64,000 nucleotides of DNA, taken from positions 682,001-746,000 of the forward strand of contig NZ_CANLZZ010000002.1 in the NCBI RefSeq assembly GCF_947495725.1. Direction: 5' to 3'. The translations under genes and the position numbers were made by a program. Under the pieces are notes generated by a model. That model had not been told where the DNA came from. It worked only from the letters and a program-made list of their open reading frames with translations, and made no database searches. Source of the stretch: an uncultured Lutibacter sp. (GTDB lineage Bacteria > Bacteroidota > Bacteroidia > Flavobacteriales > Flavobacteriaceae). Shown piece by piece: positions 1 through 64,000 of the stretch (position 1 is its first letter; each line of letters begins with the position of its first letter).

Positions 1-542
1 CTTTTGACGATTTAAGAGTTGCATACAGGCAACAAGCAGAAGCTTTAATTGATGGAGGAGTAGATTTATTGTTAGTAGAAACAGTATTTGATACTTTAAA
101 TGCAAAAGCAGCCTTGTTTGCTATTGAAGAATTAAAGGCAGAAAGAAATATAGATATTCCAATTATGCTAAGTGGAACCATTACTGATGCAAGTGGAAGA
201 ACTTTATCTGGACAAACTGCAGAGGCTTTTTTAATTTCTGTTTCACATATTCCTTTATTAACAGTTGGTTTTAATTGTGCTTTAGGAGCAAAGCAATTAA
301 CACCACATTTAGAAGTATTATCGCAAAAAGCAAGTTTTGGAGTGTCCGCACATCCAAATGCAGGTTTACCAAATGCTTTTGGAGAATACGATGAAACTCC
401 AAGTCAAATGGCTGAACAAATCAAAGAATATTTAGAAAAAGGATTGATAAATATTATTGGTGGATGTTGTGGTACAACTCCGGCACATATAAAAGCTATA
501 GCTGATATTGCTAATGGCTATAAGCCAAGGTTGGTTAGTTAA
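1..542 (+). CDS. metH: Methionine synthase, N-terminal homocysteine-binding half (5' end outside window)
   Basis: The reading frame is open from base 3, so the gene begins before the window and only its last ~179 codons are visible. The protein is the homocysteine S-methyltransferase module of B12-dependent methionine synthase. The zinc-binding cysteines sit in the motifs GFNCALG and GGCCGTTP, the latter close to the C terminus as in this domain. The chain stops right after this domain, and the remaining MetH domains are a separate gene 53 bp downstream. A two-gene MetH is common in Bacteroidota. The two products presumably act together to methylate homocysteine from methyl-cobalamin. Confidence 0.93.
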
Positions 543-556
543 AAGATTTAATTTTA

Positions 557-586
557 CGTCATTCTGAACTTGTTTCAGAATCTCAT
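557..586. repeat. Single short hairpin repeat between the two metH genes
   Basis: This is a lone, diverged copy of the CGTCAT...ATCTCAT hairpin repeat that is abundant later in the window. The stem here is ATTCTGAA pairing with TTCAGAAT. Compared with the usual ATCCTGAA/TTCAGGAT stem, a C-G pair has been replaced by T-A, so base pairing is kept. It fills most of the 53-bp gap between the two halves of metH. Confidence 0.7.
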
Positions 587-595
587 TCTTATAAA

Positions 596-3274
596 ATGAA
601 TACAGAAAAAAAATACCTAAAACTATCAGGATTAGAACCATTAATAATTACTCCAGAAAGTAATTTTATAAATGTTGGTGAACGTACCAATGTAGCAGGT
701 TCTCGTAAGTTTTTACGATTGATAAAAGAAGAAAAATTTGATGAAGCATTAGCAATTGCACGTCATCAAGTTGATGGTGGGGCGCAAATTATCGACATTA
801 ATATGGACGATGGTTTGTTAGATGGAAAAGAGGCAATGGTTCGTTTTATGAATTTAATTGCTGCCGAACCAGATATTGCACGTGTTCCAATTATGATTGA
901 TAGCTCTAAATGGGAAATAATTGAAGCTGGTTTACAAGTAGCGCAAGGAAAATGTGTAGTAAATTCAATTAGTTTAAAAGAAGGAGAGGCTCAATTTATT
1001 GAACATGCAAAGAAAATAAAAATGTATGGGGCAGCTGTTATTGTAATGGCTTTTGATGAAGTTGGACAAGCAGATAATTATAATAGACGAATAGAAATTG
1101 CGCAACGCTCATATTCTATTTTAGTAAATGAAGTAAACTTCCCATCAGAAGATATTATTTTCGATTTAAATATTTTTCCAGTAGCAACTGGAATGGATGA
1201 ACACAAAAGAAATGCTATCGATTTTATTGAAGCAACTCGCTGGGTGCGTGAAAATTTACCGAATGCCAGTGTAAGTGGAGGGGTAAGTAATGTGTCATTT
1301 TCATTTAGAGGGAATAATGCAGTTCGGGAGGCAATGCACTCTGTATTTTTATATTACGCAATTAAGGCGGGTATGAATATTGGAATTGTAAATCCAACAA
1401 TGTTGGAAGTATATGATGAAATTCCGAAGGATTTATTAGAACATGTTGAAGATGTTATTTTAGATAGAAGAGAGGATGCAACAGAGCGTTTATTAGATTT
1501 TGCAGAAAGTGTTGTAAGCACAGCGAAAGAGCGTAAAGTTGATTTAAGTTGGAGGGAAAAATCGTTACAAGATAGAATTACCTATTCTTTAGTTAAAGGA
1601 TTAGATGAGTTTATTGTAGAAGATGTTGAAGAAGCAAGGTTACAGGCCGAAAAACCAATTGAGGTTATTGAAGGTAACTTAATGATTGGTATGAATGTGG
1701 TTGGTGATTTATTTGGTTCGGGGAAAATGTTTTTACCACAGGTAGTAAAATCTGCTCGAGTAATGAAAAGAGCAGTAGCCTATTTATTACCATTTATTGA
1801 GCTTGATAAAGGTGGTGCCAGTGAATCGAATGGAAAGATTTTGTTGGCAACTGTAAAAGGCGATGTACACGATATTGGTAAAAATATTGTGGGTGTTGTA
1901 TTAGGTTGTAACAATTATGATATTGTAGATTTAGGAGTAATGGTTGCGCCTGAAAAAATTATTCAAGCAGCAAAAGATGAGAATGTAGATGCTATTGGCT
2001 TAAGTGGTTTAATTACTCCAAGTTTAGATGAAATGGTATACCTCGCAAAAGAAATGGAACGTCACAATTTTAAAGTTCCTTTGCTAATAGGTGGAGCAAC
2101 AACTTCAAAAGCACATACAGCTGTTAAAATTGATCCTCATTATAAAAACGCTGTTGTCCACGTACATGATGCGTCAAGAGCTGTTACCGTAGTTGGTGAT
2201 TTGTTAGATAAAAGAAAAAACCAAAAGTATGTTGGAGATATAAAGGCCGATTATGTAAAAGTTCGAGAAGGATTTTCTGATAGATCAAGTAAAAAAGAAT
2301 TTGTTTCGCTAGAAAATGCTAGAAAAAATAAATTTAACATTGATTGGAATACTGCGGAAATAAAGAAGCCAAATTTTGAAGGAATTCAAGTTTTTGAAGA
2401 TTTTGATTTAACCAAATTAGTTGATTTTATAGATTGGACACCATTTTTTAGAACTTGGGAACTTGCAGGTAGGTATCCAGCAATTTTAACAGATAAAGTT
2501 GTTGGTGAAACGGCATCTAATTTATTTAAAGATGCAAAAATAATGTTGGCTCAAATTTTAGATGAAAAGTGGTTAACTGCAAAAGCTGTTTTTGGAATTT
2601 TCCCTGCAAATGCAATAAAAGATGATATTGAAGTTTATGGAGATGCTGAAAGAAAAGATATTAATGTGAAGTTTGTGACGTTACGACAACAAGCTAAAAA
2701 GAAAGAAGGTATTGCGAATATTGCTTTAGCCGATTTTGTTGCCCCAAAAGAAACTGGAATTGAAGATTATATTGGAGCATTTTGTGTTTCTACTGGTTTT
2801 GGAACTGCAGAATTAGCTGCAGAATTTGAAAAAGACCACGATGATTATAATTCAATTATGATTAAAGCATTGGCAGATAGGCTAGCAGAAGCATTCGCAG
2901 AATATTTGCATAAAAAAGTAAGAACTGAATATTGGGGATATGCATCTAGTGAAGGTTTAACTAATGAGGAATTAATTAAAGAATCTTACAACGGGATTCG
3001 ACCTGCGCCAGGGTATCCTGCCTGTCCAGATCATACCGAGAAATGGACTATTTGGGATTTGTTAAGTGTAAAAGAAACCATAGGTGTTGAATTAACGGAT
3101 AGTTTGGCCATGTGGCCTGCGGCATCAGTTTCGGGGTATTACTTTGGGAATGAAAAATCGAAATATTTTGCGTTGGGAAAAATTAAAGAAGATCAATTGA
3201 AAGATTTTGCCGAACGAAAAAACATGGACTTAGAAACTGCTAAAAAATGGTTGAATCCTAATTTAGCGGAGTAA
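596..3274 (+). CDS. metH: Methionine synthase, folate/B12/SAM-activation half
   Basis: This 892-residue protein carries the remaining modules of cobalamin-dependent methionine synthase. They are a pterin-binding domain (about 20-290), a helical cap (about 340-415), a B12-binding domain with the motif DVHDIG at 423-428, where His425 should be the lower cobalt ligand, and a C-terminal reactivation domain (about 560-885) with the S-adenosylmethionine-binding [10 protein letters not shown] stretch from residue 802. It lacks the homocysteine-binding domain, which is the preceding gene. With metF downstream this forms a methyl-group supply cluster: 5-methyl-THF donates the methyl through cobalamin to homocysteine. 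Start chosen at the ATG after the hairpin repeat; it aligns with the expected domain start. Confidence 0.96.
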
Positions 3275-3296
3275 TTAAAATTTATAAGTCCTAAAA

Positions 3297-3470
3297 GGTT
3301 TTAAAAACCTGTAAGGGCTTTAATGCGTTAGCGATAGGAGAGACATCCTTTTTTTAAGAGTAACGTAAAAAAGATAAAACGAATAGCGCGACCTGAAAGG
3401 AAACGCCCAAAAGAGATAGTTAAAAGTTGTAAAGTTTTCGCTGATAAAGCTAAAGACGAATAGCTAATTG
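3297..3470. repeat. Structured non-coding spacer resembling a dispersed flavobacterial element
   Basis: The 212-bp gap between metH and metF has no plausible reading frame. It holds runs such as GCGTTAGCGATAGGAG, a T-rich tract, GAATAGCGCGACC and GGAAACGCCC. From memory, similar blocks recur between genes in other flavobacterial genomes, but I could not search for this. The GGGC near the start can pair with GCCC near the end, and internal arms could form further helices. It may be a mobile or structured RNA element; no function is claimed. Confidence 0.4.
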
Positions 3471-3486
3471 CAAAAAGCTAAAAAGA

Positions 3487-4443
3487 ATGAAAGTAACAGA
3501 ACATATAAAAAATGCTGGTGGAAAAACATTGTTTTCGTTTGAAATAGTGCCACCACAAAAAGGGCAAAATATTCAAGATTTATACAATAATGTGGATCCG
3601 TTAATGGAGTTTAACCCACCATTTATAGATGTAACAACCTCACGTGAAGAATATGTATATATTCCAAAAGAAAACGGTTTGTTAGAGCAGAAAATGACAC
3701 GTATGCGACCTGGGACTGTAGGAATTTGTGCGGCATTAAAGTATAAATACGATGTAGATGCTATTCCTCATGTGTTGTGTGGTGGATTTACAAAAGAAGA
3801 AACTGAATATGTATTGGTTGATTGTCACTACTTAGGATTGGATAATATTATGGCATTGAGAGGTGATGCGATGAAGCATGAACCGTATTTTGTACCTACT
3901 AAAGATGGTAATATTTTTGCTTCGGACTTAGTAACTCAAATTAAAAATTTGAATGAGGGTAAATATTTACACAATATTATTGAAACAAATAATAAACCAG
4001 ATTTTTGTATTGGAGTAGCGGGATATCCTGAAAAACATTTGGAAGCTCCAAGTATGGAAACAGATTTAAAAAGGTTAAAAGAAAAAGTGGATGCAGGTGC
4101 GGATTATGTGGTTACACAAATGTTTTTTGACAATAAAAAATATTTCGATTTTGTTAAAAAAGCTAGAAGTATTGGAATTACAGTTCCAATTATTCCTGGG
4201 ATAAAACCCGTTGCAGTAAAAAGACATCAACAAATTTTACCGCAAATATTTAGATTGGATATGCCAGAAGATTTAATTTCGGCAATTGAAGGCTGTAAAG
4301 ATAATAAACAAGTTCGTCAGGTTGGAATAGAATGGGCTATAAATCAATCAAAAGATTTAATGGCGAACGGTGTGCCTGTAGTTCATTTCTATTCAATGGG
4401 GAAATCGGATAATATTAAGGCAATCGCAAAAGAAGTTTTTTAG
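3487..4443 (+). CDS. metF: Methylenetetrahydrofolate reductase
   Basis: This 318-residue protein is a full-length MetF-type FAD-dependent reductase that makes 5-methyl-THF from 5,10-methylene-THF. It shows the TIM-barrel landmarks FSFEIVPPQKG near the N terminus, MALRGD near residue 124 (FAD/folate pocket) and AGADYVVTQMFFDN (about 204-217). It lies downstream of the split metH on the same strand and supplies its methyl donor. Length is normal for the bacterial family. The 212-bp spacer suggests it may have its own transcript. Confidence 0.96.
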   Translation: MKVTEHIKNAGGKTLFSFEIVPPQKGQNIQDLYNNVDPLMEFNPPFIDVTTSREEYVYIPKENGLLEQKMTRMRPGTVGICAALKYKYDVDAIPHVLCGGFTKEETEYVLVDCHYLGLDNIMALRGDAMKHEPYFVPTKDGNIFASDLVTQIKNLNEGKYLHNIIETNNKPDFCIGVAGYPEKHLEAPSMETDLKRLKEKVDAGADYVVTQMFFDNKKYFDFVKKARSIGITVPIIPGIKPVAVKRHQQILPQIFRLDMPEDLISAIEGCKDNKQVRQVGIEWAINQSKDLMANGVPVVHFYSMGKSDNIKAIAKEVF

Positions 4444-4503
4444 TATTAACAATTGTTATTGCGATTGTTGATAGTTTAATAGAGAAAAGTAATAAATGTT
4501 GAA

Positions 4504-4533
4504 TTGTTTAGGATGTTTTTTTCATTACTTTTG
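4504..4533 (+). promoter_or_regulatory. Bacteroidota-type promoter of trxA
   Basis: TTG at 4504-4506 is followed after 19 bases by TACTTTTG at 4526-4533. This matches the Bacteroidota sigma-A consensus (-33 TTTG, -7 TAnnTTTG) and lies 39 bp before the trxA start. Confidence 0.75.
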
Positions 4534-4572
4534 TACAAGTAAAGTTGAAATTATTAATTAAAAAAATATAAT

Positions 4573-4890
4573 ATGGCATTAGAAGTAACAGATGCAACCT
4601 TTGATGAAGTTGTATTAAAGTCAGATAAACCTGTAATGGTTGATTTTTGGGCAGCATGGTGTGGTCCTTGTAGAATGGTTGCTCCAATAATGGAAGAGTT
4701 AACGGCTGAATACGAAGGTAAAGCAGTTATTACAAAAGTAGACGTGGATTCTAATCAAGAATTTGCAGCCAAGTATGGAGTAAGAAATATACCAACAGTA
4801 TTACTTTTTAAAGGTGGTGAAGTTGTTGAAAAACAAGTTGGTGTTGCGCCAAAAGCAACATATGCTCAAAAAATAGATGCGCACTTATAA
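4573..4890 (+). CDS. trxA: Thioredoxin
   Basis: A 105-residue classical thioredoxin, the usual length for the family, with the redox motif WCGPC at residues 29-33 and the cis-proline region RNIPT. It is a cytoplasmic dithiol reductant for enzymes such as ribonucleotide reductase and peroxiredoxins. It has its own consensus promoter upstream and a clear terminator downstream, so it is probably a single-gene transcript. Confidence 0.97.
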   Translation: MALEVTDATFDEVVLKSDKPVMVDFWAAWCGPCRMVAPIMEELTAEYEGKAVITKVDVDSNQEFAAKYGVRNIPTVLLFKGGEVVEKQVGVAPKATYAQKIDAHL

Positions 4891-4913
4891 TATATAAAAC
4901 TGAATATAATAGG

Positions 4914-4946
4914 AAAGCCTGGCAAATTTGTCGGGCTTTTTCTTTT
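4914..4946 (+). terminator. Rho-independent terminator of trxA
   Basis: AAAGCC...GGGCTTT arms with inner GGCA/TGTC pairing and an AATT loop, followed by a T-rich tail, 23 bp after the trxA stop. Confidence 0.8.
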
Positions 4947-4980
4947 TATATATTATATTTACAATTATCAAAAGTAAGAA

Positions 4981-5904
4981 ATGGGAAGTATTGAAGTAAA
5001 AAGTATTTCTGAATTAAATAATCTTGAGCTACTAGCAAAGCAAGTAGTTGAAGGGTTTATTACGGGTATGCATAAAAGTCCATTTCATGGGTTTTCGGTT
5101 GAATTTGCTGAACATAGATTGTATAATACGGGAGAAAGTACAAGGCATATTGATTGGAAATTGTTTGCAAAAACAAAAAAGCTGTTTGTGAAGCGATATG
5201 AAGAAGAGACAAATTTACGATGTCATTTAATAATTGATAATTCTGCTTCAATGCATTATCCGGTTATTAGTAATCCAACAATTGATAGTTTATCTAAAAT
5301 CTCATTCTCAGCAATTGCATCGGCAGCTTTAATGGAAATATTAAAAAGGCAACGAGACGCTGTTGGATTAAGTGTTTATAGTAACAAAAGCGAGTATTAT
5401 GCTCCAGCTAAGGGGAGTGATAGACATAGAAGAATGTTATTGGCTCAGTTAGAAGGGTTGCTTGATAAAAAGTCAAAAGAGAAAACAGATACTTATAAGG
5501 CATTGCATGAAATCTCAGAAAAAATTCATAAACGATCACTTATATTTTTGTTTACTGATATGTTTCAAACCAATAAAAATGAACAAGAGTTGTTTGAAGC
5601 GCTTCGACATTTGAAATATAATAAACACGAGGTTGTTTTGTTTCATACTTTTGATGGAAAACACGAATTAAACTTTGATTTTGAAAATTCTCCTAAAAAA
5701 TTTGTAGATGTTGAAACTGGAGAAGAAATTAATTTATATGCTTCTTCAGTGAAAAAACAATATGCATCTGAGGTGTTAAAATATTTTAATGAGTTGAAAT
5801 TGAAGTGTATGCAGTATAAAATTGAGTATGTTCCAGTAGATATTAACAAAGGCTTCGATCAAATTTTAATAGCTTATTTAATTAGAAGAAATAAATTTTT
5901 ATAA
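4981..5904 (+). CDS. DUF58 family protein (von Willebrand A-like fold)
   Basis: This 307-residue protein has no signal peptide or membrane segment. It carries the DUF58 hallmark near residues 52-75 (TGESTRHIDWKLFAKT, followed by KRYEEE), then a VWA-like half starting LIIDNSASM near residue 89. That DxSxS-type motif could form a metal-ion-dependent adhesion site. In Bacteroidota such proteins often accompany MoxR ATPases in aerotolerance-type (Bat) clusters, but no MoxR or Bat gene adjoins it here. Its partner and exact role are therefore unknown. Family assignment is firm; function is not. Confidence 0.85.
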   Translation: MGSIEVKSISELNNLELLAKQVVEGFITGMHKSPFHGFSVEFAEHRLYNTGESTRHIDWKLFAKTKKLFVKRYEEETNLRCHLIIDNSASMHYPVISNPTIDSLSKISFSAIASAALMEILKRQRDAVGLSVYSNKSEYYAPAKGSDRHRRMLLAQLEGLLDKKSKEKTDTYKALHEISEKIHKRSLIFLFTDMFQTNKNEQELFEALRHLKYNKHEVVLFHTFDGKHELNFDFENSPKKFVDVETGEEINLYASSVKKQYASEVLKYFNELKLKCMQYKIEYVPVDINKGFDQILIAYLIRRNKFL

Positions 5905-5920
5905 ATTTTATTTAAAAATC

Positions 5921-5951
5921 TTTGCTAATATAAAAAACACACTTATATTTG
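5921..5951 (+). promoter_or_regulatory. Promoter of the first tRNA-Asp gene
   Basis: TTTG at 5921-5924, 19 bases, then TATATTTG at 5944-5951: a full Bacteroidota consensus promoter, 18 bp before the tRNA. Confidence 0.75.
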
Positions 5952-5968
5952 CATCCGCTAAGAGCAAC

Positions 5969-6042
5969 GGTCTGGTAGTTCAGCTGGTTAGAATACCTGC
6001 CTGTCACGCAGGGGGTCGCGGGTTCGAGTCCCGTCCAGACCG
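5969..6042 (+). tRNA. tRNA-Asp (GTC)
   Basis: A 74-nt cloverleaf. The acceptor stem GGTCTGG pairs with CCAGACC and the discriminator is G. The anticodon loop CTGTCAC places GTC at 6003-6005, and the T arm is GCGGGTTCGAGTCCCGT. CCA is not encoded. An identical copy lies at 8613-8686. Confidence 0.97.
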
Positions 6043-6043
6043 C

Positions 6044-6073
6044 AAAAAGCATCTCATTTGAGATGCTTTTTTT
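6044..6073. terminator. Terminator after tRNA-Asp, probably bidirectional
   Basis: AAAAAGCATCTC, a short loop, then GAGATGCTTTTTTT. The hairpin has A/T tails on both sides, so it can end the tRNA transcript on the plus strand and the peptidase transcript coming from the minus strand. Confidence 0.85.
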
Positions 6074-6098
6074 ATGCGTTATTATTTGTTATTTATTG

Positions 6099-8405
6099 TT
6101 AATGCTTAATAGGTTCTTGCGGTTTCTTTTTTAAATGTTTTGCGTAGAACCCCATCATTGCTTTGTACAATGCAATAGAATTACCTTCTTTTCTAAAGCC
6201 ATGTCCTTCATCATATTTTACCATATATGGAACATCAACACCTCGGGCACGTAAAGCTTCTACAATTTGATCAGATTCATTAATATTTACTCTAGGGTCA
6301 TTTGCTCCTTGAACAACAAATAGAGGTTTTTTAATTTTATCTATATGAAAAACCGGAGAAACTTCGTCCATAATTGCTTTTTCTTCAGCAACATCTTCAT
6401 CGTACCAAATTTCTTTTATAATTTTTAAATATGGTTTCCAATATGGAGGGATACTTTTCATAAAAGTAAAAAGATTTGATACTCCAACATAATCTACACC
6501 TGCTGCATATAAATCAGGAGTTTTTGTAAGTCCTCTTAGCACTGCATAACCACCGTGACTTCCACCGTATATAGCTGCATTGTCTTTATCTACCCATCCT
6601 TTTTCTACTACGTATGCTAACCCATCTTCAACATCATCCATTGCTTTTCTACCAATTTGTTTGAATCCAGATTCTAAAAATTCTCTACCGTATCCACCAG
6701 AAATTCTAAAATTAACTTGAAGTGTTGCGTAGCCGCGACTAGCAAATAATTGCGATTCAGGATTAAACCCCCAAGAATCTCTAATTCCTTGCGGTCCTCC
6801 ATGTGGATTTACGATTACGGGAACTCTTTCTCCCTTTATAGCATTTTTAGGTAAAGTAATATAACCGTGTAAAGTAACACCATCTCTGCTGGTAAAAGTT
6901 ATTGGTCTCATATCTGCCATGTCTTCTTCTAAAAGTTGTGGCATTAAGTTATAAAGGAGCTTAAACTCTTCAGTTTTAGAGTCGTATGAATAATAAACGC
7001 CATATAATTTGTCGCTTTGAATAAAAATCAGGTATTTACTTTCATCGTCAGTTACATCCGAAATTCCGTAATTATAATTTGGAAATTTGGTAACTATTTT
7101 GTCATGAATATTTTTATAGTAATCACTAACTGGAACTATAATGTTTTTTTCTCCTTCATAAGAGAAGAAATCCAATTCGTAGTTTCTTTTTCGAGATAAC
7201 GAAATTCCAGATACATCGTAATTTTCATTTGAAAATAATTTTTTAATAACCACATCCTTTTCTAAGTCGTACAAGTAAATTTCTGTTTTGTCGCTATCTA
7301 AATTAGAAAGGACGTATGCCTCATGCGGATTTTCTGATGCGTAGTTGAAACTTAAAATTGTAAAATTATCTTTCCAACTCAATTGCTTTTTGATTGAATA
7401 TTCGGTTCCATCTGTAGTATAATAAAGATCAAAATTCACACCATCTCTAAGTTTAGCAAATCCTCTTAAATTTCCATCTTTATCAAATTCGTAACCATCT
7501 ATAGGATTAGCCAAATCTTCGTTACTGTACAATTGTTTAAGTTCTCCAGTAATTATATTGATTTTGTATGGTTCAAAAATTTGAGCATTATTCTTATTCA
7601 TACTTATAATCATATGGTCTTTATCTTCGCGTAATATTTCTAAAATATTTACACGAACACCATCGAAAGGGGTTAGTTCTTTTTGATTAGTACCGTCAAT
7701 GTTTACTGCAAAAAGATGATAATTTTCATTTCCACCTTTATCCATAGTGTAAATCATTCGGTTGTTGTTTGCCCAACCAAATCCTCGAATTAATTCTTCT
7801 TTTTCTTCAATTACTCGAACAACTTCTTCCGTTTCTAGATTTTTTACATATACATGGTTTTTTTTATTCTCATCTTTTTCTCTATATGAAAGGTATGCCC
7901 CATTTGGTGAAAAGCTAAAACTTCTAGCTTTTGGTCTTGCAAAATAGTCTTCTACGGAATATTTGTATTCTGAAGTTTCATAATTAGCCAATTTTTCAAG
8001 TTCTTCATCCGAAGAAGGAAGCGCAGTATTTCCCGGAAGTGTTTTTACTGTTTTAACTAGGTTTAATGGCAACTCCATTCCTCCTTGATAAAAAGTACCG
8101 GACATATTTGAACCGTTTAATGTTCCTACATACTTAATTCCTGCTTGATTAAATTTAATTGTTAGTGTATTTTCAATAAAAGTGGTTACATCCATTGGAA
8201 TGTCTGTTGAACCTTGTGACGGACTATCCATTGTGGAGGAATAGGTTCCGTTTTCAGAGGAAATATTGAATACTAATGGAATTTCTGCTCCTTGGACGGA
8301 AACTTTTCCTTGCCAGGAACCAACAATTTCTTGTGCATTAATTTGAATAACGGATCCAATAAAGAATATTATTGAAGCCAATACTTTAATAGTTTGGTTT
8401 TTCAT
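6099..8405 (-). CDS. Secreted S9 family serine peptidase (prolyl oligopeptidase fold)
   Basis: A 768-residue exported peptidase. Residues 1-24 are a signal peptide ending INA|Q. A small beta-rich domain follows (about 25-120), then a predicted beta-propeller (about 140-500) and an alpha/beta-hydrolase domain. The catalytic triad is visible as Ser616 in GGSHGGYA, Asp703 in GANDPRV and His735 in DEGHGF. The family cleaves oligopeptides, here presumably in the periplasm. The gene stands alone between the two tRNA-Asp genes on the opposite strand. A TATATTTG -7 box lies on the minus strand at 8447-8440, 35 bp before the start codon. Confidence 0.93.
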   Translation of the reverse strand: MKNQTIKVLASIIFFIGSVIQINAQEIVGSWQGKVSVQGAEIPLVFNISSENGTYSSTMDSPSQGSTDIPMDVTTFIENTLTIKFNQAGIKYVGTLNGSNMSGTFYQGGMELPLNLVKTVKTLPGNTALPSSDEELEKLANYETSEYKYSVEDYFARPKARSFSFSPNGAYLSYREKDENKKNHVYVKNLETEEVVRVIEEKEELIRGFGWANNNRMIYTMDKGGNENYHLFAVNIDGTNQKELTPFDGVRVNILEILREDKDHMIISMNKNNAQIFEPYKINIITGELKQLYSNEDLANPIDGYEFDKDGNLRGFAKLRDGVNFDLYYTTDGTEYSIKKQLSWKDNFTILSFNYASENPHEAYVLSNLDSDKTEIYLYDLEKDVVIKKLFSNENYDVSGISLSRKRNYELDFFSYEGEKNIIVPVSDYYKNIHDKIVTKFPNYNYGISDVTDDESKYLIFIQSDKLYGVYYSYDSKTEEFKLLYNLMPQLLEEDMADMRPITFTSRDGVTLHGYITLPKNAIKGERVPVIVNPHGGPQGIRDSWGFNPESQLFASRGYATLQVNFRISGGYGREFLESGFKQIGRKAMDDVEDGLAYVVEKGWVDKDNAAIYGGSHGGYAVLRGLTKTPDLYAAGVDYVGVSNLFTFMKSIPPYWKPYLKIIKEIWYDEDVAEEKAIMDEVSPVFHIDKIKKPLFVVQGANDPRVNINESDQIVEALRARGVDVPYMVKYDEGHGFRKEGNSIALYKAMMGFYAKHLKKKPQEPIKH

Positions 8406-8439
8406 GATATATCTATTTGAAAATTAATAAGTTGATTAT

Positions 8440-8447
8440 CAAATATA
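8440..8447 (-). promoter_or_regulatory. Likely -7 box for the S9 peptidase gene
   Basis: Minus-strand TATATTTG matches the TAnnTTTG consensus 35 bp upstream of the peptidase start. No TTG was found at the expected -33 spacing, so this is only a half match. Confidence 0.4.
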
Positions 8448-8560
8448 AGAGTTTAAAAAGTTGATTTTGTTACACAAAGTGTTAAACTTATTTTAAATTA
8501 GTTTCAAAGGCTAGTATTCATAGGGAATAAAATTGATAAAAATATTGAAGATTTAAACTT

Positions 8561-8595
8561 TTTGATGTTATAAATTAAAAATTTACGTATCTTTG
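8561..8595 (+). promoter_or_regulatory. Promoter of the second tRNA-Asp gene
   Basis: TTTG at 8561-8564 and TATCTTTG at 8588-8595, separated by 23 bases (the long end of the usual range). The -7 box lies 18 bp before the tRNA, the same distance as at the first copy. Confidence 0.6.
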
Positions 8596-8612
8596 CATCC
8601 GCTATTAGCAAC

Positions 8613-8686
8613 GGTCTGGTAGTTCAGCTGGTTAGAATACCTGCCTGTCACGCAGGGGGTCGCGGGTTCGAGTCCCGTCCAGACCG
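8613..8686 (+). tRNA. tRNA-Asp (GTC), second identical copy
   Basis: Base-for-base identical to the tRNA at 5969-6042, with the same acceptor stem, GTC anticodon and T arm. The flanks are related just upstream (GCTATTAGCAAC against GCTAAGAGCAAC) but the terminators differ, which points to an old duplication with the tRNA body kept identical. Confidence 0.97.
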
Positions 8687-8687
8687 C

Positions 8688-8724
8688 AAAAAGCCTTAAA
8701 AACTTTAGTTTTTAAGGCTTTTTT
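8688..8724 (+). terminator. Terminator after second tRNA-Asp
   Basis: AAAAAGCCTTAAAAAC pairs with GTTTTTAAGGCTTTTTT around a short loop, with a T tail, directly after the tRNA. Confidence 0.85.
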
Positions 8725-8848
8725 ATTTTTATATACCTAATAAGGTGACTTTAAAAATTAAATTTTATTTTTTTGTTTTAATAAGTTTTTGATTCTTTTA
8801 TTATTTATTAACTTTATATTTAAACTTTAATATTTAATAAAAGTTTGA

Positions 8849-9463
8849 ATGTTTTGGTACCATGAAGATATAGAGCGCTTAGAAGAAGAAATAAATGAAT
8901 TAGAATATAATCCTAGATTAATTTTTTATGGGAGTTCAACATTTACTCTTTGGAGTGAAATAACCACATTATTTAAAAAGTATGACCCATTGAATTTAGC
9001 TTTCGGGGGATCCACATTAGCTGCTTGTACTTGGTTTTTTGATCGCGTATTTAAAAATATTAAAAAAGTTGATGCTATTATAATTTACGCAGGAGAGAAT
9101 GATTTAGGAGGAGGAAGACATCCAGAAGAAGTTGTATTGTTTCTAGAGAATTTATTAGCTAAAATTAGGTGTAAATACGGAGCTATACCGTGTACTTTTG
9201 TTTCTATAAAACCAAGTATTAACCGTTGGCATTTGTCAGGAAGTATTAGATACACAAATAGTAAAATTAAAGAATTAACCTTAAAGGATTTAAATTTTCA
9301 TTTTCTGAATATTTATGATTTCATGTTAGATAAAACCGGTAATCCAAATGCTAAATATTTTATCGAAGATGGATTACATCTAAATAAAAAAGGTTATCAA
9401 ATATTGTTGACAGAGTTAAAAAAGCATACCGAGTTTTTTCCGCAGCCGAAACTTGTAAATTAA
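8849..9463 (+). CDS. SGNH/GDSL-family hydrolase
   Basis: A 204-residue intracellular SGNH hydrolase with no signal peptide. Block I is FYGSSTF (residues 26-32), with Ser30 the likely nucleophile although the canonical GDS reads GSS. Block III is AGENDLGGG and block V is DGLHLNKKGY, with Asp174 and His177 completing the triad. Such enzymes are esterases or deacetylases on lipids, peptidoglycan or sugars; the substrate cannot be told. It is followed 27 bp later by another putative esterase on the same strand, so the two probably form an operon. Confidence 0.85.
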   Translation: MFWYHEDIERLEEEINELEYNPRLIFYGSSTFTLWSEITTLFKKYDPLNLAFGGSTLAACTWFFDRVFKNIKKVDAIIIYAGENDLGGGRHPEEVVLFLENLLAKIRCKYGAIPCTFVSIKPSINRWHLSGSIRYTNSKIKELTLKDLNFHFLNIYDFMLDKTGNPNAKYFIEDGLHLNKKGYQILLTELKKHTEFFPQPKLVN

Positions 9464-9490
9464 AAGAAAGTCAATATTAAAGGTGATGTT

Positions 9491-10219
9491 ATGAAAAGAG
9501 AATATCACAAATGGTATAGTAAGCATCTTGAAAGAGATATGGAACTTCTTGTATTCGGATTTTCTGGTGCAAAAGTACTGTTTTTTCCTCCAAGAATGGG
9601 GCGGTTTTTTGATTACGAAGATTGGGGTGTTATAGCATCATTAGAGCATAAAATTACAAATGGTGATTTACAAGTGTTTTGTGTAGATAGTGTAGATTTA
9701 GAATCATTTTATAATAGTTTTAAAGATCCTGGATATAGAATTTATAGACATATTCAATACGAACACTATGTACTTGAAGAAGTGTTACCATTCGCAAATT
9801 CCATTAATGTAAATCCAAATATTATCTCAGCGGGTTGTAGTTTGGGAGCGTACCATGCGGTGAATGTTGCTATGAGACATCCACAATTGTTTTGTAAAGT
9901 GGTTGGAATGAGCGGTCGATACGATCTTACCCAATCTAGTGGCTATTTTAAAGATTTATTAAGTGGTTTTCATAATGATTTTGTTTATTTTAATATGCCA
10001 AATCAGTATCTAAAAAATATTGAAGATGAAAACATAATTCAGCAATTGAAAACCATGGATATTGTATTGGCAATTGGTAAAGAAGATTCATTTTTAGAAA
10101 GTAATTATAAATTATCTAACATATTTAATGAAAAAGGAATTCCTCATAAATTATATGAATGGGATTTATTAGCACATAAAGCAAAAGATTGGAGAAAAAT
10201 GGTTGCTATTTATTTTTAA
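9491..10219 (+). CDS. Alpha/beta-hydrolase esterase (putative esterase family)
   Basis: A 242-residue protein of the putative-esterase type (enterochelin esterase/antigen 85-like fold). The nucleophile elbow is G-C-S-L-G at residues 115-119 with Ser117 catalytic, and a C-terminal His in LLAHKAKDWR completes the site. There is no signal peptide, so it acts in the cytoplasm. Family members hydrolyse thioesters or acylated small molecules; the substrate here is unknown. It pairs with the upstream GDSL hydrolase and ends 25 bp before a convergent transporter gene. Confidence 0.82.
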   Translation: MKREYHKWYSKHLERDMELLVFGFSGAKVLFFPPRMGRFFDYEDWGVIASLEHKITNGDLQVFCVDSVDLESFYNSFKDPGYRIYRHIQYEHYVLEEVLPFANSINVNPNIISAGCSLGAYHAVNVAMRHPQLFCKVVGMSGRYDLTQSSGYFKDLLSGFHNDFVYFNMPNQYLKNIEDENIIQQLKTMDIVLAIGKEDSFLESNYKLSNIFNEKGIPHKLYEWDLLAHKAKDWRKMVAIYF

Positions 10220-10244
10220 CAATAGATAAGTTTAAAAAAAGATA

Positions 10245-12437
10245 TTAAGCTAATATACTTTCGTGCCCCGAATCTTTTACAAATAAGCAGGTGCTATGTG
10301 TTTTGTTGGACATTTCTTTTACAAATTCAAATTTAAGATCTTCATCCATTCCAAAAATATTAAGATCGGCAGACGGTGCTTTTTCTACAACAGAGTTAAA
10401 ATCTCCAATATGCACTTCTGTTAAAGTTTGGGGTAAACGAGCTAGACTTATTAAAGTGGCTAAAAATTCAGTAGCATTTTCTTTTTCATTTGGATCTGAA
10501 ATTACTGTAATTAGTCTAATTCGTGCATTCCAATTCATTTTTAGCTTGTAAGCAACCAATATGGAAAGGTCTAAATTACCTATATCCCAACCTAAATTCC
10601 AATTTCCTTTTCGATCGCTAACCCAAACATTTATGGTATTTCGTTGCCCTAATAACGCGGCTGGGTGCGCTAAGTAAAGTAGAATTCCTGTTTCTAATCG
10701 TATGGCTTCTTTCATTACCGGTCTCAATTCGGTTTCGTAATTGTCATGATCTTGAAGATTTAAGAATAAAATATTTGGTCTAAAAAATGCTCCTTTTAAA
10801 GCCTGACTTCCATAATTAATTCCTTTTGCAAATTCCTGCGTATGAATAACTGTAGAAGATGAAAATACTTCCTTTTGCCTAAATGCTGAAGAAATGGATT
10901 CTAATTCTTCTGCAAGTTTACTAGTTTCTGTAAAAGGTTCAATCCCCAATAATTTTATGGAACCTTTTGGCTTAGCAATATTTCTTAAAAATTCAAATGT
11001 TCCTTTTAATCCGTTAACATCTCTTACAGGAACCATTAGATTTGCTTTCCAAGCACGTTGCTGCATTTTTTTCATTCCCCAAGTATGTTTGGCAGCCCAT
11101 TCTGCAAATGAAACAAACAAACCAGAACGAACATCTTCAAAAGGTGTTTCCAAATTTTGGCGAGATAAATACCAATACACCATTAAAACAATTATTAATG
11201 AAATTAAACTAACACTTGGATTGATAATAAACATTGCAAAAATTGATGAAATTAAACCTGCCCATGGCACCCATTTGTGTATTTTAAATACTGGACGGTA
11301 ACTAATTAAACCAAGGTTTTGTTCTATTATAACTACAATGTTTATCATAGCGTAAGTAATTAAGAAAAATAGAGTAACCAATGGTGCAATGGCATTTATA
11401 TTTCTTAATAATAGTGTAGCAAAAATTAAAATTCCAGTTATTAACATTGCATTTCTTGGTTGACCATTTTTGCTTTGACCTTGCAAGAAGTTTGAGTAAG
11501 GCAGTACTTTGTGTTGTCCCATAGCAAATAAAATTCTGGATGAACCTACTATTGAAGCTAAAGCAGAAGAAAAAGTTGCTCCAAGAATACCCGCAATTAT
11601 TAATGGACCAAAATAAGCCTTCTCTACCATTATATAGTAATTACTTATTAATTCTTCTTCAGTAGCACTTCTGGCGATCCAAAAAGCAAGTAGCATATAA
11701 ATTATAAAACTAACACCAATTGCCCATAATGTTCCTGTTGGGATACTAAGTTTGGGGTTTTTTAGCTCACCAGACATATTTGCTCCGGCCATAATTCCGG
11801 TAGCTGCAGGAAAGAAAACAGCAAATACAATCCAAAAATTACTTCCTTTAAACCCATTTTCTGAAGAACCCTTAAAAGAACCCCAACTTAAGGCTTCGCT
11901 TGAAGGAATGGTCATAGAGCCATTATATGCCGCAATTACAATGGAAACAAGAGAAAGCGCAATAATTCCCATAATAATAAATTGAGTTTTTATAGCCAAA
12001 TTAGCACTTATATAAGCTATTGAAAAAAGCACTAAAAAAACTACAATATCTACCAAAAAAGCGTTGTGTTCGGGAAAAACACCCAACCAACCTTCTCTAA
12101 AACCAAAAATATACATGGTAACTGCTAAGCCTTGGGAAATATATCTAGGAATACCTAAGCTACCACCCACTTCTAATCCTAAAGCTTGAGAAACAATAGC
12201 ATAAGCACCACCCGCTCCAATTCTAATGTTGGTTGTAATTGCTGACATTGAAAGAGCGGTACAAAGTGTTATTAAAAAAGAAATGATAATAATTAACCAA
12301 GCGCCTAAAAGTCCGGCATTACCAACAACCCATCCTAAACGTAAATACATTATAACACCTAATATGGTAAGTAGAGTTGGAGTAAAAACACCTCCGAATG
12401 TTCCGAATTTTTTTATTTTTTCAGAAGAATTGTCCAT
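10245..12437 (-). CDS. SLC12-like cation-chloride cotransporter (APC superfamily permease)
   Basis: A 730-residue membrane protein. Residues about 10-430 hold roughly 12 hydrophobic segments, starting with GTFGGVFTPTLLTILGVIMYLRLGW, typical of the Na-K-Cl/K-Cl cotransporter branch of the APC superfamily. A soluble C-terminal region of about 290 residues follows, as in eukaryotic SLC12 proteins. It probably moves ions such as K+ and Cl- or small solutes. No neighbouring gene points to a substrate. It sits alone on the minus strand, with the LacI gene upstream in the same orientation but 109 bp away. Confidence 0.85.
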   Translation of the reverse strand: MDNSSEKIKKFGTFGGVFTPTLLTILGVIMYLRLGWVVGNAGLLGAWLIIIISFLITLCTALSMSAITTNIRIGAGGAYAIVSQALGLEVGGSLGIPRYISQGLAVTMYIFGFREGWLGVFPEHNAFLVDIVVFLVLFSIAYISANLAIKTQFIIMGIIALSLVSIVIAAYNGSMTIPSSEALSWGSFKGSSENGFKGSNFWIVFAVFFPAATGIMAGANMSGELKNPKLSIPTGTLWAIGVSFIIYMLLAFWIARSATEEELISNYYIMVEKAYFGPLIIAGILGATFSSALASIVGSSRILFAMGQHKVLPYSNFLQGQSKNGQPRNAMLITGILIFATLLLRNINAIAPLVTLFFLITYAMINIVVIIEQNLGLISYRPVFKIHKWVPWAGLISSIFAMFIINPSVSLISLIIVLMVYWYLSRQNLETPFEDVRSGLFVSFAEWAAKHTWGMKKMQQRAWKANLMVPVRDVNGLKGTFEFLRNIAKPKGSIKLLGIEPFTETSKLAEELESISSAFRQKEVFSSSTVIHTQEFAKGINYGSQALKGAFFRPNILFLNLQDHDNYETELRPVMKEAIRLETGILLYLAHPAALLGQRNTINVWVSDRKGNWNLGWDIGNLDLSILVAYKLKMNWNARIRLITVISDPNEKENATEFLATLISLARLPQTLTEVHIGDFNSVVEKAPSADLNIFGMDEDLKFEFVKEMSNKTHSTCLFVKDSGHESILA

Positions 12438-12546
12438 GTATTAACAACTGTTTATTTTGAGTATTAATTTACTAATTAATTGTTTATGTGCAACGCATAA
12501 AAAGTTGTTTAAATTTTTTTATAGAATATATTGTTGAATTTCTCTA

Positions 12547-13578
12547 TTAATTTGGATTAAATGAAGAGTCTCTAACTATTAAATTGGTTTTAATAACAAT
12601 TGTTTTGGGCTCCAGTTGTGTAGTTGCATTCATTTCCTTTATTAAATATTGAGCAGCAACTACACCAATTTTGTTACCCGGTTGATCAATGGTTGTTAAT
12701 TTAGGTTCTATAACTATAGAGCTGTTCGAATTGCTAAAGCCAACCACTGCAATTTGTTGTGGAATTTTAATCTTACTTCTTTTTAAAGATTTAATGGCTC
12801 CAATGGCGGCACTATCGGTTATAGCGAAAATAGCATCGGGTTTAACTTTCATACTTAATAATTGATTGGTAAGTCTTTTTCCATTTTGCATAGAAATGTT
12901 TTCAGAACTTAAAATAATGCTTTCGTCAATTTCAATATTATAGGTTCTCAAAGCTCGTAGGTAACCTAAATACCTCATTTTAGAATTGTATGAATCTTCG
13001 GTTTCTTTTATTATGGCGATTCTTTTTTTTCCGGTTTGTATTAAATGTTCAACTGCGCTAAAAGCGGCTTCTTCATCATCAATAATTACTTGAGTACAAG
13101 GAACTTTTAATGATACTTTATCAAATAATAATAATGGTACATTTTCTAAGGTTTTTAAAACGCTATCTACACTTATAGTAGTTCTGGATAGCGAAAGTAA
13201 AATGCCATCAACACCAAACTGAATCATTGTTTGGAGCATTTCTGCTTGTCTTTTTTCGTTGTTTATAGATTCCGATACAATAACTTTATAGCCGTGTATT
13301 TCTGCTTCTCGCATAATTCCTTTTAATACTGTAGAAGTAAAATAATGTCCAATATCCGGAACAATTACTCCAATTATATTGGTTTTATGGGCTCTAAATC
13401 CTTTTGCAAATAAATTGGGAATATAATTTAAGTTTTTAGCTAACGAAGCAACTTTTTCTTTTGTTTCCACACTTATATCGGGATGATCATTTAGTGCTCT
13501 AGAAACAGTTGAAATTGAAACACCTAATTCTTTAGCTATTTCTTTTAATGTAATTACGTTTTTTTTCGTCATTTCCAA
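12547..13578 (-). CDS. LacI family transcriptional regulator of the adjacent glycoside locus
   Basis: A 343-residue LacI/GalR regulator. The N-terminal helix-turn-helix reads TLKEIAKELGVSISTVSRALNDHPDIS (about 9-36), followed by a hinge and a periplasmic-binding-protein-like ligand domain (about 62-335). It is transcribed away from the TonB receptor gene. The shared 160-bp gap holds tandem GCAAACGTTTGC-like palindromes, the classic LacI-family operator form. The regulator therefore very likely controls the receptor-hydrolase-symporter genes, released or activated by a sugar or glycoside. The effector is inferred, not shown. Confidence 0.93.
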   Translation of the reverse strand: MEMTKKNVITLKEIAKELGVSISTVSRALNDHPDISVETKEKVASLAKNLNYIPNLFAKGFRAHKTNIIGVIVPDIGHYFTSTVLKGIMREAEIHGYKVIVSESINNEKRQAEMLQTMIQFGVDGILLSLSRTTISVDSVLKTLENVPLLLFDKVSLKVPCTQVIIDDEEAAFSAVEHLIQTGKKRIAIIKETEDSYNSKMRYLGYLRALRTYNIEIDESIILSSENISMQNGKRLTNQLLSMKVKPDAIFAITDSAAIGAIKSLKRSKIKIPQQIAVVGFSNSNSSIVIEPKLTTIDQPGNKIGVVAAQYLIKEMNATTQLEPKTIVIKTNLIVRDSSFNPN

Positions 13579-13623
13579 ATTATTAACAATATTTTGGGAA
13601 TTTATAATAAAAAAAACTCAATT

Positions 13624-13647
13624 GCAAACGTTTGCGGAAACGTTTGC
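13624..13647. promoter_or_regulatory. Tandem LacI-family operators
   Basis: A perfect 12-bp palindrome, GCAAACGTTTGC (13624-13635), abuts a near-perfect second copy, GGAAACGTTTGC (13636-13647). Both have the central CpG typical of LacI-family operators. They lie between the divergent regulator and TonB receptor genes, 45 bp from the regulator start and 91 bp from the receptor start. Confidence 0.8.
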
Positions 13648-13738
13648 GGAAGTTTTTGGTTCTTTTTTAATCTATATTACCTCATTTGTGTTCTAATTTC
13701 ACGTCAGAATTAAAAACTATTAACCTAATTTTAATCTT

Positions 13739-16327
13739 ATGAAAAATATTTTAACCATTTGTTTATGTTTAATTGGAGCATATGCATTTTCACAATCTAC
13801 CATTTCTGGTAAAGTAGTTGATCAATTTAATAACCCAATACCTGGCGCTAATATTATAGTAACTGGAACAGAGGTAGGAGCAACAACTGATTTCGATGGA
13901 AATTTTGAAATTAATACGCAATTATCGGGTATGCATGAATTAAAAGTACTATTTATTGGTTTTACTACGCAAGCTAAAAAAGTAGATTTATCAAAAAATG
14001 TAATAGTAAACTTTACCTTAGTTGAAAGTGTTCAAAGTTTAGATGCCGTTGTTTTAACAGGAACATCTACAAAACGTTCTCAAAAAGAAACACCTTTATC
14101 TATTACTTCATTTGGAGCTAAAGAATTATCCAAAACCAATACAAGTAGTCAGGCCGATGTTTTAAGAAGCGTACCGGGAATTACCGCTGAAGGTGGTGGA
14201 GGTGAAGTAGCATCTAACATTTTTGTAAGAGGTTTACCTTCTGGAGGACAATATCAATTTAACCCTTTGCAAATAGATGGAATGCCTGTTTTAAGTACCT
14301 TTGGTTTAAACTCTTCGGCGCATGATGTTTATTTTAGAAATGACATTGGAGTAAAAAGTTTAGAATTTGTTCGTGGAGGTTCTTCAATTTTATATGGTGT
14401 TGGATCGGTTGCAGGTATTATTAACTATACAAGTGTTACAGGTAGCGATACTCCTAAAAATGTTATAAGAACAGAAATTGCTTCCAATTCGAGATACAAA
14501 GCCGATTTTCTTACAAGCGGTCCTTTAGGAGGAGAAGATTCGAATACTTATTATGCACTTTCTGGTTTTTACAGATATGATGAAGGTCCTTTAAAAACTG
14601 GATTGGCAACAGAAGGTTTTCAATTAAGAGGTAATATTAAGCATGTTACGGATAAAGGTTCTGTTACATTCTCTGGTCAATTTATAGATGACAATGTACA
14701 ATTCTTTTTACCTTATCCTTTAGAAGGTGGAACTCGTAACCGTCCTATAGGAAATGATGGGGAAGAAATATTTACATTACAAACTGCGGCAGCTTCAGAT
14801 ATATCATATGCAACACCAGACGGAATTTATAATTCTCCAATAGAAGATGGTGTTGTTACAAAAGGTGGTTATTTTTTAACCAACTTTAAACATAATTTTT
14901 CTGATGATTTAAAATTAGATGCTAAATTAAGATATTCAAGATATAAGCATCAATTCAATCTATTTTTAGATGGAAGTGGAGTTGGAGGAGCGAAAGCAGT
15001 TGAAACACAAGCAGAGTATTTAGCAGCAAGAGGTTTAACTAGTGGAAGTTTTACTTTGTTAAACGGACAAGCTTTGCCAGCAAATGCATTGTTATTTGAA
15101 AATAGAATTTTAGATAGAAACAGACCTTTAACAGAATTAATGGCAGATTTTAAAATAACTAAAACTGCAGGTGAACATAATATTACTTTAGGTTCTTTTA
15201 TTTCTAGATCTAAAGCAGGAGATTTTAATGTTATTACTAATTATTTAGGAGAATATAATGACAGACCAGAGTTGGTAAATCTTTCGGGATATACTGTAAA
15301 TGGTGTTACTAACAGAGGAACTTCTTATACAAACAGAAATATAAATAGTAACAAAATAGCTGTTTTTATTGCTGATGAAATAAAACTTGATAGATGGAAT
15401 TTAGACTTTGGTATTCGTTACGAAAGAGCATCTGGAGATATTGAAAATGAAGGTTCAGATACCTATACTGTTGACAATACTGGTATTGCAAATTTAGATA
15501 ATGTAAAATGGGGAAATGGAACTTGGACTCGTGGACACGTTTCTGCCGATGATTTTGCAGTAGCATTGGCTGGTCTTTATAAAGTAAACGATAATTTAAG
15601 TGCATATGGAAACTTTTCAAGAGGGTATTTCTTCCCAGAACTTAGAGGTACTAAATTTGATTCTTTTGGAAACCCAAATAGTTACGATACTGAAAAAATA
15701 ATTCAAGGAGAATTAGGTGTTAAGTACGGTAAAGATAAGTTTTCTGGTACAGCAGCACTTTATGCAGTAAGTTTAAAAGATCGAAGATCTGTAAGTTTTG
15801 TTAATAATGGGTCTGGAGGAGTTACCGAAGAAGTTGATACACAAGACACCAAAACTATTGGACTTGAAACAACTTGGAAATATAGAATTTCTGATGAATT
15901 TAACTTTAATGGATCTTTTACGTTCCAAGACCATGAAATTAGCAAATCGGAAAGCAATCCAGAATTTGAAGGTAATGAATTAAGAAGACAACCTAATGTT
16001 GTATCGTCTTTTGGTTTAGATTATGATAATCAAGTTTTCGATGGTAGTTTAGTTTATAATTATACTGGTAAAAAATTCTCTAACGATTCTAACTCCATAG
16101 AATTGGATGCAATTGGTATCGCAAATTTAAATGTTGGATATACATTTGCTGTTGGAGAAGGTGATGAAACAGTACGTTTAGGAATGCAAGTTTTTAACTT
16201 ATTTAACGATGAGGGAATTACAGAAGGTTCTCCAAGACTTAACAATAGTCAAACAGAAGAAGACTTTTTTGTTGGAAGACCAGTGTTGCCTACAAGAGTA
16301 TTTTTAAATGCTACATTTAATTTTTAA
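13739..16327 (+). CDS. TonB-dependent outer-membrane receptor of the glycoside locus
   Basis: An 862-residue receptor. It has a signal peptide (1-18, ending AFS|Q), a carboxypeptidase-D-regulatory-like domain (about 20-105, GKVVDQFNNPIPGANI), a plug (about 110-235, with RSVPGI and the FVRGG stretch) and a 22-strand-type beta barrel ending in an aromatic FNF terminus. It is shorter than typical SusC and no SusD gene follows, so it is a FecA/CirA-sized receptor suited to a small solute. Its place behind the LacI operators and before the GH63 hydrolase suggests energised outer-membrane uptake of the glycoside. Confidence 0.93.
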   Translation: MKNILTICLCLIGAYAFSQSTISGKVVDQFNNPIPGANIIVTGTEVGATTDFDGNFEINTQLSGMHELKVLFIGFTTQAKKVDLSKNVIVNFTLVESVQSLDAVVLTGTSTKRSQKETPLSITSFGAKELSKTNTSSQADVLRSVPGITAEGGGGEVASNIFVRGLPSGGQYQFNPLQIDGMPVLSTFGLNSSAHDVYFRNDIGVKSLEFVRGGSSILYGVGSVAGIINYTSVTGSDTPKNVIRTEIASNSRYKADFLTSGPLGGEDSNTYYALSGFYRYDEGPLKTGLATEGFQLRGNIKHVTDKGSVTFSGQFIDDNVQFFLPYPLEGGTRNRPIGNDGEEIFTLQTAAASDISYATPDGIYNSPIEDGVVTKGGYFLTNFKHNFSDDLKLDAKLRYSRYKHQFNLFLDGSGVGGAKAVETQAEYLAARGLTSGSFTLLNGQALPANALLFENRILDRNRPLTELMADFKITKTAGEHNITLGSFISRSKAGDFNVITNYLGEYNDRPELVNLSGYTVNGVTNRGTSYTNRNINSNKIAVFIADEIKLDRWNLDFGIRYERASGDIENEGSDTYTVDNTGIANLDNVKWGNGTWTRGHVSADDFAVALAGLYKVNDNLSAYGNFSRGYFFPELRGTKFDSFGNPNSYDTEKIIQGELGVKYGKDKFSGTAALYAVSLKDRRSVSFVNNGSGGVTEEVDTQDTKTIGLETTWKYRISDEFNFNGSFTFQDHEISKSESNPEFEGNELRRQPNVVSSFGLDYDNQVFDGSLVYNYTGKKFSNDSNSIELDAIGIANLNVGYTFAVGEGDETVRLGMQVFNLFNDEGITEGSPRLNNSQTEEDFFVGRPVLPTRVFLNATFNF

Positions 16328-16349
16328 AATTCAACCCTAATTTATAAAT

Positions 16350-16387
16350 AAGAATGCATTAATAGTTTAATGTTAATGCATTCTTTT
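16350..16387 (+). terminator. Hairpin after the TonB receptor gene
   Basis: A perfect 13-bp stem (AAGAATGCATTAA with TTAATGCATTCTT), a 10-nt loop and a short T run, 22 bp after the receptor stop. It may end part of the transcripts and so give more receptor than enzyme. The more upstream ATG of the next gene (16370) lies inside this hairpin, which argues for the start at 16409. Confidence 0.7.
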
Positions 16388-16408
16388 AAATATCAAAACC
16401 TTTCAATT

Positions 16409-17719
16409 ATGAATAAGGACTTAATAAATGACGCTAAAATTGTTTTAAATAATAATTTTCAAGAGAAAGGATATTCAATTCCGTGTAAAGGACTGTATCC
16501 CTTTCAGTGGAAATGGGATTCAGGATTTATAGCAATAGGTTTTGCTCATTATGATTTAGACAAAGCAAAACAAGAAATAGAAACTCTTTTAAACGCTCAA
16601 TGGGGTAATGGTTTTATTCCACATATTGTATTCCATGTGGAGAGTGATACCTATTTTCCTGGTAAAGATTTTCACCTTTCGAAATTACATCCATTATCAA
16701 ATAAAGACTATCCTTCAACAGGAATGACACAGCCGCCTGTTACCGGATTTGCAATGGAGATGATTTACGATATAGCTGAAAATAAAAAAGATGTTAAAGC
16801 ATTTATAGAGAATAATATTGATAAAGTATATTTAAATCATAAATATTTTTACGAAAATAGAGACCCCCAAAATGAAGGGTTGGTATATATTTATCATAAC
16901 TGGGAATCTGGAACAGATAACTCTCCAATTTGGGATGATATTTGGGCAACAATGAATCCTCCTGAATATGAGTTTACGCGACGCGATACTAATTTAGTGG
17001 ATCCTTCTCAAAGACCATCAAAAAGAGAATACGATCACTATTTACATATTATTGAAATTGCAAAACAACATAATTATTCAGATGAGAAGATCGCTGAATT
17101 GTCACCTTTTTTAGTTCAAGATCCTTTATTTAATTCAATGTTAATTAAATCGAATGAATCGTTAATTGCATTGTATAAGATTATTGGAAATAATGAAGAT
17201 AAAATTGAGCAACTTCAGCAATGGCAAACAAAAAGTATTTCCTCATTTAATTCAAAATTATATGATAAAGAATTGGGCGCTTATGTGCATTATGATTTAA
17301 GAAATGAAAAACCACTTCGTTTTGTAAGTTCTTCTTCTTTTTCTCCGTTGTTTGCGGGTATTCCAACTAAGGAACAGGCTAAAACTTTGGTGGATACCAT
17401 GATGAATAAATTTGGGGCAGATGATATGTATTTATGCGCATCTTTCGATCCAGAGAGTGAAAGGTTTAATCCAAAAAAATATTGGAGAGGTCCTGTTTGG
17501 ATTAATTTAAACTGGATGTTGTATTTTGGATTATTAGATTATGGCTATTTAGAAATTGCCGAAAGAGTAAAATCAGATAGCATTGAATTAATTGAAAAAG
17601 CAGGTTTTTATGAATATTTCGACGCTCGAAAATCGGTTTATGAAACTGAAAAAGGAGGTTATGGTGGTGGAAATTTTTCTTGGAGTGCTGCCTTACTTAT
17701 TGATTTAATAAATAATTAA
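16409..17719 (+). CDS. GH63 family mannosylglycerate/glucosylglycerate hydrolase
   Basis: A 436-residue (alpha/alpha)6-barrel glycosidase of the MGH1/GH63 type. Residues 164-174 (NWESGTDNSPI) match the GH63 signature, with Asp170 the likely general acid. The C-terminal YEYF (Glu402, likely base) and FSWSAA are also typical. Length and motifs fit bacterial mannosylglycerate hydrolases, which split the glycoside into mannose and glycerate. No signal peptide is present, so hydrolysis should be cytoplasmic after intact uptake. Glycerate kinase and mannose-6-phosphate isomerase encoded just downstream match the two products. Start taken at 16409 because the earlier ATG at 16370 lies in a terminator-like hairpin. 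Glucosylglycerate is the main alternative substrate. Confidence 0.8.
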   Translation: MNKDLINDAKIVLNNNFQEKGYSIPCKGLYPFQWKWDSGFIAIGFAHYDLDKAKQEIETLLNAQWGNGFIPHIVFHVESDTYFPGKDFHLSKLHPLSNKDYPSTGMTQPPVTGFAMEMIYDIAENKKDVKAFIENNIDKVYLNHKYFYENRDPQNEGLVYIYHNWESGTDNSPIWDDIWATMNPPEYEFTRRDTNLVDPSQRPSKREYDHYLHIIEIAKQHNYSDEKIAELSPFLVQDPLFNSMLIKSNESLIALYKIIGNNEDKIEQLQQWQTKSISSFNSKLYDKELGAYVHYDLRNEKPLRFVSSSSFSPLFAGIPTKEQAKTLVDTMMNKFGADDMYLCASFDPESERFNPKKYWRGPVWINLNWMLYFGLLDYGYLEIAERVKSDSIELIEKAGFYEYFDARKSVYETEKGGYGGGNFSWSAALLIDLINN

Positions 17720-17741
17720 TTTTAACAAAAAAACTACTAGT

Positions 17742-19361
17742 ATGAATTGGTTAGATTATTTAATAGTTATTGCATATTCAATTGGTTTTTTGGGATTGGG
17801 ATATTTTTTTAAAGAAAATAAAAATGCCAAAGATTATTTTTTAGGTGGACAAGATATGGGTTGGTTCCCTTTAAGTCTTTCAACTATGGCAACTCAATTA
17901 TCTGCTATTAGTTTTATTTCTGCTCCGGCATTTGTTGGTTTAGCGCAAAATGGAGGAATGAAATGGCTTACTTTCGAATTTGCCGTTCCTTTGGCAATGA
18001 TTGGAATCATGCTAATTATTATTCCTCCATTATATAGAGCAAATATTGTAAGTATTTATGAATACGTTGAAAAACGTTTTTCAACTTCAACAAGAATTAT
18101 TTTAAGTATTGTTTTTCAAATAAGCAGGTCGCTGGCAACTGGTGTAATGGTGTATACCATTGCTATGATTTTACAAGCTGTTTTAAATATTAGTTTTCAT
18201 TGGACTATCTTAATAATAAGTGTTATTACATTAATTTATTCCTACCAAGGCGGAATGAAGGCAGTTGTTTGGGGTGATGCTATTCAAATGATTATTCTGT
18301 TTTTTGGTTTAATTATTTGTATGGTTTACGGCTGGAATATGTTGCAAGATAATCCTGAATTTACAGGTTTTGCACCTGAAAGGTTAAACGTAATAGAATT
18401 TTCAAATTATGGTTTGGATGGTGGTGAATTTGGTTTTTGGCCTATGGTTTTAGGAGGGTTGTTTTTATACCTTTCATATTATGGAACCGATCAAACACAA
18501 GCACAACGATTAATGTCTGCCAAGAATGAAGGAACTATTAAAAAATTATTATTAGCAAATGGATTGTTGCGTTTTCCTGTAGTGTTGGTGTATTCGGTAA
18601 TGGGCTTAATTATTGGTGCCTTGGTAACTTTAACACCCGATTTTTTAGCCGATATTACAGAAATGACCAAAGTGCATTACCCAGAACAATATTTAACTAA
18701 CGGAATTAAACCAGATTTAATGATTCCTGTATTTATTACCAAATACTTACCACATGGCTTAATAGGAATATTAATTGTGGGTATTTTATCTGCAGCAATG
18801 TCTTCATTAAGTTCTACTATAAATTCGTTAGGTGCGGTAAGTGTTGAAGATATTTTTAACAGAGGAACAAAAAAATTAACTATTGCTAAATACATGCAGT
18901 ATTCAAAAATTTCAGTAATTTTTTGGGGTGTAGTTTGTATTGCCGCAGCATATTTATTTGGTGGGAGTAAAGGAACTGTAATTGAATTGATTAATATAAT
19001 ATCATCACAATTTTACGGGCCTATTTTAGCCACGTTTGTTTTGGCAATTCTAGTTAAAAGAGTAAACCATATTGGAATGAATGCTGGTATTATTGGAGGT
19101 GTATTAATAAATGTGCTGATAAAAATAAATTTTGATAATATTTTTTGGATTTGGTTTAACCTAACTGGTTTTTTAATTACAACAGTAATTGCCTTAGTAG
19201 TTAGTGAAATTTATAAAGCCAAAACGAAAGATCGATTAATTATAGAGTTTTCACTTAAAAAAGAAGATTTTTTATCTAAAGAAGTATTAATTTTAAGTCT
19301 GTTTTTTATAGCAATTTTGGTTTTTAGTTATTTCTTACCATCTATTTTACAAATGGCATAA
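17742..19361 (+). CDS. Sodium/solute symporter (SSS family)
   Basis: A 539-residue inner-membrane symporter with about 13-14 hydrophobic segments. It shows SSS-family landmarks such as FLGGQDMGWFPLSLS near residue 34, YSYQGGMKAVVWGD in the middle and SSLSSTINSLGAV near residue 350. Family members import sugars, organic acids and similar solutes with Na+. It lies 22 bp after the GH63 gene and 18 bp before glycerate kinase. The best inference is that it carries the intact mannosylglycerate (or a like glycoside) across the inner membrane. Confidence 0.9.
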   Translation: MNWLDYLIVIAYSIGFLGLGYFFKENKNAKDYFLGGQDMGWFPLSLSTMATQLSAISFISAPAFVGLAQNGGMKWLTFEFAVPLAMIGIMLIIIPPLYRANIVSIYEYVEKRFSTSTRIILSIVFQISRSLATGVMVYTIAMILQAVLNISFHWTILIISVITLIYSYQGGMKAVVWGDAIQMIILFFGLIICMVYGWNMLQDNPEFTGFAPERLNVIEFSNYGLDGGEFGFWPMVLGGLFLYLSYYGTDQTQAQRLMSAKNEGTIKKLLLANGLLRFPVVLVYSVMGLIIGALVTLTPDFLADITEMTKVHYPEQYLTNGIKPDLMIPVFITKYLPHGLIGILIVGILSAAMSSLSSTINSLGAVSVEDIFNRGTKKLTIAKYMQYSKISVIFWGVVCIAAAYLFGGSKGTVIELINIISSQFYGPILATFVLAILVKRVNHIGMNAGIIGGVLINVLIKINFDNIFWIWFNLTGFLITTVIALVVSEIYKAKTKDRLIIEFSLKKEDFLSKEVLILSLFFIAILVFSYFLPSILQMA

Positions 19362-19379
19362 TTTTAAAAAGTTTAGAAT

Positions 19380-20516
19380 ATGAAAGTAGTAATTGCACCA
19401 GATAAATTTAAAGGATCCTTGTCGGCTTCTCAAGTATGTGATGCTATTGAAAAAGGAATAAAACAATTCGATTCAACTATTGAAACTGTTAAACACCCTT
19501 TGGCAGATGGAGGTGAAGGTACGCTCGATATTCTTCAAAATTATTTTCCTTTAGAAATAATTACAATAAAAGTAAAAGACCCTTTATTTAGAAGTATTGA
19601 TGCTGCTTATATGATTTCAGGCAACACAGCTTTTATTGAAATGGCAAATGCTTCTGGATTGCAGTTATTAAAAAAAGAAGACCAGAATTGTTATCATACA
19701 AGCACCTTTGGAACTGGCGAGCTGATAGCAGACGCTATAGACAAAGGAGCAAATGAAATTATTTTATTTATTGGAGGAAGCGCAACAAATGATGCAGGAA
19801 TTGGAATGGCATCTGCTTTAGGATATCAGTTTTTAGATGTAGATAACGAACCTATAAATCCTATTGGAAGTGAATTGATACGAATTGCAAAAATTGATGA
19901 TAGTGAAGTTAAGATAAACTTTAAGAAAGTTAAATTTACGGTAGTTTGTGATGTTAAAAACTTATTATTTGGACCAAATGGAGCTGCCTATGTATATGGA
20001 AAGCAAAAAGGAGCATCGGATGATGAAATTTACAATTTAGATTTAGGATTAATGAATTTTGGTTCTAAGGTTCATGAACATTTGTTTAGATCTGTAGAAA
20101 GTATTGAAGGAGGTGGTGCAGCTGGTGGTTTAGGTGCTGGAGCAGTTTGTTTTTTAAATGCAAAAATGCAATCGGGAATTGATTTTGTGTTGGAGCAAAC
20201 AAAATTTAGAGATGTTTTAAAAAATGCAGATTTAATTATTACAGGAGAGGGAAGTGCAGACAAACAAACTTTAGAAGGAAAAGTAATTAAAGGTGTAAGT
20301 GATGTTGCAAAAGAAAAAAATATTCCATTTGCTATAATTGCGGGTATTGTAAAAGATAAAAATGTTATTGAAAAATCTATAAATCCAGTTTCAATTAATT
20401 CAATTATGGATTTAAATGTTACTTTTGAAGATGCAATTAAAAATGCAGCAACATTTGTTAAGAATATTGCTACCGAGGTTGTTACAAATTTTCAGAACCA
20501 TTTAAAAATTAAATAA
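19380..20516 (+). CDS. Glycerate kinase (GlxK/GarK type)
   Basis: A 378-residue type-I glycerate kinase, starting VVIAPDKFKGSLSA, with ADGGEGTLD (about 42-50), GGSATNDAGIGMASALG and GGGAAGGLGAG glycine-rich stretches and ITGEGSADKQT. Characterised members of this branch make 2-phosphoglycerate. Sitting between the symporter and mannose-6-phosphate isomerase in a tight operon, it explains the glycerate half of a glycosyl-glycerate substrate and feeds lower glycolysis. Confidence 0.93.
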   Translation: MKVVIAPDKFKGSLSASQVCDAIEKGIKQFDSTIETVKHPLADGGEGTLDILQNYFPLEIITIKVKDPLFRSIDAAYMISGNTAFIEMANASGLQLLKKEDQNCYHTSTFGTGELIADAIDKGANEIILFIGGSATNDAGIGMASALGYQFLDVDNEPINPIGSELIRIAKIDDSEVKINFKKVKFTVVCDVKNLLFGPNGAAYVYGKQKGASDDEIYNLDLGLMNFGSKVHEHLFRSVESIEGGGAAGGLGAGAVCFLNAKMQSGIDFVLEQTKFRDVLKNADLIITGEGSADKQTLEGKVIKGVSDVAKEKNIPFAIIAGIVKDKNVIEKSINPVSINSIMDLNVTFEDAIKNAATFVKNIATEVVTNFQNHLKIK

Positions 20517-20519
20517 TTT

Positions 20520-21494
20520 ATGGAACTATATCCTTTAAAATTTTCGCCACAGTTTAACTATCGTATTTGGGGTGGTGATAAATTAAAAACTGTTTTAAAT
20601 AAAGATTATAATGACGATTCAATTGGCGAATCTTGGGAGATTTCTGATGTGGAAAATAATGAAACTTTAGTGCAAAATGGAGCGCTGAAAGGGTTGAGTT
20701 TAAAACAATTAATTGAGAAGTTTAAGGGTGAATTTGTTGGTAAAAAAGTATATGCATCTTTTGGGAATGATTTTCCCTTATTAATTAAGTTTATAGATGC
20801 TAAAACGCCATTATCCATTCAAGTACATCCAGATAATGAAACTTCAAAACAACGTCATAATTCATTTGGTAAAAATGAAATGTGGTATGTAATGGATGCC
20901 GATAAAGATGCTGAGTTAATTGTTGGTTTTGAAAAAGAAATTGAAAAAAGCGCCTATCAAACACACATTGAAAATAATACTTTGTTAGATGTATTACATC
21001 ATGAAAAGGTTGCTGAAGGAGATACATATTACATTCCAACTGGAAGAGTACACGCAATTGGAGCAGGAGTTTTGTTAGCCGAAATACAGCAAACATCAGA
21101 TATTACTTATAGAATATACGATTACAATCGTGTGGATTCTAAAACAGGTAAAAAGAGAGATTTACATGTTGATATGGCATTGGATGTAATTGATTTTAGT
21201 GTACAAGAAGAATATAAAAGTCTTTATACTAAGAAAGAAAATGTTTCAAATAAATTGGTGCATAGTCCATACTTTAAAACCAATTTTATAAAATTCAATG
21301 GAAATACCGAGCTCGATTATGCTTCGGTTGATTCTTTTGTAATTTATATATGCGTAAAAGGATCTATGGAAATTAGTAGTAATAGCAATAAAGAAACGTT
21401 ACAAAAAGGGCAATGTTTGTTGTTTCCTGCGGTAACAGAACAAGTAAAAATTAGCGCAGGTGAAGAGGCCCATGTGCTAGAAGTTTTTTTATAG
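20520..21494 (+). CDS. manA: Mannose-6-phosphate isomerase, class I
   Basis: A 324-residue cupin-type isomerase that interconverts mannose-6-phosphate and fructose-6-phosphate. Zinc-site residues are visible: Gln101 and His103 in QVHPDNE, Glu107, and His178 in GRVHAIGAG. It starts 3 bp after glycerate kinase and is followed by a terminator, so it ends the catabolic operon. It argues that the sugar half of the substrate is mannose. No mannokinase is encoded in the window, so mannose must be phosphorylated by a kinase elsewhere. Confidence 0.93.
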   Translation: MELYPLKFSPQFNYRIWGGDKLKTVLNKDYNDDSIGESWEISDVENNETLVQNGALKGLSLKQLIEKFKGEFVGKKVYASFGNDFPLLIKFIDAKTPLSIQVHPDNETSKQRHNSFGKNEMWYVMDADKDAELIVGFEKEIEKSAYQTHIENNTLLDVLHHEKVAEGDTYYIPTGRVHAIGAGVLLAEIQQTSDITYRIYDYNRVDSKTGKKRDLHVDMALDVIDFSVQEEYKSLYTKKENVSNKLVHSPYFKTNFIKFNGNTELDYASVDSFVIYICVKGSMEISSNSNKETLQKGQCLLFPAVTEQVKISAGEEAHVLEVFL

Positions 21495-21517
21495 AGTTAG
21501 TTAAGTTAATTGTAATT

Positions 21518-21549
21518 AAAAAAAGCATCTGAAAAGATGCTTTTTTTTT
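21518..21549 (+). terminator. Terminator of the glycoside operon
   Basis: AAAAAGCATCTGAAAAGATGCTTTTTTTTT: a 6-bp GC-containing stem extended by A/T pairs, with a long T tail, 24 bp after manA. Confidence 0.88.
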
Positions 21550-21589
21550 GAATCAAATATTTTTTCCACTTTTATAATTGGGTAAATTG

Positions 21590-21739
21590 TTAGCCTATAT
21601 AATTTTCTAAAAACTCATCAAAAGACATGGGGTCTAAATTTTTTAATGAATAATGATCTAAATAAGTTTTGTAATCTCTTAAAGCAGTTTGGTTTACTCC
21701 TTCAGTTGAAAATGAAATAATTTTTGATATCGAATTCAT
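21590..21739 (-). CDS. Small hypothetical protein (49 aa)
   Basis: A 49-codon frame on the minus strand (starts MNSISKIISF, ends FLENYIG) in an otherwise gene-free gap. The product is acidic with a hydrophobic/aromatic pattern (ALRDYKTYLDHYSL, DEFLENYI) and codon choice like neighbouring genes. I do not recognise the family. The gene could be a genuine small protein or chance; no clear promoter was found upstream. Confidence 0.45.
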   Translation of the reverse strand: MNSISKIISFSTEGVNQTALRDYKTYLDHYSLKNLDPMSFDEFLENYIG

Positions 21740-21897
21740 AATAAAAGAATTTGGGGTTCATATTATAATCTAAAACTATAAAAAATGTTTTAGTAAAACA
21801 AGAAAATTACCATTTATTAGATAAATCGTGTATTTTATATGTTAAAACCATCCATTTAGTGTGTGTATTCAATAAATTTGTAGGTGAATTCCTTATT

Positions 21898-21935
21898 TTT
21901 TATACAATGCTATCAATCGCGAGTTTTGTATAAAA
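21898..21935. promoter_or_regulatory. Inverted repeat upstream of the rhamnose operon promoter
   Basis: Perfect 10-bp arms, TTTTATACAA (21898-21907) and TTGTATAAAA (21926-21935), with an 18-nt spacer, 20 bp before the -33 box of rfbA. It could be a regulator-binding site. The rest of the gap from 21740 to here shows no feature. Confidence 0.35.
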
Positions 21936-21955
21936 TGATACTTATGTCAATTCAA

Positions 21956-21985
21956 TTGTTATTCAATATTAAATAGTTATTTTTG
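21956..21985 (+). promoter_or_regulatory. Promoter of the rfbACDB operon
   Basis: TTG at 21956-21958, 19 bases, then TATTTTTG at 21978-21985, 26 bp before rfbA. A full Bacteroidota consensus match. Confidence 0.75.
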
Positions 21986-22011
21986 CTTAAATCTAGAACT
22001 CAAACCTTACT

Positions 22012-22890
22012 ATGAAAGGAATTATTTTAGCTGGCGGATCAGGCACTCGTTTATATCCAATTACAAAAGGAACATCCAAACAATTATTGGCAATTTACGA
22101 TAAGCCCATGATTTATTACCCGCTATCAATATTAATGCTTTCGGGTATACGAGAAGTGTTGATTATTTCTACACCACAAGATTTACCAAATTTTAAAAAA
22201 TTATTAGGAGATGGAGCATCCATTGGAATGAAGTTTTCCTATATAGAACAGCCTTCGCCAGATGGTTTGGCGCAAGCTTTTATTTTAGGTGAAGATTTTA
22301 TTGGTGATGACGATGTTAGTTTAATTTTAGGAGATAATATTTTTTATGGAGCTGGTATTGAGAAACGATTGAAAGATGCACTTTCGGTGGTTGCAAATGA
22401 GAAAAAGGCGGCAATTTTTGGATATTATGTTCAGGATCCTGCACGTTATGGAGTTGCCGAATTCGATAAAGATAAAAATGTTCTAAGTATAGAAGAAAAA
22501 CCCGAAATTCCTAAAAGTAATTATGCCGTTGTTGGATTGTATTTTTACCCAAATAGTGTGATTAAAATTGCCAAAAATATTAAACCAAGTAAGCGTGGAG
22601 AGCTCGAAATTACTACTGTAAATCAAACGTATTTGGAGCAAAATAAATTAAAAATGGAATTGTTAGGAAGGGGTTATGCTTGGTTAGATACTGGAACTGA
22701 AGACTCCTTATTAGAGGCTTCAAATTTTATTCAAACAATAGAAAAACGTCAAGGACTTAAAATTGCTTGTATTGAAGAAATTGCCTATGAAATGGGCTAT
22801 ATTAATAAGCAGCAACTTTTGGTTTTGGCCGATGAGTATAAAAACAATAGCTACGGAAACTATTTATTAAGAATCGCTAATTCGAAATAG
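22012..22890 (+). CDS. rfbA: Glucose-1-phosphate thymidylyltransferase
   Basis: A 292-residue nucleotidyltransferase, the normal RfbA length. It has the [11 protein letters not shown] nucleotide-binding motif at residues 8-18, [10 protein letters not shown] (about 104-113) and the EEKP motif. It makes dTDP-glucose from dTTP and glucose-1-phosphate, the first step to dTDP-L-rhamnose. It leads a compact four-gene operon behind a consensus promoter and opens the polysaccharide region. Confidence 0.96.
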
Positions 22891-22891
22891 G

Positions 22892-23458
22892 TTGGAATAT
22901 ATTAAAACAGCAATACCAGAAGTAATTCTATGTAAACCAAGAGTATTTGAAGATGATCGTGGTTATTTTTACGAGGCCTTCAAAAAAGAAAATTTTGAAA
23001 AGTTTATTGGAAAATCAATCGATTTTTGTCAAGATAATGAAGCCAAGTCATCGGCAAATGTGTTAAGAGGTCTTCATTATCAATTACCTCCATTTGCACA
23101 ATCAAAGTTGGTTAGAGTAATAAAAGGAGCCGTGTTAGATGTGATTGTTGATATTAGAAAAGGTTCAAAAACTTTTGGTAAAAAAGTTGTAGTTGAACTG
23201 AATGAAGAAAATAAATACCAGTTATTTATACCAAAGGGATTTGCTCATGGTTATATAACTTTAGCCGATGATACCATATTCTGCTATAAAGTTGATAATT
23301 ACTACAATAAAGAATCTGAACGAGGAATTTTATTTAATGATACAGATTTATGTATTGATTGGAAATTGCCAACCGATTCCTTAATAATTTCAGAAAAAGA
23401 TAAGCTGCAACCAACATTTAAGGAGGCCGATTTGTTTGAACCAAATTTTAACAAATGA
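22892..23458 (+). CDS. rfbC: dTDP-4-dehydrorhamnose 3,5-epimerase
   Basis: A 188-residue cupin epimerase with LRGLHYQ (about 58-64) and FIPKGFAHGY, carrying the catalytic His pair of the family. It converts dTDP-4-keto-6-deoxyglucose to the L-lyxo sugar. The reading frame starts with TTG at 22892, one base after the rfbA stop. No ATG lies at a plausible position, so a TTG start is accepted. It overlaps rfbD by 4 bp. Confidence 0.95.
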   Translation: MEYIKTAIPEVILCKPRVFEDDRGYFYEAFKKENFEKFIGKSIDFCQDNEAKSSANVLRGLHYQLPPFAQSKLVRVIKGAVLDVIVDIRKGSKTFGKKVVVELNEENKYQLFIPKGFAHGYITLADDTIFCYKVDNYYNKESERGILFNDTDLCIDWKLPTDSLIISEKDKLQPTFKEADLFEPNFNK

Positions 23459-24321
23459 TACAGGTTTTAGTAACTGGTGCAAACGGGCAATTAGGCTCAG
23501 AAATTAAGCTTATATCAGAGGAAACATCTATTTATAAGTTTTATTTTACAGATTATAATGAGTTGGATATTACCAACAAAACAGCAGTTGAAAATTTTGT
23601 AAACAAACATGCTATTCATATAATAATCAATTGTGCCGCTTATACAAATGTGGATAAAGCAGAAGATGAATGGGAATTGTCGAACAGTATCAATCATAAG
23701 GCGGTAGAAAATTTAGCAACAATTTCAAAAGAGAAATCCATTAAATTAATTCACATTTCTACCGATTATGTTTTTGATGGCGAGTCTAAAACTCCTTATT
23801 TAGAAACAGCGACTACCAATCCTATAAATAATTATGGATTGAGTAAATTAAAAGGAGAAGAGGCATTGTTAAAAATCAATCCAAAAAATTCAATAATCAT
23901 TAGAACATCTTGGTTGTATTCTGTCTTTGGATCAAATTTTGTAAAAACGATGTTGAGGTTATTTAAAGAGAAAGATCTATTAAATGTGGTTTCAGATCAA
24001 GTAGGGTCGCCAACAAATGCAAAAGATTTGGCAAGTGCTATTTTTAATATAATTCCAAATTTAAATAATGACAGAGTAGAAATTTTTCATTATTCTAATA
24101 TAGGAACTTGCAGTTGGTTTCAATTTGCCAAAGAAATTTTAGCATTTTCAAACGAAACTTGCGATATTAAACCGGTTTCATCAAAAGAATTTAAAACGAA
24201 GGCAAAACGACCTAAATTTAGTATTTTAGATACGCATAAAATTCAAAAAGTGTTTAACATTCAAATTCCAAGTTGGGAAGAATCTTTACATAATTGTTTA
24301 ATTAAAATCAATACAAAATGA
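23455..24321 (+). CDS. rfbD: dTDP-4-dehydrorhamnose reductase
   Basis: A 288-residue short-chain dehydrogenase-type reductase. It shows GANGQLGSE for NAD(P)H binding near the start, STDYVFDG, and Y-x3-K (YGLSKLKGE) at the active site. It makes dTDP-L-rhamnose. ATGA overlaps link it to rfbC before and rfbB after, so expression is coupled. Confidence 0.95.
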   Translation: MIQVLVTGANGQLGSEIKLISEETSIYKFYFTDYNELDITNKTAVENFVNKHAIHIIINCAAYTNVDKAEDEWELSNSINHKAVENLATISKEKSIKLIHISTDYVFDGESKTPYLETATTNPINNYGLSKLKGEEALLKINPKNSIIIRTSWLYSVFGSNFVKTMLRLFKEKDLLNVVSDQVGSPTNAKDLASAIFNIIPNLNNDRVEIFHYSNIGTCSWFQFAKEILAFSNETCDIKPVSSKEFKTKAKRPKFSILDTHKIQKVFNIQIPSWEESLHNCLIKINTK

Positions 24322-25328
24322 ATTCAATATTAGTAACAGGAGGAGCAGGTTTTATAGGATCGAACTTAGTTGAGTATTTAGTAAATAAATATCCGAAATT
24401 TAAAATTGTAGTAGTTGATTCTTTAACATACGCAGGGAATATTGAAAATTTAGATGCCGTAAAAGATGCCAAGAATTTCACTTTTGTAAATGGAAATATT
24501 TGTGATCGTGATTTAATGGAGCGTGTTTTTCAACATTACATCATTCATGGTGTTATTCATTTAGCCGCCGAATCGCATGTGGATAATTCTATTAGCGAAC
24601 CAGATATTTTTATAAAAACCAATGTAAAAGGAACATTTACACTATTGGATGTAGCTTATAAATATTGGATGGAAAAACCATTTGTATATAAAAACGGATT
24701 TGAGGACGCACGATTTTTACATGTTTCAACCGATGAGGTTTATGGTACTTTAGGAGAAACAGGTTTGTTTACTGAAAGTACGCCGTACGCGCCAAATTCG
24801 CCTTACAGTGCTTCAAAAGCAAGTAGTGATTTAATTGTACGAAGTTATTTTCATACATATGGATTAAATACTGTGATAACCAATTGTTCTAACAATTATG
24901 GACCAAAGCAGCACGATGAAAAGTTGATTCCAACAGTTATAAGAAAAGCGCTTTCCGGAGCCCAAATTCCAATTTATGGAGATGGTAAAAATATAAGAGA
25001 TTGGTTATATGTATTAGATCATTGCAAGGGAATTGATTTGGTTTATGACAATGGTGAAAAAGGAGGCGTTTATAATATTGGAGGAAAAAATGAGCGTACC
25101 AATAATTATATAGCAGCAAAAATATGCGAACTTTTAGATGAGTTAGTGCCAAAAGAAACAAGTTATAAAGAGCAAATTACATTTGTTGAAGACCGTGCAG
25201 GACACGATTACAGATACGCTATTGATGCCAGTAAAATTGAAAATGATTTAGGTTGGAAGGCAGCTGAAAATTTTGAGACTGGAATTTTAAAAACTGTTAA
25301 GTGGTATATAGAAAAGTATAAAGGTTAA
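24318..25328 (+). CDS. rfbB: dTDP-glucose 4,6-dehydratase
   Basis: A 336-residue extended SDR enzyme with GGAGFIGSN (NAD site, residues 7-15), STDEVYG with the catalytic Asp-Glu, and the Y-x3-K pair in SPYSASKASSD. It performs the second step of dTDP-rhamnose synthesis although encoded last in the operon. It overlaps rfbD by 4 bp. Confidence 0.96.
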   Translation: MNSILVTGGAGFIGSNLVEYLVNKYPKFKIVVVDSLTYAGNIENLDAVKDAKNFTFVNGNICDRDLMERVFQHYIIHGVIHLAAESHVDNSISEPDIFIKTNVKGTFTLLDVAYKYWMEKPFVYKNGFEDARFLHVSTDEVYGTLGETGLFTESTPYAPNSPYSASKASSDLIVRSYFHTYGLNTVITNCSNNYGPKQHDEKLIPTVIRKALSGAQIPIYGDGKNIRDWLYVLDHCKGIDLVYDNGEKGGVYNIGGKNERTNNYIAAKICELLDELVPKETSYKEQITFVEDRAGHDYRYAIDASKIENDLGWKAAENFETGILKTVKWYIEKYKG

Positions 25329-25381
25329 AACTAAGAACTAAAAACTAAGAACTAGGAACTAGGACTAAGAACCAAGATTAA
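25329..25381. repeat. Low-complexity tract of CTAAGAACTA-like units
   Basis: About five imperfect copies of a 10-11-bp unit (AACTAAGAACT and close variants) fill the gap between rfbB and the next gene. Similar short-unit tracts occur at 29085-29255 and, in frame inside a gene, at 46345-46430. Confidence 0.6.
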
Positions 25382-25411
25382 AATAGAAAATCAATTCAAG
25401 GAATAAACAGA

Positions 25412-26695
25412 ATGACAGAAGAAACAAAAATAGCAATAATTGGTTTAGGGTATGTTGGATTGCCATTAGCACGGTTATTTGCAACTAAATATAATGTGGT
25501 TGGATTTGATATAAATCAAGAACGTGTTGCTCAACTTCAAAAAGGAATTGATTCTACCCTTGAAGTTGAAAGTGATGTATTACAAGTTGTATTAAAAGAA
25601 AGTTCAGATAAAAAGGTTGGCTTGTATTGTACTGCATCATTAGAGTCAATTAATGATTGCAATTATTATATAGTTACGGTTCCTACTCCGGTAGATAAAA
25701 ATAATAAGCCCGATTTAACACCTTTAATAAAGTCGAGTGAAACTGTTGGAAGTGTTTTAAAAAAAGGTGATATTGTAATTTATGAGTCAACAGTTTATCC
25801 AGGCGCAACCGAAGAGGTGTGCATACCCATTTTAGAAAAAGTTTCCGGATTAGTTTACAACAAAGATTTTTTTGCAGGTTATTCTCCAGAAAGAATAAAT
25901 CCAGGAGACAAAGAGCATACAGTTGAAAAAATATTAAAAGTAACTGCAGGTTCTACTCCCGAAGTAGGTCAAAAAGTAAACAACTTATATCAATCTGTAA
26001 TTATAGCAGGAACGCATTTAGCACCTTCAATTAAAGTTGCTGAAGCTGCGAAAGTAATTGAAAATTCGCAACGAGATATCAATATTGCGTTTGTTAATGA
26101 ATTGGCAAAAATTTTCAATTTATTAAATATCGATACCAATGCGGTATTGGAAGCAGCAGGAACAAAATGGAATTTTTTACCATTTAAACCAGGACTTGTA
26201 GGAGGTCATTGTATTGGTGTTGATCCTTATTATTTAGCTCAAAAAGCGCAAGAAGTTGGTTATCATCCCGAGATAATTTTAGCTGGTAGAAGAATGAATG
26301 ATAGTATGGGTAATTATGTAGCTGCTGAAGTAGTGAAGCTATTGGTGCAACAGGATGTAAAAGTAAAAGGCGCTCGTATTTTGGTGTTAGGAATTACATT
26401 TAAAGAGAATTGTCCCGATGTTAGAAATACAAAAGTTGTAGATGTCATTCAAAATTTAAAAGAGTTTGGAACAGAGGTTACTGTTTTTGATCCTTGGGCT
26501 ACTATTGCTGAAGTGAAAGAAGAGTATGGAATTGAAACGGTTAGAAATATGCCTCAAAATAAATACGATGGAATTGTACTGGCGGTGTCTCATAAAGAAT
26601 TTTTAGAAATTGATTTTAGCAAACATGTAAATCCGAAAGGAATTATTTATGATGTAAAAGGTTTCTTAAAATGTGAGGTTCAAGGGAAGCTTTAA
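25412..26695 (+). CDS. Nucleotide sugar dehydrogenase (TviB/WbpO-like, UDP-HexNAc uronate forming)
   Basis: A 427-residue UDP-glucose/GDP-mannose dehydrogenase family protein. The N-terminal Rossmann motif is [10 protein letters not shown] (12-21), the catalytic cysteine is Cys267 in [13 protein letters not shown], and a UDP-binding C-terminal domain follows. The GGHCIGVDP context is that of the TviB/WbpO/WecC group, which oxidises UDP-GlcNAc, UDP-GalNAc or UDP-ManNAc to the uronate, rather than UDP-glucose. The exact substrate cannot be told. A C4-epimerase and a UDP-GlcNAc 2-epimerase later in the region could supply GalNAc or ManNAc forms. Confidence 0.88.
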
Positions 26696-26699
26696 AGAG

Positions 26700-27595
26700 C
26701 CTATGTTATCCCGAACTTAAAAACCGCACGTCATCCCAAATTTAAAAACTGTACGTCATCGCGAACTCAAAAACTGTACGTCATCCTGAACTTGGTTCAG
26801 GATCTCATGATATAGCACTAAGCATTATGCTACTAACTATTAATCGAAAGATGCTGAAATAAATTCAGCATGACGTATTAGATTGGATCAACTTCAGCAT
26901 GACGAATTAGAATAACGACAAAACGATACTTCGACAAGCTCAGTATGACGGTTGGAAGACGAACGTCATCACGAACTCAAAAATCGCTCGTCATCCCGAA
27001 TTTAGTTCGGGATCTTATGATATAGAACAAAGCATTTTGCTCGCAACTATTTAATAAAAGATGCTGAAATAAATTCAGCATGACGAATTAGAATTGATTC
27101 GGAACCAAGTTCCCCATGACGAATTAGATTGGATCAACTTCAGCATGACGAATTAGAATAGCTGCAAAACGATACTTCGACAAGCTCAGTATGACGGTTG
27201 GAAGACGAACGTCATCACGAACTCAAAAACCGCACGTCATCCTGAACTTGGTTCAGGATCTCATGATATAGCACTAAGCATTATGTTCTGGACTCAAAAT
27301 CAAAAGATGCTGAAATAAATTCAGCAAGACGTATTAGATTGGATCAACTTCAGCATGACGAATTAGAATAGCTGCAAAACGATACTTCGACAAGCTCAGT
27401 ATGACGGTTGGAAGACGAACGTCATCACGAACTCAAAAATCGCTCGTCATCCCGAATTTAGTTCGGGATCTCATGATGTAGCACTAAGCATTATATTACT
27501 AACTCTTATTAGACAGATGCTGAAATAAATTCAGCATGACGAATTAGAATAACTTTAGAACGATACTTCGACAAGCTCAGTATGACATCAGCATA
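26700..27595. repeat. Large array of BIME-like hairpin repeats with a 210-bp period
   Basis: This 1.06-kb gap contains no gene. It is built of palindromic modules: CGTCAT plus CC(T/C)GAA..TTC(A/G)GG plus ATCTCATGATATAGCACTAAGCAT, about 20 variable bases, then GATGCTGAA-ATAAA-TTCAGCATGACG, and a third module ACTTCGACAAGCTCAGTATGACG. Composite units begin at 26779, 26989, 27235 and 27445. Two unit lengths are exactly 210 bp, and one is 246 bp because it holds an extra module. No IS, transposase or gene fragment is seen. Confidence 0.9.
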
Positions 27596-27754
27596 ACTTG
27601 AATTTAATACGCCATCATTAATTATATTTTGATTTACTAAAAACTCTCCCTAAAAATTACCTATTCAAATTAACTTTACTAATTTTGAGTGCTGATTACA
27701 AAATATAATAAATACCTAATTGTATTGTTAGGTTTATGATAAAGATTTAAACAT

Positions 27755-29080
27755 ATGAATATAGTAGTTATTGGAAGTGGATACGTAGGATTGGTTTCAG
27801 GAACTTGTTTTTCTGAAATGGGAAACAAAGTAACGTGCGTTGATACTAATTTGGATAAAATTGAAAATTTAAAAAAAGGAGTACTTCCAATATTTGAACC
27901 AGGATTAGAAACCATGGTTTTAAAAAATATGGAACGTAACACTTTGCAATTTACTACCAATTTAGAAGAGGCTTTAATTGGTGCAGAAATTGTTTTTATA
28001 GCTGTTGGAACTCCAATGGGAGATGATGGTTCGGCCGATTTACAGTATGTGTTAAGCGTAGCTAAAAGCATTGGTTCTTTAATGCAGAATAAACTTATTG
28101 TAGTTGATAAATCTACCGTACCTGTTGGAACTGCAGATAAAGTAAAAGCTACAATCCAAAAAGAGCTTGATAAAAGAAATTCGAAATTAGAGTTTGATAT
28201 TGTTTCAAATCCAGAGTTTTTAAAAGAAGGTGCTGCAATAAACGATTTTATGAAGCCAGATAGAGTTGTTATAGGTGTTGAAAATGATTCAGCCTTAGAG
28301 AAGATGAAACAACTATATGCACCGTTTTGTATGTCTCGCGAACGTTTTATTTCAATGGATATTCGTTCTGCTGAAATGACAAAGTACGCGGCAAATGCTA
28401 TGTTGGCAACAAAAATTTCGTTCATGAATGAAATTGCAAATATTTGTGAAAAAGTTGGAGCAGATGCCAATCAGGTTCGTATAGGAATTGGTTCAGATAA
28501 TAGAATTGGATACGGATTTATTTATCCGGGTTGTGGTTATGGTGGTTCTTGTTTTCCAAAAGATGTAAAAGCATTGAAACGCATTGCCGAAGATCATAAT
28601 TACAATGCTAAATTAATAACTTCTGTAGAAGAGGTAAACGATGCACAAAAATTAGTAATTGCCACCAAAATAGTTGCTAAATATGGCGCGGATTTAACTG
28701 GTAAAATGTTTGCTATTTGGGGATTGGCTTTTAAGCCAGGAACCGATGATATGCGTGAAGCACCAGCTATTTATATTGTTAATGAGTTGGTTAAACGAGG
28801 AGCTAAAATTCAGGCATATGATCCAAAAGCAATGGTAGAAGCAAAAGAGTGCTATTTAAAAGATGTTACAGCTATTGAGTATGTGAATTTTAAATACGAA
28901 GCCTTAAATAATGCCGATGCCTTGTTGTTATTAACAGAGTGGAAAGAGTTTCGTTCACCAGATTTTGATGAAATAAAGAAACAATTAAAAGCGCCCGTGA
29001 TTTTTGATGGTAGAAACCAATACAATATTTTTAATTTAGAAGAAAAAGGATTTGAGTATTTTCAGATAGGGAAGAAGTAA
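27755..29080 (+). CDS. ugd: UDP-glucose 6-dehydrogenase
   Basis: A 441-residue enzyme with GSGYVGLVSG (7-16) for NAD binding, PEFLKEG, and catalytic Cys266 in GCGYGGSCFPKD, the hallmark of true UDP-glucose dehydrogenases. It makes UDP-glucuronate for the polysaccharide. A TAATTTTG box (27680-27687) about 68 bp upstream may be its -7 element. It is isolated between a repeat array and a low-complexity tract. Confidence 0.94.
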   Translation: MNIVVIGSGYVGLVSGTCFSEMGNKVTCVDTNLDKIENLKKGVLPIFEPGLETMVLKNMERNTLQFTTNLEEALIGAEIVFIAVGTPMGDDGSADLQYVLSVAKSIGSLMQNKLIVVDKSTVPVGTADKVKATIQKELDKRNSKLEFDIVSNPEFLKEGAAINDFMKPDRVVIGVENDSALEKMKQLYAPFCMSRERFISMDIRSAEMTKYAANAMLATKISFMNEIANICEKVGADANQVRIGIGSDNRIGYGFIYPGCGYGGSCFPKDVKALKRIAEDHNYNAKLITSVEEVNDAQKLVIATKIVAKYGADLTGKMFAIWGLAFKPGTDDMREAPAIYIVNELVKRGAKIQAYDPKAMVEAKECYLKDVTAIEYVNFKYEALNNADALLLLTEWKEFRSPDFDEIKKQLKAPVIFDGRNQYNIFNLEEKGFEYFQIGKK

Positions 29081-29084
29081 GTCC

Positions 29085-29255
29085 TGAGTTGTGAGTTATG
29101 AGTTATGAGTTTTGAGTTATGAGTTTTGAGGGATGAGTTTGAGGTTTGAGGTTTGAGGGATGAGTTATGAGGGATGAGGTTTGAGTTATGAGGTTTGAGG
29201 TTTGAGGGATGAGTTTGAGTTTTGAGGGATGAGTTATGAGGGATGAGTTTGAGTT
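29085..29255. repeat. GAGTTATGAG/GAGGTTTGAG low-complexity tract
   Basis: About 170 bp made of short units (GAGTTATGAG, GAGTTTTGAG, GAGGTTTGAG, GGGATGAG), strongly strand-biased for G and T. Their shuffled order suggests slippage expansion. It holds no stable reading frame. Confidence 0.8.
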
Positions 29256-29291
29256 GTTTTAAAGTTGTGAAAAAGAAAAAATTGTTTAAAA

Positions 29292-29639
29292 ATGAAAAGT
29301 CATAAAGATTTAATCGTTTGGAAGAAGTCCATGGATTTGGTTCAAATAACTTATGAATTTAGTACTAATTATCCTGATAGTGAAAAGTTTGGATTGATTT
29401 CTCAAATGAGAAGAGCTGCCGTATCGGTACCTTCAAATATTGCTGAAGGTGCAGCAAGAAATTCGACAAAAGAATATATACGTTTTTTGTACATTGCCCT
29501 TGGTTCCCTATCTGAATTAGAAACTCAAATATTAATCTCAACCAGATTAGGGTATTTGAATAATTTTAATGATGAAATTATTGTTGAAATAAGAAAAATG
29601 TTACTTTCGTTAATAAAAAAACTAAGGGAATTTATTTAA
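29292..29639 (+). CDS. Four-helix bundle protein (23S rRNA-intervening-sequence type)
   Basis: A 115-residue all-helical protein of the family first found in 23S rRNA intervening sequences. Typical motifs are DLIVWKKSMDLV near the start, MRRAAVSVPSNIAEG in the middle and the helical LYIALGSLSELETQI. Members form small pentameric bundles with no settled function and are common as lone genes in Bacteroidota. It lies between the ugd gene and an oxidoreductase gene, flanked by low-complexity DNA, which fits insertion into the locus. Confidence 0.88.
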   Translation: MKSHKDLIVWKKSMDLVQITYEFSTNYPDSEKFGLISQMRRAAVSVPSNIAEGAARNSTKEYIRFLYIALGSLSELETQILISTRLGYLNNFNDEIIVEIRKMLLSLIKKLREFI

Positions 29640-29695
29640 CTCAATATGGGATTCTAGAATATGGTAACTTTTAACTCAAACCTGATAACTGATAA

Positions 29696-30673
<978 letters not shown>

Positions 30674-30758
30674 CTAGTAGTTTTAGAGTTTCATTTTTCA
30701 CGACATGGTGGACCAGCAACTATAATCTTATGTTTATGATATTTGGAGTACTGTTAAG

Positions 30759-30823
30759 TGAGACTCTGAAACAGGTTCAGAGTGACTTAATTGTTCCAAC
30801 CGTCATACTGAGCTTGTCGAAGT
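30759..30823. repeat. Two hairpin repeat modules left of the GIY-YIG gene
   Basis: A palindrome ACTCTGAAACAGGTTCAGAGT followed by GAC, then CGTCATACTGAGCTTGTCGAAGTA. They are the same families as the large array but in the opposite orientation. Confidence 0.75.
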
Positions 30824-30854
30824 ATGGTTCAGCATATCATGTTATATTAAGGAG

Positions 30855-31139
30855 TCAAATTTTAAAATATAAATCTATTAGCTGAGGGTTAAATTCTTTA
30901 ATAAGATTCCATTTCCAATCTGAATGCCAATTTTTCAACTGTTTCTCTCTTTTAATTGCCAAGCTGATATCAGTGAACTTTTCAAAATAAATCAATTCAT
31001 TGCAATTATATTTTTTAGAGAAATAAGAGCCGTTTCCATTTTTATGTTCTTCAATTCTCCTTTTAAGATTTGAGGTTATACCTATATATAAAACAGTTCG
31101 GTTTTTATTTGAAGTGATATAAATGAAGCTTTCTTTCAT
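30855..31139 (-). CDS. Small GIY-YIG nuclease-domain protein
   Basis: A 94-residue single-domain protein: YITSNKNRTVLYIGITSNLKRRIEEH gives the GIY-YIG-type strand pair (reading Y-I-T/Y-I-G) with the conserved Arg, and the KEFNPQ end is typical of the YhbQ/UPF0213-like group. Such stand-alone domains are common in Bacteroidota; their role is unsettled (DNA repair or structure-specific cutting). It is bracketed by hairpin repeats on both sides, in a non-coding island between polysaccharide genes. Confidence 0.9.
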   Translation of the reverse strand: MKESFIYITSNKNRTVLYIGITSNLKRRIEEHKNGNGSYFSKKYNCNELIYFEKFTDISLAIKREKQLKNWHSDWKWNLIKEFNPQLIDLYFKI

Positions 31140-31187
31140 AACTTCTCGAAGATACAGTATTTAACCTAAATATTTAGACTCCTAATC

Positions 31188-31420
31188 CGTCATGCTGAAT
31201 TTATTTCAGCATCTTTTGAAATTGAGTCTGGAACATAATGCTTAGTACTATATCATGAGATCCCGAACTAAATTCGGGATGACGTATATGTTCCAACCGT
31301 CATGCTGAATTTATTTCAGCATCTTTCGATTAATAGTTAGTAACAATATGCTTAGTGCTATATCATGAGATCCCGAACCAAGTTCGGGATGACGGGAGGT
31401 TTTTGAGTTCGGGATGACGA
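31188..31420. repeat. Two composite hairpin repeats right of the GIY-YIG gene
   Basis: Two complete ~100-bp units in reverse orientation to the large array, each with a GCTGAA..TTCAGC hairpin, a variable spacer, the conserved TATATCATGAGAT stretch and a CCCGAA..TTCGGG hairpin ending in ATGACG. A further half module ends at 31420. Confidence 0.88.
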
Positions 31421-31472
31421 GCGCTTTTTGGGTTTGGGATGATGGTGGTTTTCTGGATAAGGCTCTTTTTCT

Positions 31473-31556
31473 CAATAGTTGTACAACAAATTTCAATAGT
31501 TGCACAACTTTTAAAATTAGTTGTACACCTTTTAATATTTCTTGTGTACCTTTTTT
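31473..31556. repeat. Four degenerate 21-bp repeats
   Basis: Units start at 31473, 31494, 31515 and 31536, an exact 21-bp period. The first holds the perfect palindrome GTTGTACAAC; the others hold close variants. They lie just past the terminator of the HU-like gene. The 21-bp spacing equals about two helical turns, or seven codons if translated. Confidence 0.65.
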
Positions 31557-31568
31557 TAATAATCAAAC

Positions 31569-31601
31569 AAAAAAAGAGGCGCCCATTTAGACACCTCTTT
31601 A
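31569..31601 (-). terminator. Terminator of the HU-like gene
   Basis: On the minus strand, AAAGAGGTGTC pairs with GGCGCCTCTTT (two G-T pairs) around a 6-nt loop, followed by a run of T. It lies 26 bp past the stop codon. Confidence 0.8.
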
Positions 31602-31626
31602 TAAAATTAAAAATTAATTGTTACTA

Positions 31627-32007
31627 CTAAGAAACCATTTGAAAATCAATATTTGAAATTTGTTTGGTAAACTCTTTTGCAGGTCTAAATCGCACATTTA
31701 AACCTTTTATTTTAGAAACATGAAATTCTTCTTTTGTAATAGCAGGTTCACTAGAAATAGTACTTCTAAAAGTTCCAAAATCACCTAATTTAATAATTTT
31801 ACCATTTGCAATTTCATCAGGTATTATTTGCAATAAACCTTCTAAAACGGCCATAGCATCCATACTACTAACAGTACTTTCTCTGCTAATTCTACGAGCA
31901 AAATCACGTAATGTTAATGTTTCTTGTTTTTGTTTTACAGGTAAAAAAGTTTTTGGAGCCGTAACATCTCTTGGATCAACTTGCTCTTTTAATTTATAAT
32001 TTATCAT
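31627..32007 (-). CDS. HU family DNA-binding protein (HU-related group)
   Basis: A 126-residue HU/IHF-like protein. An N-terminal extension (about 1-30) precedes the histone-like fold. The core GKIIKLGDFGTFRSTISSE (about 69-87) is the typical HU hairpin, and GLNVRFRPAKEF matches the second DNA-contacting part. It is of the larger Bacteroidota HU-related type rather than canonical 90-residue HU. Such genes are often found next to capsule clusters in Bacteroidota. It stands alone on the minus strand with its own terminator. Confidence 0.88.
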   Translation of the reverse strand: MINYKLKEQVDPRDVTAPKTFLPVKQKQETLTLRDFARRISRESTVSSMDAMAVLEGLLQIIPDEIANGKIIKLGDFGTFRSTISSEPAITKEEFHVSKIKGLNVRFRPAKEFTKQISNIDFQMVS

Positions 32008-32253
32008 ATATAATAAATTTATACTGTATAACTTTTGTAGAGGCAGTTATACTGACACCTCCTAATTATGTACGTTTTCTTAAGCACACCTTCTGCTTGA
32101 AGTGAATTCATTACGTTTTTAATGGTATTCAATTGTATGGTATTATACAATGTGTGGTTTCATATTAGAACATAAGCTTACTTGCTAATAAACAGTATAT
32201 TATACCATTTATTGATTTTTGTTAAAAAATTAGGTAAGCTAAAAGAAGTGTAT

Positions 32254-32261
32254 TAAATTTG
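32254..32261 (+). promoter_or_regulatory. Possible -7 box before a candidate small RNA
   Basis: TAAATTTG fits TAnnTTTG and lies shortly before two hairpins and a terminator. No -33 TTG was found at usual spacing. Confidence 0.35.
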
Positions 32262-32267
32262 TAGTAT

Positions 32268-32341
32268 TGAAAAAACAAATAATGCTTCTTTTAGCATTAC
32301 CAAAACACAAAGTTCTAAAGTTGCTGCTTTAGGACTTTTTT
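32268..32341 (+). ncRNA. Candidate small RNA with intrinsic terminator
   Basis: In a 1.24-kb gene-free gap, a -7-like box is followed by hairpin 1 (AATGCT..AGCATT, 32281-32298) and hairpin 2 (AAAGTTCTAAAG..CTTTAGGACTTT, 32309-32338, one G-T pair), then T6. No reading frame is present. Together this looks like a short transcript of about 75 nt. The upstream part of the gap (32008-32250) shows nothing else clear. After 32341 there is only a weak hairpin (TAGCAC..GTGCTA). Confidence 0.4.
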
Positions 32342-32579
32342 GGTTCTATAGCACGTTTTATTATTCTGTGCTATTAAGGAAATAGGCTAGCTACTATTCC
32401 CGAGGTCAACTCATTACAACCTTATTGCTGTAATTCTACGATGCTAAATTAAGAAGAATTATATAATTATATGACTTATAATGAAAGTTAGTTATCTACA
32501 TTTTATTGTTGAAAAGTGCATAAATAAATCCACCAAAGTAGGACAATTTTTTAATTAAAATTTTGGATGGAAAATAGCA

Positions 32580-33060
32580 GGTATGGTTCTATGTCATGAG
32601 ATCCTGAATCAATACTTCGGCTACGCTCAGCAGAGCATTCGGGATGACGTGCGTCTTCCAACCGTCATGCTGAATTTAGTTCAGCATCTTTTGAATTGGA
32701 GTTTTATTTCATGAGATCCTGAATCAAGTTCAGGATGACGGAAGGTTTTGGAGTTCTGCGTCATGAGATCCCGAAATCGAAGATTCAGCGGAGCTAAACG
32801 AGTTCGGGATGATGTTTCTTCTTTTTCGTCATGCTGAATTTATTTCAGCATCTTTCGATTAAGAGTTAGGAACCTAATGCATAGTTCTATATCATGAGAT
32901 CCCGAATCAATACTTCGGCTACGCTCAGCAGAGCATTTGGGATGACGTTGCTGTTCACATTCGTCATGCTGAATTTATTTCAGCATCTCATCAAAATGAG
33001 TTTCAAGGGCAATATGTATTTAGTATCATGAGACCTTGAAAAAAATTCTGGGTGATGGTT
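32580..33060. repeat. Cluster of BIME-like repeats, including loop-extended forms
   Basis: Several composite units. Two have a CCTGAA/CCCGAA stem whose loop is extended by about 30 bases (AATACTTCGGCTACGCTCAGCAGAGCA type), and one has the AATCGAAGATTCAGCGGAGCTAAACG insert. Each still ends in a pairing arm and ATGACG-like end. The unit near 33040 is decayed. Confidence 0.85.
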
Positions 33061-33189
33061 ATAGACTCATTTTATTGTATCATGTAATATTAAGAAAAAC
33101 AGATCGTTATGTTCTTGGTGTTTAAATATTATCTAAAATAATCACGTTGAATTATTTACAAATTAAAAGACTTAAATGAAAAGAAGACT

Positions 33190-33197
33190 TATATTTG
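33190..33197 (+). promoter_or_regulatory. Likely -7 box of the main capsule operon
   Basis: TATATTTG, 51 bp before the epimerase start at 33249; a matching -33 TTG at 19-23 bp was not found. It lies just after the repeat cluster, at the head of a run of tightly packed genes. Confidence 0.5.
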
Positions 33198-33248
33198 CGT
33201 AAAAAAAATTGCAAACGAATAGACGTTCTGTCTCACTTAATTTAAAGA

Positions 33249-34256
33249 ATGAAAAACAATTATATTAAAAATCATAAAATCCTTGTAACAGGTGGAGCAG
33301 GTTTTATAGGTTCTAACTTGTGTGAAGCATTGTTGGCATTAGACAATACAGTAGTTTGTTTAGATAATTTTGCAACTGGTAAATCTGAAAATATTCAACA
33401 TCTACTTAGTAATTCAAATTTTAAATTGGTAGTTGGTGATATTAGAAATATTGATGATTGCCATAAAGCTTGTAATGGTGTTGATTTTGTGTTGCACGAA
33501 GCGGCTTTAGGTTCGGTACCTCGCTCAATTGAAGATCCTATAACCACCAACGATGTAAATGTTTCAGGGTTTTTAAATATGTTAACAGCTGCCCGTGATG
33601 CAAAAGTTAAACGCTTTGTGTATGCGGCGAGTTCTTCTACCTATGGCGATTCCAAAGGACTGCCTAAAAAAGAAGAAATTATAGGAAAACCATTATCTCC
33701 TTATGCAATTACCAAGTATGTAAATGAATTATATGCAGATATTTTTCATACCACTTACGGATTAGATACAATAGGATTGCGTTATTTTAATGTGTTTGGA
33801 AGAAAACAGGATCCCAATGGAGCCTATGCAGCTGTAATTCCGAAGTTTGTAATGCAATTTATGAATCACGAATCTCCCAAAATAAATGGTGATGGTGAAT
33901 ATTCAAGAGATTTCACCTATATAGATAATGTGGTTCAAATGAATTTGTTAGCTATAAGTACAGAGAATTCCAATGCATTAAACCAAGTGTATAATGTTGC
34001 TTTTGGGGAAAGAACCACCTTAAATCAATTGGTGTTAGCTTTACAAAATGAGTTGGCTAAATTTGATTCCAAGATTGCTGATGTTGCAATTGAATATGGA
34101 CCTAATAGAGTAGGAGATATACCACATTCATTGGCTTCTATAGAAAAAGCAAAAAGCTTGTTAGGGTATACTCCCCATTATTGCATCGAAAAAGGGTTGG
34201 AAGAAGCGGTTGCTTGGTATTGGGAACATTTGAGAGTAATCAAAGCTAATCAATAA
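33249..34256 (+). CDS. NAD-dependent UDP-GlcNAc C4-epimerase (WbpP/TviC-like)
   Basis: A 335-residue extended SDR enzyme with GGAGFIGSN (14-22), AASSSTYGD carrying the catalytic Ser, Y-x3-K in PYAITKYVNE and LRYFNVFGRKQDPNGAYAAVIP, a stretch close to WbpP/TviC/Gne-type UDP-N-acetylhexosamine epimerases. With the dehydrogenase at 25412 this would allow UDP-GalNAc uronate, as in Vi antigen synthesis. It opens the main assembly operon that continues to 46894. Confidence 0.9.
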   Translation: MKNNYIKNHKILVTGGAGFIGSNLCEALLALDNTVVCLDNFATGKSENIQHLLSNSNFKLVVGDIRNIDDCHKACNGVDFVLHEAALGSVPRSIEDPITTNDVNVSGFLNMLTAARDAKVKRFVYAASSSTYGDSKGLPKKEEIIGKPLSPYAITKYVNELYADIFHTTYGLDTIGLRYFNVFGRKQDPNGAYAAVIPKFVMQFMNHESPKINGDGEYSRDFTYIDNVVQMNLLAISTENSNALNQVYNVAFGERTTLNQLVLALQNELAKFDSKIADVAIEYGPNRVGDIPHSLASIEKAKSLLGYTPHYCIEKGLEEAVAWYWEHLRVIKANQ

Positions 34257-34324
34257 TAGAAATTTAGTTTGAGTAGTTTTTAGATAAAAAATATGCTAAT
34301 TTAATAATCAAAAAACCATTTATT

Positions 34325-35842
34325 TTGAGTCAGCTTAAAAAAGGAGCAATACTTTCATATATAACTATTTTTCTAACCAATATTGTTGGCTTGGTTTTAA
34401 CACCTTTTATAATAAAGAGTTTGGGAGATGCTGAATATGGGCTATATACATTAATTGGTGCATTTGTAGGGTATATCAGTGTGTTAGATTTTGGACTAAA
34501 CAATACCATTGTTCGATTTGTAGCAAAATATCGTGCTGAAAAAGATAAAAAGGGAGAAGAAAATTTTTTGGCAATTACTATGTTAATATATGCTGCAATA
34601 TCAATTGTAATAGCAATTATAGGAATTGTACTTTATTTTAATTTAGATACCGTTTTTTCTACCTCTTTAACCACAGGTGAACTAGCCAAGGCAAAGGTGA
34701 TGTTTATGATTCTAATATTTAACTTAGCAATAACCTTACCTGGAGGTGCTTTTACGGCTATTTGTTCTGGTTACGAACATTTTGTTTTCCCAAGAACTAT
34801 TAATATTGTGCGTTACATTGTTCGTTCTTTTATGGTAGTAGGTTTGTTATTGGCTGGAGGTGATGCTATTGGTTTAGTTTTGTTAGATACAATTATGAAT
34901 TTATTAGTTATTGCATTTAATGGCTATTATGTTTTAAAAAAATTAAATGTAACGTTTAAATTATATGAGTTTAAAACACCGTTGGTAAAAGAAATATTTT
35001 CATATTCAGTTTGGGTTTTTGTTTTTGCTTTAGTTGGTCAATTTCAATGGAAGGCCGGTCAAATTATACTAGGTACTTTAACCAATACTACCATAGTTGC
35101 AATATATACTGTAGGAATAATGTTAGGAACCTATTATGGCGCTTTTTCAACGGCTATATCTGGAGTGTTTCTACCACGGGCCACAAAAATGACAGTTGAA
35201 AAGGCAACAGGAATTGAATTGACATTAGTGATGGTTAAAATTGGGAGAATTTCGTTAATGGTGTTATTGATGATATTGGGAGGTTTTATTTTATTTGGAA
35301 AACAATTTATACTTTTATGGGTAGGTGTTAATTATATAGAAGCTTGGTTTGTTGCTTTGACTATTATGATCGCTTATACAATTCCACTTCTTCAAGCTTT
35401 TGCAAATTTAATTTTGGAGGCAAAATCTTTATTTAGATTTAAAGCGATAATTTATATAGTTTTTATAAGTTTAGGGACTTTGTTTGGCGCATTTTTAATA
35501 TCGAGTAAAGGTATAAAGGGAATGGTTGTTGGAACGGCTACTGGTTGGATGATTAGTATTGTTATTATGAATTTTTATTATTGGAAAATTCTTAAATTAG
35601 AAATGTTGGTTTTCTTTAAAAATGTAGCAGCAAGAATATTACCTTCATTTTTAGTAGTTTTGATTTTGGGATATTTTATAAACATGCTTCCAGGGTCAAA
35701 TTGGTTAAATCTAGGGGTTAAAATAATTTTTTTTATGATAGCTTATGGGTTAGTTATTTATTTCTTTGGAGTGAATAATAGTGAGAAAGAAATGATTAGA
35801 AATATTATTCCAGTTTTAAATAATAATAATGTTAAAGATTGA
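34325..35842 (+). CDS. Wzx-type polysaccharide flippase
   Basis: A 505-residue MATE-like membrane protein (oligosaccharide flippase family) with about 12-14 hydrophobic segments. The N-terminal GAILSYITIFLTNIVGLVLTPFIIKSLGDAEYGLYTLI stretch is typical. It flips undecaprenyl-linked repeat units across the inner membrane. The start is a TTG at 34325; the sequence MSQLKKG then aligns with family N termini. It overlaps the next gene by 14 bp. Confidence 0.92.
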   Translation: MSQLKKGAILSYITIFLTNIVGLVLTPFIIKSLGDAEYGLYTLIGAFVGYISVLDFGLNNTIVRFVAKYRAEKDKKGEENFLAITMLIYAAISIVIAIIGIVLYFNLDTVFSTSLTTGELAKAKVMFMILIFNLAITLPGGAFTAICSGYEHFVFPRTINIVRYIVRSFMVVGLLLAGGDAIGLVLLDTIMNLLVIAFNGYYVLKKLNVTFKLYEFKTPLVKEIFSYSVWVFVFALVGQFQWKAGQIILGTLTNTTIVAIYTVGIMLGTYYGAFSTAISGVFLPRATKMTVEKATGIELTLVMVKIGRISLMVLLMILGGFILFGKQFILLWVGVNYIEAWFVALTIMIAYTIPLLQAFANLILEAKSLFRFKAIIYIVFISLGTLFGAFLISSKGIKGMVVGTATGWMISIVIMNFYYWKILKLEMLVFFKNVAARILPSFLVVLILGYFINMLPGSNWLNLGVKIIFFMIAYGLVIYFFGVNNSEKEMIRNIIPVLNNNNVKD

Positions 35843-37109
35843 TAAAGTAAAATATAGTGATTCAGGAAAGAAAATCAACTATTTGTATAGATATAGTAAA
35901 GGGATTTCAAAATATTTTAATTCAAAAGAATCATTTTATTGTCATTATGATATTGATGTTTCTGAAATTTCTGAGAGTATAGCTATAATTCCTTTTTTAG
36001 CAAATATAGCTCCAATAGCTTGGTTTGCGGGTTTTTCTATTGAATTAAATGAGGTGGATAAAGATTTTATTGAAGCATTAGAAATTATTAAAAATGAATT
36101 TAGTAATGATTACCCTAACATAGATTTTAGTTGTAGTAAAATACAAGCTAAAAAGTTGGTTAAAAACAATTATGTTGCAACAGAATCAGCCATGCTATTT
36201 AGTGGAGGGGTAGATGCGTACGCGACTTATTTTAGGCATTATAAAGAAAATCCAGATTTAATTACTGTTCACGGTGCAGATGTAGAGATAGAAGATGTAA
36301 AACAATGGAATAGAGTAGTTCAGCTTAATGAAAATGAGGAGCTTTTAAAGAAAAATATAAAGCATTATATTAAATCCAATTTAAGAGATTTTTATTCACA
36401 TAAAGTGGATTTATTATTGCCAGATTTAGGATGGTGGGGGAAAGTACAACATGGGTTAGCATTAAATGGGTTAATAGCACCAATTTCTGTGGTAAACAAT
36501 TATAAAATAAATTATATTGCCTCTTCTTATACTGATAATATTGATATTTCTTGGGGGTCTACGCCATCTTTAGATAATAGTATTAAGTGGGGGTGTACCA
36601 ATATTAATCATGATGGATATGATTTAAAACGGCAGTCTAAAATTGACTTAATTGTAAAATCTACTCGAGAACTAGATAAGTATATTAATCTTAGAGTTTG
36701 TTATTCAATATTAAATAGAAGTGTAAATTGTTCAAAATGTGAAAAATGTTATAGAACTATAATTGCAATCATTTTGAATAATGATGATCCAAATAAGTAT
36801 GGTTTTGATATTAATCAAAATGTTTATGATGATATTTTATTAGGGTTTAGTGCAGGTTTTTCATCTAAAGGAGTTCAATATTTTTGGTGGGAAATACATG
36901 AGAAAATAATACAAGTAAAGAAGTTTTTTGTGTTTAAAGATGAAGAAGTTGAATATAATAAAATATTAGAACTCCAATATTTAATTAATAAGAATCTTAA
37001 AAATGGATTAAAGAAGAAATCAAAAATTAGGATGTTAAAGTTTAAAATTCAAAATACATTTCCTAATTTATTTAAATTATATTTAAAAATAAGACAAAGA
37101 AATTTATGA
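35829..37109 (+). CDS. PP-loop protein with a QueC-like four-cysteine site, function unknown
   Basis: A 426-residue soluble protein of no named family I recognise. Residues about 122-130 read LFSGGVDAY, a PP-loop (SGGxDx) for ATP pyrophosphatase chemistry. Four cysteines (Cys291, 301, 304, 307) are spaced C-x9-C-x2-C-x2-C, much like the zinc site of QueC-type enzymes. The C-terminal 60 residues are Lys-rich and helical. It overlaps the flippase gene and its stop overlaps the pyruvyltransferase gene, so all three are co-translated. An ATP-dependent amidation or nitrile/amide-forming step on a sugar or its precursor is a guess; it could also be a tRNA-modifying relative. Confidence 0.75.
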   Translation: MLKIDKVKYSDSGKKINYLYRYSKGISKYFNSKESFYCHYDIDVSEISESIAIIPFLANIAPIAWFAGFSIELNEVDKDFIEALEIIKNEFSNDYPNIDFSCSKIQAKKLVKNNYVATESAMLFSGGVDAYATYFRHYKENPDLITVHGADVEIEDVKQWNRVVQLNENEELLKKNIKHYIKSNLRDFYSHKVDLLLPDLGWWGKVQHGLALNGLIAPISVVNNYKINYIASSYTDNIDISWGSTPSLDNSIKWGCTNINHDGYDLKRQSKIDLIVKSTRELDKYINLRVCYSILNRSVNCSKCEKCYRTIIAIILNNDDPNKYGFDINQNVYDDILLGFSAGFSSKGVQYFWWEIHEKIIQVKKFFVFKDEEVEYNKILELQYLINKNLKNGLKKKSKIRMLKFKIQNTFPNLFKLYLKIRQRNL

Positions 37110-38080
37110 TTTATGGATTATTAAAATACGAAGAAAATAAAAAATTCTTTAATGTAGGGGATAATATTCAAAGTTTGGCAGCTAAGCAATTTATACCAAA
37201 AGTTGATAAATATCTAAGTAGAGAAAAATTAGCAAATTATAAGGGCGATAAAATTAAGCTAATTATGAATGGTTGGTTTACACATAATATTCATGATTGG
37301 ATACCTTCAGATGACATCATCCCTTTGTTTGTTTCTTTTCACATGAACAATACTGCAGCACCACATATGTTAACGAAAGAAGGTGTTAACTATTTGAAAA
37401 AACATGAACCTATTGGGTGTAGAGATCAATTCACTGTTGAAATACTACAAGAAAAAGGTATTGAAGCTTATTTTACTGGTTGTTTAACCTTAACTTTAAA
37501 TTCATATAAGGTAGAAGACATTGAAAGGACGGATGATATTTATATTGTTGACCCATTGTATGGATATACAACTTATAAAAAAGTCACATATGATTATAAA
37601 AGATTTTTAAGGAGTATTCAAAGAAGAACTATATTTGATATTGGCAAGAGAAAGAAACATTTAAAAAAAATTCTTGATGCGAATCTAATTAAACAAGCAA
37701 TTTACATTGAGCAAGAGCCATCTTCTGGTCAATATACAACTGAAGAAAAATTTGAAATGGCAGAAGAATTACTAAATAAATATGCCAGGGCTAAATTAGT
37801 AATTACATCCAGAATTCATTGTGCTTTACCTTGTTTAGCACTGGGAACTCCTGTAATTTTTATTAACGGATTTGATAATTTTGTGGATTCGTGTAGATTT
37901 GAAGGTATTTTAGATTTGTTTAATAGAATAGATATTTATGGTAAAACGGGAGAATGGAAAGCTAATTTTAAATTGAAAGGAAAAATTGATGAGAATACGA
38001 TTGTTAAAAATTTAGAAAAACATCATTTATTAGCAGAATTATTAAAAAACAAGTGTAATAATTTTGTTTTAGAAACTTAA
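37106..38080 (+). CDS. Polysaccharide pyruvyl transferase family protein
   Basis: A 324-residue protein with the family's GT-B-like architecture: DNIQSLAAKQFIP near the N terminus, GCRDQFTVEILQEKGI (about 112-127) and TSRIHCALPCLALGTPVIFI (about 234-253), the conserved R-x-H and GTP motifs. Family members transfer pyruvate from PEP to a sugar to form a ketal; some members act on other donors. It overlaps the PP-loop gene by 4 bp. Confidence 0.87.
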   Translation: MIYGLLKYEENKKFFNVGDNIQSLAAKQFIPKVDKYLSREKLANYKGDKIKLIMNGWFTHNIHDWIPSDDIIPLFVSFHMNNTAAPHMLTKEGVNYLKKHEPIGCRDQFTVEILQEKGIEAYFTGCLTLTLNSYKVEDIERTDDIYIVDPLYGYTTYKKVTYDYKRFLRSIQRRTIFDIGKRKKHLKKILDANLIKQAIYIEQEPSSGQYTTEEKFEMAEELLNKYARAKLVITSRIHCALPCLALGTPVIFINGFDNFVDSCRFEGILDLFNRIDIYGKTGEWKANFKLKGKIDENTIVKNLEKHHLLAELLKNKCNNFVLET

Positions 38081-38194
38081 TAAAACTATTAAATATTATA
38101 AAATAATAAATGGTTTTGGGTGTTTATTTTCATTTAAGACTTGCTATTTGACTTATTTATATTCATACTCTACAACTCAAAAATTAAAATAATT

Positions 38195-39319
38195 ATGTCA
38201 AAAAAAATACTGATTTGTTTTGGTACAAGACCAGAAGCCATAAAAATGTGTTCCTTAATACATGAATTGAAGAAGGATGCTACTTATTTAATAAAAGTAT
38301 GTGTTACGGCGCAACATAGAGAAATGTTAGATCAAGTGTTAGAATTTTTTGAAATAACTCCTGATTTTGATTTAGATATTATGAAAGCAAATCAATCTCT
38401 AAATGAGCTAAGTGGTAGGATTTTTATAAAGATGGATGCAGTATTAAGCGATTTTCATCCGGATTTGGTGCTAGTACATGGCGATACAACTACTTCTAGC
38501 GTATGCGCTTGGGCTGCCTTTAATAAAGGTGTTAAAGTTGGACATGTAGAGGCTGGTTTAAGAACTTTTGACAAAACTTCTCCTTTTCCTGAAGAATTAA
38601 ATAGGCAAATAACAGGTCGTATTTCCGATTATCATTTTGCGCCAACTATAATTTCAAGAAATAATTTGATTGGAGAAAACGTGTTGGAATCTGATATTAA
38701 GGTTACTGGAAATACTGTAATAGATTCATTATATTGGGCAGTAGATAAATTGAAAAACAATTATAAAAATGAAACAATTGTTGATTTAGAAGCAACTTTA
38801 GATTTTACTAAAAAAATAATTTTAGTAACTGGTCATAGACGAGAAAACTTTGGAGAAGGGTTTTTAAATATTTGTAAAGCATTAAAACAAATTGCAAAAG
38901 ACACATCCGTAGAAATTGTGTATCCTGTTCATTTAAATCCAAATGTACAGAAACCTGTAATTGAGTTATTGTCGGGATATTCAAATATTCATTTAATAAC
39001 GCCCTTAGATTACCCATCATTTGTTTGGATGATGATGCAAGCGTATTTAATTATAACCGATTCAGGTGGGGTACAAGAAGAAGCACCATCATTAGGGAAG
39101 CCTGTGTTGGTTATGAGAGATACTACAGAACGCCCCGAAGCTGTAACTACGGGTACCGTTAAATTAGTAGGGACGAATTTTCAAGCTATTACTCAAAATA
39201 CAAAAGAGTTATTAGAAAAAACCGCCTTGTATGAAAAAATGACAAAAGCACACAATCCTTATGGAGATGGACAAGCAACTAAAAAAATTGTTGAATTTAT
39301 AAAACAAAAACTAGGATGA
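38195..39319 (+). CDS. wecB: UDP-N-acetylglucosamine 2-epimerase (non-hydrolysing)
   Basis: A 374-residue GT-B-fold epimerase: ICFGTRPEAIKM near the N terminus, VHGDTTTS, GHVEAGLRT, TGHRRENFG and TDSGGVQEEAPSLGKPVLVMRDTTERPE are all family signatures. It interconverts UDP-GlcNAc and UDP-ManNAc. An in-frame TTG at 38141 would add 18 residues, but the ATG at 38195 matches the family start (MSKKILICFGTRPE) and is used. It overlaps the next gene by 4 bp. Confidence 0.95.
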   Translation: MSKKILICFGTRPEAIKMCSLIHELKKDATYLIKVCVTAQHREMLDQVLEFFEITPDFDLDIMKANQSLNELSGRIFIKMDAVLSDFHPDLVLVHGDTTTSSVCAWAAFNKGVKVGHVEAGLRTFDKTSPFPEELNRQITGRISDYHFAPTIISRNNLIGENVLESDIKVTGNTVIDSLYWAVDKLKNNYKNETIVDLEATLDFTKKIILVTGHRRENFGEGFLNICKALKQIAKDTSVEIVYPVHLNPNVQKPVIELLSGYSNIHLITPLDYPSFVWMMMQAYLIITDSGGVQEEAPSLGKPVLVMRDTTERPEAVTTGTVKLVGTNFQAITQNTKELLEKTALYEKMTKAHNPYGDGQATKKIVEFIKQKLG

Positions 39320-40038
39320 TCCCTAAAATAATTCACTATTGTTGGTTTGGTGGTAACCCGTTACCTCCTTTGGCTTTAAAATGCATTGCTTCTTGGAAAA
39401 AATACTTGCCAGAATACGAAATAAAAGAATGGAATGAAGATAATTTCAACGTAGAACAATATCCATTTGCAATGGAAGCATTGGAACATAAAAAATTCGC
39501 ATTTATTTCAGATGTTTGTAGATTACATGCATTAAAAGAAGAAGGAGGTATATACATGGATACGGATGTTGAAGTACTACGTTCGTTAGATGATTTTTTA
39601 AATAAAACTGCTTTTTCGGGTTTTGAAAATGATGATTTTGTACCTACTGGTATCATGGCAAGTGAAAAAGGAAGCGCCTGGGCAACTGAAATGTTAGCTT
39701 ATTATAATAATCGTTCATTTATAAGGGAAAATGGAGAGTTGGATACTACTTCAAATACGTATATAATTACACAGTTAATGAAAAAGAAAGGCTTTAAAAT
39801 GAACAATACCTTTCAAGAAATTGAAAACTATGTAACTTTTTATCCTAATGATTATTTTTGCCCAAAGAGTTACAAGACAGGAAATATTGAACTGACAGAG
39901 AATTCTTATTGTATTCATCATTTTGCAAAATCATGGATTCCATTTAGAAAGAAATGGAAAAATATTATTAAGATGAAAGCTATGAATATTTTTGGATATA
40001 AAAGGGTTCAAAAAATAATTGATTTTATTAAAAAATAA
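39316..40038 (+). CDS. Glycosyltransferase, GT32-like (DXD sugar-binding family)
   Basis: A 240-residue cytoplasmic transferase. IPKIIHYCWFGG at the start and the metal-binding DXD in GGIYMDTDVEV (about 76-86) mark the GT32/Och1-like family used in capsule synthesis. It adds one sugar to the lipid-linked repeat unit. Donor unknown. Confidence 0.88.
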   Translation: MIPKIIHYCWFGGNPLPPLALKCIASWKKYLPEYEIKEWNEDNFNVEQYPFAMEALEHKKFAFISDVCRLHALKEEGGIYMDTDVEVLRSLDDFLNKTAFSGFENDDFVPTGIMASEKGSAWATEMLAYYNNRSFIRENGELDTTSNTYIITQLMKKKGFKMNNTFQEIENYVTFYPNDYFCPKSYKTGNIELTENSYCIHHFAKSWIPFRKKWKNIIKMKAMNIFGYKRVQKIIDFIKK

Positions 40039-40041
40039 ATT

Positions 40042-41178
40042 ATGAAGATACTTTATTTAACTGATCAAATTTATTTAGCTGGAGGTGCTGAGAAAATATT
40101 AATTCAAAAAATGAATTATTGGATTGAAGTTTTTAATTATGACGTTACTTTAATAACAACAAATCAAAAGGGACATTCACCTTTTTATAAATTAAACAAG
40201 GCTGCAAAACTTATTGATCTAGAGATTAATTACGTTGAAGGTTTAAGTTTTTTTGGTCCTACTAATTTTTTAAAATTACCTATTCATATATTAAAACTCA
40301 AAAGAGAATTAACAAGTTTAAAACCAGATGCAATATTTGTGATTTCTAAATCATTCGTAAGAATAATTACTCCATTTTTATCTAAAGATATTGCAATTTT
40401 TAACGAATATCATACATCATATTATGCAACAAAACTAAAGTTAGAAACATGTTCGTTTTTTCAAAAAACAAAAACAAAAGCAATTGGTTATATTAATTCA
40501 TTAATTGAAACTTTATATACTAAAATTATATTTCTAAATGAAGAGGAGTATAACTATTATAATCTAAAAAATGCTGTAGTAATTCCAAATTTTTTTGATG
40601 CCAACTTGTCGAATAAATCTATTAAAAAAAAGAAGAGTGTTATATCTTTAGGGAGATTATGTAATCAGAAAGGATTTGATATGTTGATAGATGCATGGGA
40701 GATTGTTGATAAAGAAGTTATAGATTGGGAGTTAAATATATATGGGGATGGTGATGATTTTGAAATTTTAAATAAAAAAATTAAAAAGATAGAATTTAAT
40801 AACCCTATTAACTTAAGGTTAGCAATTAATAACGTAAATGAGAAGCTAATGGAATCATCTTTTTATGTAATGAGTTCAAGATTCGAAACTTTCCCTATGG
40901 TGCTTCTAGAAGCATTTTCAAATAAGTTACCTGTTATTTCTTTTGATAGTCCTACAGGTGCAAGAAATATTATAACTGATATGGAGGATGGTTTTTTAAT
41001 AGATCCATATAACATAAACCAACTTGCAAGTAAAATCATTTGCTTAATGAATGATAAAGAATTAAGAGATAAAATGTCAGAAAGAGCCCTAATTAATGTA
41101 AAAAGATTTAATGCCGAAAAAATAATGAAACAATGGGATCTTTTGATTAAATCAAATTTAAAGTCATATTACAAGTGA
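40042..41178 (+). CDS. Glycosyltransferase family 4
   Basis: A 378-residue GT-B transferase. YLAGGAEKILIQKMNYW near the N terminus, VISLGRLCNQKGFDMLIDAW and SSRFETFPMVLLEAFSNKLPVISFDSPTGARNII, with the E-x7-E retaining motif, place it in GT4. It overlaps the polymerase gene by 4 bp (GTGA). Confidence 0.9.
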   Translation: MKILYLTDQIYLAGGAEKILIQKMNYWIEVFNYDVTLITTNQKGHSPFYKLNKAAKLIDLEINYVEGLSFFGPTNFLKLPIHILKLKRELTSLKPDAIFVISKSFVRIITPFLSKDIAIFNEYHTSYYATKLKLETCSFFQKTKTKAIGYINSLIETLYTKIIFLNEEEYNYYNLKNAVVIPNFFDANLSNKSIKKKKSVISLGRLCNQKGFDMLIDAWEIVDKEVIDWELNIYGDGDDFEILNKKIKKIEFNNPINLRLAINNVNEKLMESSFYVMSSRFETFPMVLLEAFSNKLPVISFDSPTGARNIITDMEDGFLIDPYNINQLASKIICLMNDKELRDKMSERALINVKRFNAEKIMKQWDLLIKSNLKSYYK

Positions 41179-42266
41179 TAATTAATGCAATCTTGCCCTT
41201 ACCTTATTACACTCCAATGTTTTATAATACAGTATTGGTGGTGGTTGTTTTAGCAGCATTACAGCTATTTACCAAAGGATATGTGATTTATTATCCTAGC
41301 AAAAAGGAATTTGCATCTTTATTTTTATTGATAGTGGTTACTTTATATATAGGCTTGAGACCTATTAGTGGTCGTTACTTTGGTGATATGGGTACATATA
41401 ATAATTATTTTAAACAATATGCTTCAGGTTTAGAAATTAGACGTTTAAATGATATTTTATGGCAAGTATTCATGAAATTTTCCAGTGGTATTATGTCAGC
41501 TAAAATGTTCTTTTTGGTTTGTGCTACATTGTACATTTTACCGTTGTATATGGCTGCGAAAAAATGGTTAGCTAAAGATCGCTACTTTTTATTTTTAATG
41601 TTAATAGCCTCTTTTTCTTTTTGGGCATATGGTACCAATGGAATTAGAAACGGTGTTGCATCTTCACTTTTTATTTTAGCACTCTCATATAATAAAAATA
41701 ACTTTTTAAAATACGGATTAATGATAATAGCTTATGGAGTACATGGTAGCATGTTAATACCAATATCTGCTTTTGTTTTATCAATTTTTTATAAAAATCC
41801 TAAATATTATTTATTGGGTTGGGGATTGTGCATTCCTGTATCCTTAGCTTTTGGGGGAGTTTTTGAAACGCTGTTTTTATCACTTGGAATAGGAGGGGAT
41901 AGAATAGGCTATATAAATATGGAAGGATTTGAAGAACAATTCTCTTCTACGGGTTTCCGATGGGATTTTCTTTTGTATAGTATGGCAGCTGTATTTTCGG
42001 GATACTATTTTATTATTAAAAGAAAATTTAAAGACGCTATATATATTCAATTATTTAATATTTATGTTACTACCAATGCTTTTTGGATTTTAATGATTAG
42101 AGCTACTTTTTCAAACAGGTTTGCTTATTTGTCTTGGTTTTTAATGGCGGTTATTATATTTTATCCTTTTTTTAAAGAACAATTTTTTAAGAAGCAACAA
42201 AAAGTGTTGGCATATACACTGTTAGTTTATTTTGGATTTACCTATTTTATGTTTTTAATTACCTAG
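41175..42266 (+). CDS. EpsG-type polysaccharide polymerase (Wzy role)
   Basis: A 363-residue membrane protein with about 10 hydrophobic segments. Short signatures such as RPISGRYFGDMGTYNNYF near the N terminus and GTNGIRNGVASSLFILAL (about 155-172) are characteristic of the EpsG family, which polymerises repeat units on the outer face of the inner membrane. The start is GTG, overlapping the stop of the preceding gene. As the only polymerase-like gene in the cluster it fits the Wzy role beside the flippase. Confidence 0.87.
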   Translation: MIINAILPLPYYTPMFYNTVLVVVVLAALQLFTKGYVIYYPSKKEFASLFLLIVVTLYIGLRPISGRYFGDMGTYNNYFKQYASGLEIRRLNDILWQVFMKFSSGIMSAKMFFLVCATLYILPLYMAAKKWLAKDRYFLFLMLIASFSFWAYGTNGIRNGVASSLFILALSYNKNNFLKYGLMIIAYGVHGSMLIPISAFVLSIFYKNPKYYLLGWGLCIPVSLAFGGVFETLFLSLGIGGDRIGYINMEGFEEQFSSTGFRWDFLLYSMAAVFSGYYFIIKRKFKDAIYIQLFNIYVTTNAFWILMIRATFSNRFAYLSWFLMAVIIFYPFFKEQFFKKQQKVLAYTLLVYFGFTYFMFLIT

Positions 42267-42269
42267 TTT

Positions 42270-43172
42270 ATGAAATTAGTAACTGTTTTTACACCTACCT
42301 ATAATAGAGCATATTGTTTACATCAATTGTACGATAGTTTGGTACAACAAACATCAACAAATTTTTATTGGTTAATAATTGATGATGGATCTATAGATAA
42401 CACCGAAGAATTGGTAGCATCTTGGATAAAAGAAGATAAAGTAGAAATTCAGTATATCTTCCAAGAAAATCAAGGGATGCATGGAGCGCATAATACAGCT
42501 TACAGTTTAATAAAAACCGAATTAAATGTGTGTATCGATTCCGACGATTTTATGCCAGATAATGCCATTGAATTGATAGAAAATACATGGGAAAGTATCC
42601 AAAATAAAGAGGCAATTGCAGGTTTAATTGGTTATGATATTTTTAAAGATGCTACACCAATTGGTAAAGCAATCCCGAAAACAATAAAACAAACCACTTT
42701 AACAGATTTGTACAAAAAGCACCAAATACCTGGAGATAAAAAATTGGTATTTAGAACAGAAGTTGTAAATAAATTTCCTAAATATCCCATTTTCAAAGGA
42801 GAGCGTTTTGTGCCACTGGGGATTTTATATTTAATGATCGATCAAAAATATGAATTAGTATGTATTCCAGAACCCTTGTGTGTGGTAGAATATTTAGAGG
42901 ATGGTTCAAGTTTGAATATGTTAAAACAATATATAAATAATCCAAAAGGGTTTGCTTTTTCAAGAAATATACGTATGAAATATGCATATAATTTGAAAGA
43001 TTTAATTAAAAATGCAATACATTATGTTTCAAGTAATTTGATTATTGGTAAAAGTAATTTTATTAAAAAATCAGAAAGTAAATTAATAACCGTGTTAGTT
43101 ATTCCTTTTGGATTACTACTTTATATGTATATAATGATTAAAGTTAAATTGCTAAATTTTAAAAGTAAATAG
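42270..43172 (+). CDS. Glycosyltransferase family 2
   Basis: A 300-residue GT-A transferase: VTVFTPTYNRAYCLHQLYDSL at the start, LIIDDGSIDNTEELV (about 35-49) and IDSDDFMPDNAIEL (about 90) with the DXD-type metal site. A hydrophobic segment near the C terminus may anchor it to the membrane. Confidence 0.92.
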   Translation: MKLVTVFTPTYNRAYCLHQLYDSLVQQTSTNFYWLIIDDGSIDNTEELVASWIKEDKVEIQYIFQENQGMHGAHNTAYSLIKTELNVCIDSDDFMPDNAIELIENTWESIQNKEAIAGLIGYDIFKDATPIGKAIPKTIKQTTLTDLYKKHQIPGDKKLVFRTEVVNKFPKYPIFKGERFVPLGILYLMIDQKYELVCIPEPLCVVEYLEDGSSLNMLKQYINNPKGFAFSRNIRMKYAYNLKDLIKNAIHYVSSNLIIGKSNFIKKSESKLITVLVIPFGLLLYMYIMIKVKLLNFKSK

Positions 43173-43176
43173 TATT

Positions 43177-44280
43177 ATGTCTAAACCAATTAGAGTTTTA
43201 CATGTAGTTACAATTATGAATTTAGGAGGTATTGAGGCCTTTATAATGAATTTTTATAGGAATATAGATAGGAGTAAAATCCAGTTTGATTTCATTGTAC
43301 ATAGAAAAATTAGGGGGCATTTTGATGATGAAATTGAAAAACTAGGTGGGGTAATTTATAGATTTAATAGTATCAGTTTAAATAACATTATTACATATAA
43401 TATAAAATTAAATAAATTCTTTAAAAATCATACTGAATATAGTATTATTCATTCGCATATAAGTTCCAATAGCTTTTTTGTTTTAAACACAGCTAAGAGG
43501 TTTAAAATAAAATGTAGGATTGCCCATAGTCATAGTAATGCAGCTATAGGTCCAAAAAGAATATTAAAAATATTGCTTAAAATATTACTGATTAGGCAAC
43601 CAACTCATTTTTTTGCGTGTAGTGAAGATGCTGCTAAATGGCTTTTTAGTGAAAAACAATTACCTAAAGTTAAGTTATTTAAAAATGCAATTGTTACAGA
43701 TAATTTTAAATTTGATAAAAAAAGAAGAGATGATTTAAGAAGTCTTTATAATATTAATAGTAAAACAGTATATGGTCACATTGGTAATTTTAATTTAGAG
43801 AAAAATCATTTTTTCTTATTAGAAATTTTTAGTGAAATAATGAAAATTGATTCAAACTCAAAATTGTTGTTAATTGGAGATGGTAAGTTACGTGAAGAGA
43901 TTTATAGTAAAATAATAAAATTAAAATTAGATGATTGTGTTGAATTAATGGGGTCTCGCGAAGACATATCAGATATTTTGCAGATGGTAGATATTTTTAT
44001 TTTCCCTTCTTTTTTTGAGGGTTTTGGTATTGTAGCTATTGAAGCTCAGGCATCGGGTTTAAAAACATTTGTGTCAGACTCCCTACCTAAGGAAATATTT
44101 ATCACAAATAATATTTTTAAAATTTCTTTAAATAAAACAGCCAAACAATGGGCTAATATAATTTACAATAACCAAAATAAACTTGAAAGAGAAGACCAAT
44201 ATAAAATAGTTGCCAATGAAGGGTATGATATAAAATCAAATGTAATTAAGTTGCAAAAATTTTATTTGCGAAATTCTTAA
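43177..44280 (+). CDS. Glycosyltransferase family 4
   Basis: A 367-residue GT-B transferase. RVLHVVTIMNLGGIEAFIMNFYR is the typical N terminus of capsule GT4/EpsF-like enzymes, and FPSFFEGFGIVAIEAQASGL carries the E-x7-E motif. Starts 4 bp after the GT2 gene. Confidence 0.92.
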   Translation: MSKPIRVLHVVTIMNLGGIEAFIMNFYRNIDRSKIQFDFIVHRKIRGHFDDEIEKLGGVIYRFNSISLNNIITYNIKLNKFFKNHTEYSIIHSHISSNSFFVLNTAKRFKIKCRIAHSHSNAAIGPKRILKILLKILLIRQPTHFFACSEDAAKWLFSEKQLPKVKLFKNAIVTDNFKFDKKRRDDLRSLYNINSKTVYGHIGNFNLEKNHFFLLEIFSEIMKIDSNSKLLLIGDGKLREEIYSKIIKLKLDDCVELMGSREDISDILQMVDIFIFPSFFEGFGIVAIEAQASGLKTFVSDSLPKEIFITNNIFKISLNKTAKQWANIIYNNQNKLEREDQYKIVANEGYDIKSNVIKLQKFYLRNS

Positions 44281-44286
44281 CTTTTT

Positions 44287-45660
44287 ATGAAAGAAAAATT
44301 TTACATCTTTTTACCTAATATTTTTCAGAATATTTTAATAAGTATCTTTAATATGTTGGCTTATAGAAAACGTTATGGTGGATGTTATAAAAATTATTTA
44401 GAATTATTTAAACAGAATAGAAACCTTTTATTTGTTGATTTGAAGATAATTCAACAAAAAGAATTTAGGAAACTTGTTCAACATGCCATTGATAAATCTC
44501 TATTTTATAGAAAATTATATGCAAATATTCAAAATGTTACTGATTTAAATAATATTCAATCATTACCTATTGTTAATAAGGAAATGTTTAGGAAAAATAT
44601 TAACCAAGTTTATACAGTTGGAAAAAAGAATGGTATTTTATCAAAAACAGGAGGAACAACAGGTAAATCCTTAGAAGTACTTTTCACATTTGAAAATATG
44701 CAGGAAAGATTTGCAATGTTAGATGATTTTCGATTACGTTTTGGTTATAAATTAGGGAGAAAAACAGCTTGGTTTTCAGGTAAGAATTTATTAACAATAA
44801 AAGATGTTAAGAAAAATAGATTCTGGAAAATAGATCATTGGTATAATGTAAGGTACTATTCGACATTTCATATTAAAGAAGCATATTTACACTATTATAT
44901 TGAAAATTTAATAAAATTTGAGCCTGAGTATTTAGTTGGTTTTCCATCGTCAATATTAGAAATAGCTAAGTTTGGTTTAAAAAATAAGTATGCGTTTCCA
45001 GAAAATACTGTGAAGGCTATTTTTCCAACAGCAGAAACCGTTACAAGTGAAATGAGAAATTGTATTGAGTTGTTTTTTAAATCAAAAATGTATGACCAAT
45101 ACGCATCTTCTGAAGGAGCTCCATTTATTTTGGAATGTACTAAGGGTAATCTTCATTTAGAATTACAAAGTGGTGTTTTTGAAGTTTTAGACGATAATAA
45201 TGCCCCTTGTAAAAAAGGTAGGCTCGTTGTTACTTCTTTTACAACCTATGGTACTCCTTTAATTAGATATGATATAGGTGATTCTATTGAACTGAGCGAT
45301 GCAAATTGTACCTGTGGTAATAACAACCCATTAGTAAAGAAAATTTTAGGAAGAATTGATGATTATGTGTATTCCCCAGAAGCTGGTAAAATTAATTTAG
45401 GCAATATTTCTAATACCCTGAAGGATACAAAAGGCATTGTAATATTTCAAGTACATCAAAATGCATTGGATACTTTAGATATTGAAATTATTATAGATGA
45501 ACAATTATTTACCAAAGAAATTGAAAAGATTTTTATTAAAAATTGGAGAGATCGTGTTGGTATAAAAATGAACATTAACCTAAATTATGTAAAAGTAATT
45601 GATATAGAGAAAAGTGGTAAATATAGGATGGTAAAAAATAATATTAAACATTTAATTTAA
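44287..45660 (+). CDS. CapK/phenylacetate-CoA ligase-like adenylating protein
   Basis: A 457-residue ANL-superfamily protein. The phosphate-binding loop SKTGGTTGKS lies near residue 118. FPTAETV and YDQYASSEGAP precede an ATP-contacting region, and VVTSFTTYGTPLIRYDIGD is typical of the CapK group. Such genes recur in capsule clusters and may activate an acid for acylating or amidating a sugar; the real reaction is unproven. It sits directly before the last glycosyltransferase of the operon. Confidence 0.85.
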   Translation: MKEKFYIFLPNIFQNILISIFNMLAYRKRYGGCYKNYLELFKQNRNLLFVDLKIIQQKEFRKLVQHAIDKSLFYRKLYANIQNVTDLNNIQSLPIVNKEMFRKNINQVYTVGKKNGILSKTGGTTGKSLEVLFTFENMQERFAMLDDFRLRFGYKLGRKTAWFSGKNLLTIKDVKKNRFWKIDHWYNVRYYSTFHIKEAYLHYYIENLIKFEPEYLVGFPSSILEIAKFGLKNKYAFPENTVKAIFPTAETVTSEMRNCIELFFKSKMYDQYASSEGAPFILECTKGNLHLELQSGVFEVLDDNNAPCKKGRLVVTSFTTYGTPLIRYDIGDSIELSDANCTCGNNNPLVKKILGRIDDYVYSPEAGKINLGNISNTLKDTKGIVIFQVHQNALDTLDIEIIIDEQLFTKEIEKIFIKNWRDRVGIKMNINLNYVKVIDIEKSGKYRMVKNNIKHLI

Positions 45661-45661
45661 A

Positions 45662-46894
45662 GTGATAAAGCCTATCCTAATTAGAATAACTACAGTTCCC
45701 ATCTCTTTAGATAAGCTTATTGAAGGCCAACTGTCTTTTATGAAAAGTAATTATGAGGTGTTAGCGGTTAGTTCTAGTGGTGAAATATTAATGCAGGTTG
45801 GCAAAAAAGAGGGTGTTCGAGTTGTACCAATTGAAATGTCGCGTGCCATTACTCCGTTTAAAGATGTTAAGGCCGTTTGGCAATTGTACAAATTATTTAA
45901 AAAAGAACAACCTTTAATAGTGCATACGCATACCCCAAAAGCAGGTATTGCTGGTATGTTGGCAGCGAAATTAGCGCAGGTTCCTATAAGATTACATACC
46001 GTAGCTGGAATGCCATTATTAGAAACAACAGGAATAAAAAGAACCATATTAAATGCAGTAGAGAAGCTAACCTATGGTTGCGCGACTAGGGTATATCCAA
46101 ATTCAAAAGGTTTAGAAAGCATTATTAAAAAACATAAGTTTACTAAAACAGATAAATTAAAAGTGTTGGCAAATGGTAGTTCCAATGGTATTAACACCTC
46201 ACATTTCGATCCACAATTATTTACAAGTACACAAAATGATAATTTAAAAAATCAACTAGGGATTTCGGCAAATGATTTTGTTTTTATTTTTGTTGGTAGA
46301 TTGGTGGGCGATAAAGGGATTAATGAATTGGTAGCAGGGTTTAAGGAGTTGTCAGACAGGAGTGATAAGTTGTCAGTTAAGAGTGATGAGTCGTCAATGG
46401 ACAGGCAGCAGGCAACAACTAAATCTCTAAACTTCAAACTACTATTAGTAGGTCCTTTAGAAACAGAGTTAGATCCCTTGAAATCTGAAACAATAAAAGA
46501 AATTGAAGAGAATTCGAATATTATATCTGTAGGATGGCAAGCAGATGTTCGCCCATATTTTGCTGTTAGTAATTGTTTAGTTTTTCCAAGTTACCGAGAA
46601 GGTTTTCCCAATGTAGTGCTACAAGCTGGAGCAATGGGTTTGCCAAGTATTGTAAGTAATATTAATGGTTGTAATGAAATTATTGAGCAAGGTAAAAATG
46701 GATGGATTATTCCTGTAAAAGATACAGAGGCCATTGCAAATGCTATGGAAAAAAGTGTGTCAGATGTAGCTAGTTTTAATGAGGTAAAAATGCATTGTAG
46801 AAAAATGATTCAAGATCGTTTCGAGCAAAAGGTTGTTTGGGAGGCGTTGTTGGAAGAATATCAGAGGTTGGAGAATTGGCACTTTGAGAAATGA
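45662..46894 (+). CDS. Glycosyltransferase family 4 with an in-frame low-complexity insert
   Basis: A 410-residue GT-B transferase. VHTHTPKAGIAGMLAAKLAQVPIRLHTVAG is typical of WbnK/CapM-like enzymes, and PSYREGFPNVVLQAGAMGLPSIVSNINGCNEII carries E-x7-E. GTG start, 1 bp after the upstream stop. Between the VFVGRLVGDKG strand and the LLLVGPLE strand, about 28 residues (ELSDRSDKLS...) are encoded by a GTCAG/GAGTGAT-rich repeat tract (46345-46430), not part of the family fold. It is the last gene before a repeat cluster. Confidence 0.9.
   Translation: MIKPILIRITTVPISLDKLIEGQLSFMKSNYEVLAVSSSGEILMQVGKKEGVRVVPIEMSRAITPFKDVKAVWQLYKLFKKEQPLIVHTHTPKAGIAGMLAAKLAQVPIRLHTVAGMPLLETTGIKRTILNAVEKLTYGCATRVYPNSKGLESIIKKHKFTKTDKLKVLANGSSNGINTSHFDPQLFTSTQNDNLKNQLGISANDFVFIFVGRLVGDKGINELVAGFKELSDRSDKLSVKSDESSMDRQQATTKSLNFKLLLVGPLETELDPLKSETIKEIEENSNIISVGWQADVRPYFAVSNCLVFPSYREGFPNVVLQAGAMGLPSIVSNINGCNEIIEQGKNGWIIPVKDTEAIANAMEKSVSDVASFNEVKMHCRKMIQDRFEQKVVWEALLEEYQRLENWHFEK
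46345..46430. repeat. Short-unit repeat tract inside a glycosyltransferase gene
   Basis: Imperfect units such as GAGTTGTCAG, AGTGATAAGTTGTCAGTTA and GAGTGATGAG, similar in makeup to the intergenic tract at 29085-29255, but here in frame and within the coding sequence. Confidence 0.6.
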
Positions 46895-46901
46895 AATAGA
46901 A

Positions 46902-47547
46902 CGTCATCCTAAACTCCACCGTCATCCCGAACCTACCGTCATCCTGAACCATCCCGTCATCCTGAACTTGATTCAGGATCTCATGATTGAAACTCAAAAC
47001 AAAAAGATACCGGATCGAGTCCGGCATGACGCATATTAGTAGCTGCTGAATGATACTTCGACAAGCTCAGTATGACATTAGCATAACTAACAAGAAGCAA
47101 CGTCATCCTGAACCCCACCGTCATCCTGAACTTGTTTAGCTCCGCTGAATCTTCGATTTCAGGATCTCATGATTTGAACTCAAAACAAAAAGATACCGGA
47201 TCAAGTCAGGCATGACGAGTTAAAGAATGCCCGCATCCCGAACCTACCGTCATCCTAAACTCCACCGTCATCCTGAACTTGTTTCAGGATCTCATGATTT
47301 GAACTGCGCATTTTGTTTATTTCATTTAATCTGCAGATATCGAATCGAGTCCGGCATGACGCATATTAGTAACTGTTGGCTATACTTCGACAAGCTCAGT
47401 ATGACATTAGCATAACTAACAAGAAGCAACCTCATCCTAAATCCCACCGTCATCCTGAACTTGTTTAGCTCCGCTGAATCTTCGATTTCAGTATCTCATG
47501 ATTGAAACTCAAAACAAAAAGATACCGGATCAAGTCAGGCATGACGA
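46902..47547. repeat. Cluster of BIME-like hairpin repeats
   Basis: The 700-bp gap has no gene. It contains several CGTCATCCTGAAC modules, simple CCTGAACTTG.TTCAGG hairpins, two loop-extended forms with TTTAGCTCCGCTGAATCTTCGATTT, GATACCGGATC-type hairpins and two ACTTCGACAAGCTCAGTATGAC modules. Many partial copies are directly adjacent. Confidence 0.88.
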
Positions 47548-47594
47548 ATATTAACGGATTTAAAGCCATTTGGAGTTGTACTTTTTAAACATAA

Positions 47595-48242
47595 TTGCAA
47601 CCTAGTGAAATAAAGTTTAAATTTACCCTAAAAAAAGTGTATAAAGCCATTGTTAAGCGTTGTTTAGATTTTGTATTGTCTCTATTAGGGTTACTGTTTT
47701 TATCGCCAGTATTATTGATAATTACCCTATTGTTAGCAATTGCTAATCAAGGAAAACCCTTCTTTTTTCAAGTGCGTCCTGGTAAAAATGAACAATTGTT
47801 TAAAATAATTAAATTTAAAACGATGAATGATAAAAAGGATGCCGAAGGAAACTTATTAGATGATACTATTAGACTAACCAAAATTGGTCATTTTGTTAGG
47901 AAAACATCCTTAGATGAAATTCCACAGTTGTTAAACGTGTTAAAAGGAGATATGAGTTTGATAGGGCCTAGACCTTTGTTACCTCAATATTTACCGTTGT
48001 ACAATGCTGAACAAAAAAAACGACACTTGGTTAGGCCAGGTATAACAGGATGGGCACAAGTAAATGGTAGAAACGCCATTAGTTGGCAGCAAAAATTTGA
48101 GTATGATGTATGGTATGTAAAGCATTTAAGTTTTAAATTAGATGTTCAAATTATCATTAAAACAATTAAAAAAGTAATAAAGTCGGAAGGCGTGTATGCG
48201 GGAGCTACTATTACTATGAATCGATTTAAAGGAAATAATTAG
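47595..48242 (+). CDS. Initiating sugar-phosphate transferase (PglC/WbaP C-domain type)
   Basis: A 215-residue polyprenol-phosphate sugar-1-phosphate transferase. One membrane helix (about 22-45) precedes the conserved catalytic core: VRPGKNEQLFKIIKFKTM, then TSLDEIPQLLNVLKGDMSLIGPRPLLPQYL and RPGITGWAQVNGRN. It starts repeat-unit assembly on undecaprenyl phosphate. Its size (no N-terminal five-helix domain) and neighbours fit a PglC-like enzyme using UDP-diNAc-bacillosamine. TTG at 47595 gives residues 1-14 before a possible GTG start at 47637; which is used is uncertain. Confidence 0.92.
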   Translation: MQPSEIKFKFTLKKVYKAIVKRCLDFVLSLLGLLFLSPVLLIITLLLAIANQGKPFFFQVRPGKNEQLFKIIKFKTMNDKKDAEGNLLDDTIRLTKIGHFVRKTSLDEIPQLLNVLKGDMSLIGPRPLLPQYLPLYNAEQKKRHLVRPGITGWAQVNGRNAISWQQKFEYDVWYVKHLSFKLDVQIIIKTIKKVIKSEGVYAGATITMNRFKGNN

Positions 48243-48245
48243 GAA

Positions 48246-48842
48246 ATGTATTTATACGGAGCAAGCGGACATTGTAAAGTGATTATTGATAGCATTCAAT
48301 CATCTTCGAATGTTGAAATTGAAGGTGTTTTTGATGATAATGAAACGCTAAAGGAAATTTTAGATATTCCGGTCTATAGATTTGATACTTTTGATAAAAG
48401 TAAGGTTCGGGAATTATTTGTAAGTGTTGGAAATAATAAAATTAGAAAATCTATTGTTGAAGCCATACCAGCAACATATAAATCGGTGTTTCATAAAAGT
48501 GCTGTTATTTCCAAATATGCCACCATAGACGAAGGTACTTGTGTATTGCCAAATGCAGTTGTAAATGCAGGGGCAAAAATAGGGAAGCATTGCATAATAA
48601 ACTCAGGAGCAATTGTAGAGCACGATGTTCAGTTGGAAGATTATGTTCATATATCTCCAAATGCCTCATTGGCTGGAAATGTGAAAATTGGAGAAGGTAC
48701 CCATATAGGTATTGGAGCGCAGGTAATACAAGGAATAAAAATTGGTAAGTGGGTAACCATTGGAGCAGGAACTGTTGTAATTAGAGATGTACCTGATAGC
48801 ACGTTGTTTGTAGGGAACCCAGCACGAGAGGTTAAAAAGTAA
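48246..48842 (+). CDS. Sugar O/N-acetyltransferase (NeuD/PglD family)
   Basis: A 198-residue protein with an N-terminal Rossmann-like nucleotide-sugar domain (LYGASGHCKVIIDSI) and a left-handed beta-helix of hexapeptide repeats (about 85-185), as in PglD. With the aminotransferase and dehydratase that follow, it most likely N-acetylates UDP-4-amino-4,6-dideoxy-GlcNAc to UDP-diNAc-bacillosamine. Confidence 0.9.
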   Translation: MYLYGASGHCKVIIDSIQSSSNVEIEGVFDDNETLKEILDIPVYRFDTFDKSKVRELFVSVGNNKIRKSIVEAIPATYKSVFHKSAVISKYATIDEGTCVLPNAVVNAGAKIGKHCIINSGAIVEHDVQLEDYVHISPNASLAGNVKIGEGTHIGIGAQVIQGIKIGKWVTIGAGTVVIRDVPDSTLFVGNPAREVKK

Positions 48843-48870
48843 TTGGCATATTCGATATTTTAATACTTAC

Positions 48871-49272
48871 AACATCCTGAACCCACCGTCATCCTGAACC
48901 CCACCGTCATCCTGAACAATCCGTCATCCTGAACTTGTTTAGCTCCGCTGAATCTTCGATTTCAGGATCTCATTATTTGAACTACGCATTTTGTTTGTTT
49001 CATTTAATCGACAGATACCGAAATCGCAGATTCACGAACTCAAAAACATTAAATAAAAAATAATAGTGAGTAATCAAGTCCGGCATGACGTGTATTAGTA
49101 GCTGCTGACTATACTTCGACAAGCTCAGTATGACATTTGCATAACTAACAAGAAGCAACGTCATCCTAAACCCCAACGTCATCCTGAATCTTCGATTTCA
49201 GGATCTCATGACAGCAACAGTAATTTAATAGATACTAAAACATACTTCGACAAGCTCAGTATGACATTTGCA
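48871..49272. repeat. Cluster of BIME-like hairpin repeats
   Basis: The 551-bp gap contains stacked CGTCATCCTGAAC half modules, loop-extended CCTGAACTTG...TTTCAGGATCTCAT forms and two ACTTCGACAAGCTCAGTATGAC modules. The last ~120 bp (49273-49393) hold the promoter of the next operon. Confidence 0.87.
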
Positions 49273-49361
49273 TAAACTTTACCTAATTCATTTAATGATG
49301 CTATATTAACCTTATTATTTAACAAAAAATACAATCTTTTCGCAATCAAAATAAATTACCT

Positions 49362-49369
49362 TAATTTTG
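49362..49369 (+). promoter_or_regulatory. Likely -7 box of the pglEF-wza-wzc operon
   Basis: TAATTTTG, 24 bp before the aminotransferase start. No TTG at 19-23 bp upstream, so only the -7 half is supported. Confidence 0.5.
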
Positions 49370-49393
49370 CGTTTTAAATAAAATTGCAACCTC

Positions 49394-50506
49394 ATGAGTA
49401 AAAAAATATGGCTTTCCTCTCCCCATATGGGTGGTACTGAGCAGAAATATGTACAAGAAGCATTTGACACTAATTGGGTTGCTCCTTTAGGCCCTAATGT
49501 AAATGCATTTGAACAGGGACTCGAAAATTATTTAGGAGAGGATACTTATGTTGCTGCACTCAGTTCAGGAACAGCAGCCATACATTTAGCGTTGGTTTTA
49601 TTAGGTGTTTCACAGGGAGATGAAGTATTGTGTCAAAGCTTTACATTTTCAGCTTCTGCAAACCCAATAGTATACCAAGGGGCAACACCTGTTTTTATCG
49701 ATAGCGAGCTCGAAACTTGGAATTTATGTCCTGAGCAATTAGAAATAGCTATTTTAGATAGGCTAAAAAAAGGTAAAAAACCAAAAGCTATTATTGCAGT
49801 GCATTTGTATGGAATGCCGTATAATGTGACAAAAATTCATGAATTGGGTCTAAAATATGAAATCCCCATTATTGAGGATAGCGCAGAGGCTTTAGGAAGT
49901 AAGGTTGGAACTAAAAAATGCGGAGCATTTGGTGATTATTCAATTCTTTCTTTTAATGGGAATAAAATTATTACTTCTTCTGGAGGAGGAGCTTTGGTAA
50001 CAAACGGTTCAGTGGAAAAAGAAAAAGCAATTTTTTTAGCAACACAAGCAAGGGATAATGCACCACATTATGAACACTCAGCCATTGGTTACAATTATAG
50101 GATGTCTAATATTGTTGCAGGGGTTGGAAGAGGGCAATTAGAGGTGTTAGAAGATAGGGTTTTGGCAAGACGTAACAACTACAATTATTACAAAGATCAG
50201 GTTGAAAATAACGATTTTTTATTTTTAAGTGAACCTGATAATTATTTTTCAAATAGATGGTTAACTTGTATTTTAACGCCTTCATTTGAAATAAGAGAAA
50301 AAATTAGGCTATCTTTAGAAAAGAAAAATATTGAATCGAGACCACTGTGGAAGCCAATGCATATGCAACCAATATTTAAAGGTTGTGATAGTTTTAAGAA
50401 CGGAAATTCTGAAAACTTGTTTAATATTGGATTGTGTTTGCCTAGTGGATCTAATCTAACTGAAAATGAATTGGAAAGAATTGTTGGGGTTCTAAACAGT
50501 TTTTAA
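49394..50506 (+). CDS. DegT/DnrJ/EryC1/StrS aminotransferase (PglE-like)
   Basis: A 370-residue PLP-dependent sugar aminotransferase. WVAPLGPNVNAFEQ near the N terminus, EDSAEALGS and the PLP lysine Lys191 in SFNGNKIITSSGGG are typical. It probably transfers an amino group from glutamate to C4 of the keto sugar made by the next gene product. PglE is the best match in context; a WbpE-like C3 role with the WlbA-like gene is possible. Confidence 0.92.
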   Translation: MSKKIWLSSPHMGGTEQKYVQEAFDTNWVAPLGPNVNAFEQGLENYLGEDTYVAALSSGTAAIHLALVLLGVSQGDEVLCQSFTFSASANPIVYQGATPVFIDSELETWNLCPEQLEIAILDRLKKGKKPKAIIAVHLYGMPYNVTKIHELGLKYEIPIIEDSAEALGSKVGTKKCGAFGDYSILSFNGNKIITSSGGGALVTNGSVEKEKAIFLATQARDNAPHYEHSAIGYNYRMSNIVAGVGRGQLEVLEDRVLARRNNYNYYKDQVENNDFLFLSEPDNYFSNRWLTCILTPSFEIREKIRLSLEKKNIESRPLWKPMHMQPIFKGCDSFKNGNSENLFNIGLCLPSGSNLTENELERIVGVLNSF

Positions 50507-50507
50507 T

Positions 50508-52409
50508 ATGTTAAGTAGTGTTTTTAAAGAGCTATTAAAAAGAAATACACCAAGATGGCTGGTACTGTTAATCGATTTATACATTGTTGTAAATACGTTT
50601 GTTTTTTCTTATTTAATACGTTTTAATTTTAGTTTAAGTTTTGATACTTCAAAACTTATGTTACAATTACCTGTGGTAATTGCGGCATCGCTTGTCTCAT
50701 TTTTATTGGTAGGTTCCTATAAAGGAATTATTAGACATACAGGTTTAAAAGACTCGCTAAATGTAATTAATGCGAGTATATTGATTTCTGCATTGTTAAT
50801 TGGTGTTGTAATGTTGAATTTACATTATCAAGTTGTTTCAAAATTTACGATACCACGATCTATTATTGCCATCCATTTTTTATTGAATGTGGTATTCTTA
50901 ATTTTTAGCAGATACTTTTACAAAGAATTGTATAGAGTGTTTATGGTGGGGAATGAAATTGATAAGCGAGTATTAATTTATGGTGCTGGTGAGGCAGGCC
51001 TATTGGTGTACTCTATGTTACATGAAGACAAGGCAAATAATATTCAAACAATTGCTTTTATTGATGATGATAAGAGAAAATGGAAGAGTAAATTAAATGG
51101 GGTAACTGTGCTAGGTTCGTCTAATATTAGTGAAGATTATATTGTTAGAAAGAAAATAGATGAAATAATTATTTCAATTCAAAATATAAAACCTTCACGT
51201 TTGCTAGAAATTGTGGACGAAATTTCGAAACTTCCAGTTGAGGTTAAAATTGTACCTCCAATAAAATCATGGATTGATGGCGGTTTAAAACTTAGACAAA
51301 TAAAATCGGTTAACATTGAGGATTTATTGGGGAGAACTCCCATTGAAATAGACAATCCCATTTTAAAAGAAGAGTTTTTTAATAAAGTTATTTTAGTAAC
51401 GGGTGCAGCCGGATCTATCGGTAGTGAAATTGCACGGCAACTTATTAATTTTAATTATAAAAAAATTGTGTTAATTGATCAGGCTGAATCTGAGTTGTAC
51501 AATTTACAACAGTATTTTGTAAATCAGCAAGTGAATAATGTGGTATGCGTTGTAGCCGATATTCAAAATAAAGACCGAATGGAGTTGCTGTTTAAAAAGC
51601 ATCAGCCACACATTGTTTTTCATGCCGCTGCATATAAGCATGTGCCGTTTATGGAGGAAAATCCATACGAGGCAGTTAGAACAAATGTAATGGGAAGTAA
51701 AAATATTGCCTCTATTGCAGCACTTAATAATGTGGAAAAATTTGTGATGGTATCTACGGATAAGGCAGTAAACCCTACTAATATTATGGGAGCTTCAAAA
51801 CGCATTGCAGAGAAATATATCAATTGTTTAAATGCGAACAGTAATACCAAGTTTATTACAACGCGTTTTGGGAATGTGTTGGGATCTAACGGATCGGTAA
51901 TTCCACTATTTACGCAGCAAATAAAAAATGGAGGCCCCGTAACTGTTACGCACAAAGAGATTACACGTTATTTTATGACCATACCAGAAGCTTGTCAATT
52001 GGTTCTTGAAGCAGGTTGTATGGGTAAAGGAGGAGAAATATTTGTGTTTGATATGGGGAAATCTATAAAGATATTTGATTTAGCCTTAAATATGATTCGC
52101 CTTTCTGGTTTGAAATACCCAGATGATATAGCCATTAAAATTACGGGCCTGCGTCCAGGAGAAAAAATATATGAAGAGTTGTTAGCAACTTCAGAAAATA
52201 CAAAAGAAACACATCATAAAAAAATTATGATAGCTGAGGTAGCACCGCTTAATGTTAAAAAAACATTGAACGAAATAGAAGAGTTATGTATATTGAATAC
52301 ACCATGTAGTTTAGAGAAAACCGTTCTAAAAATGAAACAGATTGTACCTGAGTTTATTTCAAATAACTCAAAATATGAGGTAATGGATACGGTAACAAAA
52401 TTAGAATAA
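50508..52409 (+). CDS. Nucleotide-sugar 4,6-dehydratase (PglF/WbpM/CapD-like)
   Basis: A 633-residue membrane enzyme: four N-terminal helices (about 15-135), a first Rossmann-like domain (about 145-260) and an SDR catalytic domain from about 290 with TGAAGSIGSEIARQ, VSTDKAVNPTNIMGASKRIAE (S-D-K type active site) and FGNVLGSNGSVIPLF. It converts UDP-GlcNAc to the 4-keto-6-deoxy sugar for bacillosamine. It starts 1 bp after the aminotransferase. Confidence 0.94.
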   Translation: MLSSVFKELLKRNTPRWLVLLIDLYIVVNTFVFSYLIRFNFSLSFDTSKLMLQLPVVIAASLVSFLLVGSYKGIIRHTGLKDSLNVINASILISALLIGVVMLNLHYQVVSKFTIPRSIIAIHFLLNVVFLIFSRYFYKELYRVFMVGNEIDKRVLIYGAGEAGLLVYSMLHEDKANNIQTIAFIDDDKRKWKSKLNGVTVLGSSNISEDYIVRKKIDEIIISIQNIKPSRLLEIVDEISKLPVEVKIVPPIKSWIDGGLKLRQIKSVNIEDLLGRTPIEIDNPILKEEFFNKVILVTGAAGSIGSEIARQLINFNYKKIVLIDQAESELYNLQQYFVNQQVNNVVCVVADIQNKDRMELLFKKHQPHIVFHAAAYKHVPFMEENPYEAVRTNVMGSKNIASIAALNNVEKFVMVSTDKAVNPTNIMGASKRIAEKYINCLNANSNTKFITTRFGNVLGSNGSVIPLFTQQIKNGGPVTVTHKEITRYFMTIPEACQLVLEAGCMGKGGEIFVFDMGKSIKIFDLALNMIRLSGLKYPDDIAIKITGLRPGEKIYEELLATSENTKETHHKKIMIAEVAPLNVKKTLNEIEELCILNTPCSLEKTVLKMKQIVPEFISNNSKYEVMDTVTKLE

Positions 52410-52431
52410 ATATATTTGCAAAAAAGAGTAG

Positions 52432-53184
52432 ATGAAAAATAATTATATTAAAGTAACTTATATGCTTATAATGGTGTTGATGGTAACGTCAGCCTGTGTT
52501 TCTAAAAAGGATATGATTTATTTTCAAAATGAAGAAGCTGTTAAAAACGCCTTATTAAATGAATATGCTCCAAAAATTCAAACAGATGACTTGTTAAGTA
52601 TTTTTGTAAGTGCAGAAGATGTTGAATCTTCCAACCCATTTAATTTGTATGAAGGTGGGCAAGGTGCTGCACAAAGGCCAATCAATTATTTGGTTACTCC
52701 AAATGGGATGATTACATTTCCGGTTTTAGGTGAAATTAAAGTAGCTGGATTTACAACAAATGAATTGAAAGCCTTGTTAATATCAAAACTGACTTTATAT
52801 ATTAAAAAACCTATTGTTACCATACGTTTAGAAAATTTTAGAATTTCGGTTTTAGGAGAAGTAAAATCGCCTGGGGCATTTAGTATTTTAAATGAACAAG
52901 TGTCGATTCCAGAAGCATTGGCATTGGCAGGAGATTTAACAATCCAAGGAAAAAGAAAAAATATTTTATTACTGCGAAAGAATGGAGATCAAATGGAAAG
53001 TATTCGTTTGGATTTAACAGATAAATCTATATTTAAATCTCCTTACTATTATTTAGCTCAAAATGATATTTTATATGTTGAGCCGAATAGAGCTAAAGTA
53101 AATTCATCGGCAATTGGAACAACTTCATCATTAATTTCAATTGCAACTGCAGTACTTTCGTTAGTACTTATATTAACACGTTAA
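52432..53184 (+). CDS. Polysaccharide export lipoprotein (Wza-like)
   Basis: A 250-residue outer-membrane-linked export protein. A signal peptide ends in a lipobox (VTSAC), with Cys22 lipidated. The polysaccharide export domain (about 45-130) and SLBB domain (about 135-225, VLGEVKSPGAF) follow. The C-terminal hydrophobic segment (LISIATAVLSLVLILTR) may span the outer membrane as a barrel helix. It pairs with the Wzc gene 4 bp downstream. Confidence 0.93.
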   Translation: MKNNYIKVTYMLIMVLMVTSACVSKKDMIYFQNEEAVKNALLNEYAPKIQTDDLLSIFVSAEDVESSNPFNLYEGGQGAAQRPINYLVTPNGMITFPVLGEIKVAGFTTNELKALLISKLTLYIKKPIVTIRLENFRISVLGEVKSPGAFSILNEQVSIPEALALAGDLTIQGKRKNILLLRKNGDQMESIRLDLTDKSIFKSPYYYLAQNDILYVEPNRAKVNSSAIGTTSSLISIATAVLSLVLILTR

Positions 53185-53188
53185 AAAA

Positions 53189-55534
53189 ATGCAAGACAAT
53201 CAGCAATTAAGTCCTATCAATTTTAATGAAGGAACAATTAATATTCGCGAAGAAATAGAGAAATATGCATATCATTGGAAATGGTTTGTTTTAAGCATAG
53301 TTTTAACGCTAGCGGTAGTATTTATTTATTTACGTTATGTACCCAATGAATATGAAGCGGCTGCCACCATTTTAATCGAGGATGCTGAAAATAGTGAATT
53401 ATCGGCATTTAAAGATTTAGGGATTATTGGAACAACAAAAGCTCCTTTAGAAAATGAAATAGAATTGCTAAAATCTCGAAGTTTAGTAAAAAGAGTTGCT
53501 GAAGAATTAAACTTAAATGTTACTTATTTTAGACAAGGTAGAGTTATAGAAGCGGAGTTTTTTCATACGAAGTCACCGATAAATGTTAATTTTTTAATGG
53601 ATGATGCGTTGTTGGAAAATACAACGGCGAGTTTTACAATTGAAATTATTTCAGAAGAGGAGTTTATTTTAAAAACAGCATTAGAAGAAACCACATATGC
53701 TTTTGGAGAAAAAGTAGCAATGTCGTTTGGGGAGTTTATAATTACACCCAAAGAACGTAAATCAATTATAATTGGAGAAGAGTTAACAGTTAAAATAAGT
53801 CCTTTAAAGTGGGTTGTAGAAAGTTACAGAAACAGAATACAAGTGAATGTAGTGAATTCTTCAAGTGTTATTAGAATAAGTTTAAAAGATAGAGTTAAGG
53901 AAAAAGCACAGGAAGTAATAGACAATTTAATAAAACAGTATAATGAAGATGCTGTAAATGATAAAAGTTTAATAGCTAAAAGAACCAATGAATTCATAAA
54001 TGAGCGTATAGAAATTATAAATAAAGATTTGTCGTTGGTAGAGGCGGGTGTAGAAAATTTTAAAACCAATAATAGAGTTACCGATATTTCATCAGAAGCT
54101 GGAATTGTATTGCAGTCGAGAACGGAATTGGACAAGAAAATTATTAATCTAAGCACTCAGATGAAACTTGTAGAGTATGTGGATACTTATATAAAATCGA
54201 ATGGAGAGGAGCTTATACCTGCCAATATTGGAGTTGATGATCCTACCATAAATACGAGTACAGCGAAGTACAATGAATTAATTTTAGAACGAAATAGAAT
54301 ATTGAATAGTTCTAGTGAATTAAACCCTACTATTGTAAATTTAAATGCGCAAATAGACCAATTTAAAAGAAATATAGCGCTTAGTTTAGGTAATTTAAAA
54401 TCGTCATTAGCCATTGGGTTGAAGGATGCAAAAACTCAGGAAGGTAGGTTTAATGCGAAAATTTCAAGAGTTCCTAAACAAGAACGAGAGTTTAGAGATA
54501 TTAAGAGACAGCAAGAAATTATTGAAGCATTATATTTGTATTTATTGCAAAAAAGAGAAGAAAATGCCATTTCATTAGCGGTAACTTTACCAAACGCTAA
54601 AATTGTTGATAAGGCATTTGGAAATGATTTTCCCGTGTCTCCAAACAGGAAAGTTTATTACTTAGCTGCTTTATTGGTAGGTTCATTGTTGCCTTTTTTG
54701 ATATTGTATGTTGTGTTTTTATTAGATAATAAAGTACATACACGAAAAGATGTGGAAGAAGTTTTAAATGTTCCTATTTTAGGGGATGTACCAAAAACAA
54801 TGTCACAAGAGAAAGTGGTCATATCAGATAGTGATCGTGATGGGAAGGCAGAGTCTTTCCGATTGCTTAGAACCAATGTTAATTTTATGCTTTCGGGTGT
54901 ACAAAAAAATGCAAAAACCATTTTTATAACGTCTACCATTGGAGGAGAAGGAAAAACCTTTATCGCTATTAATTTAGCATCTGTTTTAGCGCTTACCAAT
55001 AAAAAAGTATTGCTAATTGGAGGGGATATTCGAAAGCCAAAGTTGGCTACTTATTTAAATTTTAAATCTACTAAGAAAGGACTTTCACATTACCTTATGG
55101 ATACCTCATTGCAACCTTCAGATGTAATACAGCGAGTAGAAGGAACACAGTTTGATCTTCTAGAGTCAGGAATTGTTGCGCCAAATCCTTCTGAATTATT
55201 AATGAATGGTAGGTTCGAAGAAGTTTTAAAATATGGGCAGGAACAATATGATTATGTGATTGTTGATACGGCCCCAGTAAGTGTAGTTACGGATACGTTG
55301 TTATACGGACATCAGGCAGATTTATTAATTTATGTAATACGAGCTAATTATTTAGATAAGCGTTTGTTAGATGTTCCAAGTAAATTATATAAAGAAAAAC
55401 GCCTTCCAAATATGGCCATTTTAATAAATGATACCGATGTAGAACGTGGTTATGGATATGGCTACGGTTATGGTTACGGTTATACTCAAGAGCTAAAACC
55501 AAAGAAATGGTGGCGTAAACTTATGCCTTTTTAA
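53189..55534 (+). CDS. Polysaccharide co-polymerase/tyrosine autokinase (Wzc-like)
   Basis: A 781-residue inner-membrane protein. The Wzz domain starts near residue 15, with helices at about 33-50 and 490-510, long periplasmic coiled coils and a cytoplasmic BY-kinase domain from about 550. Walker A is GGEGKT at 585-590, VDTAP is the Walker A' type Asp site, and the C-terminal tail is a tyrosine cluster (six or more GY pairs, about 753-765) before KKWWRKL. It controls chain length and export by cycling autophosphorylation. The phosphatase partner is encoded nearby on the other strand. Confidence 0.95.
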   Translation: MQDNQQLSPINFNEGTINIREEIEKYAYHWKWFVLSIVLTLAVVFIYLRYVPNEYEAAATILIEDAENSELSAFKDLGIIGTTKAPLENEIELLKSRSLVKRVAEELNLNVTYFRQGRVIEAEFFHTKSPINVNFLMDDALLENTTASFTIEIISEEEFILKTALEETTYAFGEKVAMSFGEFIITPKERKSIIIGEELTVKISPLKWVVESYRNRIQVNVVNSSSVIRISLKDRVKEKAQEVIDNLIKQYNEDAVNDKSLIAKRTNEFINERIEIINKDLSLVEAGVENFKTNNRVTDISSEAGIVLQSRTELDKKIINLSTQMKLVEYVDTYIKSNGEELIPANIGVDDPTINTSTAKYNELILERNRILNSSSELNPTIVNLNAQIDQFKRNIALSLGNLKSSLAIGLKDAKTQEGRFNAKISRVPKQEREFRDIKRQQEIIEALYLYLLQKREENAISLAVTLPNAKIVDKAFGNDFPVSPNRKVYYLAALLVGSLLPFLILYVVFLLDNKVHTRKDVEEVLNVPILGDVPKTMSQEKVVISDSDRDGKAESFRLLRTNVNFMLSGVQKNAKTIFITSTIGGEGKTFIAINLASVLALTNKKVLLIGGDIRKPKLATYLNFKSTKKGLSHYLMDTSLQPSDVIQRVEGTQFDLLESGIVAPNPSELLMNGRFEEVLKYGQEQYDYVIVDTAPVSVVTDTLLYGHQADLLIYVIRANYLDKRLLDVPSKLYKEKRLPNMAILINDTDVERGYGYGYGYGYGYTQELKPKKWWRKLMPF

Positions 55535-55609
55535 TTTATAGGGTTAAGGTGAGACTTAGGAGATACGAAGGATTAGCTTTGTGTTAAAAGGAATTATTTC
55601 TTGTTGGTT

Positions 55610-55866
55610 CGTTATCCTGAACTTGGTTCGTGATCTCATGTTTGGTACTATGTATTTTGTTGCTAACTTTTAATCAAAAGATGCTGAACTAAATTCAGCA
55701 TGACGTGCATTGAGTAATATAGTTCAGCAGGACGTATAGAACAAGTATATCATCGTCATCCTAAAAAAACCGTCATCCTGAACTTGGTTCAGGATCTCAT
55801 GCTTGTAACTACCCATTTTATTTGTAACTCCTAATTAGTAGCTACTGAAACAAGGTTCAGTATAAA
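55610..55866. repeat. Decayed and intact BIME-like repeats between convergent genes
   Basis: The 375-bp gap between the Wzc gene and the minus-strand phosphatase gene has several modules. One (55610) has lost stem pairing (TTCGTGATC), while others near 55772 are intact (CCTGAACTTGGTTCAGG). A GCTGAAC..TTCAGCATGACG module is also present. No gene was found. Confidence 0.8.
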
Positions 55867-55909
55867 ATACTTTCATAACCATTTAATGATAGATTGTTTA
55901 TTTTTCAAT

Positions 55910-56650
55910 TTACAATAACAATGAATTATTCTCAATAACCGGCTGTACAAGTTTTACTAATTTTTGATCATTTATTGACTCTAAAAAGTCCAAATGCCTG
56001 TTGCTATGGGTGTCAGTGCCAACGAAATCTACTAGTCCATCTTTCAATAATTTTTTAGCAATATTTTGAACACCTTTTCCATAATAGGTCGATAAGGATA
56101 ATAAGTTTAGTTGAAACGAGCACCCAGCTTCTTTTAATTTTAAATATTCGGAAAAATTTGTGTGATAAAACAAATACCGTTCAGGATGTGCTAATATGGG
56201 TTTGTATCCCGCAATTTGAATTTTAAATAATATCTCTTTAAGGTTAATAGGTGGATTTAAATAAGACAATTCCACTAAAATATAATCATCTTTTATGCAA
56301 AGTAACTTTTCGGTTTCTAGTAATTTTTCAAAATTAGAATCTAGTAAATATTCGGCAGCGGCTCTCAATTGTAGGGGATGAGCACTGTGTTTACTTAAGT
56401 AATCTTTTAATTCATATAATTTTTGGTTGATACTGGCTGAAGTGTTATTCCAAACACCATCCATAATATGTGGTGTTGCTACAAAATTATTGATTCCAAA
56501 TTGCTGCATTCTTTTTATAAGAGCAAGAGATTGTTCAAAGCTTTTTGATCCATCATCAATAGCAGGCAGTAAATGGGAATGTATATCAATAAATGAATTG
56601 TTAAACAATGCAATTAAAGGTGTTTTATTTTTTTTGAAAAGAGAAAGCAT
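55910..56650 (-). CDS. PHP-type tyrosine phosphatase (CpsB/CapC family)
   Basis: A 246-residue cytoplasmic phosphatase with the PHP metal motif DIHSHLLPAIDDGS (22-35), later ATPHIMDGVW and HPERYLFY and VGTDTHSNRH. In Gram-positive and many Bacteroidota clusters it dephosphorylates the BY-kinase. It lies just past Wzc, convergent with it, and downstream of wzi in a two-gene unit. Confidence 0.92.
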   Translation of the reverse strand: MLSLFKKNKTPLIALFNNSFIDIHSHLLPAIDDGSKSFEQSLALIKRMQQFGINNFVATPHIMDGVWNNTSASINQKLYELKDYLSKHSAHPLQLRAAAEYLLDSNFEKLLETEKLLCIKDDYILVELSYLNPPINLKEILFKIQIAGYKPILAHPERYLFYHTNFSEYLKLKEAGCSFQLNLLSLSTYYGKGVQNIAKKLLKDGLVDFVGTDTHSNRHLDFLESINDQKLVKLVQPVIENNSLLL

Positions 56651-56654
56651 AGTT

Positions 56655-58022
56655 TTAAAAAGCGCCTGTTTTAGTTAATTTAATAAATCCACCAACGTTA
56701 GTAGGTAGAAAGTCGCCAAAGTCTGCAGCAGTACCAACTGAAATATCGAAAGGAATTTTATTGTTTTTGTAAAACAGTTCGAGATATGGCGAAAACTGAT
56801 TTTCACTAAAATCTTCATTAAACCAACCTACGTAATTCGTAAAAGTAATAGATGTTTTGTACTGTATGTTTGTAGTAAGAACTCCCTTTAATCCCAAATT
56901 AAATGAACTAAATCTACTTTGGGCAATTCCATTTGTAATTCCATTAACGGGATCTTTAGGAACAAAAAAAGGTGAGCCTATTGTATTTCCAAAATAAGTC
57001 CAACCACTTTGATAAATAGTATTGTTAAAATAATTATCAGAGAGCTTATTGGGTGAAGTCGCTCTTCCTTGATGCTTCGTATGTTGATATTCAAAAAGTA
57101 CATGGGAAATAATACTATTTGGTTTTTTTAAATCAAAAAACAAACCATACAAGGCATCCGGATAATTAGATAATTCTCTACCGCTTGCGTCTTCAAAAGG
57201 ATGCGACAAGTAAAAGTTCCAATTTAGTTGTTTTCCCATATGATTTAATTGCACCAAATAATTACCCACATGATTTCCTAAAGCATTCACTTGCTCTCCA
57301 GAATTTGAAGATTCGCCTCCCTCACTTCCCGAAATAATTTTTAGATAATCTTTAAAGCTAGAAGGTTGTTTGCCAAATTCTTCCGAAGTTCCTCGCCATT
57401 GCACATAATGATCTAAACCTATAATCAACTCTAATTTAGAATTTAAGACGGATTTTAAATACAAACTTTTATGATGTAGCCCAGCATTATCAACAACCCG
57501 TTTGTCGTTTAAAAAATATTCAGCATAATTTACTTTGGCACTCAGCCATTTTTTTGCGAATGGGAGTGTTATATAATTCTTAGTTTTGATGTTTATTCCT
57601 GGGTAAGTTCTGGCATTTATAGATTTAATAATGTTTCCGTTGGAAACTGATAAACCTTCAAATTGAATGTTGTCGTTTTTGCTTCCCAAATCTACTTGAA
57701 TGTTGTTGATTAAGAAACTACCATATAATTCATTAATAAATACATCATTTTTGTCGGCAACATAACCAGTAATAGAAGCTTTATAGGAGAAATCAATCAA
57801 TTGTCCCGAGTTTTTAAAATCTGAGAAAATAGCGGTATTTAATAAAATGTTATTGCTATTAGGAATAGCTCCAAATTTATTGGCTCTTAAAAAAAAAGGT
57901 AAAGACTCTTTAGCTGAGACGTTCGAATTTAGTTCAATCGAATAATTTTGTGCTTGTAATTGAGATATAACGCATAAAATAATACTTAGATTAAATAGCC
58001 TTTTAAACAGTGATATTTTCAT
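56655..58022 (-). CDS. Capsule assembly protein Wzi-like
   Basis: A 455-residue outer-membrane protein. A signal peptide (about 1-24, ending LQA|Q) precedes a predicted 18-strand beta barrel. Sequence features resemble the Wzi family used to fix capsule to the cell surface. The C terminus ends in aromatic KTGAF. A TAACTTTG -7 box lies on the minus strand at 58053-58046. It is upstream of and probably cotranscribed with the CpsB gene. Confidence 0.85.
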   Translation of the reverse strand: MKISLFKRLFNLSIILCVISQLQAQNYSIELNSNVSAKESLPFFLRANKFGAIPNSNNILLNTAIFSDFKNSGQLIDFSYKASITGYVADKNDVFINELYGSFLINNIQVDLGSKNDNIQFEGLSVSNGNIIKSINARTYPGINIKTKNYITLPFAKKWLSAKVNYAEYFLNDKRVVDNAGLHHKSLYLKSVLNSKLELIIGLDHYVQWRGTSEEFGKQPSSFKDYLKIISGSEGGESSNSGEQVNALGNHVGNYLVQLNHMGKQLNWNFYLSHPFEDASGRELSNYPDALYGLFFDLKKPNSIISHVLFEYQHTKHQGRATSPNKLSDNYFNNTIYQSGWTYFGNTIGSPFFVPKDPVNGITNGIAQSRFSSFNLGLKGVLTTNIQYKTSITFTNYVGWFNEDFSENQFSPYLELFYKNNKIPFDISVGTAADFGDFLPTNVGGFIKLTKTGAF

Positions 58023-58223
58023 AAATATAAATTACCAAATAAAAACAAAGTTAATTAATTTAAATCAATGATTTTTGGGGCTTTTTATTGTTTCAAACGA
58101 CATTTATAAATGTATATTGTTTAAAATTTATGGTTTAAATTTATAGTTTTCATTATGAAAAACCGATTTAAGTGTTTTTTTTCTAAATTTTATATGTGGG
58201 GTGAATATTTTTTATAAAAATGA

Positions 58224-58253
58224 TTGGTGTTTTAATTTTTATGTATAGATTTG
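58224..58253 (+). promoter_or_regulatory. Promoter of the phenylalanine/tyrosine operon
   Basis: TTG (58224-58226), 19 bases, then TAGATTTG (58246-58253). It places transcription start near 58260, about 13 nt before the leader peptide start. Confidence 0.8.
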
Positions 58254-58272
58254 TGCTCATATTTAAGGAATT

Positions 58273-58335
58273 ATGTTAACAAACAACACTTGGAATAGCT
58301 TCTATTTTTACTTTTATTTTAACAATAAGAGATGA
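58273..58335 (+). CDS. Aromatic amino acid leader peptide (attenuator)
   Basis: A 20-codon reading frame, too short for routine calling, whose product contains a Trp at residue 7 and then the run FYFYFYF (residues 10-16), with no protein-like pattern otherwise. It lies about 13 nt downstream of a consensus promoter. It precedes a terminator-type hairpin and the pheA-tyrA operon. This is the design of Phe/Tyr leader peptides: slow translation at the Phe/Tyr codons reports charged-tRNA shortage. The stop codon (58333-58335) overlaps the antiterminator arm. Confidence 0.9.
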   Translation: MLTNNTWNSFYFYFYFNNKR

Positions 58336-58402
58336 GGCTTTGTATGTGTTAGTTACAAAATATAAATTATAAAGTCTCGAAATTATTTCGGGATTTTTTT
58401 TT
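58297..58402 (+). promoter_or_regulatory. Transcription attenuator of the Phe/Tyr operon
   Basis: Four pairing segments are visible. Segment 1 is AGCTTC (58297-58302), just before the FYFYFYF codons. Segment 2 is GAGGCTTT (58334-58341), overlapping the leader stop. Segment 3 is AAAGTCTCGAAA (58371-58382) and segment 4 is TTTCGGGA (58386-58393) followed by T9. 1:2, 2:3 and 3:4 can each pair, with one G-T pair each. A ribosome stalled at the Phe/Tyr codons covers 1 and frees 2:3 (antiterminator); one that reaches the stop covers 2 and lets 3:4 terminate. Confidence 0.85.
58375..58402 (+). terminator. Attenuator terminator hairpin
   Basis: TCTCGAAA and TTTCGGGA form an 8-bp stem (one G-T pair) with a TTA loop and nine T. 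It ends 17 bp before the ATG of pheA. Confidence 0.85.
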
Positions 58403-58418
58403 GACAATATACCAACTA

Positions 58419-59237
58419 ATGAAAGTAGCAATTCAAGGAATAAAAGGATCTTTTCACCATATTGTGGCGGAGAAATATTTTGGAAAAAATATAGACTTGT
58501 TAGAGTGTTTGTCTTTTTCTGAAATGCCCGATCTGTTAAAAAATAAAGAGGCAGATGTACTTATTATGGCAATAGAAAACTCTATTGCTGGTGCAATTTT
58601 ACCTAATTATGCACTTATTGATGATCATCAATTAACAATTTGTGGTGAATTTCATTTACCTATTCAGCATAATTTAATGGCTTTAAATGGGCAATCGATA
58701 GAAGATATTAAAGAAGTATATTCACATCCTATGGCACTATTACAGTGCCATAAATTTTTTAAAGACTATCCGCATATTAAATTAATTGAAGACAAAGATA
58801 CTGCATCGGTAGCTAAAAGAATTCGCGATAATAACTTAAAAGGTGTTGGAGCAATTGCAAGTGTTTTGGCGGCCGAGACCTATGATTTAACTATTTTGGC
58901 TGCAGAAATTCAAACAATAAAAGAGAATCAAACTCGATTTTTTATTATTACTAATAATAAAGATAAAAGTAGTGTTTCGGCTAATAAGGCTTCAATTAAG
59001 TTTACTACAAGTCATAGTTCGGGAAGTTTGGCAGAAGTATTAACTATTTTAGCAAAACACGATTTAAATTTATCTAAAATACAATCGATGCCAGTTATTG
59101 AAACTCCTTGGAAATATGCATTTTTTGCGGATTTTATATTTAAAAGTTATGCCGATTATTTTAATGCAATTGAAGAAGTAAAAGATAAAGTTGAAGCATT
59201 GGAAATTTTAGGAGAATACAACAAAGGAAAAAGATAA
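58419..59237 (+). CDS. pheA: Prephenate dehydratase
   Basis: A 272-residue monofunctional prephenate dehydratase with no chorismate mutase domain. The catalytic domain is about 1-175 (IENSIAGAI, and the TRF motif in NQTRFFII) and a C-terminal ACT domain is about 185-272. The usual Phe-binding ESRP reads QSMP here, so feedback by Phe may differ. Start at ATG 58419, because an in-frame TTG at 58401 lies in the attenuator T-run. It is first in the Phe/Tyr operon. Confidence 0.93.
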   Translation: MKVAIQGIKGSFHHIVAEKYFGKNIDLLECLSFSEMPDLLKNKEADVLIMAIENSIAGAILPNYALIDDHQLTICGEFHLPIQHNLMALNGQSIEDIKEVYSHPMALLQCHKFFKDYPHIKLIEDKDTASVAKRIRDNNLKGVGAIASVLAAETYDLTILAAEIQTIKENQTRFFIITNNKDKSSVSANKASIKFTTSHSSGSLAEVLTILAKHDLNLSKIQSMPVIETPWKYAFFADFIFKSYADYFNAIEEVKDKVEALEILGEYNKGKR

Positions 59238-60391
59238 TGATACAAAAAGCTGACAGACTAAGTGATGTTAAAGAATACTACTTTTCTAAAAAATTAAGAG
59301 AAGTGGCAGCTTTAAGAAATGAAGGGAAACCAATAATTAATATAGCTATTGGAAGTCCAGATTTACAACCACCTGCAAGTGTAATTCAAGCGCTCCAAAA
59401 TGCGGTTGAACTACCAAACGCGCACCAATATCAAAGTTACCAGGGAATACCTGAATTGCGCGAAGGAATTTGCAATTTTTACAAAGAAAAATACAATGTT
59501 TCATTAAATATGAATACCGAGGTGCTTCCACTAATGGGGTCCAAGGAAGGTATTATGCATATTTCAATGGCATTTTTAAATAAAGGAGATAAGGTTTTAA
59601 TTCCAAATCCGGGTTATCCTACCTATGCTTCAGTAACAAATTTAGTGCAAGCTGAAGCAATCAATTATGATTTAAATGAAGCTTCTAATTGGTTACCAAA
59701 TTTTGAGGAGTTAGAAAAAGAAGATTTAACCAATGTTAAAATTATGTGGGTTAATTACCCTCATATGCCTACAGGAGCCGTTGCAAGCAAAGAAAATTTT
59801 AAACAATTAATTGCATTTGCAAAAAAACACGATATTTTAATTGTAAACGACAACCCTTACAGTTTTATATTGCATAAAAATCCAATTAGTATTTTAGAAG
59901 TTGAAGGAGGTAAAGAAGTGGCTATTGAATTAAATTCTTTAAGCAAAACCTTTAATATGGCTGGTTGGCGTGTTGGAATGGTAGTTGGAGATGCTTCAAT
60001 AATTAAAACCATATTACAAGTAAAAAGCAATATGGATTCTGGAATGTTTTTAGGAATTCAAAAAGGAGCAGTGGAAGCTTTTAAATTGAATAATGATTGG
60101 TTTGAAAGTCAGAATGAGATATACAGAAATAGAAGAGCAATAGTTTGGAAAATATTTGATGCGTTAAATTGCACCTATGATAAAACTATTGGAGGATTAT
60201 TTGTTTGGGCTAAGTTACCTGAAGGAATAACTTCTGAAGAAATTACAGACGAATTATTGTACACTAAAAATGTATTTATTACACCTGGAACCATATTTGG
60301 CTCAAATGGAGCAGGATATATAAGGGCTTCATTATGTGTTGAAGAAACGGTTTTGAACGAAGTTTTAGACAGATTAACAACTGAAAATTAA
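59237..60391 (+). CDS. Class I/II aminotransferase (aromatic/aspartate type)
   Basis: A 384-residue PLP aminotransferase with NPGYPTYASV, the conserved Asn/Asp region in VNYPHMPTGA and VNDNPYSF, and the PLP lysine in LSKTFNMAGWRVG. By context it converts phenylpyruvate and 4-hydroxyphenylpyruvate to Phe and Tyr. A one-base overlap (TAATG) with pheA suggests coupled translation. Confidence 0.92.
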   Translation: MIQKADRLSDVKEYYFSKKLREVAALRNEGKPIINIAIGSPDLQPPASVIQALQNAVELPNAHQYQSYQGIPELREGICNFYKEKYNVSLNMNTEVLPLMGSKEGIMHISMAFLNKGDKVLIPNPGYPTYASVTNLVQAEAINYDLNEASNWLPNFEELEKEDLTNVKIMWVNYPHMPTGAVASKENFKQLIAFAKKHDILIVNDNPYSFILHKNPISILEVEGGKEVAIELNSLSKTFNMAGWRVGMVVGDASIIKTILQVKSNMDSGMFLGIQKGAVEAFKLNNDWFESQNEIYRNRRAIVWKIFDALNCTYDKTIGGLFVWAKLPEGITSEEITDELLYTKNVFITPGTIFGSNGAGYIRASLCVEETVLNEVLDRLTTEN

Positions 60392-60395
60392 GGTT

Positions 60396-61253
60396 ATGAA
60401 AAAATTAGTTGTAATAGGTTTAGGATTAATTGGTGGATCGTTGGCGTTGGACTTGAAAAAACGAGGCAATTTTAAAGTGTATGGTATGGATCAAAATCCA
60501 GCTCATATTAAAAAATCTATTGAACTTGGTGTAATTGATGAAGAAATTTCATTTGCCGATATAACAAATGCAGATGTAATTATAATTGCTGTGCCGGTTA
60601 ATGTAGTAGCAGGTTTAACCTTGAAAGTACTGGATATTATTTCAGATACAACGTTGGTTTTTGATGTTGGTTCAGTAAAAAATGAAATATGTAAAGAAAT
60701 TTCAAGTCATTCAAAAAGAAAGAATTTTGTGGCTGCACATCCTTTAGCTGGAACTGAATTTTCGGGACCCGAAGCGGCTATTTATGATTTATTTGATGAA
60801 AAAGTAAACATCATTTGTGAAGCAGATAAAACGGATTGGAGGATTTTAGATAATGCTATTAGTTTATTTAAACTATTGAATATGCGTATAAAAATGATGA
60901 ATCCTGTGGAGCACGATAGGCACATTGCATATGTTTCACATTTATCGCACGTAAGTTCTTTTATGTTAGGAAAAACGGTGTTGGAAATTGAAAAAAATGA
61001 ACAAGCTATTTTTGATATGGCAAGCACTGGTTTTGCTTCAACAGTTCGTTTGGCTAAAAGTTCAGCAAATACTTGGACACCTATTTTTTTAGAAAATAAA
61101 GAAAACATTATAAAGTCGTTAGACGAGTATATCAAAAACTTGAACGAATTTAAAGAATTGATAAAAAACAATAATGCCGAAGCATTGAACGAATCAATGA
61201 ATGGTACAAATTATATTAAAAGTATATTAAACGGAATTAAAGAAAGCAACTAA
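60396..61253 (+). CDS. tyrA: Prephenate dehydrogenase
   Basis: A 285-residue NAD-dependent TyrA with GLGLIGGSLALDLK (8-21), DVGSVK, HPLAGTEFSGP and HIAYVSHLSHVSSF. It oxidises prephenate to 4-hydroxyphenylpyruvate. Length matches the monofunctional, ACT-less form. It starts 4 bp after the aminotransferase. Confidence 0.94.
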   Translation: MKKLVVIGLGLIGGSLALDLKKRGNFKVYGMDQNPAHIKKSIELGVIDEEISFADITNADVIIIAVPVNVVAGLTLKVLDIISDTTLVFDVGSVKNEICKEISSHSKRKNFVAAHPLAGTEFSGPEAAIYDLFDEKVNIICEADKTDWRILDNAISLFKLLNMRIKMMNPVEHDRHIAYVSHLSHVSSFMLGKTVLEIEKNEQAIFDMASTGFASTVRLAKSSANTWTPIFLENKENIIKSLDEYIKNLNEFKELIKNNNAEALNESMNGTNYIKSILNGIKESN

Positions 61254-61270
61254 ATAAGAATTAAACGAAG

Positions 61271-62347
61271 ATGGAAATTACTAAAGAAAACAGAAAATGG
61301 TTAGACAATATGGGTTTATCTCACCCAATTGTAATTGCAGGACCATGTAGTGCGGAAACTGAAGAGCAAGTATTAAAGACAGCACATTTATTAAAAGATA
61401 CAGATACGAATGTATTTAGAGCAGGGATTTGGAAACCAAGAACAAGACCAGGTGGTTTTGAAGGTGTTGGAGCTGTTGGTTTACCTTGGTTACAAAGAGT
61501 ACGTGAAGAAACTGGAATGAAAATTACTACAGAAGTAGGTAATGCAAATCACGTTGAGTTAGCATTAAAAGCTGATGTAGATATTTTATGGATTGGTGCT
61601 CGTACAACAGTAAATCCATTTGCAGTTCAAGAAATTGCAGATGCATTAAAAGGTGTTGATAAACCGGTGTTAGTTAAAAACCCAGTAAATCCAGATTTAC
61701 CTTTATGGTTAGGTGGTGTTGAGCGTTTTCAAGCGAACGGAATTTCTCAATTAGGTGTTATTCACCGTGGATTTTCTGCATACAATACAGGTCATTACAG
61801 AAATAAACCAAAATGGCATATTGCTATTGAATTAAAGAAAGAATTTCCAGATTTACCATTAATTTTAGATCCATCACATATTTGTGGTCGTAGAGATACA
61901 ATTTTAGATGTTTCTCAAACAGCTTTGGATTTAAACTTTGATGGATTTATGATTGAAACTCATATTGATCCAGATAATGCGTGGAGTGATGCTGCTCAGC
62001 AAATTACACCAGCTCAATTAGATCAAATTACTCAGGATTTAAAAATTCGTCAAAAAAGTAGTTCAAAGGAAAGCTTCCAAAGTAAATTAAATTTATACCG
62101 TAAAGAATTAGATTTAATTGACAATAATATTATTGATATTTTAAGCGATAGAATGACCATTGCAGAGAATATTGGAAAACTAAAACACCAAGAAAACGTA
62201 GCTATTTTACAAAGTGGACGTTGGTCTGATATTTTATCGCATATGATAGAATTAGGAATAGAAAGAGGTTTAAGTAAAGAATTTGTGGAAGAAGTATTTA
62301 AAGCAATTCATGTAGAATCAATAAATATTCAACACAGAGCTAAATAA
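61271..62347 (+). CDS. DAHP synthase fused to chorismate mutase
   Basis: A 358-residue bifunctional enzyme. Residues 1-260 are a type I-beta DAHP synthase (AGPCSAE, FRAGIWKPRTRPGGF, DPSHICGRR). Residues about 268-350 are an all-helical AroQ-type chorismate mutase (YRKELDLIDNNIIDILSDRM). It supplies both the first shikimate step and the chorismate-to-prephenate step that pheA and tyrA need, since neither carries a mutase domain. It ends the operon. Confidence 0.95.
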   Translation: MEITKENRKWLDNMGLSHPIVIAGPCSAETEEQVLKTAHLLKDTDTNVFRAGIWKPRTRPGGFEGVGAVGLPWLQRVREETGMKITTEVGNANHVELALKADVDILWIGARTTVNPFAVQEIADALKGVDKPVLVKNPVNPDLPLWLGGVERFQANGISQLGVIHRGFSAYNTGHYRNKPKWHIAIELKKEFPDLPLILDPSHICGRRDTILDVSQTALDLNFDGFMIETHIDPDNAWSDAAQQITPAQLDQITQDLKIRQKSSSKESFQSKLNLYRKELDLIDNNIIDILSDRMTIAENIGKLKHQENVAILQSGRWSDILSHMIELGIERGLSKEFVEEVFKAIHVESINIQHRAK

Positions 62348-62365
62348 ATTTAGCACTTAAAGAAA

Positions 62366-62498
62366 AGAAACTGTCTAAAAAGTAAAGTTTACAGCAACCT
62401 AAACCTATTTTAAGGCTCTCATTGTTATTAGTAATAATTCGTTGAGATTTTGGAATAAATTTAGAATGACAACTTTCAAACTTTTTAGACAGTTTTCT
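62366..62498. mobile_element. Possible MITE-like element with terminal inverted repeats
   Basis: Arms AGAAACTGTCTAAAAAG (62366-62382) and CTTTTTAGACAGTTTTCT (62481-62498) pair almost fully across a 98-bp interior with no reading frame. The CTGTCTAAAAAG end resembles the ends of some insertion sequences. It may double as the operon terminator. No clear target-site duplication was seen. Confidence 0.45.
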
Positions 62499-62580
62499 TA
62501 TATCTAAAATCAAAGTTAATTTCGAGGTTTTTTAGATTAAGAAATCTATAATAAAAGTAATGTCATTTAAAATAATCTGC

Positions 62581-62588
62581 TATTTTTG
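62581..62588 (+). promoter_or_regulatory. Likely -7 box of the polyprenyl synthase gene
   Basis: TATTTTTG ends 7 bp before the ATG at 62596, so transcription would start almost at the start codon and the mRNA may be leaderless. No -33 match. Confidence 0.4.
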
Positions 62589-62595
62589 TTATTGA

Positions 62596-63573
62596 ATGAA
62601 ACCTGTAGAATTAATTAAACAACCGATACTTAAAGAAATGGAACTCTTTGAAAGTAAATTCAAAGAATCCATGATAACTAAGGTTCCTTTATTAAATAGG
62701 ATTACACATTATATTGTTAGAAGAAAAGGAAAACAAATGCGACCAATGTTTGTGTTTTTGGTTGCAAAAATGGTTTCTGGCGGAAGGTTTGAGGAACGCA
62801 CTTATAGAGGGGCTTCAATAATAGAATTAATTCATACTGCAACTTTAGTTCATGATGATGTAGTGGATGATAGCAACAGAAGAAGAGGTTTTTTCTCGGT
62901 TAATGCTTTATGGAAAAATAAAATTGCAGTGCTTGTTGGTGATTTTTTACTTTCGAAAGGCTTATTATTATCTATTGATAATAATGATTTTGATATTTTA
63001 AAATTGATTTCGGTTGCGGTACGCGAGATGAGCGAAGGCGAATTGTTACAAATTGAAAAAGCCAGGCGTTTAGATATTACTGAGGATATTTATTTTGAAA
63101 TTATACGTCAAAAAACAGCTACGCTCATTGCTGCTTGTTGTGGAATTGGTGCTGCATCAGTGGAGAGCTCTGCCGAAGAAATTGAAAAGATGCGTAAATT
63201 TGGAGAGTTGATAGGTTTGGCTTTTCAAATAAAAGATGATTTGTTTGATTATACAGATGCGCACATAGGAAAACCTACAGGTATAGATATTAAAGAGCAA
63301 AAAATGACGTTACCTTTAATTTACGCTCTAAATAATTGCTCGGATAAAGAAAAAAAATGGTTGATTAACTCGGTTAAGAATCATAATAAAAATAAACAAA
63401 GGGTAAAAGAAGTTATTGAATTTGTTAAAGCAAGTGGAGGAATTGAATATACCACAGAACAAATGAAAAACTATCAATCACAAGCATTTGAGATATTAAA
63501 TAGTTACCCAGATTCTAAATACAAAGAATCCTTAGTGACTATGGTTAACTATGTTGTTGATCGTAAAATATAA
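62596..63573 (+). CDS. Polyprenyl diphosphate synthase
   Basis: A 325-residue all-trans isoprenyl diphosphate synthase: first Asp-rich motif HDDVVDDS (about 91-98), RRKGKQMRP substrate site (about 42-50) and second motif KDDLFDYTD. Length and the small residues before the first motif fit an octaprenyl/medium-chain enzyme that makes the quinone side chain. It stands alone between a possible MITE and a convergent gene. Confidence 0.93.
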   Translation: MKPVELIKQPILKEMELFESKFKESMITKVPLLNRITHYIVRRKGKQMRPMFVFLVAKMVSGGRFEERTYRGASIIELIHTATLVHDDVVDDSNRRRGFFSVNALWKNKIAVLVGDFLLSKGLLLSIDNNDFDILKLISVAVREMSEGELLQIEKARRLDITEDIYFEIIRQKTATLIAACCGIGAASVESSAEEIEKMRKFGELIGLAFQIKDDLFDYTDAHIGKPTGIDIKEQKMTLPLIYALNNCSDKEKKWLINSVKNHNKNKQRVKEVIEFVKASGGIEYTTEQMKNYQSQAFEILNSYPDSKYKESLVTMVNYVVDRKI

Positions 63574-63591
63574 AAAACTATCTACCGTTTT

Positions 63592-64000
63592 TTAATTAAC
63601 CAATTTAAACTGAGTTTCTAGTGGAACTCCATAAAGCCCTTCAATTTCAGACTTAATTTTCTTATAAAATTTTGTGTCGGGTGGCAAACTTAAATTATTC
63701 CAAAACTCGGCATTGTATGGTAAATCTAAAAGTCCCATATCTAAATCTAAACCGTAATCCTTAATTCTTCTTTTATCTTTTTCAGTGTGTACATTATATA
63801 CCGAACCTTCTACTTTGTATGAAGTTCTTTTGGCAATTGTATTTCTATACTCTTTAGGGATTCTTTCATCTTGTAACACCCATTCATGTTTAAAGTAATT
63901 CAATACTAATTTTCCACTTTTATGATTCTTATATAAATATAAAGTTCTTCCTCTTTCTATTTTGTATATTTTATGTGTATCTATTCCAATATAAAAAGTA
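63592..64000 (-). CDS. Hypothetical protein, 5' end outside window
   Basis: The frame is open to the right edge of the window, so only about the last 135 codons are seen. A TTG at 63903 is not the real start, because the frame continues upstream without a stop (IERGRTLYLYKNH). The visible part is rich in charged and aromatic residues, with a conserved-looking end (FWNNLSLPPDTKFY...LYGVPLETQFKLVN) of the kind found at the C terminus of larger Bacteroidota surface or periplasmic proteins. I cannot name it. Confidence 0.7.
   Translation of the reverse strand, partial: TFYIGIDTHKIYKIERGRTLYLYKNHKSGKLVLNYFKHEWVLQDERIPKEYRNTIAKRTSYKVEGSVYNVHTEKDKRRIKDYGLDLDMGLLDLPYNAEFWNNLSLPPDTKFYKKIKSEIEGLYGVPLETQFKLVN

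Follow-up and report, generated by a model that had tools for sequence, protein, structure and literature searches.

The DNA directly upstream of pheA very probably encodes a classical ribosome-mediated (leader-peptide) transcription attenuator of the pheA-aminotransferase-tyrA-DAHP synthase/chorismate mutase operon. It lies in a 64-kb stretch of a 4.24-Mb Flavobacteriaceae assembly, called the window below; all coordinates refer to it, and all features lie on the plus strand. The original prediction had described a full attenuator at this place, and this reading, which we base on the sequence and its relatives, is strongly supported by the conservation of the element, the covariation of its stems and the position of its control codons.

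The element starts with a promoter of the Bacteroidota sigma-A type. A TTG forms the −33 element (58224-58226), and after a 19-nt spacer it is followed by the −7 element TAGATTTG (58246-58253), which has the TAnnTTTG form of the promoter consensus given in PMC9723704. The predicted TTG-N19-TAGATTTG arrangement is thus present at 58224-58253. Among the relatives, 50 of 73 leaders have TAnnTTTG no more than 70 nt upstream, compared to 8.3% of shuffled upstream sequences, and 49 of these 50 matches are located 17-23 nt ahead of the leader ATG. TTG sits 17-21 nt 5' of TAnnTTTG in 32 of the 73.

The leader reading frame, MLTNNTWNSFYFYFYFNNKR followed by a stop, consists of 20 codons and a TGA (58273-58335, with the ATG at 58273 and the TGA at 58333-58335) and is conserved in the family. 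The control codons that had been predicted for it, seven in a row and alternating between Phe and Tyr (TTC TAT TTT TAC TTT TAT TTT, that is, Phe-Tyr-Phe-Tyr-Phe-Tyr-Phe), can be read directly at 58300-58320. Most Lutibacter leaders have the sequence NTWNSFYFYFYF(S/N)NKR or one near it. In the window, there is only one short ATG reading frame (8-45 aa) with at least seven consecutive Phe/Tyr residues, while the mean in 40 first-order Markov simulations is 0.03, and a chance origin of such a run is unlikely. For pheA, the most probable start is the ATG at 58419 (MKVAIQG), where the relatives align and which is separated from the end of the T9 tract by 16 nt. A TTG at 58401 was also considered as the start of pheA, but it overlaps the T tract and the relatives align to the ATG instead.

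Four segments in the leader RNA can form three mutually exclusive hairpins. Segment 1 (58285-58318, from the fold and the pair counts) has three arms, 58285-58289, 58297-58302 and 58311-58318. The outer one pairs with 58346-58350, the middle one pairs through AGCTTC at 58297 with GAGGCT at 58334, and the inner one pairs with 58324-58331 (AATAAGAG), where 92.4% of the cells of this third helix are paired. Part of the F/Y codons are included in the inner arm as paired bases. Segment 2 (GAGGCTTTGTATGTGTT, 58334-58350) can alternatively pair with segment 3 (ATAAAGTCTCGAAA, 58369-58382) to form the antiterminator 2:3, in which GAGGCTTTGTAT, starting at 58334, pairs with ATAAAGTCTC, ending at 58378; both segments were assigned from the fold, the pair counts and the cross-count described below. 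Segment 3 is in turn also the partner of segment 4 (TTTCGGGATTTT, 58386-58397, from the fold and the pair counts) in the terminator hairpin 3:4, which is AAAGTCTCGAAA/TTTCGGGATTTT and is completed by the T9 tract of the intrinsic terminator (58394-58402). The predicted hairpins and the T9 tract are thus all found where they had been placed, although the 1:2 helix is longer than proposed. The fold of the leader RNA (58254-58402) beats 200 of 200 dinucleotide shuffles, with a z value of −3.1. The genome contains one further stretch of DNA that matches the leader region (L002, 81% over query bases 160-220), but this is just a terminator between other genes.

The functions of the four genes that were expected to follow the leader are confirmed by family models. 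These are pheA, a prephenate dehydratase with an ACT domain (58419-59237; PF00800 with 1.7e-56, PF01842 with 27.5 bits, its cut-off being 27), a class I/II aminotransferase (59237-60391; PF00155 with 6.7e-59), tyrA, a prephenate dehydrogenase (60396-61253; NF006307 with 360 bits against a cut-off of 295), and a fusion of DAHP synthase and chorismate mutase (61271-62347; PF00793 and PF01817). For the aminotransferase, none of the 25 NCBIfam matches listed, out of 80, exceeds the cut-off of its model. The next gene is a polyprenyl synthase at 62596, past a gap of 248 nt. The closest named relatives of the window's PheA are from Lutibacter, the best with 86% identity. The downstream genes make thus the amino acids that are coded in the leader. 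The earlier statement that they make exactly Phe and Tyr is not quite accurate: apart from the DAHP synthase of the operon, none was found in the assembly, where the other PF00793 gene encodes a KDO8P synthase and nothing matches PF01474, and the operon should therefore also feed Trp.

The control codons match the hairpins in their position. To compare them, 52 aligned leaders were used, which remained from 74 after the removal of near-identical ones; L067, which is without a leader, and L064, a duplicate from the same contig as L005, had been left out before that. At 15-27 nt ahead of segment 2, 257 of the 260 codons specify Phe or Tyr and one specifies Trp. The residue is aromatic at 27, 24, 21, 18 and 15 nt in 51, 52, 52, 52 and 51 of the 52 leaders, with F, Y, F, Y/F and F, respectively, as the main residues; Y is found in 42 leaders at 24 nt and F in 49 at 21 nt. 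The aromatic share, which is 98-100% over this stretch, then drops to 21% (11/52) at 12 nt. The aromatic codons thus end where the edge of a ribosome, with the 12-nt codon in its A site, would start to reach over segment 2.

The codons themselves are also informative. All 170 TTN codons in the stretch encode Phe, none of them having A or G as the third base, and the third bases over all 260 codons are T in 189, C in 69 and G in 2 cases (T or C in 258). The third base varies between T and C while no TTN codon encodes Leu, and what is constrained is thus the amino acid and not U-richness. The leader is thus a short reading frame, presumably translated, with a constrained cluster of codons for the end products of the operon.

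Alignment of related genomes had been proposed as a check of the prediction, and the stems were therefore examined in the same 52 leaders, using the window's own fold as the aligned structure. In the 3:4 hairpin, 96.1% of the cells are paired, with 28 two-sided changes compared to 12.8 in shuffles. In 1:2, the corresponding numbers are 82.7% and 87 changes compared to 37.8, and changes of this kind occur in each of its three helices. The 2:3 pairing, on the other hand, is no better than shuffles in the family alignment, with 9 cells against 7.4 and 81.1% paired against 81.6%; the 81.1% is far higher than the 22-51% of slid versions, over which a structure taken from the window's fold is favoured.

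For 2:3, we have also made a cross-count that does not presuppose the pairing, covering family and class (96 of 99 loci with a parsed terminator). When segment 3 has GTCTC, 69 of 71 loci have GAGRC downstream of the aromatic run and one has GGGRC, and when it has GTCCC, GGGRC is found in 19 of 22 loci and GAGRC in none. On distinct stretches the counts are 50/52 for GTCTC/GAGRC and 15/18 for GTCCC/GGGRC, these being related sequences and thus not independent events. The cross-count supersedes an earlier finder of segment 2 that was restricted to 5-mers complementing segment 3, which made its agreement partly a matter of construction; in 22 of 96 loci, this finder chose GAGAT or GAGGT, mostly just 5' of the true GAGRC. 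In the class alignment, segment 2 is apparently misaligned in three rows. Taken over the relatives, the F/Y run is thus conserved, 1:2 and 3:4 covary, and 2:3 is backed by the cross-count over family and class, which gives the three exclusive hairpins with a U tract before the first gene.

The element is widespread in the family. pheA was found in 178 of 199 Flavobacteriaceae genomes, the window's included, and 150 pheA places were listed. A covariance model built from the 52 leaders (R1) matches 167 of the 199 genomes at E 5e-4, some of the matches being away from pheA. The model has a match at most 400 nt upstream in 133 of the 150 listed pheA genes, with a median gap of 23 nt, and an aromatic-rich short reading frame, which is a looser criterion than the model, is present upstream in 16 of the remaining 17. 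The sole listed family gene without a leader upstream is that of G023. In G013 and G128, the leader reading frame is ca 510 and 900 nt from pheA, respectively, and both are also R1 matches. In the latter, a further reading frame (L128:835-1425), which we take to resemble a small transposase, lies between the leader and pheA and parts the attenuator from its gene. Another arrangement is seen in G060 (L126:806-2800), with genes named by their likeness to those of the window: the DAHP synthase gene comes directly after pheA, without aminotransferase or tyrA between them, and the leader keeps both Phe and Tyr codons.

A search of named contigs gave a leader in 45 of 46 Bacteroidota loci, with L067 as the one without, and in none of the 9 loci from Desulfovibrio, Bilophila and Deltaproteobacteria. 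A class-wide search with R1 gave matches in 158 of 395 genomes at E 0.01, of which many below the best 30 loci may be due to chance. Among the best-scoring fetched loci outside the family, 20 of 22 precede pheA with F/Y(/W) leaders; the other two, L113 and L114, are not before pheA. In the phylum sample, 10 of 14 class-mates outside the family with pheA have the leader (7 of 11 fetched and 3 from the class search), and G219, G489, G324 and G292 have none. Altogether, the element precedes pheA in ten families, the window's included (f1, f3, f7, f16, f22, f36, f41, f45, f50 and f63). Outside the class, 77 genomes have pheA and 21 of these were examined, of which only G595 and G635 have the leader; their PheA proteins, with 45% identity and E 1e-71, are far above those of the other 19. 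The leader is found before pheA of the class and outside the class only where PheA matches well, which means that the element goes with the Bacteroidia-type pheA. The two genomes outside the class (L147 and L148), with a Bacteroidia-like PheA and an F/Y leader, could represent a transfer of the gene together with its attenuator, or a misplacement.

The attenuator would operate as follows. A shortage of charged tRNA-Phe, and probably also of charged tRNA-Tyr, would cause the leading ribosome to stall within the F/Y run. At this position it would be over segment 1 and just short of segment 2, such that 2:3 could form, the terminator 3:4 would be blocked, and the operon would be transcribed. When both charged tRNAs are plentiful, the ribosome would proceed to the stop codon and cover segment 2, leading to formation of 3:4 and to the end of transcription at T9. 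If the leader were not translated at all, segment 2 would be held in 1:2, and termination would result in this case too. We infer both the translation of the leader and the switch in termination from the anatomy of the element.

Folding calculations for the RNA before segment 4 are in line with this scheme. The probability of 2:3 has a mean of 0.92 with the ribosome at an aromatic codon, 0.47 at other positions and 0 at the stop, and it is at least 0.5 at some aromatic codon in 51 of the 52 leaders. At equilibrium with segment 4 present, the terminator has a mean probability of 0.85 over the 470 aromatic A-site codons and 0.94 over other codons, and only 15 of the 52 leaders have an aromatic codon at which it drops under 0.5. 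In the window's leader, the values are 0.16-0.34 at six of the seven codons of the run and 0.90 at the first. Since the terminator stays high at equilibrium, the switch would have to rely on the order of folding during transcription, as is assumed for other attenuators. In the ribosome-free RNA before segment 4, 2:3 beats 1:2, with a probability of 1.00 for the window and a mean of 0.70 for the 52 leaders (below 0.5 in 13 of them). The role of 1:2 as a protector would then be kinetic or partial, and in the window's own RNA it may, according to the model, be a weaker brake. With these reservations, the placement of the codons is such that a stall would free segment 2 while a ribosome at the stop codon would cover it.

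It is plausible that one leader of this kind senses both Phe and Tyr. Both kinds of codon are conserved inside the stall window, which fits a two-input leader. A larger set of 94 distinct leaders was also considered, 29 from the Lutibacter clade, 41 from the rest of the family and 24 from the class search (25 loci, 5 of them in the family). Phe and Tyr codons are both present in all 94 and Trp in 58; as the leaders were selected for aromatic content, the presence of aromatic codons is partly by choice, while the presence of both kinds is not. Leaders with codons for more than one amino acid are known from ilvGMEDA and thrABC of E. coli, the amino acids being branched-chain ones and Thr rather than aromatic ones. 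As an element widespread in Bacteroidia, the attenuator would be an OR gate, in which a shortage of Phe or Tyr, or possibly of any aromatic amino acid, stalls the ribosome in the fixed F-Y-F-Y/F-F window. We consider the chances of this proposal to be even.

Another possibility, to which we give some but limited credence, is that the attenuator senses Phe only and that the Tyr codons are tolerated passengers, either because TAY is one step away from TTY or because of the RNA pairing. The nearest precedent, aroR of C. glutamicum (Neshat 2014, via PMC11802643), has a Phe-Tyr-Phe leader before a DAHP synthase gene and acts by ribosome stalling. It resembles the present element in the mixed leader and the link to DAHP synthase, but it belongs to a different phylum and another operon, and it is reported to answer Phe and not Tyr limitation, which speaks against a simple reading of Tyr sensing. 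Moreover, the Tyr at 18 nt before segment 2 (Tyr in 32 and Phe in 20 of the 52 leaders) is part of a paired stretch, in which column 53 is matched by column 63. However, Tyr is specific to certain positions. At 24 nt, where it is the residue in 42 of the 52 leaders, the second base of the codon is unpaired in the window's 1:2 fold, and the next codon is Phe in 49. In addition to the occurrence of Tyr in every distinct leader, the eight-codon core of the 24 class-search leaders has Tyr 84 times and Phe 80 times, whereas the other residues that are one step away from Phe hardly occur in the 94 cores (Leu, Ile and Cys once each, Val and TCN serine never). Finally, tyrA is in the operon.

The Trp codon upstream of the run (W7, 58291-58293) had been suggested as a third input, and that a single leader senses all three aromatic amino acids in this way appears unlikely to us. 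The alignment column is indeed aromatic in 49 of the 52 leaders, W is found somewhere in more than half of the distinct ones (the 58 given above), and the supply of Trp should depend on the DAHP synthase of the operon, which, as the only one found, makes a Trp input sensible. On the other hand, 24 leaders have W in this column, while 14 have Y, 11 have F and 3 another residue, that is, W is replaced by Y or F at its position. Furthermore, a single codon is expected to stall the ribosome less than a run, trpE carries a WWW leader of its own, and a ribosome at W7 gives a 2:3 probability of just 0.17 in the equilibrium model, yet 1.00 without segment 4.

It is highly improbable that the F/Y run is a side effect of the need for a U-rich pairing segment, in an element that would terminate constitutively or be bound by a protein or ligand. 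Part of the run does pair with AATAAGAG in the inner 1:2 stem, but the third bases swap between T and C with A or G in none of the 170 TTN codons, the aromatic stretch stops at the distance of the ribosome edge, and the leader has no match at threshold to any Rfam family.

With regard to known systems, the attenuator interpretation has a counterpart in the enterobacterial pheA leader, pheL, which is a Phe-rich leader with exclusive hairpins and a terminator. The Lutibacter element is like pheL (RF01859) in having a leader peptide, the proposed attenuation and a position before pheA; it differs in that the leader alternates Phe and Tyr and that the operon includes tyrA and DAHP synthase. For pheL, leader-peptide attenuation with a reported response to Phe-charged tRNA is described (PMC11802643). 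The RF01859 model (Phe_leader) gives the present leader 21.2 bits and E 0.25, compared to a gathering threshold of 55, and a scan of the leader with Rfam 15, including T-box and other riboswitches, gave nothing at the gathering threshold.

For F. psychrophilum, clues of leader-peptide attenuation before amino-acid operons are described in PMC9723704 (2021), together with a pheA 5' element that is also present in other Flavobacteriaceae, without Rfam hits. Judging from the gene and the family, it is very probably the same element as that of Lutibacter. The section of that paper on the pheA element names no Phe/Tyr codons, pairing segments or spread beyond the family, and a literature search, with the supplementary tables of PMC9723704 outside its scope, gave no account of Phe/Tyr codons in the pheA element or of a class-wide spread. 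As the mechanism is of a textbook kind and the element had already been noticed in flavobacteria, the novelty is modest. Such attenuators in Bacteroidetes may also have been predicted earlier by Lopatovskaya (2010).

Similar leader peptides are found elsewhere in the same genome, namely IIWWWNSLMQ before trpE (L118, C4 at ca 304 kb), FHHHHLN before hisG (L121, C3 at ca 517 kb) and the Ile/Val leader IINIISVVVVVIIS before ilvD (L122, C2 at ca 769.6 kb). Each is followed by a terminator-like hairpin, read by eye, and Rfam gave nothing at threshold in eight fetched loci, the trp, his and ilv leaders included. With Trp, His and Ile/Val leaders in one genome, this form of attenuation appears to be in general use there. 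Outside the window, upstream of 647759 (L199, G000:C2), two tandem Met/Cys-rich reading frames, MNTMFNKMRTMMCKNYTRRAIV and MNKDIKNIKSTQLKMRMQIMCISMSWYCLN, precede a gene for O-acetylhomoserine sulfhydrylase. Two reading frames with at least five Met/Cys occur in 18 of 19 same-genus loci scanned, the own one included (L185-L203), and at L124:2873-3195 there is an intrinsic terminator, read by eye, after each of them. From its sequence, the pair looks like a tandem Met/Cys attenuator of a methionine operon. The window also contains, at 3318-3397, a Flavo-1 RNA (RF01705, 47.1 bits), the function of which is not clear according to PMC9723704.

The attenuator upstream of pheA offers a testable RNA switch for the synthesis of aromatic amino acids in Bacteroidia, one without a matching family in the Rfam searched, and it is a clean case for the question of whether a mixed-codon leader truly senses two amino acids. 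If the OR gate were true, a shortage of either Phe or Tyr would turn on the whole terminal pathway of both amino acids, together with its DAHP synthase.
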